From positions 1 to 29,999 of the IMG/VR virus record IMGVR_UViG_3300031217_000010: DNA of 29,999 nucleotides. One strand, given 5' to 3'. This document shows, piece after piece, positions 1 to 29,999 of this stretch (position 1 is its first letter; each line of letters starts with the position of its first letter). This DNA comes from a virus. Both the position numbers and the translations under genes were made by a program. The notes beneath the pieces were generated by a model that saw only the letters and a list, made by a program, of their open reading frames with translations, was not told the origin of the DNA and made no database searches.

Positions 1-435
1 GTCGCCAATTCTTAGTGAATCAAAGTTAGCCCCAGTGTGTTCAAGTTGAACGTTAAGGTCGCCAGCAGTAATTTGAATATCACCAGTAGCTGATGTTAGT
101 TTCACAGGCAGAGGTTGGTTGTTTGCAGGTGTTATGCTGTCTTCGATAACTTCAACAACAGCGCCATCTAGTCTAAACTTAACCGGACTGTCCAGTGTAG
201 CATTAACGTTAATAGAACCGTCAGCTTGGACATCTAATTCATCACCATCAGAATCAACTATAGAAATACCACCAGTAGATCCTGCTAAATTAACATCGAG
301 CGCTTGTACTGCTCCTGTTGTGTTTGTGTGCGTCAGTAATGTTCCGTCCGAAGAACGAAGATAAGCACCAACAGAATCACTATCTGCAATTTCTGTTGGA
401 TCGAAAATTAATTGGTCTTTTCCAATTACACTCAT
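1..435 (-). CDS. virion/fibre-type structural protein, C-terminus cut by window edge
   Basis: The frame is open from an ATG at 433-435 to the left edge (145 codons seen, no stop). The start is preceded by a good Shine-Dalgarno, GGGAGG, about 5 nt upstream. The protein begins MSVIGKDQLIFDPTEIADSD. It is rich in Asp, Gly, Thr, Val and Ser with alternating beta-type segments, has almost no Lys or Cys, and carries no signal peptide. That composition is typical of phage fibre or virion-decoration proteins. It follows the 451-1392 gene by 15 nt in the same operon. I do not recognise a named family; structural role is inferred from composition and position at the distal end of the late block. Confidence 0.75.
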   Translation of the reverse strand, partial: MSVIGKDQLIFDPTEIADSDSVGAYLRSSDGTLLTHTNTTGAVQALDVNLAGSTGGISIVDSDGDELDVQADGSINVNATLDSPVKFRLDGAVVEVIEDSITPANNQPLPVKLTSATGDIQITAGDLNVQLEHTGANFDSLRIGD

Positions 436-450
436 AAAACCTCCCTAAGG

Positions 451-1392
451 TTATGTCCAGTAAACCAATTCTACAGTTTTACCGGGTTTATTTGTTTCAA
501 AGAATATCGTAACGCTAGTTGTTAAAAGGTTATCTTCTGTATATATAATCGCCCTCTTTAATTCAAGAAAACTCCCTGCTGCGTCATATTTTATTTTTAG
601 TTTTGTATCGTTCTCTCTTACTTTTATAGTAAATTTTTTGGTATTATCAGGTAGTGCTATTGATTGTTCAGTATTAGCCAATAGCACCGTCAGGTTTACG
701 ATTGTTGGAGTTCTCGAACTTGATTCTAAAGTCACTTCAATAGGACTTGTATCTATAACCTCAAAGGTTTTTTCATAAGGATTATAAACATACTTAATGT
801 CGTTTTGTTGAGGGAAATCGTAAGTCTTTACTAAACTTGAGATACCATCCTGTATTGTATCGAAATTAAACCCCGTATCAAAATCTGAAATACTAGATTG
901 ACCTATTACTTCATTTTCTATTTGTATTTTATTACCAAGTAACATTTTAACATTAAACTCTGGTATGTTATTTAAAACGAGTTGACTTGCTAAGGCTGTA
1001 ATTCCTGCAGGATCATTGAAAGCCACTGGCACTTCTATTCCTGTTCTACCGGGTATTTCAGGATCTACTCCTGTCCCTCCTACATTATACCAAACATAAA
1101 ATTGTTTTTCGTTCTGTCCCGAGTTAATAAGAAATGTTTTATTATTTAAACTTCCAGCAACATCAGCTAAAGTAGTTAAGTTATATATTCCTCTTTTTTC
1201 ATCATAGTAAAAATCAGCACTTTCTACTGAGTCATTACCGTCGTAAGCTAAAACAACATGACTCCAATAAGATCCTACGATATTGTCAGTATCGATGACA
1301 CGTAAAGCGTCCGCTTCTTGAGAGTGAACATTCTTTAAGACCCCTCCGGGGTCTAAGTTACTAGCATACTTCCTTGTTGGTCTACCTACCAC
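451..1392 (-). CDS. hypothetical virion protein, GTG start
   Basis: 313 aa if the GTG at 1390-1392 is used. I prefer it to the ATG at 1431 because AGAGG lies 6 nt upstream of the GTG, and the GTG start overlaps the end of the preceding gene by only 11 nt rather than 50. The N-terminus reads VVGRPTRKYASNLDPGGV. The rest is beta-rich, with many Asn, Asp and Thr residues and no membrane segment or obvious catalytic motif. It lies between other virion-type genes, so it is probably a tail, baseplate or fibre-associated protein. No named family is recognised. A late-promoter-like motif lies inside the gene at 507-527, upstream of the next gene. Confidence 0.75.
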   Translation of the reverse strand: MVGRPTRKYASNLDPGGVLKNVHSQEADALRVIDTDNIVGSYWSHVVLAYDGNDSVESADFYYDEKRGIYNLTTLADVAGSLNNKTFLINSGQNEKQFYVWYNVGGTGVDPEIPGRTGIEVPVAFNDPAGITALASQLVLNNIPEFNVKMLLGNKIQIENEVIGQSSISDFDTGFNFDTIQDGISSLVKTYDFPQQNDIKYVYNPYEKTFEVIDTSPIEVTLESSSRTPTIVNLTVLLANTEQSIALPDNTKKFTIKVRENDTKLKIKYDAAGSFLELKRAIIYTEDNLLTTSVTIFFETNKPGKTVELVYWT

Positions 1393-2068
1393 TATATACC
1401 TCTTTTGCCGAAAGCTGAATAGGATGATCAACTAAAGGGAAATATATTGAGAAAACATCACTCCAGTTTCCGTGAGTTCTTTTTATTAGAAAATCACAGA
1501 CTAATCCTGCGAAACGCATACTTAAAAAATTACGCTTTAACATCTCGACTTTAACCCATGTTAAAAGTTTTCCAGAGGTATGAGGTCTAGATTTCATGCA
1601 AGCAATAATACAAGCTACTCCCAATAAAGGCAAGAGGAGTCCACCTATAATAGGACAGTTTACTGCTACGTACAAAACCCAGTCTCTCGGGTGTATCAAT
1701 CTTACTTCTTTATCTTTAACGTTATTATAAAAAAACAACTTTTGATTCTTTATTTCAGCCATGATCTCTTTATGAAAAACCCAGTCTTCCCTGTAACTAA
1801 TTAACATTATGGCAATCAATTGATCAGGAGACATATAAGTGTCTCTTTTGTGAGCAACTCCAAATTCAACGTGTGAGGGGTTTTGCATGAACAACCCTTG
1901 TCCTACCCTGCATTTTTCTATAGAACGCTTTAAAATAGCAATTCTGGCTCTCTGATCGTTACCTTTTCTCTCCTCTAAGAGTATATGTTGTAGAGTCCAG
2001 AGTAGTCCATTCTCAGCTCCACTTTCATCTGGTTTTGAATTTGTTAGTCCGTATTTATCTATAAACAT
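1382..2068 (-). CDS. hypothetical phage protein with central hydrophobic segment
   Basis: 228 aa from an ATG at 2066-2068; upstream only a weak GGATAA precedes it. The N-terminal part has ENGLLWTLQHILLEE, a cluster GQGLFMQNPSHVEFG and later YMSPDQLIAIMLISY. This pattern resembles uncharacterised phage tail-region proteins with the order GLL(W/F)T, GL(F/Y) and D-Q/D-LI. Residues about 131-158 are strongly hydrophobic (VLYVAVNCPIIGGLLLPLLG), followed by a basic region, so the protein could insert in a membrane. It lies 9 nt after the 506-aa fibre gene and overlaps the next gene. Function unknown; an enzyme acting on host surface or a membrane-contact tail protein are both possible. Confidence 0.75.
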   Translation of the reverse strand: MFIDKYGLTNSKPDESGAENGLLWTLQHILLEERKGNDQRARIAILKRSIEKCRVGQGLFMQNPSHVEFGVAHKRDTYMSPDQLIAIMLISYREDWVFHKEIMAEIKNQKLFFYNNVKDKEVRLIHPRDWVLYVAVNCPIIGGLLLPLLGVACIIACMKSRPHTSGKLLTWVKVEMLKRNFLSMRFAGLVCDFLIKRTHGNWSDVFSIYFPLVDHPIQLSAKEVYSGR

Positions 2069-2077
2069 TATTATCCA

Positions 2078-3598
2078 TTATATATGAGTTACGAGTGCTC
2101 TAAATGACAATTCCGTAGATATGTGTCCTGTTATATCAGTAGAATCATACGTAACTTGACCATCGTTGTCTATGTCAAATGTTACCCCAGATAAGTCTCC
2201 CAAGCTGGAGTATGAGATTTCCCAGACACCACCACGATTGAGTCCTAAAATCTCGAATGCTTCAAATAGATCCAAAGTTGCATCTCTACTTACTGATACT
2301 AAGGCTTTAAAAGACCTAACAACAAGTTTATCAAATAGTAAACCAGTCACATCAAGTCCACTTACGTTGTTTGCTCCTATAAAACTAGTTAGATCTATAT
2401 CTCCACTAGCCTTGGCTAAAGATCCAGCAGGAGTTGCGTTGTTTATGTATGTCTTTATTGCGTCAACCGACGGAGCTTGATCTGTTTCGTTCCCTGTTGT
2501 GGAGTTCACCACTGCTGATGTTTTAGCCCGTGCATCTGTAAAATAAAGGTTAGCGATTCCTTCACTGAGACCATCAGTATCCTCGGCAGCAAAATCTATA
2601 CCAAATAGCGAACTAAAATTAGAGATAGCTACTTTTTCATTGTCAACTTCTTCAATGGCATCCTGAACGTTGGTTGCTATGATGTCGCCTGCGGGAGTAA
2701 ACGTAATCTCTGAAGCTTCGTCCTTAGTTAACACTGCAGTATCTACGTAATTTTTTACAGTTAGTGATGTTGGCACTTTCGTATCGTCTGCTGTAGAAAG
2801 AGTATCATCTAGATCAATAACTCCTGTTTTGAAATTATCTAACTCGATATTACTGACTGTATTACTATCTAGGTCTATAGTTTTATTGAGTAAGGATTGA
2901 GTATGGGTTGTCGTTGCAATTTCTCTTAGATCGCCAACTTCGCCCACTTTCATTTTAGAAGTAAGAGTTGAATCGAACCCCAAAGCAACGTTAGTTGCAT
3001 CCGACATTTCAACAGTTAGACCGGCAGTGCCTAAATCGGCAGAGACTTCAGTTCCTCCATCGTTTACTGTAATATTTGCATCAGAGACATCTAAATTAGT
3101 CGAGTTTATTGAAGTTGTTGTTCCATTGACAGTGAGATCACCAGTTACAATCATGTCTTGAATGCCAGTAACATTGCCAGAATCGTCAACAGTAATTGAC
3201 GTTTGTTCCATGTCAACCCCAGTAGTTCCAACAGATTTTAATAATCTATTATCTGCAACTGGAGATATTCTGTTTACTTTTTCATCTAATCCATCTTGTA
3301 TTTTCTGAGAAGACCATAAAGTTGATGTTGTTGTTTGCGCGTCATCCTGTACTCTATGTTCTTCTATTTCAAAATTTAAAAGAAGGTCATGGTCAATGAC
3401 AGTTTCATCAACATCTAAAACTAGGGTCTCGTTGCCAAATGGGTTGCCTATTGATTTGGTTATTTTTCCTGATAACGCAGGTTGTATTTTATCATCTAAG
3501 AATCCAGAGCTACTATCAGAGATTCTAGTCTTAACTCGAATGTCAGTGCCACCTGTAGCTAATAGATCTATTCCAAGTCTTTTGTACGTGTTTGCCAT
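2078..3598 (-). CDS. tail fibre-like modular protein
   Basis: 506 aa. Composition is rich in Asp, Thr, Ser, Val and Asn, as in phage fibre proteins. Around residues 235-325 there is a module with QSLLNKTIDLDSNTV, VSNIELDNFKTGVID, LTVKNYVDTAV and SEITFTPAGDIIATNVQDAI. The same order of motifs occurs near the N-terminus of the 991-aa fibre at 5430-8405. The last 40 residues (GVTFDIDNDGQVTYDST, then HISTELSFRALVTHI) match the C-terminus of the 156-aa protein at 8417-8887, so it is a mosaic of modules shared inside this genome. Predicted to be a trimeric fibre or an adaptor contacting the host; receptor unknown. Confidence 0.8.
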   Translation of the reverse strand: MANTYKRLGIDLLATGGTDIRVKTRISDSSSGFLDDKIQPALSGKITKSIGNPFGNETLVLDVDETVIDHDLLLNFEIEEHRVQDDAQTTTSTLWSSQKIQDGLDEKVNRISPVADNRLLKSVGTTGVDMEQTSITVDDSGNVTGIQDMIVTGDLTVNGTTTSINSTNLDVSDANITVNDGGTEVSADLGTAGLTVEMSDATNVALGFDSTLTSKMKVGEVGDLREIATTTHTQSLLNKTIDLDSNTVSNIELDNFKTGVIDLDDTLSTADDTKVPTSLTVKNYVDTAVLTKDEASEITFTPAGDIIATNVQDAIEEVDNEKVAISNFSSLFGIDFAAEDTDGLSEGIANLYFTDARAKTSAVVNSTTGNETDQAPSVDAIKTYINNATPAGSLAKASGDIDLTSFIGANNVSGLDVTGLLFDKLVVRSFKALVSVSRDATLDLFEAFEILGLNRGGVWEISYSSLGDLSGVTFDIDNDGQVTYDSTDITGHISTELSFRALVTHI

Positions 3599-3601
3599 GT
3601 C

Positions 3602-3958
3602 CTAATGCCTCCGCTTACCTGAAAACTCAACTACTTCGATATCACACGAACCGCTATTAATAACAAAAGCAACTCTAATGTAATTAACACCCATTTCAGA
3701 AACATCCCAAATATGAGTTCCTGTTGCATCGGTTACATTCTGAACAGACTCATCAATCCTAGAAAAACTTTGACCATTAGTTGAAACCTCTAGGTAAAGG
3801 TCCATATCAAGTCCTACTCCATTCAAATAATCAACTTGAACCGAAAACGTATTCTCAACACCAGATATATCATAATCTTCAGTTGTAGTGTCAGAACTAA
3901 TAGATTCTGGACCTTCTAGTATTTTCTTTTTTACAATAGCGTCAAGAAAGTTACCCAT
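3602..3958 (-). CDS. small hypothetical virion-associated protein
   Basis: 118 aa, beta-rich and soluble. It contains FSVQVDYLNGVGLDMDLYLE and a C-terminal stretch YIRVAFVINSGSCDIEVVEF, which reads like a compact beta-sandwich of the kind found as decoration or carbohydrate-contact domains. Its ATG overlaps the TAA of the upstream 64-aa gene by one base (TAATG), so the two are probably translationally coupled. The fibre gene at 2078-3598 follows 3 nt later. No family recognised. Confidence 0.7.
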   Translation of the reverse strand: MGNFLDAIVKKKILEGPESISSDTTTEDYDISGVENTFSVQVDYLNGVGLDMDLYLEVSTNGQSFSRIDESVQNVTDATGTHIWDVSEMGVNYIRVAFVINSGSCDIEVVEFSGKRRH

Positions 3959-4152
3959 TATGATTCCTTCTTAAGTTTTTTAGTGACATAAGGCATCAAA
4001 CTAACTAAGGCTAGTCCTATATCATTAGCCCCTAGTGCAGGGGTTACCATGATCTTCCCTAGCATTAATATTGCTGCGATATTTGAGATAGACAGGTTAT
4101 TTTCATTATCTAGTATTCTAAAAAACCTACCGACTCTTTTAATCTTTTCCAT
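3958..4152 (-). CDS. small membrane protein, holin candidate
   Basis: 64 aa. A charged N-terminus (MEKIKRVGRFFRILDNENN) is followed by two hydrophobic stretches at about residues 22-38 and 43-57, then a basic tail KKLKKES. A small two-helix protein with a basic C-terminus inside the late operon fits a holin or another lysis or tail-associated membrane peptide. Small proteins of this style are common in tail regions of marine phages without a proven role. It is coupled to the next gene by a TAATG overlap. Holin identity is inference; no endolysin gene is visible beside it. Confidence 0.6.
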   Translation of the reverse strand: MEKIKRVGRFFRILDNENNLSISNIAAILMLGKIMVTPALGANDIGLALVSLMPYVTKKLKKES

Positions 4153-4212
4153 ATGCGTATATTCCCTATTATCTATTAACCTTTGGTATTTACTTATATT
4201 TTACATTTTCTT

Positions 4213-4240
4213 TTGACAACTCTTCTTTTTTTGTTATAAT
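4213..4240 (+). promoter_or_regulatory. near-consensus sigma70-type promoter pointing against the late operon
   Basis: TTGACA at 4213-4218 and TATAAT at 4235-4240 with a 16-nt spacer. Both boxes match consensus exactly. It is the only such promoter seen inside the minus-strand late block, and it fires rightward into the gap and then antisense to the chaperone-like gene. An ACAC-GAT-GTGG dyad (4246-4256), close to the early-promoter dyad, sits just after the -10 box. Confidence 0.65.
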
Positions 4241-4250
4241 AAAAGACACG

Positions 4251-4303
4251 ATGTGGTTGAGTATGCTAATTTCACTTTTGGTCACATTAGCTTTTCGACA
4301 CAT
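4251..4303 (+). ncRNA. candidate structured RNA (long imperfect hairpin)
   Basis: Outer arms ATGTG (4251-4255) plus TTGA (4257-4260) pair with TCGA (4295-4298) plus CACAT (4299-4303), with one bulged G. An inner stem GCTAAT (4265-4270) pairs with ATTAGC (4286-4291). One pair is U-G on the plus-strand transcript but would be an A-C mismatch on the minus strand, which favours a plus-strand RNA. The stem starts about 10 nt after the TATAAT box. There is no U-run, so it is not a plain terminator. A second palindrome, ATGTG-A-CACAT, follows at 4326-4336. Confidence 0.35.
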
Positions 4304-4331
4304 AGATTACAGTTTTATTGTACAGATGTGA
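4251..4331 (+). CDS. possible 26-aa hydrophobic, near-leaderless peptide
   Basis: An ATG lies only about 11 nt after the TATAAT box and opens a 26-codon frame that begins MWLSMLISLLVTLAF and continues with RHIDYSF. The first 15 residues would make one membrane helix. There is no Shine-Dalgarno, so translation would have to be leaderless, or start at the in-frame ATG at 4263. It occupies the same bases as the hairpin above. It resembles the size and hydrophobicity of small toxin or lysis-modulating peptides, but it may be a chance frame. Confidence 0.25.
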   Translation: MWLSMLISLLVTLAFRHIDYSFIVQM

Positions 4332-4342
4332 CACATTGTGGA

Positions 4343-4810
4343 TTATGTATAACTTTCATATCCGGGTATATGTCTAACGGATTCCACCCACTTCTTCCAC
4401 CCATCAAACTCCATCAGCTTACGTTCTAATTTACCCTTTTTTATATCTTCTGGTAAATTACGTAAATATTCTCTATACTTCCTATATTCTTTTCTCTTGT
4501 TAGAATCTAGAGGATTGTCAGCAAGTTGAGTCCAGTCGGTTTCTTTTAAAAGAACATCCCTGTCTTCTCTTAAACGTCTCAGCTCTAGTTTTAGTTTGTC
4601 TTCTTCACATGATATGCTTAAGTTTTCTAAAAGCTTTAAACGTTTTTCTGCTAACTTTTTATCTTCTTCTTCTAGTATATATTTCTTAAAGTACTCGTAT
4701 GGTTGATACTGAGGAGCTGCTGTTACCAACAACTCCTCGATATCATCTAACGCCTCAAATCTTTTGGTCCACTCAGCAGTATCCAAGACGTATTCCTTTA
4801 TTCTTCCCAA
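4343..4810 (-). CDS. tail assembly chaperone-like protein (Phage_tail_APC type)
   Basis: 155 aa. The C-terminal part, about residues 84-122, reads DVLLKETDWTQLADNPL, then a basic spacer, then YRKYREYLRNLP. This matches the conserved pattern of Phage_tail_APC proteins (R/D-LL-x2-TDWTQ-xx-D, then YR-x-LR-x-P) attached to many phage tail genes. The N-terminal half is a charged helical or coiled-coil region (residues 45-90) and not part of that pattern. Members are thought to assist tail or fibre assembly. The start overlaps the end of the upstream Cys-rich gene by 13 nt. Family assignment is by motif only. Confidence 0.7.
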   Translation of the reverse strand: MGRIKEYVLDTAEWTKRFEALDDIEELLVTAAPQYQPYEYFKKYILEEEDKKLAEKRLKLLENLSISCEEDKLKLELRRLREDRDVLLKETDWTQLADNPLDSNKRKEYRKYREYLRNLPEDIKKGKLERKLMEFDGWKKWVESVRHIPGYESYT

Positions 4811-5034
4811 CTAGACCATTTGTCTAGAGGGCATTTTTCTTGTCTGATTAAGCTCTTAGCTTTTATAAAACAAAAACACTCTCCACATTGTCCTGTAGCT
4901 TTTAGCCTAGGACACCCTGCGCAAATTGCTCTTCTTTCTTCTTTAACAGCTTCTGGTACAGATTGATCTACTCCAGTAGCTGCGTTCTTAGCAATAGTAA
5001 ATAGTGACTTCATACCACCTTTAATCTTGCTCAT
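4798..5034 (-). CDS. small Cys-rich (zinc-binding-like) phage protein
   Basis: 78 aa. Cys residues at 38, 41, 50, 53, 55 and 68 form C-x2-C, then C-GE-C-F-C, then KCPLDKW near the end. Phage genomes commonly carry a small protein with this CxxC / CGxCxC / CPLxKW layout in the tail-fibre region, usually unnamed; a structural zinc site is likely. It overlaps the glutaredoxin-like gene by 14 nt and the chaperone-like gene by 13 nt, so the three appear to be translated as a set. Function unknown. Confidence 0.7.
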   Translation of the reverse strand: MSKIKGGMKSLFTIAKNAATGVDQSVPEAVKEERRAICAGCPRLKATGQCGECFCFIKAKSLIRQEKCPLDKWSSWEE

Positions 5035-5428
5035 TTAGTAAACCTCTCATTTGCTCAAGTAGAGGTTTTAGTTCTGTAGGGTTATTAGTTTTACCTAAGA
5101 ACTCTTCGTCTTCTGGGTTAACAAAATAAAAAGAAGGAGCAGCGTAGATAGGCTCTAGTATGTCATTGCCTTCTTCGTCTTTTAGCACCTTTGAAAAAGG
5201 ACGACCTGAGTGGTTTTTTAATACCTCACCTTTGTCGTCTTTTAAGTATTCTTTTGCAGGCTCTAACTCTGCATGAGCTATGTAAAGCTCAATCTTGTCT
5301 ACAGGAAGAGATGCCTCAGTAAAGGTAAACTCTTTGTATTCGTTTTTTAGCTTCTCGAAAAGTAGCTTAGCTGCATCGCAAGCTCGACACCCTTCTAGTT
5401 GATAAAAAACGACCTCCATGCTACTCAT
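5021..5428 (-). CDS. glutaredoxin/thioredoxin-like protein
   Basis: 135 aa. It opens with a beta strand, MEVVFYQLEGCRACDAAKLL, giving an active-site C14-R-A-C17 after the first strand, followed by a helix, as in the thioredoxin fold. APSFYF near residue 97-102 supplies the expected cis-Pro (P98) before a beta strand. The start at 5428 is kept because CAGG lies about 7 nt upstream, whereas Met4 has no ribosome site. Likely role: thiol-disulphide exchange, perhaps keeping the neighbouring Cys-rich protein or a fibre component reduced. The pairing with a Cys-rich neighbour is suggestive but unproven. An extra acidic segment (residues 60-92) sits between the usual elements. Confidence 0.75.
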   Translation of the reverse strand: MSSMEVVFYQLEGCRACDAAKLLFEKLKNEYKEFTFTEASLPVDKIELYIAHAELEPAKEYLKDDKGEVLKNHSGRPFSKVLKDEEGNDILEPIYAAPSFYFVNPEDEEFLGKTNNPTELKPLLEQMRGLLNEQD

Positions 5429-5429
5429 A

Positions 5430-8405
5430 TTACCTGACCTTTGTGATTTTTAACTGAGTATAAACTTCACTTACTCCAAAGTTTGAAGCGAGACCAAAGC
5501 CTGATGTTGACTGAGTTCTGCTACATCGGTGTTGAATTTCAAACACCTTAGCTACACTAATATTTAGTACTCCTTTGAATGGCGAGTTTGTCGGCATTGC
5601 CACGGAACTACTAGCATCATCTCCTCTAGCAGTACCGCCAATAATGCTATCAACTGAGTCTGTAATATTTCTAACTTTTGTTTTATGAATGTTAACAAAA
5701 TAAGCAGGGCCATATCCCTCAATGGTGTATTTGCCCGAATCTAAAGTAAGTTGATTTGAAGATAGCGACAAGAAATAACAGTCTCCCTCTAGGGTATTTA
5801 TATCTCTAGTTCGCCACGCTCCTGATGTAAAGGTTCCCCCTGCGCTATCGTTTATCTTAACGTCTTTAACGTAGCAAGTAGGTTGATCAAGACCGTTAGG
5901 AAATACCATCGTTCTCTCGGTTTCTTTTATGTAGTCGGGTGCCATTTTCGTAATTGCGCAATGGTAGTTTCCGTCTACGTCAACATCGGAGCTGGCAATA
6001 TATGTCCTTACGTCAAAGCCAGTTGTCGTTACATTTTTTATCTCTGCATTTACGTTCCCAAAATCATCACTTGTGCATCTTACAGATGGAATCTTTGTTA
6101 AGGATAACCCTGGGTATGCTATAGAGGTGCTTCCTGTGGCAGACCTAGATACTCCGAAGGTTCCGACAATGGACTCTTCGCTAATGACGGCTGTTCCATT
6201 ATTCGTTACCCAAAAAGCAAAATCATTCTCCACGCTGCTAGAATCTGTGCGCCCCATTACCACTACACCTTGGGCTGAGTCTGACCAGCCTGCGATTGGT
6301 ACTTCAAGCCAAAAGGTCTGAGCCTCACCTGTACCAAAAACCGTACCACCAGTTACGGGGGAAGTTTGTACCGTTGAAACTGTCCTGTCGCTTCTCCCAA
6401 GTTCAATAAACGAGTCGCCCTTTGTAGCCAAGAAATGGAGATATGTGTTTGAGTTACTTGCTCTTAATAGCCTTCCCGTAGGGACAACTAGAGCGGTTTC
6501 CCCTCCGACTGTTAAACCATTAGGTAGACCGAGCTGAAACAAACTTCCTGTAGGTGTACCAGTTGTAAAAGTCCCTCTTATTTTCATATTAGAGCCACTT
6601 CTCATCCACTCGATTGCGACGAGGGAGGGGGTGCCTATACCTTGAAAGACTGGAGTATAGGACTCCCACTCCGAACTAGCATAAACATCTGTAGGGGCAA
6701 GAGGGTTAACCTTAAATTCGACGTCATCAATAGTCAACACTGCACCAATATTCTCAGTGATAACTTGAATACCATAACGCATTTCGGTACAAGTTTCTGG
6801 TATATTAAATACCAATTCAGTAGGCTTAACTGTTGCATTTGCTCTTAGTGGAGCAGAGGCTATAACCGCAGAATTAGTTACATCGTATACAATTAAATCT
6901 ACTTCATTATTGTTACCAGTGTATGTAGAGGAGATGTTAACTCCTGCTAATTGTCCACGCTCTTTGATATCTACAGCAAAGGCAGGAAAAGCGAAATAGT
7001 CCATAGATGAACCAGCTACTTGAGTGTATTTTATACTACGATCTCCTTTTAAAGGAGATACTTCTTCGTTAACAGGACTCGCAGAGGCAACTCCTCCACC
7101 AAGAAACGCTGCATCACTACCAGTGGTAGCATCAACAGCTTCTGTTTGTTCAAACCTCTCTACGTGGAATATATCAACTCCACCAACACCAGAACCTCCG
7201 ATTGAAATTAATTCAGCATCAACAACTTGGTACATTTGTTTTTCATCAGTTGCAAAGACAATTTGACCGTTTGAAGCACCAATAGCATAAACCTCTAAGT
7301 TTACTTTAGTATCTTGTTTTACATCACTTCTAATGGGCGTTTCTAAAGACGCGCCTTGTATCGTTTTACTTGTGAGTGTTTGCGAGTCGGTAGTTCCAAC
7401 AACGTCGCCAGTTACACCGTGAACTCCAGAAGTATCTCCCGTATGAGATGTTAGGTCTGCGTTAGTAGCTCTGGTATCAATATCAGTTTGAAGTTCATTT
7501 ACAGCTTCTTGCATATCAGTCGCAACTAAATTACCAGAAGGAACATTAGAAATAGCTGAAGCGTCATGAGCATCTACAGCATCCGACAAGTGATCAGATA
7601 ACCCAGAAGCAGCATCAGAAGCAACAGTTTCGGTTGTGTCTAGTCTTCCCTCAACTTCATCAATGGCACCTTGAACTTGAGTAGCAGCAAGTCCTGATGT
7701 TGTATTAACATACTCTATGGCTGACGCAGCATGAGCGTCCGTAGCATCGGTTATGTGAGCGTCTAGTTGTCCAGATGTAGCTCTGGTATCAATATCAGTT
7801 TGAAGTTCATTTAGAGCACCCTGAGCGTCTGTGGCAGCTAGGTTTCCTGAGGGGGTGTTTGTGATAGCGGAAGCTGCATGGGCGTCAGTTGCGTCAGCAA
7901 TATGGTCATCTATATCAGATTGGGCAGAATCTCCAGATCCTTGAGCAGCAGCAGCACTGTTAGCAACGTTATCAAGAGCAGCTTGAACATCAGTTCCAGC
8001 CACATTAGGATTTGTGTCATCAAAACTGATCTCTGAAGCGTCATCCTTGCCTGCGATAGCAGAAGCAACGTGAGTTCTAACTGCAGCAGCAGAGGGAAGT
8101 TCAGTATCAGTTCCTGCAACACTGATATCGGTAGTCAAAACTCCTGATTTTAGGTTGTCTACTTCTAGGTTAGACACTGTTGCAGTATCTGCGTCAATTG
8201 TAACTGAATTGTCTGCAGAACTTAGAGTTTTGTTACTTAGTGTTTGCGTTTGATCATTCGTGACAATCTCTCTTTCAGAGCCTTCAGTAAAAATCTTTTG
8301 TTTACTATCAGCAGAGTCGTTACGAATTTCACCTTCTTCTGTTGCAGCAGAAGTAGTAGGCTTTGTTATAACGCCTTTTGTGAATCTTTTCGATTTAATT
8401 GTCAT
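5430..8405 (-). CDS. large modular tail fibre protein
   Basis: 991 aa, ATG with GGAG about 6 nt upstream. Order of modules: an N-terminal virion-attachment-like segment (1-60); a QTLSNKT / NLEVDNLKSGVL / ASEI module (52-150) also seen in the 506-aa fibre; three repeats at about 168-213, 219-265 and 274-319, each with DAHxASAI, then SGNLxATD-x-Q-x-A-x-NELQTDIDTRA or a variant; a QTLTSKTIQG segment; an IVFATDEKQMYQV segment; and from about residue 585 a WESYTPVFQGIGT domain of a kind frequent in environmental phage fibres. The C-terminal half is beta-rich and probably contacts the receptor. No metal-binding or glycanase motif was seen. Confidence 0.88.
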   Translation of the reverse strand: MTIKSKRFTKGVITKPTTSAATEEGEIRNDSADSKQKIFTEGSEREIVTNDQTQTLSNKTLSSADNSVTIDADTATVSNLEVDNLKSGVLTTDISVAGTDTELPSAAAVRTHVASAIAGKDDASEISFDDTNPNVAGTDVQAALDNVANSAAAAQGSGDSAQSDIDDHIADATDAHAASAITNTPSGNLAATDAQGALNELQTDIDTRATSGQLDAHITDATDAHAASAIEYVNTTSGLAATQVQGAIDEVEGRLDTTETVASDAASGLSDHLSDAVDAHDASAISNVPSGNLVATDMQEAVNELQTDIDTRATNADLTSHTGDTSGVHGVTGDVVGTTDSQTLTSKTIQGASLETPIRSDVKQDTKVNLEVYAIGASNGQIVFATDEKQMYQVVDAELISIGGSGVGGVDIFHVERFEQTEAVDATTGSDAAFLGGGVASASPVNEEVSPLKGDRSIKYTQVAGSSMDYFAFPAFAVDIKERGQLAGVNISSTYTGNNNEVDLIVYDVTNSAVIASAPLRANATVKPTELVFNIPETCTEMRYGIQVITENIGAVLTIDDVEFKVNPLAPTDVYASSEWESYTPVFQGIGTPSLVAIEWMRSGSNMKIRGTFTTGTPTGSLFQLGLPNGLTVGGETALVVPTGRLLRASNSNTYLHFLATKGDSFIELGRSDRTVSTVQTSPVTGGTVFGTGEAQTFWLEVPIAGWSDSAQGVVVMGRTDSSSVENDFAFWVTNNGTAVISEESIVGTFGVSRSATGSTSIAYPGLSLTKIPSVRCTSDDFGNVNAEIKNVTTTGFDVRTYIASSDVDVDGNYHCAITKMAPDYIKETERTMVFPNGLDQPTCYVKDVKINDSAGGTFTSGAWRTRDINTLEGDCYFLSLSSNQLTLDSGKYTIEGYGPAYFVNIHKTKVRNITDSVDSIIGGTARGDDASSSVAMPTNSPFKGVLNISVAKVFEIQHRCSRTQSTSGFGLASNFGVSEVYTQLKITKVR
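7465..7501. repeat. 37-bp perfect direct repeat, copy 1 (partner 7777-7813)
   Basis: The 37 bases at 7465-7501, starting GTAGCTCTGGTATCAATATC on the plus strand, recur exactly at 7777-7813. The spacing is 312 bp (104 codons), so both copies are in frame and encode the NELQTDIDTRAT stretch of two fibre repeats. The identity at the base level, against diverged flanks, points to recent duplication or gene conversion. Confidence 0.9.
7777..7813. repeat. 37-bp perfect direct repeat, copy 2 (partner 7465-7501)
   Basis: Exact second copy of the repeat at 7465-7501 within the 991-aa fibre gene. In-frame recombination between the copies would remove or add 104 codons of the repeat region. Confidence 0.9.
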
Positions 8406-8416
8406 TTATTTCTCCG

Positions 8417-8887
8417 TTATAAATCTATTGTTTGGGCTTTAAAAAGTATCAATGATGAAACGTGATCAGTTAAGTCACTGGAAGTATATGTGAATTGCCC
8501 ACCTGAGGTTATATCTAGATTAACTCCAGTGTCATCACCAGTTGATTCGATACTAATTCTAAAATCAGCACCATTGAAATTTCCATATATTGGACCAGAT
8601 TCAGTAATAACGGAAGCTCCGCTATCAAAAGTTCTGATTACGAGATATTCAACATCTATATGTTGAACTTCACCTGTGTTAAATACTAATCCGGGGATGT
8701 TTTGAGGAGTTATAGAATTGTTTGCTAGGTTTGCTGCACTTATCAATATATCATTTGGTCCTAAGAAATTGGCAAGAGCCGCTGTTACACCTTCTGCCCA
8801 TGCTGTGGCGTCTTCTCCGTGACCGTTACCTTCACCTTGAACTGGATAATTATATGTAGTATTACCTATTTGTAACTTGATTGACAT
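8417..8887 (-). CDS. small virion protein sharing a C-terminal module with the 506-aa fibre
   Basis: 156 aa starting MSIKLQIGNTTYNYPVQGEG, followed by GEDATAWAEGVTAAL and FLGPNDILISAANLANN. This N-terminal pattern occurs in unnamed phage structural proteins. The C-terminus (GVNLDITSGGQFTYTSSDL, then HVSSLILFKAQTIDL) aligns with the end of the 506-aa protein. It is the first gene after the capsid-gene terminator and has its own candidate late promoter at 8905-8926; it is followed 11 nt later by the large fibre. Likely a fibre-tip, adaptor or neck component. Confidence 0.75.
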   Translation of the reverse strand: MSIKLQIGNTTYNYPVQGEGNGHGEDATAWAEGVTAALANFLGPNDILISAANLANNSITPQNIPGLVFNTGEVQHIDVEYLVIRTFDSGASVITESGPIYGNFNGADFRISIESTGDDTGVNLDITSGGQFTYTSSDLTDHVSSLILFKAQTIDL

Positions 8888-8904
8888 AGTGGACCTTTTA
8901 ATAT

Positions 8905-8926
8905 TCTCTAATACTAGTTGTTAAAT
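8905..8926 (-). promoter_or_regulatory. candidate late promoter, site A
   Basis: Minus-strand reading: ATTTAACAACTAG then TATTAGAGA. It differs from site B at a single base of 22. It sits 17 nt upstream of the ATG at 8887 and just downstream of the major-capsid terminator, a logical place to restart transcription. Its resemblance to a promoter rests on recurrence upstream of late genes, not on known consensus. Confidence 0.55.
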
Positions 8927-8934
8927 AATACGAA

Positions 8935-8961
8935 AAGAGGGGAACAGAACGCTCCCCTCTT
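8935..8961 (-). terminator. intrinsic terminator after the major capsid gene
   Basis: On the minus strand the 9-bp stem AAGAGGGGA / TCCCCTCTT encloses a 9-nt loop, ending in a short T-rich run (TCTTTTCGTATTATTT). It begins 26 nt past the capsid stop codon. Termination here would insulate the highly expressed capsid gene from the fibre genes. Confidence 0.75.
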
Positions 8962-8986
8962 GAACTTGAATACAGGACGTATTCTA

Positions 8987-10234
8987 TTATGATTTAATGA
9001 ATGTGAGTAGTACTGTTTTACCGGGACAACAGGTAAATAACGCTTGATCTGTGTACATTCTCATTTCGTAACCGTTAAAACCTTCCATTAACTTAAGGAA
9101 TTGACCGCCTAGACCCGGACGCTCATAAGTAACATCGGAAGAACCGATTCTCATGAAGTCTTTCTCACAGATCATGTAAGCATATCCTTCTTTACAGTAA
9201 ATAGTAGAGCTGATGCGGATAGTACCGTTTTGAGCAGTAAACTCAAGTTCTTTTGAACCGTTTTTTAGTTTAGAATCAGAGTATGAACTATCAAACTGTC
9301 TTTTAGCAACTTGCTCAGTAAGAAGGTTAGACCATGATTTAGGGTTACAAAGTAGAAGAACTTCTTCATCTGCAAGACCTTTTTCCATTGCTCTTGAGAT
9401 ACCAGATTCAACTTTAGCGAAAGAAAGAACAGCTTCGTTACCAGCAAAATCAGTACCAACTTCTACAACGTTACCTTTCCAGAGATTGTATGCAGAAGCA
9501 TCAATGTTGAAAAGTACACCAGTATTAGTGATGATTTTGTGAATACCAGCAAATTCGTTGTCTTTTGCACCTTTGTAAAAGATTACGTCAGTAGCAGCAA
9601 CTGAAAGAGTTGTTAGATCTGTCCCAACTGTAACGGTTTTAGCGTCAAAGTCGTAAGAAACAACAGCAACTTCACCTCTAAGAGCACCAGCAGCACTATA
9701 AATTTGAATTGGCATATTTTCAGTACCAGACCAAATTCCTGCAGCCCATTCGTGATCTTCGATTTTTATTACATCATCACCAGCACCTTGTACTGCTTCG
9801 ACTACACCAAGACCAACTTGACCGTACATAAGTTGTACTTCGAGTCTGCGAACGAATGATTTAAGCATATTTTCAACAATAAACTTAGTTTCTTGTACAA
9901 AAGCGCCTTTACTGTTGCTTGAACGAGAAGCGGCACCAACAGAAAGAAAAGATCTAAGGACCATTTCGTGACCTTTAATCTGGGCTCTTTTGTGAGTAGA
10001 AGCAACCGCTTGGTTAAGAGCAAAAGCTGTACCATCTTGTCCACCATAAGTGAAACCGTGCTCAAGACCTAAAGAAACAGGTTGAACGTAGTCAAGACCG
10101 TTTTGTTTCTCAGCTCCGATAAAAGCAATTGAGTTATAAAGTTTAACGCCTTCAGGAATGAGATCTACGATCTTATCAGCATAGATATCCTTAAAGTGTG
10201 CGTTAAGTGTTTGAAAATCGTTATTTTGTGGCAT
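8987..10234 (-). CDS. major capsid protein (HK97-fold type, by context)
   Basis: 415 aa, ATG preceded by TAGGAG. It lies directly after the scaffold gene, has its own candidate late promoter (10354-10375) and a strong terminator, and is of the usual size for a major head protein. The sequence is soluble and Ala/Val/Gly-rich with an N-terminal MPQNNDFQTLNAHFKDIYAD helix-like segment, a central region LRSFLSVGAASRSSNSKG that could be an extended loop, and later EEVLLLCNPKSWSNLLTEQV, a phrase typical of the P-domain of phage major capsid proteins. A number of very long shadow frames on the other strands reflect its codon bias. Cys residues near the C-terminus (FTCCPGKTVLL) are unusual. Confidence 0.85.
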   Translation of the reverse strand: MPQNNDFQTLNAHFKDIYADKIVDLIPEGVKLYNSIAFIGAEKQNGLDYVQPVSLGLEHGFTYGGQDGTAFALNQAVASTHKRAQIKGHEMVLRSFLSVGAASRSSNSKGAFVQETKFIVENMLKSFVRRLEVQLMYGQVGLGVVEAVQGAGDDVIKIEDHEWAAGIWSGTENMPIQIYSAAGALRGEVAVVSYDFDAKTVTVGTDLTTLSVAATDVIFYKGAKDNEFAGIHKIITNTGVLFNIDASAYNLWKGNVVEVGTDFAGNEAVLSFAKVESGISRAMEKGLADEEVLLLCNPKSWSNLLTEQVAKRQFDSSYSDSKLKNGSKELEFTAQNGTIRISSTIYCKEGYAYMICEKDFMRIGSSDVTYERPGLGGQFLKLMEGFNGYEMRMYTDQALFTCCPGKTVLLTFIKS

Positions 10235-10353
10235 TATTAATCTCCTAATAGATTTTTGTTTTAAAGTGTGTTATGATTAAATTGTCATATTCACATGAGG
10301 GTATCTAACAATCCATTAAGGGTATGTATGAATCCTAGTTATGTTTCAATAAC

Positions 10354-10375
10354 TCTCTAATGCTAGTTGTTAAAT
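10354..10375 (-). promoter_or_regulatory. candidate late promoter, site B (capsid gene)
   Basis: Minus-strand reading: ATTTAACAACTAG then CATTAGAGA; one base different from site A. It begins at the stop codon of the scaffold gene and lies about 120 nt upstream of the capsid ATG, leaving an A/T-rich 5' leader (10235-10353) with no gene in it. An extra promoter here would raise capsid dosage over scaffold and portal. Confidence 0.55.
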
Positions 10376-11379
10376 TATCGTCCTAAGTTCCTGAAAAAGT
10401 CAGAAGATCTAAGTTTTTCTTTTGAAGAATCTTCTGTTTTCGATACCTTAGCCGTTTCTTTTATTGTTTGCTTTGGGTTATTCTTTATAGAATCTACTCG
10501 ACTTTTACGAAGTCTTTCGATATTCTTTTTACCAATAACTTCCTCCATCATAGTTTCTGGTGCGTTGTCTAGGAAACTTCTCATCTCTGCTCTAATTTCT
10601 TTTTCTACTTCAGGTATAATATCTGCAACAGTGATTCCGCTTGCATCATATCCATTCTCTTCAGCATAATCCATAGCATGTAACAGTGCATCTGCAATCC
10701 TAGCCATAGTTTTTTGTGTCGGAGGTAAAGTACTGTTATCTTTTAATTCAGTAATGATTTCTTCTTCTAATTGCGCTCCAGCTTCTGCTATTTTTTCTTG
10801 TTCTTCTTTGTCTTGTTGAGTTTTCTCAATTTCTTGAAGACGTTTGCGTGCTTGAGATAGTTCGATTTCCATCTTTTCTTTCTCTAGTTGATCTGGGGTT
10901 TTTTTCATTTCTTCAATTCGATCTTCGATGAATCTTTCATTAAGATCTTCTGGATCTAGACCTAGCTCTTTTAATACTTCCCAAGGATTAGATTGTAGTC
11001 GGGCAATTTCATTTTCATACGTTTTTTTTAATTTTGCAGCTTCTTGGGCTGTGTGATTAAAAGCTGCTGATTTTTGAAGTTCTTGTCGGACGGCATCTTC
11101 ATCCGAAAGATCAATCTCTCTTTCAATTGTTTTACCATTAACTTTTAATTGGAACTTACGTACCATTGATTTAACTTCTTCTTCCGAAGCACCATCTTCA
11201 ATAGCCTCTGCCACTTCTTCTTGAAACTCTTCGGTAGTTTCTGCTTCAACTTCGGGTGAATCAACGATATCAGGTGAATCAACGATATTAGGTGAATCGT
11301 CAACAATTTCTAGATCTGTTGTTTCTTCTAAAACTTCCGTTACTTCTTCTGGTGCTGAATCTACTGCTTCATTCGACAT
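10375..11379 (-). CDS. capsid scaffold/assembly protein
   Basis: 334 aa, very acidic N-terminus (residues 1-70 mostly Glu, Asp, Val, Thr, with a near-repeated SPDIVDSPxV), then a long charged helical region rich in Glu, Lys, Gln and Arg (about 110-290, coiled-coil forming) and a basic C-terminus KEKLRSSDFFRNLGR. Position between portal and major capsid protein, acidity, helix content and basic C-terminal tail are the hallmarks of phage scaffolding proteins, which form an internal core and bind the capsid through the basic tail. RBS AGGAG lies upstream of ATG 11379. No protease motif seen. Confidence 0.85.
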   Translation of the reverse strand: MSNEAVDSAPEEVTEVLEETTDLEIVDDSPNIVDSPDIVDSPEVEAETTEEFQEEVAEAIEDGASEEEVKSMVRKFQLKVNGKTIEREIDLSDEDAVRQELQKSAAFNHTAQEAAKLKKTYENEIARLQSNPWEVLKELGLDPEDLNERFIEDRIEEMKKTPDQLEKEKMEIELSQARKRLQEIEKTQQDKEEQEKIAEAGAQLEEEIITELKDNSTLPPTQKTMARIADALLHAMDYAEENGYDASGITVADIIPEVEKEIRAEMRSFLDNAPETMMEEVIGKKNIERLRKSRVDSIKNNPKQTIKETAKVSKTEDSSKEKLRSSDFFRNLGR

Positions 11380-11416
11380 AATCTTCTCCTATGTTACAAT
11401 TTATATATGTAAACAT

Positions 11417-11441
11417 GTCTCAGCCGTTATTGGTATGAGAC
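11417..11441 (-). other. intergenic hairpin between small head gene and scaffold
   Basis: GTCTCA (11417-11422) pairs with TGAGAC (11436-11441); GCC and GGT continue the stem across one bulged A, giving about 9 bp around a GTTATT loop. There is no T-run on the minus strand, so it is more likely an mRNA processing or stability element than a terminator. It touches the stop codon of the 89-aa gene. Confidence 0.45.
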
Positions 11442-11710
11442 TAAAATGCTGTGTTGTCGTCTTCGAATTTTCTTTGTTCTCTTAATTTTTTTAGTTTTTT
11501 TAATATCCTCTCTTCTTTTTTTGTGTCACCATCTTCTGATGCTTGGATTGAGTCTTTCGCTAATTTCTTCATAACAGACGTCATTGTTTTATCTCTTAGT
11601 TTTTCCAAAGCTTTTTTCCGAGCTGTATTGGGACTTTTTAATGATTCAGAACCATCTACTTCAACAACATCACTATCTAAATACGTCTTTACTCTCTTTT
11701 TATCTTTCAT
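11441..11710 (-). CDS. small charged head-region protein
   Basis: 89 aa, Lys/Glu/Asp-rich, predicted helical, with a basic core (KKALEKLRDKTMTSVMKKLA and KKEERILKKLKKLREQRKF). It is coupled to the portal gene by a TAATG overlap and precedes the scaffold gene. Small charged proteins in this slot can be head-completion, portal-associated or scaffold-helper proteins; none is recognised by sequence. Confidence 0.7.
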   Translation of the reverse strand: MKDKKRVKTYLDSDVVEVDGSESLKSPNTARKKALEKLRDKTMTSVMKKLAKDSIQASEDGDTKKEERILKKLKKLREQRKFEDDNTAF

Positions 11711-13776
11711 TAACCTACCTTTGGTGGTTGTGCAACTCTAGGCATCCCTGAGGTATTAGATGCTTGTTGGGACTCTGCTCCGGGGTTTCCCATTGCAGGA
11801 GAGGGTGCTTGATTAGGTTGAGGTGCTGCTGCATTATTAGGATTGACAGGACTACCTCCAACTGGAGCTAGAGGTTGTTCTCCTATTATACTAAGAAGAT
11901 CTGGGTTAACTTGTCTCAACGCATCAACGTGCTCTTGGATATGAGCTAGTGCTCTTGTAACTAATTCGATGTCTAGTCGAGCATCGGGGTCAGCAAGTAC
12001 AATTTTATGCTCTCTAATGTGTAAAGCATGATCGTCGGTATCAATTGCAATAACATCACTACTATCATCAACCAGTCTTTCGTTTTCTGCTTTTATTAAT
12101 AACAGTTCGTCGTGTTGACCTTGGATCAAAGGTTCTAGTTTACCAGTATTAAGCACTGCGAAATATTCTTCTGGACTTTTTATTAGTCCCATTTGTAAAA
12201 GATTAGAAGCCATCTCTGCTCTACCGGCTGTCGTCTGGGAAAGAGGATTACCGGCATCAACCACAACTCTAGTGATACTATTAACATCATCTCCGACAAA
12301 TTCTTTCATCTTACTTCGATTAGATTTTCCTGCAATTTCGGCTATCCTAGGGACTTTTGCAAAATCCTGAATTAGCTTAATTAAGCCTGTACCGAGGTCT
12401 TCAATCAATTGGATATAAGATTGAGACAGACCTGAAAGAAACTGTAATGCTTGAGATTGAACTAATGCTAGTGCATTACCCGACCTCAGTGAAGCTTCAG
12501 GATTACCCCTTGCAACAGAGTTAACACCAGAAACCGTTTCCATTGCTCTCTCTATCATTTGTAGGAAGTTAAAGATTTCTCCGGGGGTCTGAGTTAAGTT
12601 TAATGAAGTAGGTGCACCTCCGTTTGGAGCCCCATCTACTGTGTTGTATTCGATAAAATTCATACCTTCTGCAACCTGAGAAACTTTAACGTCATTACCT
12701 CTTGGACTTAAAATACTTTGAACTCCGTGCGCATTTTGGTTAGTGAGAATTGTAGAATATAATGTATTTACTGCATCCTGCATTGGAAGTAAATCAAACA
12801 TTGAAGTATACCCATAAGGTGTACCTAATATGTCCGAAGGAGATATCCTATATATAGGCAGGTTTCTATAAGGCATGGGAGTATCCATAAGCGCGATATT
12901 AGTATCAACATAAAGAAGATACCTGCCCTCAGGAATGGACTCTGTTTTTTTATGAAAAAACTCATACACAGGAACTTCAACGGTATCATCGATATACGAC
13001 AACGTTGCGCGTATCCCACTTTGTTCTTGGTTTTTAGACTTTAGAGACATTATTTCTTCAGCTTTTTCTGGATATTTTGCCGCAATGTCGAATTTATTCT
13101 TAAACGTTCTAGTAAGAACCCAATCGTGGTTTTCTGCGCTTTCTTTTGTATTATCAAAAATAACATCATAAGGTGATAGGTTTTCAAACTCAACATCACC
13201 TTGATATACTGGGAATGGTTTTAGAATACGACCATTCTCGTCAAGAGGGTTATCGTCTTCATCATAGTCAACTATTAGTTCTTCATCAAAGTCTATTGTA
13301 TCGTATACTTCACCGCTAGTTGAGTTCCATTCCATTTTTATAAAACCCGAACCAAGAACGATAGCATACTCAACCGCTTTTTTAATAAACCTTTCTAGTC
13401 GTTTTTCTCTCATATAGTATTCTAGGATGCCATGAGCGAGGTATGTTTGAACTTGAGATTTATGGTCGATATTAGATGATCGTGCTTGGAAAGCTGGTCG
13501 AGTTGATGTCACCATAACTAACATATGTTGAGCTATATTTCTAAAGTGATTAACCGCAATATTTACATACTCACCTTGCTCTCCTCCGAAAGTTATTTGA
13601 TGTCCATCTCCACCATTATCAGTAAAATAGGCTCCATGATACGACATCCAGCTTCTTTTAATTTTTTCAAGGTATCTATTATGATATAGGTGATTAAACC
13701 AATTAGAACCTTTCTTTGATAAATATTCGACGGTTTTCTCTACTTTGTCTGCAGCAAAATATATTTCTGAACTCAT
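11710..13776 (-). CDS. portal protein
   Basis: 688 aa. It follows the large terminase directly and precedes scaffold and capsid, the standard portal position, and its size fits the long portals of podovirus-type phages. The N-terminal part holds NIAVNHFRNIAQHMLVMVTS and AVEYAIVLGSGFIKMEWN, the latter a typical portal phrase. The middle contains AVNTLYSTILTNQNAHGVQS and NSVARGNPEASLRSGNALAL, resembling the portal stem/clip region. The C-terminus is Pro/Asn/Gln-rich and disordered. Role: dodecameric DNA channel and docking site for terminase. RBS GGAG lies within a candidate late-promoter context (13781-13800). Confidence 0.85.
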   Translation of the reverse strand: MSSEIYFAADKVEKTVEYLSKKGSNWFNHLYHNRYLEKIKRSWMSYHGAYFTDNGGDGHQITFGGEQGEYVNIAVNHFRNIAQHMLVMVTSTRPAFQARSSNIDHKSQVQTYLAHGILEYYMREKRLERFIKKAVEYAIVLGSGFIKMEWNSTSGEVYDTIDFDEELIVDYDEDDNPLDENGRILKPFPVYQGDVEFENLSPYDVIFDNTKESAENHDWVLTRTFKNKFDIAAKYPEKAEEIMSLKSKNQEQSGIRATLSYIDDTVEVPVYEFFHKKTESIPEGRYLLYVDTNIALMDTPMPYRNLPIYRISPSDILGTPYGYTSMFDLLPMQDAVNTLYSTILTNQNAHGVQSILSPRGNDVKVSQVAEGMNFIEYNTVDGAPNGGAPTSLNLTQTPGEIFNFLQMIERAMETVSGVNSVARGNPEASLRSGNALALVQSQALQFLSGLSQSYIQLIEDLGTGLIKLIQDFAKVPRIAEIAGKSNRSKMKEFVGDDVNSITRVVVDAGNPLSQTTAGRAEMASNLLQMGLIKSPEEYFAVLNTGKLEPLIQGQHDELLLIKAENERLVDDSSDVIAIDTDDHALHIREHKIVLADPDARLDIELVTRALAHIQEHVDALRQVNPDLLSIIGEQPLAPVGGSPVNPNNAAAPQPNQAPSPAMGNPGAESQQASNTSGMPRVAQPPKVG

Positions 13777-13780
13777 ATTA

Positions 13781-13800
13781 TCTCCTGTTTCTAGTTGTTA
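13781..13800 (-). promoter_or_regulatory. candidate late promoter, site D (weaker match)
   Basis: Minus-strand reading TAACAACTAG then AAACAGGAGA; the first ten bases equal the core of sites A-C and the end resembles AGAGA but doubles as the portal ribosome site. It overlaps the TAA of the terminase gene. The transcript, if any, would start very close to the portal gene, so this may be a degenerate or coincidental copy. Confidence 0.35.
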
Positions 13801-15279
13801 CTTTTTCCGATTCATCACTGAGTTCATAAAAGTTTGTTGACTAGTTTGTTTATTTCCTAAGTGTGATTGGTAAACATTACTTCCTGATAATTCGAAATAC
13901 CCTTCTGGATAGGGATTTTTTTCAGGTTGCAAATTTCTAACGAGATACACGAGCGCATCAAGTAAATCTGAGTGATTAGCTTTAATATTCTTATTTTTAT
14001 TTCCTTTATTTCTAGCAAATTCTTTTCTATTAGGTTTCCATTTAGCATTGCGAATATGTTCTATTAAATTAACACATCGGGGATGGATCTCTATCTCACC
14101 ACGTTTAAACATCATCCTAACCATGTTCACTTTATCTTCTTTTCCGTCTTTTTTTGTAGCTTTAAATCTGATATCATGGTTAGCAAGAAGGTCGTTTATG
14201 AGAAGTGGTAAGTTATTATCAATAATTCTCATGTAAGGTTTTTTTACTTCGCCAGTATACGGGTTTGTGTATACTGAGGATTCTTTTCTAACTATACAAT
14301 TAGCTATATCGTCAGTGGTTAATGCTCTTTGTCCTTCTCCACCAAGAACACCTTCATCTACTATTACTAGTTTTTTTCTAAGGTAATCAAAATAACCAAA
14401 AACTATTCCAGTTAAATCGACAACTGCCGGATCGCACGACACGTACCCATCGTAGTAAACTGGAATTTCTACCTCTTTGAGTATATCTTTTTCAAGATCG
14501 GACCACTCAGGAATAACCATTAAAGAACTATATGTATTACTCTTAAGAAGGTATTCTCTTTGGTATTCTGGATCTTCCTCTCCTAGAGGGTATCTGGCTA
14601 TAATTTTTTCTCTAACTTTATCATTAATTAACGGATTCGAGTATATATCGTACTCAACAAGCCAACCTTTGGATCTATAAACATCAACAAAGTTAGTTAA
14701 AAAAGGATGATCAGGTTCTTTAGAGGGAGTTGATGCTATTATCATTTTACCATTAGTAGTTGTCATGGTAGGTAATAGAATAGAGTTAACTATGTACATC
14801 ATGTCGTTATAAGGAAAAAACCCACCTTCGTCACATAATATTAAATGTATAGTCTTTCCTCTTGCCGCTTCTGCATGTCCACCATCAGCACCAGCCATCA
14901 TAATAATAGAACCGTTGGGGTATACAAATTCTTTATCTGCGATTTTATGTTCAGGTTTAAGGTATTCAGGACAATCTTTATGTATTGTTCTCATTTGTTC
15001 TTTAGCGACTGCTGCTGCCATGTTTTTTTTAGGAAACATTAATAGAACTTTTGTGTTCGGGTTTTTTTGACAATACTCTGCAGCAATTAAACACATGGTA
15101 TAACTTTTTCCTGTTTGTCTCGAACATAAGAAAACGGTAATGTCGTGAGGCGAGTCGTACACTTTATCGCGCATTTCTTTTTGTATTCCTTTTAGCTTAT
15201 ACGACAAATCTCCAATTTCCCAGAGTTTCGCTATTGCTTGTTCTTTAGATAATGTCTTTTTTCCACGTTTGGTTGTCAT
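13798..15279 (-). CDS. terL: terminase large subunit (ATPase-nuclease)
   Basis: 493 aa. Walker A is SRQTGKS (residues 53-59), Walker B is LILCDEG with D150-E151, and a coupling motif IIASTPS lies at about 180-186. Downstream, YVSCDPAVVDLTG (about 279-291) supplies the first nuclease Asp (D283); IIDNN (D354) and NHSDLLDAL (D438 and D441) supply the remaining acidic residues expected in an RNase H-like nuclease. This is the full domain order of the DNA-packaging motor that cuts the concatemer and pumps DNA through the portal. Start at the ATG 15279 fits the motif spacing. The candidate small subunit is the gene immediately upstream. Confidence 0.95.
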   Translation of the reverse strand: MTTKRGKKTLSKEQAIAKLWEIGDLSYKLKGIQKEMRDKVYDSPHDITVFLCSRQTGKSYTMCLIAAEYCQKNPNTKVLLMFPKKNMAAAVAKEQMRTIHKDCPEYLKPEHKIADKEFVYPNGSIIMMAGADGGHAEAARGKTIHLILCDEGGFFPYNDMMYIVNSILLPTMTTTNGKMIIASTPSKEPDHPFLTNFVDVYRSKGWLVEYDIYSNPLINDKVREKIIARYPLGEEDPEYQREYLLKSNTYSSLMVIPEWSDLEKDILKEVEIPVYYDGYVSCDPAVVDLTGIVFGYFDYLRKKLVIVDEGVLGGEGQRALTTDDIANCIVRKESSVYTNPYTGEVKKPYMRIIDNNLPLLINDLLANHDIRFKATKKDGKEDKVNMVRMMFKRGEIEIHPRCVNLIEHIRNAKWKPNRKEFARNKGNKNKNIKANHSDLLDALVYLVRNLQPEKNPYPEGYFELSGSNVYQSHLGNKQTSQQTFMNSVMNRKK

Positions 15280-15314
15280 TTGTTCCGTCGAATTTATTAG
15301 ATTTACTGTTATTT

Positions 15315-15662
15315 TTAACTTTTTGCTATTTTGATCAGATCTTTAACTTGGGCTTTAGTTTTGGTTTTAGCTTTCTTTTTAGGTTGACCTCCCCTAATAA
15401 GGTTCAAGTCTTTCACTAGAGTGTCGAATATTTTAGCTTGTTCTTGGTCGAAAGCCATTCCTTCAGATTGTTCCTTTAATCTACCTATCTGAGAGATACA
15501 TATATATTCCTCATCTGACATTTCAGGTATATCATCTATGTCTAGGTCATTATCTCTTATAATCTGTTCATACTTGTAGATTTCTTTTTCTAATTCGGAA
15601 ATTTTTTTTCTTAAAGCTTCATTCTCAAATCCACTTTCCATTCCTAGTATATCATCTGACAT
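15315..15662 (-). CDS. terminase-adjacent coiled-coil protein, possible small terminase
   Basis: 115 aa. An N-terminal coiled coil (NEALRKKISELEKEIYKYEQ) is followed by acidic DLDIDDIPEMSDEEY, a helical IFDTLVKDLNLIRG and a basic tail KKKAKTKTKAQVKDLIK. Position right before the large terminase plus helical/basic make-up fit a small terminase subunit, which recognises the packaging site. No clear helix-turn-helix could be pointed to, so this stays tentative. It overlaps the upstream 92-aa gene by 11 nt. Confidence 0.6.
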   Translation of the reverse strand: MSDDILGMESGFENEALRKKISELEKEIYKYEQIIRDNDLDIDDIPEMSDEEYICISQIGRLKEQSEGMAFDQEQAKIFDTLVKDLNLIRGGQPKKKAKTKTKAQVKDLIKIAKS

Positions 15663-15930
15663 TCTTTCTCCTAATCTCTCTAGTAAGTTTCACGCCAAGT
15701 CCCATTGCTTGGATGACTCGACGAACTCTTTCTTTTAGGTATCTAATGTCTTTGGTTTGAGATACCCCTCTCCTAACTATGTTTCCATTACCCATATTAA
15801 CGATCTCGAATTTCATACCTTCAGGGTAGAGTCTAATGGTATAACGTGCTCCGGTTACTTGTGATAATATAACCCCAGATACGAGTCTTTCATTTTTCTG
15901 GTCTTTAAAGTATCTTATTCTAGTTTTCAT
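15652..15930 (-). CDS. small basic phage protein (unnamed family)
   Basis: 92 aa, strongly basic: MKTRIRYFKDQKNERLVSGV, then a beta-rich centre and a C-terminal YLKERVRRVIQAMGLGVKLT followed by REIRRK. The opening KTR(I/L)RYF and ending LG-V-x-E-x-R pattern recurs in unnamed small proteins upstream of terminases in environmental phages. The charge suggests nucleic-acid binding. Function unknown. Confidence 0.7.
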   Translation of the reverse strand: MKTRIRYFKDQKNERLVSGVILSQVTGARYTIRLYPEGMKFEIVNMGNGNIVRRGVSQTKDIRYLKERVRRVIQAMGLGVKLTREIRRKNVR

Positions 15931-15994
15931 TAAGTCCTCTTGTCAAAAACATTTATTTACTTCCTGTAAATTGTTTTTGCCTACGGCATCCTGC

Positions 15995-16345
15995 CTAAAA
16001 GCGCATTCCACCTTTAGTTTCGATAGTTTTACTAATTTCACGTTTTGTGTATTCTTGATCTGTTAAGAACTTCTTAAGTTTTAAGGCTGCAATGTCATTT
16101 TCTTTTTTTAAGGCAGCGATTTCGGAATCTTCCAAAATAGGCTTTTTAAGGTCAAGCTCTTTATCAAGGATACGAAATTTTCTTAAGTCCTTACGGTGTA
16201 GATGTGACAACACCTTAGGGACTACCATCAAAAGAGATAGGACACCTAAAACGAGAGCTTCTTGGAATGTAATTGGATGTAATACTGATTTAGAACAAAT
16301 AAATAATAAATAGGCTACAAATAAGCCTAACGGAAGGTGTTTCAT
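15995..16345 (-). CDS. two-helix membrane protein with coiled-coil tail
   Basis: 116 aa from the ATG at 16345, chosen because AGGAG lies 8 nt upstream; an in-frame ATG 12 codons earlier lacks a ribosome site. Hydrophobic helices at about residues 4-20 (LPLGLFVAYLLFICS) and 27-45 (FQEALVLGVLSLLMVVP) are followed by a long charged helical region (50-110). This architecture could suit a holin, a spanin-like component or a membrane-anchored assembly factor. It is the second gene of the late operon. Family not recognised. Confidence 0.65.
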   Translation of the reverse strand: MKHLPLGLFVAYLLFICSKSVLHPITFQEALVLGVLSLLMVVPKVLSHLHRKDLRKFRILDKELDLKKPILEDSEIAALKKENDIAALKLKKFLTDQEYTKREISKTIETKGGMRF

Positions 16346-16392
16346 TTTTTCACTCCTGAAGTAAGTCCAGTAAACCAGCAATTAAGTATTGT

Positions 16393-16629
16393 TTACTTTT
16401 TCTTTTTAAGTAGTTTTTTTAATTTATCATATTTGACACCACCACATGCGTAAGTGTCATTATCTTCTCTTTCTTTTCTTTTTTTGTTGGCAGCATCAAT
16501 GGCTTTTGCCCGAGCTATGTCAGTTGGGTCCATTCCTTCGTAATTTCTTTCATAAGGATCTTTCTCGCCAGTTTCTTTTCTTCTTCTTTTTTTAGAGAGC
16601 AATTTAGCTCCCATAGCTTTCCAATCCAT
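16393..16629 (-). CDS. small Lys-rich protein, first gene of the late operon
   Basis: 78 aa, Lys/Arg-rich with basic clusters at both ends (LLSKKRRRKETGEK and KLKKLLKKKK) and a YACGG motif near the C-terminus. It has no predicted membrane segment. The candidate late promoter at 16679-16700 lies about 50 nt upstream. Similar short basic proteins with a (A/M)xGG motif occur in marine phage head regions, role unknown; nucleic-acid contact is a reasonable guess. Confidence 0.65.
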   Translation of the reverse strand: MDWKAMGAKLLSKKRRRKETGEKDPYERNYEGMDPTDIARAKAIDAANKKRKEREDNDTYACGGVKYDKLKKLLKKKK

Positions 16630-16678
16630 ATGTTGACTCTCCCAAGTATATATGCTATTCTTATTTTGACGTATTAAT

Positions 16679-16700
16679 AACCTATATCTAGTTGTTAAAT
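16679..16700 (-). promoter_or_regulatory. candidate late promoter, site C (head of late operon)
   Basis: Minus-strand reading ATTTAACAACTAG then ATATAGGTT: the first 13 bases equal sites A and B. It lies 50 nt before the first gene of the leftward block, inside the divergent control region, which is where the principal late promoter would be expected. Confidence 0.55.
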
Positions 16701-16706
16701 TTATGA

Positions 16707-16850
16707 AAAACTACCTATTTAAATCTAAAGTTCTTTTCCCTTTGTCCTTCTGAAGAGGAGTATTGGGTAGATGCGGAGATTATTGTTGATGAATTAGCCT
16801 ACATGATTTTATCTCAATGGGAAGTAGGGTCATCTAGAGCAGTTTGGTAG
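16707..16850 (+). pseudogene. start-less open frame, possible gene remnant
   Basis: A 48-codon open frame runs from after a TGA at 16704 to a TAG at 16848-16850. Its second half reads like protein (SEEEYWVDAEIIVDELAYMI, then LSQWEVGSSRAVW), but there is no ATG, GTG or TTG in frame before the Met in LAYMI. Either a decayed early gene or a chance frame. The rest of 16630-16906 holds the divergent late promoter and a GAGAA/TTCTC inverted repeat near 16854-16869. Confidence 0.25.
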
Positions 16851-16906
16851 GTTGAGAACAATAATTCTCTATATTTTAGGTTTAATGTTACAATTAAGGA
16901 GTCAAT

Positions 16907-17131
16907 ATGGGGTTATCTGGAGCAGTCTGTCCGGCAAATAGGTCTAAAAACATTCTAAAAGACCTTCAATACATAAAAGAAACCTATGTTGAGTACTTTT
17001 TAGGTGGAAATGAGAGTGGTTTGCGTGAAGCTAGTGATCTTTTTTCTAAGATTGAAAAGTATATAGTAGAAATCTCAGCAGAAAGGAAAGTACTAGATGC
17101 TAAATTGGCTGAAGAAATTAAAAAATCTTAA
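16907..17131 (+). CDS. small hypothetical early protein
   Basis: 74 aa, ATG with AAGGAG about 6 nt upstream. Starts MGLSGAVCPANRSKNILKDL and continues as an amphipathic helical protein with a charged C-terminus (AERKVLDAKLAEEIKKS). No membrane segment. It is the first rightward gene after the divergent control region, a position often used by phage host-takeover genes. No family recognised. Confidence 0.65.
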   Translation: MGLSGAVCPANRSKNILKDLQYIKETYVEYFLGGNESGLREASDLFSKIEKYIVEISAERKVLDAKLAEEIKKS

Positions 17132-17185
17132 AATTTGGTGTTATTTTGGGTTTCATAGATGGGTAAAGATTAAAAAGGAGTTGAT

Positions 17186-17473
17186 TTGTTCAAAATGTGG
17201 AAAGATTGTACTATTCTAATAGGTCTTTCACTGCCTCCCGTACTTTTTATTTGCTTTTGTTTGTATTTTATAGTACCTTCTTACAGAGTTGGTGATTGTT
17301 TATTGCTAAATGATAACAATAAGTTGTACAGAGTTACTGGTTTCAGACTAGACCGCTATATTTTGAACGAAAAGATAAAATTAAATTATAGAATGGTAGA
17401 TAATAGCTCTAAAAAAGTAAAATGTACCATTTCTGTAAAAGATAAATATATGTTAGATAAGGACTTTAAATGA
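17186..17473 (+). CDS. small membrane-anchored hypothetical protein, TTG start
   Basis: 95 aa. A TTG at 17186 lies 5 nt after AAGGAG, better than the ATG at 17195 (14 nt). A single hydrophobic segment (CTILIGLSLPPVLFICFCLY, about residues 8-30) is followed by a soluble beta-rich tail with basic residues, so it is probably an inner-membrane protein with one helix. YRVGDCLLLNDNNKLYRVTG resembles a small SH3-like beta fold. It overlaps the next micro-gene by 4 nt (ATGA). Confidence 0.6.
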   Translation: MFKMWKDCTILIGLSLPPVLFICFCLYFIVPSYRVGDCLLLNDNNKLYRVTGFRLDRYILNEKIKLNYRMVDNSSKKVKCTISVKDKYMLDKDFK

Positions 17474-17556
17474 GAAAAGTGTTTGATAGCATTGCTATAA
17501 TTCTAATAGGTTGGAGTTTAGGTACATTAATTACACACTTAGTATTAGGAGTTTAG
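17470..17556 (+). CDS. 28-aa membrane micro-protein
   Basis: Starts MRKVFDSIAIILIGWSLG and ends THLVLGV: one short hydrophobic helix. It has no separate ribosome site and is coupled by an ATGA overlap to the end of the 95-aa membrane protein, and it ends one base before the next start. The tight packing supports a real gene. Function unknown. Confidence 0.5.
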   Translation: MRKVFDSIAIILIGWSLGTLITHLVLGV

Positions 17557-17557
17557 T

Positions 17558-17734
17558 ATGTATTGTGCTATATTAACTTTGTTGTTGGTTAACGGACAGA
17601 ATTGGACATTTGAAGACCTGAATGATATGGAGTATCAGGCAATCAAATGTAATACCAGAGGGTTAGGTTGTTTAAGTAAGGTTACGAAAAAGAGTGAATA
17701 CGAAATAGAATACACTTGTGAGGTAAAAAGATGA
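17558..17734 (+). CDS. exported Cys-containing peptide, paralogue A
   Basis: 58 aa starting MYCAILTLLLVNGQNWTF, a short hydrophobic leader, followed by a soluble region with Cys at 31, 38 and 54. RBS TAGGAG lies about 10 nt upstream. The layout (hydrophobic leader, NGQ-x-WTF-x-DL, then C-x6-C and a C-terminal Cys) is shared with the peptide at 17970-18149, so the two are paralogues. Probably translocated or membrane-tethered with a disulphide. It overlaps the next gene by ATGA. Confidence 0.55.
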   Translation: MYCAILTLLLVNGQNWTFEDLNDMEYQAIKCNTRGLGCLSKVTKKSEYEIEYTCEVKR

Positions 17735-17973
17735 GTAATTATACGTTTTTATTAGAAAATGAAAATAGAAGACTAAGAAAGTCAGTTAAAAAAGAAGTTG
17801 AAGACAACCATAATCAATTATTTGATAGAATTGACTTTTTAAATGACAAAATTATCGAAGCAATCGGTTGGATGCACGCTGAAGCTTGTGTTGCTGTAGA
17901 CAAAGGGGAAGATATTAGAAATATATCAATCCCAGATTTAATAGATAGAGCAAAAAGGGATTTAGAGTTGTGA
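17731..17973 (+). CDS. small hypothetical coiled-coil early protein
   Basis: 80 aa, starting MSNYTFLLENENRRLRKSVK and continuing as an amphipathic helix-rich protein with DRIDFLNDKIIEAIGWMHAE. No membrane segment or Cys cluster beyond one Cys. It sits between the two paralogous exported peptides, with ATGA overlap upstream and a GTG overlap downstream. Family not recognised. Confidence 0.65.
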   Translation: MSNYTFLLENENRRLRKSVKKEVEDNHNQLFDRIDFLNDKIIEAIGWMHAEACVAVDKGEDIRNISIPDLIDRAKRDLEL

Positions 17974-18149
17974 TCTGTACGGTACTGTTGTTAGTTCTAC
18001 TAAATGGTCAAACATGGACCTTCAAAGACCTGACTAATATCAGAGCTTCTGCTAAATCTTGCCAAAGAGAATATAAACAATGCTTAGGTAAGTTTGTGAA
18101 AAAGGGTAATAGGAATTACTATGCAGAATGTAAAAATAAAAGTAAGTAA
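17970..18149 (+). CDS. exported Cys-containing peptide, paralogue B, GTG start
   Basis: 59 aa from a GTG at 17970 that overlaps the upstream TGA. Starts VICTVLLLVLLNGQTWTFKD; soluble part has Cys at 31, 38 and 54 and a basic tail. NGQ-T-WTF-KDL matches NGQ-N-WTF-EDL in paralogue A, and the three Cys fall at the same positions. Start codon and coupling mirror paralogue A. The next gene starts inside its last 10 codons. Confidence 0.5.
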   Translation: MICTVLLLVLLNGQTWTFKDLTNIRASAKSCQREYKQCLGKFVKKGNRNYYAECKNKSK

Positions 18150-18396
18150 ATATAAAAGAGAGATAGAAGAATACTACATGTATGAAGATATTTTTTGTAC
18201 TAACTGTGGAGAAAAAGGGCACGTTTATAGTCGGCTAGGTAATGAATGTTACTACCAAGGGGCAACTTATTATTGTATTAATTGTAGTAGCGTGGCAATG
18301 GAACCTTGCTTCCATAAAACCGAAAATGACGAATCTATCATTGCTTTGAAGAAGACATTAGAGAAGGCTTTAGAGCTTGACAAGAAAGAGGACTAG
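18121..18396 (+). CDS. zinc-ribbon-like small protein
   Basis: 91 aa. Two pairs C-x2-C (FCTNCGEKGH and YCINCSS) separated by about 25 residues, plus nearby YEDI and CFHKT, form a typical small zinc ribbon. The start at 18121 overlaps the previous gene by 29 nt but has AGGA 7 nt upstream; the ATG at 18178 lacks a ribosome site. A charged helical C-terminus follows. Possible nucleic-acid or protein-binding early factor; unassigned. Confidence 0.65.
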   Translation: MQNVKIKVSKYKREIEEYYMYEDIFCTNCGEKGHVYSRLGNECYYQGATYYCINCSSVAMEPCFHKTENDESIIALKKTLEKALELDKKED

Positions 18397-18416
18397 GGAT
18401 AGTATAGGTTTAGCCC

Positions 18417-18500
18417 ATGGGAGGGCTTAGAGAAAGGATGAGAGCTTCTGGGGGAGGAGTTAGTAATGGAGACTACGTTTACAATAAAATTAGACCATGA
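18417..18500 (+). CDS. possible 27-aa peptide overlapping the next gene
   Basis: Frame MGGLRERMRASGGGVSNGDY then VYNKIRP, from ATG 18417 (an internal ATG at 18438 is also in frame). The composition looks protein-like, but no ribosome site precedes either start and the 44-aa gene reads across it in another frame. Could be a truncated gene end. Confidence 0.2.
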   Translation: MGGLRERMRASGGGVSNGDYVYNKIRP

Positions 18501-18600
18501 AGGGTTTTTTATTGCAAGAAATGTGACAGTTATGTCACCCCCTACAAGATTAACCGAAGAACAATTAATGGAGCTAAACGTTGACGTTGTATATATTTAA
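18466..18600 (+). CDS. 44-aa hypothetical early protein
   Basis: ATG with GGAGGAG about 7 nt upstream, one of the strongest ribosome sites here. Sequence METTFTIKLDHEGFFIARNV then SPPTRLTEEQLMELNVDVVYI; a compact alpha/beta-type peptide. The same frame continues open after the stop (see the debris region), which suggests it may be the surviving front of a longer gene. Confidence 0.5.
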   Translation: METTFTIKLDHEGFFIARNVTVMSPPTRLTEEQLMELNVDVVYI

Positions 18601-18857
18601 TACTATAAGACAAGCGATCTACCAAAAATGCTTCCTGAATGTTCCAAGCTAAGTTTAAACGGAACTAAAGATTACAAAGTACACACGCTAACCCAGAGAA
18701 CCGATCGTCTTAGAGGGTGTAGGTTTTATTTGTCGATTGTTTTTGGTTTAATGAAACGTGCGAAGAAATAATCCGTATCACCAAAAGGGACACTAAAGTT
18801 CAAGCTATTGATTGTTGGTCTGGAGAATGGGGTGATGTGTGTAACATACAGTATTAA
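18601..18857 (+). pseudogene. gene debris with an internal frame change
   Basis: Directly after the TAA of the 44-aa gene, the same frame is open to 18769 (YYKTSDLPKMLPECSKLSLN, then GTKDYKVHTLTQ). From about 18723 a second frame takes over with no start codon: VDCFWFNETCEEIIRITKR then VQAIDCWSGEWGDVCNIQY, ending at 18857. Both segments look like real protein, with acidic and aromatic residues, while neither has its own start or ribosome site. One premature stop plus one frameshift would join them with the 44-aa gene. A decayed gene is my reading; a chance frame is possible. Confidence 0.35.
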
Positions 18858-18915
18858 GTCTAGGTAAGTATATATATTGTTAGAGAGTCTCCTATAAATC
18901 ACCCAACCCAAATGT

Positions 18916-18937
18916 CCCTCACCCCCCACCACCCCCC
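18916..18937 (-). other. G-quadruplex-prone tract
   Basis: Plus strand CCC-TCA-CCCCCC-ACCA-CCCCCC; the minus strand therefore has runs of six, two, six and three Gs separated by short linkers, a potential G-quadruplex. It directly abuts the first palindromic repeat at 18938. Such an extreme tract is out of character for this AT-rich genome. Confidence 0.6.
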
Positions 18938-18973
18938 TTGGCATGGAACTTGCAGATGCAATAAACGTGCCAG
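18938..18973. repeat. concentric palindrome, unit 1
   Basis: 36 bp: TTGGCA, 6 nt, TTGCA-GA-TGCAA, 6 nt, TGCCAG. Outer and inner arms share exactly the same centre (18955.5). Nested dyads with fixed spacing suggest binding by a dimer of a two-contact DNA-binding protein. Members at 18982 and 19051 keep the layout. Confidence 0.8.
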
Positions 18974-18981
18974 TGTTCTAG

Positions 18982-19017
18982 CTGGCATGGAACTTGCAGT
19001 AGCAATAATTGTACCAG
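18982..19017. repeat. concentric palindrome, unit 2
   Basis: 36 bp: CTGGCA, 6 nt, TTGC-AGTA-GCAA, 6 nt, TACCAG. Same centre for both dyads (18999.5), 44 bp from unit 1. The left half TGGCATGGAACTTGCAG is identical to unit 1; the right half has diverged a little. Confidence 0.75.
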
Positions 19018-19050
19018 AGCTACCCCTTGCAAGTAACGGACCAAGAAGAC

Positions 19051-19086
19051 TTGGCAACCTACTTGCAGATGCAATAGTTGTGCCAA
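19051..19086. repeat. concentric palindrome, unit 3 (most symmetric)
   Basis: 36 bp: TTGGCA, 6 nt, TTGCA-GA-TGCAA, 6 nt, TGCCAA, with perfect outer and inner arms and one centre (19068.5). It lies 69 bp from unit 2; between them is a short palindrome CTTGCAAG (19026-19033) that may be a decayed copy. Seventeen bases after it comes the first of two TTGACA boxes. Confidence 0.8.
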
Positions 19087-19092
19087 CCTTCT

Positions 19093-19108
19093 AAGATAGT
19101 TCTTGACA
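19093..19108 (+). promoter_or_regulatory. repeated -35-like element, copy 1
   Basis: AAGATAGTTCTTGACA (16 bp) occurs here and again at 19133-19148, exactly 40 bp apart. Each ends in a perfect TTGACA but no good -10 box lies 16-18 nt downstream. With palindromic sites just upstream, these could be activator-dependent promoters. Confidence 0.4.
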
Positions 19109-19132
19109 CATAATAGTTTGATTACCCAAACA

Positions 19133-19148
19133 AAGATAGTTCTTGACA
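19133..19148 (+). promoter_or_regulatory. repeated -35-like element, copy 2
   Basis: Exact copy of 19093-19108. TTGACA at 19143-19148; the region at -10 distance (GATCTA) is poor and is overlapped by a half-site TGCAA-N6-TGCCA at 19161-19176. Confidence 0.4.
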
Positions 19149-19160
19149 AACCTTTTAGTA

Positions 19161-19176
19161 TGCAAGATCTATGCCA
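19161..19176. promoter_or_regulatory. right half-site of the concentric palindrome
   Basis: TGCAA-GATCTA-TGCCA: spacing of 6 nt equals the right half of the full units. It covers the place where the -10 box of the second TTGACA would lie. Confidence 0.4.
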
Positions 19177-19249
19177 TTAATACCTTGTCAAGTGTTAATA
19201 TTCTGACACCCATTGTATAAACATTTTACATATCTATCAGGATAACAGA

Positions 19250-19330
19250 ATGACCGCTCTAAGCTATCCTAACGTTACCCCTAGTCAGTACATGGAAAGT
19301 TATTTTAAATGGATTCTAGAGGTAATCTGA
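19250..19330 (+). CDS. possible 26-aa peptide
   Basis: ATG with AGGA 8 nt upstream, sequence MTALSYPNVTPSQYMESYFK then WILEVI. A weak promoter (TATAAA at 19216-19221) lies upstream. It sits alone in an otherwise gene-free stretch (18858-19469), so it may be chance or a leader peptide. Confidence 0.25.
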   Translation: MTALSYPNVTPSQYMESYFKWILEVI

Positions 19331-19359
19331 GCTGCCACAGATTGTTGGTATTAGGTCTA

Positions 19360-19375
19360 TGGCATGTTTCTTGCA
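19360..19375. promoter_or_regulatory. left half-site of the concentric palindrome
   Basis: TGGCA-TGTTTC-TTGCA, with the same 6-nt gap and the same TGGCATG start as units 1 and 2. It lies 32 bp upstream of the -35 box of the promoter at 19408-19435, a typical activator distance. Confidence 0.4.
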
Positions 19376-19393
19376 ATACCTTCTTATAGTGTA

Positions 19394-19435
19394 TATAAAA
19401 ATAGTGCTTGTAATAAATGACACATGGTGTATACT
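19394..19435 (+). promoter_or_regulatory. early promoter with ACAC-N3-GTGT dyad (40-bp repeat copy 1)
   Basis: TTGTAA (19408-19413), 16 nt, TATACT (19430-19435). Dyad ACAC-ATG-GTGT at 19420-19430 ends on the first T of the -10 box. Bases 19394-19433 recur exactly at 19729-19768. It drives the gene at 19470. Confidence 0.7.
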
Positions 19436-19469
19436 GGTTATATAGAAATAAACAACAAAGGAATTAAAT

Positions 19470-19733
19470 ATGACTAAGTGTCCAAGTATTTTAACTCACC
19501 TATTAAGCGTTTATAAATCAGCCAATGATGAGGGAGCTGCTTACAGAACATTAAAGGCTTGTGTATTCACTAATAATCAGCCAGTCAATATAGTGTCAGC
19601 GATGACGGCGATTAGAGACATTCAATGTATGATTAGATTAGATAGGTGTCATGCTGTAGAATTAGAGTATTGTATCAGATACTTTTCAGAAGTAACGGCA
19701 TATAGTGCGATTGAAATAAATCAGCGATTATAA
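19470..19733 (+). CDS. hypothetical early protein
   Basis: 87 aa, ATG with AAAGGA about 8 nt upstream. MTKCPSILTHLLSVYKSAND, helical throughout, with AMTAIRDIQCMIRLDRCHAV and four Cys scattered without a zinc pattern. First gene of a cassette with its own dyad promoter; its stop codon lies inside the next promoter repeat. No family recognised. Confidence 0.65.
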   Translation: MTKCPSILTHLLSVYKSANDEGAAYRTLKACVFTNNQPVNIVSAMTAIRDIQCMIRLDRCHAVELEYCIRYFSEVTAYSAIEINQRL

Positions 19734-19770
19734 AAATAGTGCTTGTAATAAATGACACATGGTGTATAAT
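19729..19770 (+). promoter_or_regulatory. early promoter with ACAC-N3-GTGT dyad (40-bp repeat copy 2)
   Basis: TTGTAA (19743-19748), 16 nt, TATAAT (19765-19770). Dyad ACAC-ATG-GTGT at 19755-19765 shares its last T with the -10 box. It begins 2 nt before the stop codon of the preceding gene, and 40 bp are identical to the previous promoter. Confidence 0.75.
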
Positions 19771-19801
19771 GAAGTATAGAAACAAACAACAAAGGGAACT
19801 T

Positions 19802-20068
19802 ATGAACTTAGACACTACACTTATAGAAAATTTAGAGCTGATAGACAAAAAGAGAGTAGGTCAGGAATTTGAAATGATTTCAAAGCATGGTAACGCATAC
19901 AGGTTTAGTCTTATTTTTAATAGTCGTGGTAACTATGGCTATATAATTGAAAGGCAAAACGGAATTACAGGAAAATACCATTTTGAAACTTCTAGCGGAT
20001 ACCTAACAAGTAGGTCTCACCTATATCAATGCGTGGAGTCTCAAGTATTTTACCACTATGAACTTTAA
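19802..20068 (+). CDS. hypothetical early protein
   Basis: 88 aa from the ATG at 19802 (AAAGGG 6 nt upstream). A longer in-frame start at 19739 would begin inside the promoter, so it is rejected. Mixed alpha/beta, with EMISKHGNAYRFSLIFNSRG and YGYIIERQNGITGKYHFETS reading as antiparallel beta strands. No known motif. Confidence 0.65.
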   Translation: MNLDTTLIENLELIDKKRVGQEFEMISKHGNAYRFSLIFNSRGNYGYIIERQNGITGKYHFETSSGYLTSRSHLYQCVESQVFYHYEL

Positions 20069-20071
20069 TAC

Positions 20072-20099
20072 TTTTTAATTATGACACATGGTGTATAAT
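20072..20099 (+). promoter_or_regulatory. early promoter with ACAC-N3-GTGT dyad
   Basis: TATAAT at 20094-20099, with a weak -35 (TTTTTA, 20072-20077) at 16 nt. Dyad ACAC-ATG-GTGT at 20084-20094 shares the -10 T, as in the two preceding promoters. Confidence 0.6.
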
Positions 20100-20140
20100 G
20101 AGCTGATTTACTAGAGTGTAACAAAGATAGGGGGTAACTA

Positions 20141-20401
20141 ATGATTTACTTTGTGCAATTACTAAAAGCTGTTAAAGATAAAAGAATGTTAGCAATGATG
20201 CTAAATGATATTCAGTGGGAAGTGGAGGAGCTAGGTTACACTGGTCTAGAGAGTGAACTAATAAATGAATTATTGTCTAGTCATTTTGGTGTCGAGATAG
20301 AATGCCCTAATCAACTAGATATGTTAACTAAGTGGGTACTCAATAATCAAGGTCTCATCAATACAAAGGCTGAAGAACTAGTGAAATCATATAACCTGTA
20401 A
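20141..20401 (+). CDS. hypothetical early protein
   Basis: 86 aa, ATG with GGGGG upstream. MIYFVQLLKAVKDKRMLAMM is amphipathic helical, followed by acidic helices (WEVEELGYTGLESELINELL). No membrane segment, zinc or catalytic pattern seen. Followed 26 nt later by a strong terminator, so this cassette ends cleanly. Confidence 0.65.
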   Translation: MIYFVQLLKAVKDKRMLAMMLNDIQWEVEELGYTGLESELINELLSSHFGVEIECPNQLDMLTKWVLNNQGLINTKAEELVKSYNL

Positions 20402-20427
20402 ACTAGGTAACATTTAAAAGATCATAG

Positions 20428-20451
20428 CCCCTAGAAATAGGGGTTTTTTTT
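20428..20451 (+). terminator. intrinsic terminator
   Basis: CCCCTA-GAAA-TAGGGG followed by eight T: a 6-bp stem with a GNRA (GAAA) tetraloop and a T-run. It ends the cassette starting at 20141 and separates the early genes from the next control region. Confidence 0.9.
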
Positions 20452-20465
20452 GGTTAAAATAGTTA

Positions 20466-20494
20466 TTGACAAACAGTGGCACTTGTGCATACAG
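20466..20494 (+). promoter_or_regulatory. early-type promoter
   Basis: TTGACA (20466-20471), 17 nt, ATACAG (20489-20494) as a weak -10. It carries the upstream module AAAATAGTTATTGAC also seen at 22022 and 22730. GCAC-TT-GTGC lies in the spacer in place of the usual ACAC-N3-GTGT dyad. No gene follows closely. Confidence 0.4.
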
Positions 20495-20726
20495 GGGATA
20501 GTTGCAATGACCTAAAACTGCTGGAAGAACTGGACCTAATATTGACTGAGATAGAGGTAAGTGGTTGATATCAAAGGGGTTTTATGGCAGCCTTCTTTGG
20601 TATACCCTATACACTACTTTTAAGCTGTATAACCTAATTCGCTATCAGCTAGTAACCTTAAGCACTCTTTATTGTAATGTTTGGAAGTTTTATAGATAAG
20701 AAAAATGTTGGTGACTACATGGTTAC

Positions 20727-20748
20727 TCTGTACTACCAGTTGTTAAAT
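20727..20748 (-). promoter_or_regulatory. late-type motif in the early region, site F
   Basis: Minus-strand reading ATTTAACAACT then GGTAGTACAGA: 19 of 22 bases equal site A. It points leftward, into early genes, where no minus-strand gene follows. Confidence 0.5.
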
Positions 20749-20832
20749 GTTGACTTACGCATTTAGTTAAATGGCGAATTTCTAGGATAGGAGACCTAAG
20801 AGGATGTAATAGATATTAAAGCACGGTCGTAC

Positions 20833-20870
20833 TTACGCACAACTAAGTTGTTGATTACTGGTGAGCGTAA
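20833..20870. repeat. nested inverted repeats
   Basis: Outer arms TTACGC (20833-20838) and GCGTAA (20865-20870) enclose a perfect 13-bp palindrome ACAACT-A-AGTTGT (20839-20851). The outer arm is part of ACTTACGCA, also present at 20752-20760. Candidate cruciform or protein-binding site. Confidence 0.45.
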
Positions 20871-20977
20871 ACAGATTCCAAGTACTTACAAAATGTAATT
20901 TGGTGGAAAGATTTTCAGGTATTAAAATAATAATTCAATTATAGCCTATTATTAAATAGTTATAATAAATTATTTTC

Positions 20978-21006
20978 TTTACACGAGGTGTTATTTTTGC
21001 TATTAT
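20978..21006 (+). promoter_or_regulatory. early promoter with dyad over the -35 box
   Basis: TTTACA (20978-20983), 17 nt, TATTAT (21001-21006). Dyad ACAC-GAG-GTGT at 20981-20991 overlaps the -35 box rather than the -10, so the bound factor could act differently here. Confidence 0.55.
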
Positions 21007-21039
21007 AGTTATAGGGAAACAAAACAAGGGATTAAAGCA

Positions 21040-21087
21040 ATGAACCAACTAAACGAAGATTATATCTTTGAAGTGAGGAAAAAATGA
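21040..21087 (+). CDS. possible 15-aa leader peptide
   Basis: MNQLNEDYIFEVRKK, with AAGGG 9 nt upstream, in the leader after the 20978-21006 promoter. It could be a short regulatory or remnant frame ahead of the 130-aa gene. Confidence 0.3.
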   Translation: MNQLNEDYIFEVRKK

Positions 21088-21158
21088 AGTGGACTTAGAC
21101 AATTATACCGCAAAAGGTCAATGTTAAAAAATACTTCACTTTCGGGGAGAAAATAGTA

Positions 21159-21551
21159 ATGAAAATAGAAATAACACCTAAACAATTATACTTGATAGAA
21201 CTAATTAATGAGAAGCGGGGTAAAAGAAATAAGTTATTAGCTAGTCAGTCTTCCATAGACTATTACACTAAGTGGTGGGCTGATTACGCTCTAGAAATAA
21301 TAGAAGAGCTAGGAGACTTTGATTTTAGTGGGGTAGAGGTAGAGATAACAGATAGCACTAGTTCAAATTGTTATCGTTCAGAAAATTATAAAGTAACATC
21401 TCCTAGAAAGCTAGAATCAAGAGACCTAGATATACTTAGAGCTTATGATACTTTTATGGGAGGTCAGGAGGTGGGAAAGTTATACCGAGAGGAGGAGATA
21501 AACGGAAAATTTGTCTATAATCTAAAATCGGTATGTGATAGTTCAGACTAA
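21159..21551 (+). CDS. hypothetical early protein
   Basis: 130 aa, ATG with GGGGAG about 9 nt upstream. MKIEITPKQLYLIELINEKR reads like a helical start, followed by a Ser/Asn-rich central turn (ITDSTSSNCYRSENYKVTS) and an acidic C-terminus. Cys late in the sequence are isolated. No known family. It is the only gene of its cassette. Confidence 0.65.
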   Translation: MKIEITPKQLYLIELINEKRGKRNKLLASQSSIDYYTKWWADYALEIIEELGDFDFSGVEVEITDSTSSNCYRSENYKVTSPRKLESRDLDILRAYDTFMGGQEVGKLYREEEINGKFVYNLKSVCDSSD

Positions 21552-21584
21552 ACAAAATTATTAGAATAGTGGTTTATTTTTTAA

Positions 21585-21613
21585 TTGACATACTGTATTA
21601 AATAATGTATACT
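21585..21613 (+). promoter_or_regulatory. consensus-like early promoter
   Basis: TTGACA (21585-21590), 17 nt, TATACT (21608-21613). No ACAC-N3-GTGT dyad. It lies 34 nt after the stop of the 130-aa gene and drives the three small genes that follow. Confidence 0.75.
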
Positions 21614-21652
21614 AATTTTAGAAGGTAATAAATGATTCAAAAAGGAGACAGC

Positions 21653-21805
21653 ATGACTATTACTAAACAAATATCAGTTATCATTAGAATTCTAAACAAT
21701 TCTAGATTACACACTTGCCCTTGTGGATTTCAATGTATGCCTATGATTGTCAGTGGTAATAAGTTTACGTGTCCAGAATGTGAAAATGAAAGCGAGATTC
21801 AATAA
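21653..21805 (+). CDS. 50-aa zinc-finger-like protein
   Basis: AGGAG lies 6 nt upstream of the ATG. A helical N-terminus (MTITKQISVIIRILNNSRLH) is followed by TCPCGFQC and, 12 residues later, CPEC, a plausible zinc ribbon (C-x-C-x3-C plus C-x2-C). The next gene starts in its stop codon (TAATG), so it is the head of a coupled three-gene set. Function unknown. Confidence 0.6.
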   Translation: MTITKQISVIIRILNNSRLHTCPCGFQCMPMIVSGNKFTCPECENESEIQ

Positions 21806-21894
21806 TGATAGAATTATTTGTATACATTAACGGCTTTGTTATTGTAACAATAATCGGTATTGATATGTTGATGAATAGTAAAAGGAGAAGATAG
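21805..21894 (+). CDS. 29-aa membrane micro-protein
   Basis: MIELFVYINGFVIVTIIGID then a basic tail MLMNSKRRR: one membrane helix with a positive C-terminus. Coupled by TAATG to the upstream gene and by TAGTG to the following gene. Confidence 0.5.
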   Translation: MIELFVYINGFVIVTIIGIDMLMNSKRRR

Positions 21895-22028
21895 TGAAAT
21901 ATGTAATTGCGCCACATAAAGGATACTGGGCAGTATGGGAAGATGTTGACAATTGGAAGAAGTGTAACCCTATTAGTGATCTTTATGTGGATTATATGGG
22001 GGCATTCCAATGGTTATTAACAAAATAG
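21894..22028 (+). CDS. 44-aa hypothetical protein, GTG start
   Basis: GTG overlaps the upstream TAG; AGGAG lies 6 nt before it. MKYVIAPHKGYWAVWEDVDN then KKCNPISDLYVDYMGAF, ending in WLLTK. Trp- and Tyr-rich and soluble. Its stop codon sits in the next promoter module. No family recognised. Confidence 0.55.
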   Translation: MKYVIAPHKGYWAVWEDVDNWKKCNPISDLYVDYMGAFQWLLTK

Positions 22029-22031
22029 TTA

Positions 22032-22060
22032 TTGACGCAGTGTATAAAGTATGATATAAT
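22032..22060 (+). promoter_or_regulatory. early promoter
   Basis: TTGACG (22032-22037), 17 nt, TATAAT (22055-22060). The upstream module AAAATAGTTATTGAC (22022-22036) includes the TAG stop of the previous gene. No dyad of the common type. Confidence 0.7.
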
Positions 22061-22088
22061 TATGTATAACCTAAAAAAGAGGACAATC

Positions 22089-22736
22089 ATGGAAAAATCA
22101 ATACTCGAAAAAATACAAAAACTTTTAAAACTAGCCGAGTCGTCAAATGAGAATGAAGCAAAACTAGCAATGACTAAAGCGCAGGACCTCATGTTGAGAC
22201 ATAATATCAGTATGCGTAGCGTTGAAAACCATGATAGTGAATATATCAATGAAACTTCAGACACTTTTAAAAGAAAGCCCGAAAATTCGGACTATATCAA
22301 TAACATTTTAAGAAAATACTTTTTTATTGAGATAGTAACATCTAAAAGACATGGGGGTTCATTTTTTAATTATATAGGTGAAAAAAATAACGTTAATACG
22401 GCTATTTATATGAGAAACTTTATAACTGATACTTTTAAAAGGTTGTGGTTAGACTACAAAAAAGAGACTGGGGTAAGTGTTAGGTCTAAAAGTTCTTTCA
22501 TGTATGGATTACATCAAGGTTTTTGTGAGAAGTTAGAAGAACAACGACAAAACGTAGAGCAAGAAACAGGACTAGTACTTGTAAACGACCAAAAAGCAAC
22601 CAACAAAATGAATGAATTATTTTCTAAATTGTCAAAGGGTAGGGCTTCAAAAACTACTATTAGGGATTGTCAAGCTGTTAATAGTGGTGTAAGACAAGGT
22701 AAAAAGATTACAATATCAGCAGGTGCACTAAAATAG
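22089..22736 (+). CDS. DUF2786-domain protein
   Basis: 215 aa from the ATG at 22089, which has AGAGGA upstream; an earlier in-frame ATG falls on the promoter and is rejected. The N-terminus ILEKIQKLLKLAES, EAKLAMTKAQDLMLRHNIS (residues about 5-40) matches the DUF2786 pattern of phage proteins. The rest continues in the same family (YMRNFITDTFKRLWLDYKKE, then RSKSSFMYGLHQGFCEKL) to a basic C-terminus. No activity is established for the family; the basic middle suggests nucleic-acid binding. Single-gene cassette with its own promoter. Confidence 0.8.
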   Translation: MEKSILEKIQKLLKLAESSNENEAKLAMTKAQDLMLRHNISMRSVENHDSEYINETSDTFKRKPENSDYINNILRKYFFIEIVTSKRHGGSFFNYIGEKNNVNTAIYMRNFITDTFKRLWLDYKKETGVSVRSKSSFMYGLHQGFCEKLEEQRQNVEQETGLVLVNDQKATNKMNELFSKLSKGRASKTTIRDCQAVNSGVRQGKKITISAGALK

Positions 22737-22739
22737 TTA

Positions 22740-22769
22740 TTGACATACTATAACACACTGTGTTATACT
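22740..22769 (+). promoter_or_regulatory. early promoter with ACAC-N3-GTGT dyad
   Basis: TTGACA (22740-22745), 18 nt, TATACT (22764-22769). AACACACTGTGTT (22752-22764) contains ACAC-ACT-GTGT ending at 22763, next to the -10 box, and is a perfect 13-bp palindrome. The module AAAATAGTTATTGAC at 22730-22744 includes the previous gene's TAG. Confidence 0.7.
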
Positions 22770-22787
22770 TAGGTAAGGGAGTAAAAG

Positions 22788-23258
22788 GTGAACTACAAAA
22801 GAAAAGACATTGATCTAGCTTATAGTAATATTAGAACTATTATTGATAAGCTCATGATACGATATCAGGTTAATTTTAAGCCCTCTAGTAATGCTCCTAG
22901 TACTTACAAGGCTATGCGCTCTAAAAGAGACGAGAACGGCTATTTCGTTGTTTACAACGGTGGTGATCATGGACTACTAGGTGAGGACTATAATATTAAG
23001 TTTAGAGCCCTACATGACTTTATGCATTACAAGCATAATTTAAGTTTTAAATTTGAAGATGAAAGAAAATTGTCCGATATAACAATGATAACTTTTAGTG
23101 AAATGGCATGGGGTGAACTAAACATTACAGCTTGGCAGACTCATTGCATTCGACAAGTTATAGATAGGGAAATAAGAGGACAAATTGATTATTTTGAAAC
23201 AAGAGGTCACTATGTACCTAATCAAAGTGTGTTTATTTTAGACCACTTCAACTTATAA
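22788..23258 (+). CDS. hypothetical phage protein with HD-type motif, GTG start
   Basis: 156 aa, GTG with GGGAG about 6 nt upstream. It holds the motif FRALHDFMHYKHNLSFKFED, where R-x-x-HD-x-x-H-x-K is a pattern found in uncharacterised phage proteins and could bind a metal. Later regions (MAWGELNITAWQTHCIRQVI) are helical. Role unknown; the HD/H cluster makes a hydrolase or ligand-binding function possible but unproven. Confidence 0.65.
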   Translation: MNYKRKDIDLAYSNIRTIIDKLMIRYQVNFKPSSNAPSTYKAMRSKRDENGYFVVYNGGDHGLLGEDYNIKFRALHDFMHYKHNLSFKFEDERKLSDITMITFSEMAWGELNITAWQTHCIRQVIDREIRGQIDYFETRGHYVPNQSVFILDHFNL

Positions 23259-23273
23259 ACAAAAGGAATTTAC

Positions 23274-23759
23274 ATGAAAAAACTAATCGCATTGGCTACT
23301 CTAGTTTTACTAACAAGTTGCGGGAAAGACATTTCAGTTATTGAAACTTTTAAAACTCAAGATTTCGAAGGTTTCTATTTTTGCGACAATCAATCAAGTT
23401 TAGAATTACTAGTTGATTTTAACAATAGAGTGACATTTGAAACAAGCGGTCAATCTCTTAATACCGTTAATCCAGTTAACGACACACTAGGGACACATCC
23501 AACAATTGGAGAAAGGGATTTATTGATGGCTAACAATAAACTAATAGTTACACCTAGAAACTACAACTATAATTCAGCCACACACGATATCGAAGAGGAC
23601 ATTGGTGGGTCCGACATCAATGGTAACAGACGCACGGACTTAGAGGTAGTTTTGGTTAAAGAAAAGGAAGTGAACATTACTATCAGCATTTTTGCTAATG
23701 CTGTAAATTCAAATGTCAATAATGTTGTAGTAAAAAGAACAATTAATTGTAAAAAATAA
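23274..23759 (+). CDS. phage-encoded lipoprotein
   Basis: 161 aa. MKKLIALATLVLLTSC is a textbook type II signal peptide with lipobox L-T-S-C (Cys16), followed by Gly at +2 (no Asp retention signal), predicting outer-membrane anchoring in a Gram-negative host. The mature part is beta-rich and has DIGGSDINGNRRTDLEVVL. Phage lipoproteins made early are known to exclude superinfecting phages by blocking receptors; such a role is inferred here. Follows the previous gene by 15 nt in the same cassette. Confidence 0.8.
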   Translation: MKKLIALATLVLLTSCGKDISVIETFKTQDFEGFYFCDNQSSLELLVDFNNRVTFETSGQSLNTVNPVNDTLGTHPTIGERDLLMANNKLIVTPRNYNYNSATHDIEEDIGGSDINGNRRTDLEVVLVKEKEVNITISIFANAVNSNVNNVVVKRTINCKK

Positions 23760-23760
23760 G

Positions 23761-23788
23761 TTGACAATAATAACGCATAGTGTATAAT
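23761..23788 (+). promoter_or_regulatory. early promoter with near-dyad
   Basis: TTGACA (23761-23766), 16 nt, TATAAT (23783-23788). Dyad ACGC-ATA-GTGT at 23773-23783 shares the -10 T (one mismatch to ACAC-N3-GTGT). TTGACA starts 1 nt after the lipoprotein stop. Confidence 0.7.
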
Positions 23789-23814
23789 TAAAGTAAGTCA
23801 AAAAGGGGGTATTT

Positions 23815-24009
23815 ATGGCATCACAAAATTATCTAAATACTCAAGAAGGTGAAACTACGGAATTGGTTCAAATTTTCCTACCTACCATAGATACCCCCCC
23901 TTCTATTTCTCGTTTACATGAGCTGAGGATGACGAAAAGAGTAATGGACAAAGTAAAGAAACAAAGCGAAACATTTTATAGATATAACGACAAGGAGAAT
24001 GTAGCATGA
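23815..24009 (+). CDS. hypothetical small protein
   Basis: 64 aa, ATG with GGGGG 6 nt upstream. MASQNYLNTQEGETTELVQI, a Pro-rich turn (FLPTIDTPPSISRLHELR), then a basic helical C-terminus. No family recognised. The 33-aa membrane gene begins in its stop codon. Confidence 0.6.
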   Translation: MASQNYLNTQEGETTELVQIFLPTIDTPPSISRLHELRMTKRVMDKVKKQSETFYRYNDKENVA

Positions 24010-24107
24010 AAGGATTAAATAGTCAGAATTTTTTCTATTTAGGATTACTAATTGGTTTATCTATTTTAATAATTATGCAGGAGCTACTGGAATGGTTTAT
24101 TGGATAA
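24006..24107 (+). CDS. 33-aa membrane micro-protein
   Basis: ATG in the ATGA overlap with the 64-aa gene. MKGLNSQNFFYLGLLIGLSI then LIIMQELLEWFIG: one membrane helix and an acidic end. The next micro-gene overlaps it by 16 nt in another frame. Confidence 0.45.
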   Translation: MKGLNSQNFFYLGLLIGLSILIIMQELLEWFIG

Positions 24108-24160
24108 CAAAACATTTAATTTTATTGTACTTTTTAATTTTTATAATCAATCAAGCTTAA
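24092..24160 (+). CDS. 22-aa membrane micro-peptide overlapping the previous one
   Basis: ATG at 24092 with AGGAG 8 nt upstream; sequence MVYWITKHLILLYFLIFIIN then QA. The start is inside the 33-aa gene in a different frame. Very short; kept because of the ribosome site. Confidence 0.35.
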   Translation: MVYWITKHLILLYFLIFIINQA

Positions 24161-24172
24161 TAGGAGCATAAC

Positions 24173-24814
24173 ATGGCAGATAAAAAAGGGAACACTGGTT
24201 ACAGGAACACTGGTTACAGGAACACTGGTGACATGAACACTGGTAACTATAACAATGGTGACAGTAACACTGGTAGCTGTAACACTGGTTACAGGAACAC
24301 TGGTAACATGAACACTGGTAACATGAACACTGGTAGCTGGAACACTGGTAACATGAACACTGGTAGCTGGAACACTGGTAACTGGAACACTGGTAACTAT
24401 AACACTGGTAGCTGTAACACAACAACACCTAATGTTAGATTATTTAACAAAGAAACAGACTGGAAATTTACGGGGACGAAGTACGCATCTTTTTTGAATA
24501 AAATTTATAAATACCAATGTAATCTTTGTAGGTGGGTATATAGTAAAGACATGACACTTGAAGAGAAAAGGGACCATAAGACACACGAAACTACAGGAGG
24601 TTATTTAAAAGTGTTAAAATCTAAATACAACGAAAAAGAAGTCTCAAAAGAGGACATTGATTACTTTGAAAGTCTTCCTAACTTTTGTCCTAAGATACTA
24701 GAGGAGACTACTGGAATTGTATTAAATAAAACCAAAACAATAGAAATTGACGGAGAGACCATTGAAATTAGTCTAGATAGTTTTAATCAATTAAAGAAAA
24801 GTTTACTTAAATAG
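24173..24814 (+). CDS. NTGxx pentapeptide-repeat protein with conserved C-terminal domain
   Basis: 213 aa, ATG with AGGAG upstream. Residues 7-81 are 15 tandem pentapeptides N-T-G-x-x (one NNG), xx being YR, DM, NY, DS, SC, NM, SW or NW; at the DNA level 15-bp units at 24191-24415. This is the Pentapeptide_2-like layout (N-x-G-x-x), which makes a beta-solenoid-like rod. The C-terminal domain has VRLFNKETDW, WVYSKDMTLEEKRDH, TTGGYLKV and YFESLPNFCPKILEETTGI, matching a widespread phage family of unknown function with WxxSxxMTxEEK, TTGGYLK and LPNFxxxIxxETTGI. Predicted soluble and non-enzymatic. A Cys-rich shadow frame on the other strand is a repeat artefact. Confidence 0.85.
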   Translation: MADKKGNTGYRNTGYRNTGDMNTGNYNNGDSNTGSCNTGYRNTGNMNTGNMNTGSWNTGNMNTGSWNTGNWNTGNYNTGSCNTTTPNVRLFNKETDWKFTGTKYASFLNKIYKYQCNLCRWVYSKDMTLEEKRDHKTHETTGGYLKVLKSKYNEKEVSKEDIDYFESLPNFCPKILEETTGIVLNKTKTIEIDGETIEISLDSFNQLKKSLLK

Positions 24815-24824
24815 GAGAAGGACT

Positions 24825-25235
24825 ATGCGTCAAGTTGTATTTACAGAATTTTTTATCTTTTCAGCACATAAAAAGGGACTCTCGGTAAACGAGAATCATA
24901 AGAGGTCTAGAGAGCTTTGGAATGTTTTAACAGATTTAGGTGTCAACTTTGTTAACGTGGGAGGATGTTATAAAGACGATAAACAACAATCAATTATGTT
25001 ACTAGACGGGAATGAGGAAACTGTAAAAGAGCTATGCGGCTTATATGATCAAGAAAGCTACTTGCATAGAAGTGCGGATAACTCCGTTTTACTTAAAATG
25101 TTAGAAGGGGAAATTATAGAGTTAGGAGAACCATTGGTAATAACTCAAAATGAACTAAACGATTTTGAAAGTTACACAATTTTACCTCAAAAAAATGGCA
25201 CTAATCTGTATTTTACTTTTAAAAAGGTACAATAA
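24825..25235 (+). CDS. hypothetical protein, tentative DUF3293-like
   Basis: 136 aa, ATG with AGGAG 7 nt upstream, 10 nt after the pentapeptide gene. The segment SAHKKGLSVNENHKRSRELW, then LGVNFVNVGGCYKDD and QSIMLLDGNEETV, follows the order N..L..L..G-x-Y..E/Q-S-x-L of DUF3293-type small proteins. The C-terminus is beta-rich. No catalytic residues seen. It is the last gene of its cassette. Confidence 0.55.
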   Translation: MRQVVFTEFFIFSAHKKGLSVNENHKRSRELWNVLTDLGVNFVNVGGCYKDDKQQSIMLLDGNEETVKELCGLYDQESYLHRSADNSVLLKMLEGEIIELGEPLVITQNELNDFESYTILPQKNGTNLYFTFKKVQ

Positions 25236-25238
25236 AGG

Positions 25239-25267
25239 TTGACAAGTAATGACACATAGTGTATACT
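25239..25267 (+). promoter_or_regulatory. early promoter with ACAC-N3-GTGT dyad
   Basis: TTGACA (25239-25244), 17 nt, TATACT (25262-25267). Dyad ACAC-ATA-GTGT at 25252-25262 shares the -10 T. TTGACA starts 3 nt after the upstream stop. Confidence 0.75.
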
Positions 25268-25285
25268 TAGGTAAGGGAGATGAGA

Positions 25286-25834
25286 ATGAACTACAGCAAG
25301 AACATTGAAAATATCTTTAAGCAAGCAAAACCTTATCAGATCGCTCAAGGCAAAAATTGGTATAGACAAGCTAATGCGTTTTGTGAAGAAATTTCACAAA
25401 GTCATAATTTGCCTACTTGGAAAGTGGCGTTAATTGTTTCTGCATTGTCACCTAGAAATAAATGGCATAGAAATAAACTAGACGCTATCAATCTAATTGA
25501 AAAACAATTAGACGGGAAGTATTCAACTTTTAATTCTAATAGAGATAAGGCTATCAATATTCTAGGTTGTGAGAATATATTACAAGGGCTATCTCTACTA
25601 GGTAAAGGTAAGAAAACACGAGCTTTCTTTTTTAACATCTATAACCCAAAAAGTAAGGTTGTTTGCGTAGACTCGTGGGCGTGTAGGATAGCTGGACATC
25701 CAAAAGACTCACCTACTCCTAAGCAATATGACGTTATAAGTGACGCATATAAAAAGGTAGCAAGTAAGTTTAACATGACGGCTAGTGAATTACAGGCAAT
25801 TACTTGGTGTGTATTTAGAGGAGCTGCGGCATGA
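25286..25834 (+). CDS. endonuclease III/HhH DNA glycosylase-like protein
   Basis: 182 aa from ATG 25286, 8 nt after AAGGG; the ATG at 25280 is too close to the ribosome site. VALIVSALSPRNKW (about 47-60) and LGKGKKTRAFFFN (105-117) correspond to the helix-hairpin-helix region of endonuclease III/OGG1 glycosylases, where G-x-G-x-KTA carries the catalytic Lys, and VDSWACRI (128-135) corresponds to VDTHVxRV with the catalytic Asp (D129). It is shorter than full endonuclease III and has no iron-sulphur cysteine cluster. Role could be phage DNA base repair or removal of modified bases. Function is inferred from motifs. Confidence 0.65.
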   Translation: MNYSKNIENIFKQAKPYQIAQGKNWYRQANAFCEEISQSHNLPTWKVALIVSALSPRNKWHRNKLDAINLIEKQLDGKYSTFNSNRDKAINILGCENILQGLSLLGKGKKTRAFFFNIYNPKSKVVCVDSWACRIAGHPKDSPTPKQYDVISDAYKKVASKFNMTASELQAITWCVFRGAAA

Positions 25835-25956
25835 TGATATTTTTAACATGTAACGATTGTAACGAAGAGGTAGAGGTCTATTGTGATGGTGACGGTCCTA
25901 TGATGTGTCCAGAGTGTATGAGTATTGATAACTTTAGTGAGGTGGATTATGAATAA
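25831..25956 (+). CDS. 41-aa Cys-rich zinc-finger-like protein
   Basis: ATG-ATG start overlapping the previous TGA; AGAGGAG is 7 nt upstream. TCNDC then VYC, and CPEC twelve residues later, give two CxxC pairs; DGDGPMMCPECM looks like a zinc-ribbon half. It overlaps the next gene by 8 nt. Likely a small binding protein; unassigned. Confidence 0.55.
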   Translation: MMIFLTCNDCNEEVEVYCDGDGPMMCPECMSIDNFSEVDYE

Positions 25957-26212
25957 ACGAGAACAATTAAAAAAAGAATTAAAAGGTAAATTTTTTACAG
26001 TAGTATTCACTAAGAAAAACGGCACACTTAGGAAAATGAATGCAAGACTTGGTGTTACTAAACATTTAAAAGGTGGCAGTAAGTCTTTTAATGACGCTGA
26101 TTTTAATTATCTAACAGTCTTTGACCTACAAAAGAAAGCTTATAGAACTGTAAACCTAAACACTGTAAAAAAGATAACCTGTAAAAAAGACTTGACGCAT
26201 CTTGTTAATTAG
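25949..26212 (+). CDS. DUF2693/WYL_2-like small protein
   Basis: 87 aa from the ATG at 25949; the earlier frame start is not supported by a ribosome site. FFTVVFTKKNGTLRKMNARL, then GVTKHLKGG and LTVFDLQKKAYRTVNLNTV fit the DUF2693 (WYL_2, Sm-like) pattern F-x-V-x-F-x-K-x-DG-x-R-x-M, with a beta-rich core and a lysine-rich C-terminus. Family members are small phage proteins of unknown role with an SH3/Sm-like fold. The rII-cassette promoter lies inside its 3' end. Confidence 0.7.
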   Translation: MNKREQLKKELKGKFFTVVFTKKNGTLRKMNARLGVTKHLKGGSKSFNDADFNYLTVFDLQKKAYRTVNLNTVKKITCKKDLTHLVN

Positions 26213-26220
26213 GATATAAT
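26192..26220 (+). promoter_or_regulatory. early promoter of the rII cassette
   Basis: TTGACG (26192-26197), 17 nt, TATAAT (26215-26220). The -35 box lies inside the 3' end of the DUF2693-like gene. No dyad is present. It is the last strong promoter before the rII genes and the small genes that follow to the right edge. Confidence 0.75.
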
Positions 26221-26237
26221 ATAAATAGGAGGTAATT

Positions 26238-26444
26238 ATGAACTTAAACGAAAAAGATTTTAAATTAATTATCAAAAGCTTAGAACTTCTTACAAAAGAA
26301 GCCGACAGTCAAAAAAGCAAACAATACATAGTAGAACTTAGGGATTACTTTTCGAATGCGCTTTGTGATATGTTACCCCTAGAAACAACTAAAGAAGATT
26401 GTCCAGACTATAATAGACTAACAGTAGAGGAGAGTAACAAATGA
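26238..26444 (+). CDS. 68-aa hypothetical protein preceding rIIA
   Basis: AGGAGG 6 nt upstream of the ATG is a very strong ribosome site. MNLNEKDFKLIIKSLELLTK, helical and acidic, single soluble domain. It ends in a 4-nt ATGA overlap with rIIA, so it is the leader gene of this operon. No family recognised. Confidence 0.7.
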   Translation: MNLNEKDFKLIIKSLELLTKEADSQKSKQYIVELRDYFSNALCDMLPLETTKEDCPDYNRLTVEESNK

Positions 26445-28405
26445 AATACCAAACTTCAGAAAATAAACTAATACAGTCACAGAAAACTATGTCGGTAGAG
26501 TTGAGCCTTAATGACACAAAAAAGGCTATTGAACTTCTTTACTCTCAATACAGAAATCCAATTAGAACTACCGTACAGGAAATTGTATCCAATGCTTTTG
26601 ATGCGATGACGCAATCTGGCAAGGAAAATGTGCCTATAAAAATACAAGTACCTAACGAAATAAATGACTTTATGTTTGGTGTTAGGGATTACGGCAATAG
26701 TATGGATGATCATACTATAAAAACAGTTTATATGAGAGTAAACGCTACGACAAAAGGCGCAAGTAACAATCAAATAGGAGGATTTGGTATTGGCTCTAAG
26801 ACACCTTGGAGTTACACCGACACGTTTATATTGAAAACCTTTTTAAATGGAGTAGAGACTCATTACGTGCTTGTTAAGGGTAGAAATACAGTGCAAATAG
26901 GTTACAAAGGTGAGACTGAAGAAGATAATGGCACTGAGGTACTTTTTAAAACTAAAAGACAAGACGTTGATTCATTTAAGTCTGCCATTAGTCGAATTAG
27001 TTTGCTAGCTAAGACTAAACCACAAGTAAATGGACACGTTAGAAATAAAGTGCTTAACAAAATCGAAGCTTCTAGTAACATATTTTTGATTGACAATTAC
27101 ATTGATTCCGAGATCTCTAAGGTTTTTGTGAGTATGGGAGGAGTTTTGTATAGAATATGTCGTAATGATTTCCCACTACCTTTAATAGGTCAAATAACTA
27201 CAGGACTAAAAAATTGTAATCTCATTATAACCTTACCTATTGGATCATTGATGCCACTACAGACAAGGGAGGGGTTATTCACACAAGGAGACGAGGGACA
27301 AAATAACAAAACAATACTAAAAAAAATCCTAAAATCCACTTATGATAAATTAGTAGCCCTAGAGACAAAAGAAAAAAGTAAAATTGTTGATATAGAGACC
27401 GCAATAAACTATAATGCGACGGCTAAATTTACCTTAGAACATAAAGAGTTTTCTTTTGGTAAAGTAAAGGTAAATTGTAGAAATCAAATTGACGTATCAG
27501 AGTTCAAGGTAAAAAACCTATTTAGCATTATTACAAGGAAAAGGAAGCGTTATGGACAAGGCAAAAATTTGACTGCAAGAAAAGATACTCAAAATTGGAT
27601 TACCATAGGAGAGAAAACCGTCATGTTTAGTGAAGTTTCACCCAATATAGCTAAACTAAATAAAAGACTTTGCGAGATTACATATAAAGAAGACGTTGTT
27701 GTTCTTGAAAAACATTTATTTGAAAACCAAGAAACTTACGAAATGCTTAAACTTCAATTAAAAGCGATTGATGTTCTCAAGATCGAAGTGCCTAAGGTAA
27801 CTAGAACTTTATCCAGTAGTTACAAGAGAGATAGTAATGAGGTTGTTTTATATAATTATGACAATAGCAGATCACATAGCGTATACCTTGACGAAGGGTT
27901 TAAATCTCCGACCATCATAAGAAAAAAAGGTGACAACAATGGTATATTTACAGCTAAACATTTAGGTGTACTTGGTTATGACGTTTATTATGTTGCACCT
28001 TCTAACTTTAAGAAATTTAAAGGTGTTAGTAATGTATTTAATGATTCGGACGTAAATGACCTAACACCATTAAGAAAGGAGTATGTTATATGTTTTGCTA
28101 ACAGGGTAACTAAAAATATTCAACTACAATGGGACTCTGAAAAAATAGAGCTATTACCTGAAAATAAGAGAATCTTATTTAAAACTAAAACGACTACATT
28201 AGATCATTATAATTTCTACGGAATAGAAAAGCTACTAAAAACGAATAAATTCGATAAAGAAATGAGAAGGGAGATAAAAAGAAAAATAAGAGCTTTCAAT
28301 TTAGAAAAAAAATTACCTTTAGTTGGGGTAGTAGAATCTTATGACATTGATGGTCAAATAGCTACAGAATTAAAAACCTACATAAACAATAAATTGGGAG
28401 AATAG
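26441..28405 (+). CDS. rIIA: rIIA-like GHKL ATPase-type membrane integrity protector
   Basis: 654 aa. The N-terminal third has the GHKL/HSP90-type ATP fold: EIVSNAFDAM (E47, N51, D54; N-box), VRDYGNSM (D83-x-G85; G1 box) and IGGFGIGSKTPW (about 112-123; G2 box), with NATTKG before it. The C-terminal part is long and beta/alpha-rich, as in T4 rIIA. It is followed one base later by rIIB, the classic pairing. Role in the family: needed for growth on certain lysogens through protection against prophage-encoded exclusion; biochemical function unclear. Promoter upstream is a strong early type. Confidence 0.85.
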   Translation: MKYQTSENKLIQSQKTMSVELSLNDTKKAIELLYSQYRNPIRTTVQEIVSNAFDAMTQSGKENVPIKIQVPNEINDFMFGVRDYGNSMDDHTIKTVYMRVNATTKGASNNQIGGFGIGSKTPWSYTDTFILKTFLNGVETHYVLVKGRNTVQIGYKGETEEDNGTEVLFKTKRQDVDSFKSAISRISLLAKTKPQVNGHVRNKVLNKIEASSNIFLIDNYIDSEISKVFVSMGGVLYRICRNDFPLPLIGQITTGLKNCNLIITLPIGSLMPLQTREGLFTQGDEGQNNKTILKKILKSTYDKLVALETKEKSKIVDIETAINYNATAKFTLEHKEFSFGKVKVNCRNQIDVSEFKVKNLFSIITRKRKRYGQGKNLTARKDTQNWITIGEKTVMFSEVSPNIAKLNKRLCEITYKEDVVVLEKHLFENQETYEMLKLQLKAIDVLKIEVPKVTRTLSSSYKRDSNEVVLYNYDNSRSHSVYLDEGFKSPTIIRKKGDNNGIFTAKHLGVLGYDVYYVAPSNFKKFKGVSNVFNDSDVNDLTPLRKEYVICFANRVTKNIQLQWDSEKIELLPENKRILFKTKTTTLDHYNFYGIEKLLKTNKFDKEMRREIKRKIRAFNLEKKLPLVGVVESYDIDGQIATELKTYINNKLGE

Positions 28406-28406
28406 C

Positions 28407-29171
28407 ATGCCAACTGTATTTATTACAAATAAAACTATGACAGTTATTAACAAAGGTAAAATAGAAATAGTAGATTTGAATACTGATCTAGGTAAGGAAT
28501 GTTTAATTGCATATCAAGATGATGACATTGATGATATTATTTTTATGATAAACGAAGATAAAATTTTAGGAGATGATGTAGAAGAATCAACAACCGGAAA
28601 CATATTAATAGAAGGGGTAGAGTTAGAAGTTGACCTAGCTAACAAAGTTCGACAATTTAAAAACGAAAACGTTCCTTTTGATCACCTTCTAAAGTTCGCG
28701 GAAAGGGTAAAAGATAACCCCTCTTTTAACAGTAGGAAGATGCTGTATAAGTTTTTAGAACATAACGGTCATCCTATCACAAAAACAGGGACTTTTCTTG
28801 CTTATAAAAAGGTTACGCATGATTTTAAGGATTTACATACTAAATCTTTTGATAATTCAATTGGTAACGTAGTAGAGATGGATAGGAATCTAGTAGATGA
28901 TAATCCGAATAATACCTGTTCTAGTGGGTTACATGTTGCATCTTTTGGGTATGCAAAAGACTTCGGAAATGGTAAGCTACTCTTAGTAGAGGTTGCTCCA
29001 GAGGACGTAGTCAGCGTTCCAGTAGACTACAAAGGCACAAAGATGAGAACTTCTAGGTACACCGTGTTAAGTGAAGTTAACGAAGAATTAGACGGTCTAA
29101 TAGTGGAGGATCGCGACGAATCATTTGAAGAAGATTGGAGTATTGACTATGATGGTAGTTTGTATTGGTGA
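28407..29171 (+). CDS. rIIB: rIIB-like protein
   Basis: 254 aa. The key block YKFLEHNGHPITKTGTFLAY, with KKVTHDFKDLHTKSFDN and GNVVEMDRNLVDDNP, followed by NNTCSSGLHVASF and VVSVPVDYKGTKMRTSRYTV (residues about 115-220), is the recognisable core of T4-type rIIB. It starts one base after the rIIA stop with GGGAG upstream, as in T4-like phages. Acts together with rIIA; molecular function unknown. Confidence 0.85.
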   Translation: MPTVFITNKTMTVINKGKIEIVDLNTDLGKECLIAYQDDDIDDIIFMINEDKILGDDVEESTTGNILIEGVELEVDLANKVRQFKNENVPFDHLLKFAERVKDNPSFNSRKMLYKFLEHNGHPITKTGTFLAYKKVTHDFKDLHTKSFDNSIGNVVEMDRNLVDDNPNNTCSSGLHVASFGYAKDFGNGKLLLVEVAPEDVVSVPVDYKGTKMRTSRYTVLSEVNEELDGLIVEDRDESFEEDWSIDYDGSLYW

Positions 29172-29180
29172 GGAGTAGAA

Positions 29181-29324
29181 ATGAAATGGATATTTTTAAT
29201 TGTCACAATTAGTACTTTAGCTAGCGAGGTCTGTTACGAAGTGACTTGCACAAGAGTAACTAATGGTGTAACTTTATACACAACAGCATGTAACTACTGT
29301 CCGATAGGTTGGACACAAGAATAG
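29181..29324 (+). CDS. 47-aa exported Cys-rich peptide
   Basis: RBS AGGAG 5 nt upstream. MKWIFLIVTISTLAS is a signal-peptide-like start; Cys at 18, 23, 37 and 40 follow in a Thr-rich sequence (EVCYEVTCTRVTNGVTLY, then CNYCPIGW). Could form disulphides outside the cytoplasm. A third Cys-bearing exported peptide in this window, but not clearly related to those at 17558 and 17970. Function unknown. Confidence 0.5.
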   Translation: MKWIFLIVTISTLASEVCYEVTCTRVTNGVTLYTTACNYCPIGWTQE

Positions 29325-29331
29325 GAGAGAT

Positions 29332-29556
29332 ATGAGAACTTTTAAGAAATACGCTAACAGAAAGCTTTATAGCACTCAGGATAGTAAGTATGTAAACCTT
29401 ACTCAATTGTACAATGAAGTAAAAGGCGGAGTGACCGTTATCGTTACTGAAAATAAGACTGGTAGGGATGTTACACTAGAGACTCTAAAACAGGCTGTAA
29501 TGCGTTGTAAACCTATGAGCTTAGATAGTGTAGAAGAATTAATTAGAAACGATTAG
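29332..29556 (+). CDS. PhaR N-terminal-domain-like DNA-binding protein
   Basis: 74 aa, AGGAG upstream. FKKYANRKLYSTQDSKYVNL then LYNEVKGG and TGRDVTLETLKQAV match the PHB/PHA accumulation regulator N-domain pattern KKYPNRRLYDT-x-S-x-YITL, D..VV..G..f.V.D..TG.DlT...L. That domain is DNA-binding in PhaR-type regulators of polyhydroxyalkanoate synthesis. Here it stands alone, without the PhaR C-terminal part. It may regulate host or phage promoters, or displace host PhaR; both are inference. Confidence 0.75.
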   Translation: MRTFKKYANRKLYSTQDSKYVNLTQLYNEVKGGVTVIVTENKTGRDVTLETLKQAVMRCKPMSLDSVEELIRND

Positions 29557-29564
29557 GAGGCATA

Positions 29565-29792
29565 ATGAAGTACGCTGAGAGCACATTGATGTTACAGTCT
29601 ATATTAGATAAACTCATTATGGACCATAATGTGGATACTGAACTAAGAGCTGACATTGATGGATATCAAGTTGCTATGTTTGATTATGAAACTCAAGAAA
29701 TGTTGGCTAGTTTTAGTGGTGAGGATGAAAAAGAACTAATAGTTAACATGGCACTAGGTAATTTCATTGGCAGAAGAAGACTTTCATGGTAG
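29565..29792 (+). CDS. hypothetical small early protein
   Basis: 75 aa, AGGAGG upstream. MKYAESTLMLQSILDKLIMD, then ELRADIDGYQVAMFDYETQE and a C-terminal RRRLSW; one alpha/beta domain, acidic, with no Cys. It overlaps the next gene by 7 nt. No family recognised. Confidence 0.65.
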   Translation: MKYAESTLMLQSILDKLIMDHNVDTELRADIDGYQVAMFDYETQEMLASFSGEDEKELIVNMALGNFIGRRRLSW

Positions 29793-29983
29793 TGTTATAT
29801 GTGTTTTTACTTGTAGTACTTTCTTGGTTATTTTCGGTTCATCATGTGGAAAGAGCACATAAGATAGTGGAAAGGTGTAGGATAGAAAGAACATCTAGGT
29901 ATAGAAAGTTAAAAAAAGAATTGTTTATAGAAAGAGAACATGTTAAACTACTAGTGAGTTCAGCAGCAAGGAGAGTGAAGTGA
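29786..29983 (+). CDS. small membrane-anchored basic protein
   Basis: 65 aa, beginning MVVLYVFLLVVLSWLFSVHH (one membrane helix), followed by a strongly basic coiled-coil-like region (RIERTSRYRKLKKELFIERE). Layout resembles single-pass proteins whose positive tail faces the cytoplasm. It could be a spanin-like or assembly protein, but nothing proves this. Its start overlaps the 75-aa gene by 7 nt. Confidence 0.6.
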   Translation: MVVLYVFLLVVLSWLFSVHHVERAHKIVERCRIERTSRYRKLKKELFIEREHVKLLVSSAARRVK

Positions 29984-29999
29984 TAACAATAAGAACACA
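29980..29999 (+). CDS. start of a further gene cut by the window edge (GTG)
   Basis: GTG at 29980 overlaps the TGA of the previous gene and has AAGGAG about 7 nt upstream; only MITIRT is visible. Too short to identify. Confidence 0.4.

Follow-up and report, generated by a model that had tools for sequence, protein, structure and literature searches.

The window analysed here, a stretch of 29,999 bases taken as a whole, carries leftward genes for terminase, portal, head and tail proteins, and its rightward genes include rIIA/rIIB-like ones. The array under study lies in a control region (18601–19469) flanked by co-directional, rightward genes: one ends near 18600, a boundary set by a 44-aa ORF ending at 18600 that was read by eye, and the next starts at 19470. 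No convincing gene was found in 18601–19469, in agreement with the original prediction of a gene-free location.

Just downstream of the array there is a sigma-70-like early promoter, TTGTAA-16-TATACT, on the plus strand (19408–19435), which is repeated at 19743–19770. It is the nearest such promoter to the array and points away from it. Three similar early promoter blocks (ATGACACATGGTGTATAATG with upstream bases) are located at 19394–19436, 19729–19771 and 20058–20100, each before one of successive small rightward genes, and an ACAC-N3-GTGT dyad between their −35 and −10 elements may be an operator. Further downstream, an early gene (24825–25235) resembles S-adenosylmethionine lyase (PF23780) and by this resemblance is likely to encode an anti-restriction protein. 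Rfam gave no match in the window. Near and distant DNA searches found no relative of the window region, or of the other array contigs, among named phages, and a terminase query gave nothing beyond this phage itself and a single partial relative, whose sequence stops short of the array.

The palindromes were scored against TTGGCA-N6-TTGCA-N2-TGCAA-N6-TGCCAA. The unit at 18938–18973 had one mismatch and that at 19051–19086 had none, and the full pattern did not occur in 100 shuffles of the window. Both units consist of two half-sites face to face on opposite strands. The first has its plus half at 18938–18954 (TTGGCATGGAACTTGCA) and its minus half at 18973–18957 (CTGGCACGTTTATTGCA), with a centre gap of 2 bp; the exact one has its plus half at 19051–19067 (TTGGCAACCTACTTGCA) and its minus half at 19086–19070 (TTGGCACAACTATTGCA). 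The unit between them (18982–19017) retains an intact left half on the plus strand (18982–18998, CTGGCATGGAACTTGCA), while its right half, CTGGTACAATTATTGCT on the minus strand, is decayed to AGCAA / TACCAG but keeps GG and GC. With this degenerate half (4 mismatches in 22 by reading), the middle unit is the remnant of a palindrome and does not count as a third complete one. Thus, of the three nested 36-bp palindromes originally described, the two outer ones stand; the fixed 6-nt gap between arms is real.

The palindromes had been seen, but three single half-sites were overlooked: TTGGTCCGTTACTTGCA at 19028–19044 (minus strand, 2 mismatches), ATGGCATAGATCTTGCA at 19161–19177 (minus strand, core exact) and ATGGCATGTTTCTTGCA at 19359–19375 (plus strand, core exact). 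Since they accompany the palindromes, the half-site is the real repeating unit. Seven exact half-sites, TGGCA-N6-TTGCA, lie in 18400–19470 (about 1.07 kb), where 1,000 dinucleotide shuffles gave a mean of 0.003 and a maximum of 1; the array is therefore far beyond chance, as had been proposed. Only one further exact half-site was present in the rest of the window, at 23133, within an ORF.

Directly after the array, an exact 16-bp direct repeat, AAGATAGTTCTTGACA, occurs at 19093–19108 and 19133–19148 with 40-bp spacing, and a similar copy is found at 20456–20474. No good −10 box follows this repeat, which may be the binding site of another factor.

Identity of the half-site and its likely reader

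The −24/−12 core of sigma-54 (RpoN) promoters has the consensus TGGCAC-N5-TTGCW. A published version is TGGCAC-N5-7-TTGCT (PMC12316311). Sequence comparison strongly supports TTGGCA-N6-TTGCA as a −24/−12 core that would be read by host sigma-54 RNA polymerase. Palindromes with an N2 centre and arm spacing of (6,6) were represented by 38 distinct sequences, while all other combinations of spacings from 2 to 12 together gave 13. The window array has the strict sigma-54 spacing, with TGGCA and TTGC(A/T) 6 nt apart. Spacer bases that had been left out of the search also agree: position −21 was C/T in 97% of the phage sites and −20 was G/A in about 94%, as compared with 28 of 29 and 29 of 29, respectively, in intergenic Salmonella sigma-54 ChIP sites (sites from PMC3844500). 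In the window, six of the seven exact half-sites have the −21 pyrimidine and the −20 purine, the exception being 19051–19067. By core, spacing and these preferences, the half-site corresponds to the sigma-54 −24/−12 element, an identity that was missed in the original description.

Across phages, lone half-sites occurred besides tandem, head-to-head and back-to-back ones, a range of arrangements that would be expected if recognition is of the half-site. Among the matches listed, centre gaps of 2–5 bp were favoured and almost none had 0, 1 or 7 bp; this preference persisted among them when each family was counted once, the duplicate filter for families being run with the motif masked. The variable centre gap argues against a single rigid dimer. 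An array of specific protein-binding sites, as first proposed, is supported at the level of sequence, but the two-contact dimer operator or iterons suggested with it are disfavoured by lone, tandem and back-to-back half-sites and the variable gap. Helical phasing of site spacing was dropped as a proof, being suggestive for back-to-back pairs only.

No sigma-54 DNA-binding domain was found in any of 35 array-bearing phage records, many of them fragments, while the same search was positive in 4 of 14 control genomes. No convincing sigma-54 activator was identified in the 35 records either; the AAA+ domain gave just two matches, both weak and partial. The reader of the phage sites is presumably host sigma-54, the simplest choice because the sampled phage records yielded neither a sigma-54 nor a convincing activator.

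Distribution and orientation of the sites

The exact 34-bp palindromic pair was present in 43 viral contigs, including Pakpunavirus isolates such as PAK_P1, whereas a composition-matched control palindrome was found in none; the array thus recurs in other phages. The exact pair is also carried by many uncultivated phages, whose GC content runs from 34 to 59%, and a half-site identical over this range makes a phage-specific initiator or repressor unlikely. In 257 Gb of prokaryote genomes, the exact pair occurred in just one small contig. In the draft genome (4.7 Mb) to which this contig belongs, 5 of the 21 half-sites are concentrated on it, and perhaps it is a phage contig. In 50 phage records, the half-site outnumbered its reversed pattern by 299 to 5, a ratio inflated by the choice of these records as site carriers. 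Arrays at contig ends were excluded as partly assembly breaks at repeats (G015 and G063). At least five exact tandem copies of TGGCATGAACCTTGCA with 26-bp spacing reach both contig ends in G015 (L032; 8–127 and 56981–57271), which suggests that tandem duplication enlarges sigma-54 arrays and that such arrays interrupt assemblies.

The Pakpunavirus palindrome lies within a 0.6-kb gene-free stretch ahead of a SprT-like gene. Only about 120–140 bp of this stretch, the palindrome included, still aligns in Pseudomonas phages that are less closely related (Kassivere, Roomu-2, UAVern and SYP). One common flank is GTCAACA, which in the opposite sense forms the −35 end of a sigma-70-like promoter directed leftward; the other is a GC-rich block. 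This block of about 70 bp (L335 1957–2045; 55.84–55.93 kb in PAK_P4) is strongly conserved in Kassivere, UAVern and SYP. RNA structure in the conserved Pakpunavirus flank was weak, with few informative pairs, and Rfam returned nothing credible in PAK_P4.

PAK_P4 has nine clear sigma-54 sites, three near 55.7–55.9 kb and six at 67.5–68.5 kb. All nine fall within, or at the border of, two RNAs annotated as antisense on the basis of RNA-seq: as16 (55650–55850, minus strand), which starts inside the palindrome, and as17 (67500–68700), which spans the second cluster. This overlap hints at transcription at both clusters, without indicating which promoter is used. The second cluster (NC_022986, 67500–68700) also overlaps an annotated HNH gene and, to judge from record offsets, may in phage K8 be close to where the genome physically ends. 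GC skew was rejected as an origin signal in PAK_P4, as it tracks gene direction.

Our analysis showed differences between the phage sites and ordinary sigma-54 promoters. Of the 29 intergenic Salmonella sites, 28 have the direction of their gene (28:1), whereas unpaired phage sites between co-directional genes were oriented with the gene direction in 36 cases and against it in 27 (Fisher p = 6e-5). Once background and the two seed sites of each family had been removed, 178 of 422 phage array sites (42%) were perfect at the ten core positions, versus 2 of 29 (7%) in Salmonella (p = 6e-5). At −11, the ratio of A to T was 633:145 in the phage sites (the TGCA form) versus 14:13 in Salmonella. It has been reported that transcription without activation increases when the TGCA at −12 is altered, and that in E. 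coli sigma-70 promoters are repressed by closed complexes of sigma-54, the −12 C being kept in all repressive sites (PMC4551910).

Counted by family, and with ORF calling and family clustering done by simple heuristics, the clusters had 40 divergent, 4 convergent and 31 co-directional flanks. Either site orientation faces a gene in a divergent region, so strand order there was set aside as uninformative. Sigma-70-like promoters within 400 bp of clusters faced away in 64 cases and toward them in 6, which places the arrays behind early promoters.

Possible roles of the array

Our preferred reading, held tentatively, is that the array provides high-affinity and mostly silent docking (decoy) sites for host sigma-54 polymerase. 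Each palindrome half is by sequence a complete −24/−12 core, and a head-to-head pair of cores would make one 34–36 bp site able to catch the polymerase in either orientation. The bound polymerase would stay as a silent closed complex, as expected from the strict TGCA form of the −12 element and from related phages without a clear sigma-54 activator. The array would stand behind outward-firing sigma-70-type early promoters, and as phage DNA multiplies, sigma-54 polymerase would be drawn off host stress and nitrogen promoters. The benefit might be a reduced host sigma-54 output, the phage-shock response included, or a local reserve or block near the early promoters. Binding, silence and a gain from titration are what we infer from the sequences. 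Some observations weigh against such a role. Where only 2 bp separate two head-to-head cores, probably just one of them can hold a polymerase at a time, which would waste capacity in a sponge, and a single palindrome, as in some relatives (Kassivere), is too few for good titration. Besides, the strong preference for divergent regions (40 versus 4 convergent) equally suits promoters, and both PAK_P4 clusters overlap the antisense RNAs annotated from RNA-seq.

The main rival is a bidirectional sigma-54 promoter hub, whose cores would be fired by a host enhancer-binding protein with transcripts running both ways from a divergent control region; we consider it possible but rather doubtful, and the same doubt applies to its consequence, that phage gene expression would be tied to the stress or nitrogen state of the host. 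Perfect sigma-54 cores are what such promoters would have, and at the points of divergence where clusters concentrate (again 40 to 4) a core in either orientation would give a sense transcript. The conservation of the palindrome with about 100 bp of flank among distant Pseudomonas phages also fits, as do the start of as16 inside the PAK_P4 palindrome and the span of as17 over the second cluster. However, the conserved leftward sigma-70-like promoter beside the Pseudomonas-phage palindrome can account for as16, co-directional regions had no significant orientation preference (36:27, against 28:1 in Salmonella), the sites overlap densely or stand in tandem at about 26 bp, and the 35 phage records contained no clear activator.

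Sigma-54 polymerase parked on the array might instead act as a local gate, repressing or timing the adjacent sigma-70 early promoters by occlusion. Outward sigma-70-like promoters are indeed nearby, a conserved TTGAC/TAnnnT promoter (read by eye) abuts the palindrome in Pakpunavirus-type phages, and E. coli sigma-54 represses overlapping sigma-70 promoters (PMC4551910). But most of the sigma-70-like promoters lie 100–400 bp off, beyond simple occlusion, which makes this role unlikely. We regard it as very improbable that the array is an operator or a set of iterons for a repressor or replication initiator made by the phage itself. The appeal of this idea comes from the position of the clusters in gene-poor control regions and from dense repeats that look iteron-like; yet one identical half-site is shared by many unrelated phages, its spacer preferences match sigma-54, and the half-sites occur singly, in three relative orientations and with variable centre gaps rather than in a fixed geometry. 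GC skew in PAK_P4 likewise gave no origin signal. Returning to docking sites, it is conceivable, if still less than probable, that many virulent phages use orientation-free, consensus-strength sigma-54 arrays as DNA decoys or parking sites, and so would blunt the phage-shock, nitrogen and possibly defence responses of the host.

Comparison with known systems

To our knowledge, phage biology seldom considers host sigma-54. The recognition element itself is textbook, whereas its clustering in face-to-face pairs in phages, the near absence of this layout from bacterial genomes and the unclear orientation appear undescribed: a search of mainly open-access papers turned up no account of elements like these in phages. 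The same arrangement in many unrelated phages, almost absent from bacterial genomes, suggests a shared phage way to engage host sigma-54 polymerase. A palindromic sigma-54 element that recurs in phages with no phage sigma-54 alongside speaks for an interaction with the host stress polymerase that is common among phages, and it might account for some of the control they exert over host transcription. If the decoy role is true, these arrays would be a DNA-based counter-measure without earlier description.

The phage sites share the core, spacing and −21/−20 preferences of the Salmonella ChIP sites. Unlike sigma-54 core promoters, they are placed head to head with 2–5 bp between −12 elements, are clustered and nearer to consensus, and have no clear gene orientation. 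The PAK_P4/Pakpunavirus control region (NC_022986, 55.6–55.9 kb) is similar to that of the window: both have the palindromic sigma-54 pair where genes are lacking, ahead of early genes. PAK_P4, however, has one palindrome, a second cluster at 67.5–68.5 kb and a conserved GC-rich flank that was not seen in the window. With the intergenic E. coli sigma-54 sites that repress sigma-70 promoters (PMC4551910), the phage sites have in common the −12 C, the nearness of sigma-70 promoters and, presumably, a silent closed complex; they differ in forming arrays, usually without overlap of a sigma-70-like promoter. Host sigma-54 polymerase is already known as a phage target, since protein P7 of phage Xp10 inhibits it (PMC5053324). 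P7, however, is a protein, whereas the array would act as a DNA element.

Follow-up and report, generated by a model that had tools for sequence, protein, structure and literature searches.

An ACAC-N3-GTGT dyad in phage early promoters and a candidate phage-encoded repressor with a PhaR-type DNA-binding domain

The early promoters of this phage carry a short dyad, ACAC-N3-GTGT, and on the sequence evidence these dyads probably serve as operators for a PhaR-type repressor, encoded by the phage itself, that would shut off the early cassettes. Six exact sites are present in the window (the whole 29,999-nt stretch of DNA that was analysed) against 0.30 expected, and this number was reached in 0 of 100 shuffles. 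The positions given by the initial annotation for the six exact sites, and for a near match (ACGC-ATA-GTGT) at 23773, were all correct on re-scanning (Table 1). The whole-genome reference is the 80,105-base contig IMGVR_UViG_3300031334_000002, which represents the same phage (13,556 of 13,559 compared bases identical to the window); a scan of this contig for ACACN3GTGT returned the six exact sites of the window and zero additional ones, all within early promoters. We infer the early status of the genes behind the dyad promoters from gene content and host-type promoters; S-adenosylmethionine lyase, for which a similar protein is encoded here, is a typical early counter-restriction function. Across 256 half-sites and 13 spacings in the early region, ACAC-N3-GTGT is an outlier (6 vs 0.08 expected, p=3.5e-10), with the second-best dyad at 8e-5, while the top dyads of seven other 10-kb segments reach only 4e-3 to 5e-6. 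Over the whole 80-kb genome, with localisation ignored, ACAC-N3-GTGT is not the top-ranked dyad, so the signal lies in its clustering and promoter placement.

Table 1. Dyad sites and associated genes in the window.
Feature	Position	Strand	Context
Operator-like dyad ACAC-ATG-GTGT	19420..19430		-10 TATACT 19430-19435, -35 TTGTAA 19408-19413; upstream of ORF 19470-19733
Operator-like dyad ACAC-ATG-GTGT	19755..19765		-35 TTGTAA 19743, -10 TATAAT 19765; duplicated promoter block 19729-19771; upstream of ORF with ATG ~19802
Operator-like dyad ACAC-ATG-GTGT	20084..20094		-10 TATAAT 20094, poor/weak -35; upstream of ORF 20141-20401
Operator-like dyad ACAC-GAG-GTGT	20981..20991		Overlaps -35 TTTACA (20978-20983); upstream of ORF 21159-21551
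Degenerate candidate operator ACGC-AGT-GTAT	22035..22045		Fused to -35 TTGACG (22032)
Operator-like dyad ACAC-ACT-GTGT	22753..22763		Abuts -10 TATACT 22764; upstream of ORF 22788-23258
Mixed dyad ACGC-ATA-GTGT, one half-site bacterial-type	23773..23783		-10 TATAAT 23783; upstream of ORF 23815-24009
S-adenosylmethionine lyase-like protein	24825..25235	+	PF23780
Operator-like dyad ACAC-ATA-GTGT	25252..25262		-10 TATACT 25262; upstream of DUF7178 ORF
Degenerate candidate operator ACGC-ATC-TTGT	26195..26205		Fused to -35 TTGACG (26192); promoter before rIIA-rIIB-regulator
rIIA-like protein	26441..28405	+	Upstream of regulator ORF
rIIB-like protein	28407..29171	+	Upstream of regulator ORF
Candidate regulator, 74 aa	29332..29556	+	PHB_acc_N, the PhaR DNA-binding domain (PF07879); lacks the C-terminal part found in bacterial PhaR

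The dyad had been described as ending on or beside the first T of the -10 box at six of the seven sites, and this placement holds. At five of them (19420, 19755, 20084, 23773 and 25252) the final T of GTGT also serves as the first T of the -10 box, and at 22753 the dyad abuts the -10 box, a shift of one base relative to the fused sites. The 22753 dyad also sits within a longer palindrome, ATAACACACTGTGTTAT. The remaining dyad, at 20981, was said to cover the -35 box; it does lie at the -35 but overlaps just three of the six bases. The number of independent dyad sites is lower than seven because promoter blocks are duplicated or shared: a 43-nt duplication (98%, blocks starting at 19394 and 19729) contains sites 19420 and 19755, ATGACACATGGTGTATAATGA is common to 20084 and 19755, and TATACTTAGGTAAGGGAG is common to 22753 and 25252 downstream of the dyads. 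Both dyad arms stay constant while the spacer (ATG, GAG, ACT, ATA) and the position in the promoter (from the -10 to the -35 at 20981) change, so the dyad behaves as an operator would.

The 74-aa product of the candidate regulator gene matches PF07879 over residues 4-57 (61.7 bits against a curated cut-off of 25, E=6.9e-17), and misses the cut-off of the TIGR01848 equivalog for the full polyhydroxyalkanoate synthesis repressor (43.7 bits against 109.45). It is the sole DNA-binding regulator picked up in the set of non-structural proteins that was scanned, with no HTH or other regulator family found there, and no integrase was recognised among the phage proteins scanned. The structure model of the PHB_acc_N domain is confident (pLDDT 85); searches of solved structures with this domain gave nothing useful, with zero solved relatives, and the window protein has no firm placement in a FastTree tree of the ~60-residue PHB_acc_N domains.

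Regions upstream of 80 bacterial proteins related to the phage PHB_acc_N protein were searched with all half-sites at spacings of 0-6. The top dyad is ACGC-N3-GCGT (22 of 80 loci vs 0.73 expected, p=4e-25), often fused to the -35 or -10 box. ACAC is the most enriched one-base variant of the ACGC half-site in this set (8 vs 1.07), and the combined form ACRC-N3-GYGT, which the phage dyads match, is over-represented upstream of delta-lineage PHB_acc_N genes. In an Oligoflexia genome that has a pair of PHB_acc_N genes, ten TRACRC-N3-GYGTYA sites occur, TGACACATCGTGTCA among them, against two in the backwards control, and mixed ACAC/ACGC sites are present in an Oligoflexia genome. Almost all Bdellovibrionota genomes (232 of 241) carry PHB_acc_N, which is also common elsewhere in the delta lineages. 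The site is found upstream of 0 of 30 Bdellovibrionota phaR genes, which counts against the phage-encoded repressor model.

The initial annotation had divided the promoters cleanly into those with and without the dyad, a division that fails since two promoters counted as dyad-free, at 22032 and 26192, hold degenerate copies at the -35. With a matrix built from the bacterial PhaR-family sites alone and applied to the 80-kb genome, 22753 ranks first, 26195 third and 22035 fifth, although the TTGACG -35 raises the score of 22032 (chance 1.1%) and that of 26192 (chance 0.4%). Most of the -10-fused phage sites score low with this matrix (-8 to -1.5), which speaks against a PhaR-type repressor. The accompanying proposal, that one regulator coordinates some of the early cassettes, agrees well with the findings and now has a phage-encoded candidate, but it loses the clean split, and some of the pattern results from duplicated promoters.

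In the favoured model, early promoters of host type would be transcribed by the host RNA polymerase immediately on infection. Expression of the rIIA-rIIB-regulator operon would supply the 74-aa protein, a PhaR-family DNA-binding domain minus the polymer-sensing tail, a dimer of which probably binds the TRACRC-N3-GYGT sites. These would be the -10-fused sites (19420, 19755, 20084, 22753, 23773 and 25252) and the -35-fused sites (20981 and, weakly, 22032 and 26192). The regulator may then occlude the dyad promoters, shutting off the early cassettes, and would act back weakly on the operon that encodes it via 26195. The sites, where they lie in the promoters, the regulator domain and the resemblance to sites upstream of bacterial relatives are observed, whereas binding, repression and timing are predicted. 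As a more tentative suggestion, the phage may have taken over no more than the DNA-binding domain of a bacterial storage-polymer regulator, with the half-site changed from CGC to CAC so that host sites are ignored, for use as an early off switch in a rIIA-rIIB-regulator module that possibly recurs in several distantly related phages.

Other phages offer limited comparison. A near-DNA search of phage records gave zero matches to the window; the near phages that share its portal protein (60-81% identity) are represented by fragments that do not include the early region, and no closer relative with an early region was found. Two long portal-sharing relatives (84 kb, about 49% identity) have neither the dyad cluster nor PF07879, in favour of the repressor model. 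Isolated exact dyads occur without promoter context in G013 and G010, the G013 copy inside a stretch matching a structural protein. ACRC-N3-GYGT is not clearly enriched in nine other PHB_acc_N phage contigs, and is unsupported as a general mark of such phages. The dyad-promoter pattern, mostly single, appears in a further 34 contigs that lack PF07879, many of which are fragments. Both results weigh against the repressor model, while the placement of rIIA/rIIB beside PHB_acc_N in four more phage contigs favours it. GTCTCA-N3-TGAGAC arrays in three PHB_acc_N phages were considered as a second operator system and set aside, being largely in coding sequence and giving mostly single matches in a collection scan.

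The dyads could instead be operators of a host PHB_acc_N regulator through which the phage senses the storage or nutrient state of its host, the 74-aa protein competing or having another role. The host-type phage promoters, the wide occurrence of PHB_acc_N in the surveyed lineages (which may not be the host's) and the mixed Oligoflexia sites agree with this, but the phage has a PHB_acc_N domain of its own, and the prevalence of ACGC in bacterial sites against ACAC in phage sites points to a re-specified reader, which leaves the idea unlikely. Quite unlikely, too, is another regulator missed by the family searches, such as an XRE/CI-like or ribbon-helix-helix protein. Many regulators do use short N3 palindromes at the -10, many early ORFs have no family, and ACACATTGTGT-type dyads lie at the -10 in another phage group, with PF07879 absent from its fragments; nevertheless, no such regulator turned up in the scanned set of non-structural proteins, and this reading would not account for the resemblance to sites in front of PHB_acc_N genes.

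It is very unlikely that there is no regulator and that the dyad is a passenger of a duplicated promoter cassette. The duplications at 19394/19729 and the related blocks are clear, yet the arms are perfect even though the spacers differ, the 20981 dyad lies at the -35 instead of the -10 and the 22753 dyad is displaced by one base, and the cluster probability given above also argues against a passenger. N4-type hairpin promoters for a virion RNA polymerase are disfavoured to the point of being hardly credible: the 3-nt loop on a 4-bp stem suits them and the folding of 22753 exceeds that of shuffled sequences (z -2.5), but for two of the three sites tested it does not, and most sites have -35/-10 boxes. 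The largest ORF of the 80-kb genome encodes 1,266 aa, so a virion RNA polymerase of ~3,500 aa is absent, and this type of promoter was rejected for the weak folding and the lack of a large polymerase ORF.

If the phage-encoded repressor model is correct, it would provide an uncharacterised phage lineage with a specific switch between early and later expression, and a case of a metabolic regulator's DNA-binding domain converted to a phage repressor for which the operator as well as the protein is identified. TRACGC-N3-GCGTYA becomes a candidate operator for PHB_acc_N proteins of Desulfobacteria, Myxococcota and other groups, and the question is raised of why PHB_acc_N travels with rIIA/rIIB.

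PhaR sites in the literature are N3 dyads at promoters, namely CTGC-N3-GCAG, TGNTGC-N3-GCAA, YGC-RNY-GCR and YTKNTGCRNYGCANMAR (PMC12542648, PMC3206438, PMC12849132), and published PhaR operators overlap the -35/-10 (PMC3206438, PMC12542648). The phage dyads have this form, as palindromes with 4-bp arms and an N3 spacer at promoters, and the phage system resembles PhaR, AniA and PhbF (PF07879, TIGR01848) in DNA-binding domain, short N3-gapped palindrome and -35/-10 overlap. The bacterial proteins have 100 to >200 aa, whereas the phage protein has 74 aa and lacks the tail; its dyad targets are phage early genes rather than polyhydroxyalkanoate metabolism. The YGC-RNY-GCR core is not found, the phage core being CAC-RNN-GTG at six of the seven sites, where the half-site is without the conserved G of YGC; the spacer R is present at all seven and the full RNY at 22753 only. 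These departures from the characterised PhaR operators count against the repressor model. The ACGC-N3-GCGT sites of Desulfobacteria, Myxococcota and other groups share the ACRC half-site, N3, TR flank and -35/-10 fusion with the phage dyads, but have G rather than A at half-site position 3, an RNY spacer and a location beside the regulator's own gene. Dispersed operators are also found in temperate phages, where one repressor acts at many genome-wide sites (mycobacteriophage L5 stoperators, P1 c1 operators); these differ from the dyads described here in their protein families and in the asymmetry of their sites.

All six exact ACAC-N3-GTGT sites of the initial annotation (19420, 19755, 20084, 20981, 22753 and 25252) and the near match ACGC-ATA-GTGT at 23773 were recovered at their reported positions, and the exact count in the window is far from chance (6 observed, 0.30 expected). 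The window is identical to the 80,105-base phage contig IMGVR_UViG_3300031334_000002 at 13,556 of 13,559 compared bases, and a scan of this whole contig returned the same six sites and no seventh. When every 4-base half-site was scanned at spacings of 0 to 12, ACAC-N3-GTGT was a clear outlier in the early region (6 against 0.08 expected, p=3.5e-10; runner-up p 8e-5), while the best dyads of the seven other 10-kb genome segments gave p-values from 4e-3 to 5e-6. The dyad is not top-ranked when the genome is scanned whole and localisation is ignored, and the signal therefore lies in its clustering and promoter placement.

A genome scan for TTGACA-N16-18-TATAAT with up to two mismatches recovered most of the previously annotated promoters. 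The described association with the -10 box holds, as the -10 starts on the dyad's final T at five sites and the dyad at 22753 abuts it. The dyad at 20981 does lie on the -35 box, but overlaps it by just three bases rather than covering it whole. Promoter duplication is behind some copies: a 43-nt block is present at 19394 and 19729, 20084 has a core in common with 19755, and 22764 and 25262 have a downstream stretch in common. The spacers (ATG, GAG, ACT, ATA) and the position of the dyad vary and the arms are perfect throughout, a pattern that would be expected of a selected binding site. Two copies of AAGATAGTTCTTGACA in the gene-poor stretch 19093-19148, each a -35 with an upstream element resembling 20456 and 22730, have no evident -10 and are possible remnants of duplicated promoters.

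The leftward genes of the contig are structural (terminase, portal, capsid) and the rightward genes are early and replication genes (B-family DNA polymerase, DnaB-like helicase, ERF recombinase, ThyX, dUTPase). The dyad region encodes SAM lyase-like, DUF2786, DUF7178 and WYL_2 proteins, a content that fits putative early genes. An N4-type virion RNA polymerase was ruled out because the longest ORF is 1,266 aa, and the host polymerase is expected to read the host-type promoters of the phage. Two pentapeptide-repeat-like proteins are encoded, and the scanned proteins include phosphoribosyl synthetase-like and NAPRTase/NAMPT-like families, a pair reminiscent of phage NAD+ rebuilding counter-defence. 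A relative of the phage (IMGVR_UViG_3300002231_003179) has a terminase with a long in-frame insert, intein-like by appearance, and a homing-endonuclease-like ORF ahead of the capsid gene.

Coordinates of the candidate regulator, rII neighbourhoods of PHB_acc_N genes and other features
Feature	Location	Remarks
Candidate regulator, 74 aa, PHB_acc_N domain	window 29332-29556	PF07879, E=6.9e-17
rIIA/rIIB beside PHB_acc_N	window 26441-29556	
rIIA/rIIB beside PHB_acc_N	L202 9083-10279	other PHB_acc_N phage contig
rIIA/rIIB beside PHB_acc_N	L203 6727-10273	other PHB_acc_N phage contig
rIIA/rIIB beside PHB_acc_N	L204 3270-10240	other PHB_acc_N phage contig
rIIA/rIIB beside PHB_acc_N	L199 8581-13400	other PHB_acc_N phage contig
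Pentapeptide-repeat-like protein	window 24173-24814	NTG.. repeats, 15-nt tandem DNA units
Second pentapeptide-repeat-like copy	contig 69601-70287	same phage
Phosphoribosyl synthetase-like and NAPRTase/NAMPT-like families	G001 63290-66485 (L022 3290-6485)	probably these adjacent ORFs
GTCTCA-N3-TGAGAC arrays	L199 1-5000; L202 1-5000; L203 1-2000	very dense
ACACAATGTGT/ACACATTGTGT dyads	L228; L233 6758/7468; L234 7486/8350	another phage group

Relatives of the candidate regulator at 35-51% identity were collected from 80 bacterial loci (Desulfobacteria, Myxococcota, Bdellovibrionota and others). Among all half-sites at spacings of 0 to 6 in the 350 bases before each gene, the top dyad was ACGC-N3-GCGT, present at 22 loci where 0.73 would be expected (p=4e-25), and ACRC/GYGT sites number 33 within 400 bases upstream against 45 across the remaining ~660 kb. 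The consensus is TRACGC-RNY-GCGTYA, and the palindrome TRACGC-N3-GCGTYA lies no more than ~400 bp ahead of PHB_acc_N genes in Desulfobacteria, Myxococcota and other groups (L075-L154). These sites often run into TATAAT or begin within TTGACG, and the phage sites are likewise fused to the -10 or -35. The most enriched one-base half-site variants are ACAC (8 against 1.07) and ATGC (8 against 1.71), which points to CGC, CAC and TGC as the half-site forms in use. The result is supported by an Oligoflexia genome with 10 sites against 2 in a backwards control, including ACAC and mixed forms (e.g. TGACACATCGTGTCA, TGACACATGGCGTCA), and by the Wallbacteria genome G026 with 51 copies of TRACGC-N3-GCGTYA against 3 in the control; the other whole genomes tested have mostly small numbers. 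The upstream sites together with the G026 copies look like an undescribed regulon.

A matrix built from perfect bacterial ACGC-N3-GCGT sites only ranked 22753 (TATAACACACTGTGTTATAC) first in the 80-kb phage genome. Third was 26195, within the promoter preceding rIIA-rIIB-regulator, and fifth was 22035, with ranks 2 and 4 in coding sequence; the promoters at 26192 and 22032 had been taken as dyad-free, a reading that these ranks contradict. Both scores are raised by the -35 TTGACG, and the chance with TTGACG fixed is 0.4% and 1.1%, respectively. The remaining -10-fused sites score poorly (-8 to -1.5) because their arm carries A where the bacterial site has G, spacer base 3 is a purine and the -10 takes the place of the right flank. 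This poor fit indicates that the phage operator, if it is an operator, is altered relative to the bacterial version.

The sites, their positions, the PHB_acc_N domain and the match to sites beside the bacterial relatives are observed. On the preferred reading, a dimer of the regulator would bind the dyads and occlude host RNA polymerase at the -10 or -35, such that expression of the rIIA-rIIB-regulator operon would be followed by shut-off of the early cassettes, with weak feedback on its own operon at 26195. The main rivals place either the host's own PhaR-family protein or an unrecognised regulator at the same dyads. The 74-aa protein is a PHB_acc_N domain, the DNA-binding domain of PhaR; it scores too low to pass TIGR01848, the model for full PhaR, and has no match among GenBank-collection phage records or PHROG families; it is the only DNA-binding regulator recognised among the non-structural proteins scanned. 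PF07879 and the dyad cluster are both absent from the two long relatives (~84 kb) and from the fragments examined. Nine other viral contigs encode PHB_acc_N with no clear enrichment of ACRC-N3-GYGT, and this operator is therefore not general for PHB_acc_N phages.

In four of these nine contigs the PHB_acc_N gene has rIIA and/or rIIB no more than ~4 kb away, and in two of the four they are immediately upstream, as in the window. This recurrent neighbourhood suggests a functional module and is apparently not previously described; no paper describing phage PHB_acc_N was found in the literature searched. The GTCTCA-N3-TGAGAC arrays of three PHB_acc_N phage contigs lie mostly inside coding sequence, at about 17-22 per kb in L199 and L202 with up to three mismatches. 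The ACACAATGTGT/ACACATTGTGT pairs are 710-864 bp apart with one member of each fused to a -10, and PF07879 was not found in the fragments of this group that were examined.

For PhaR, the literature gives the operators CTGC-N3-GCAG for Rhodobacter sphaeroides, TGNTGC-N3-GCAA for Herbaspirillum, YTKNTGCRNYGCANMAR for Ralstonia and, for Sinorhizobium, YGC-RNY-GCR, whose arms are AT-rich; these operators commonly cover or adjoin the -35/-10 (PMC12542648, PMC3206438, PMC12849132). Their geometry is the same as that of the phage dyad.
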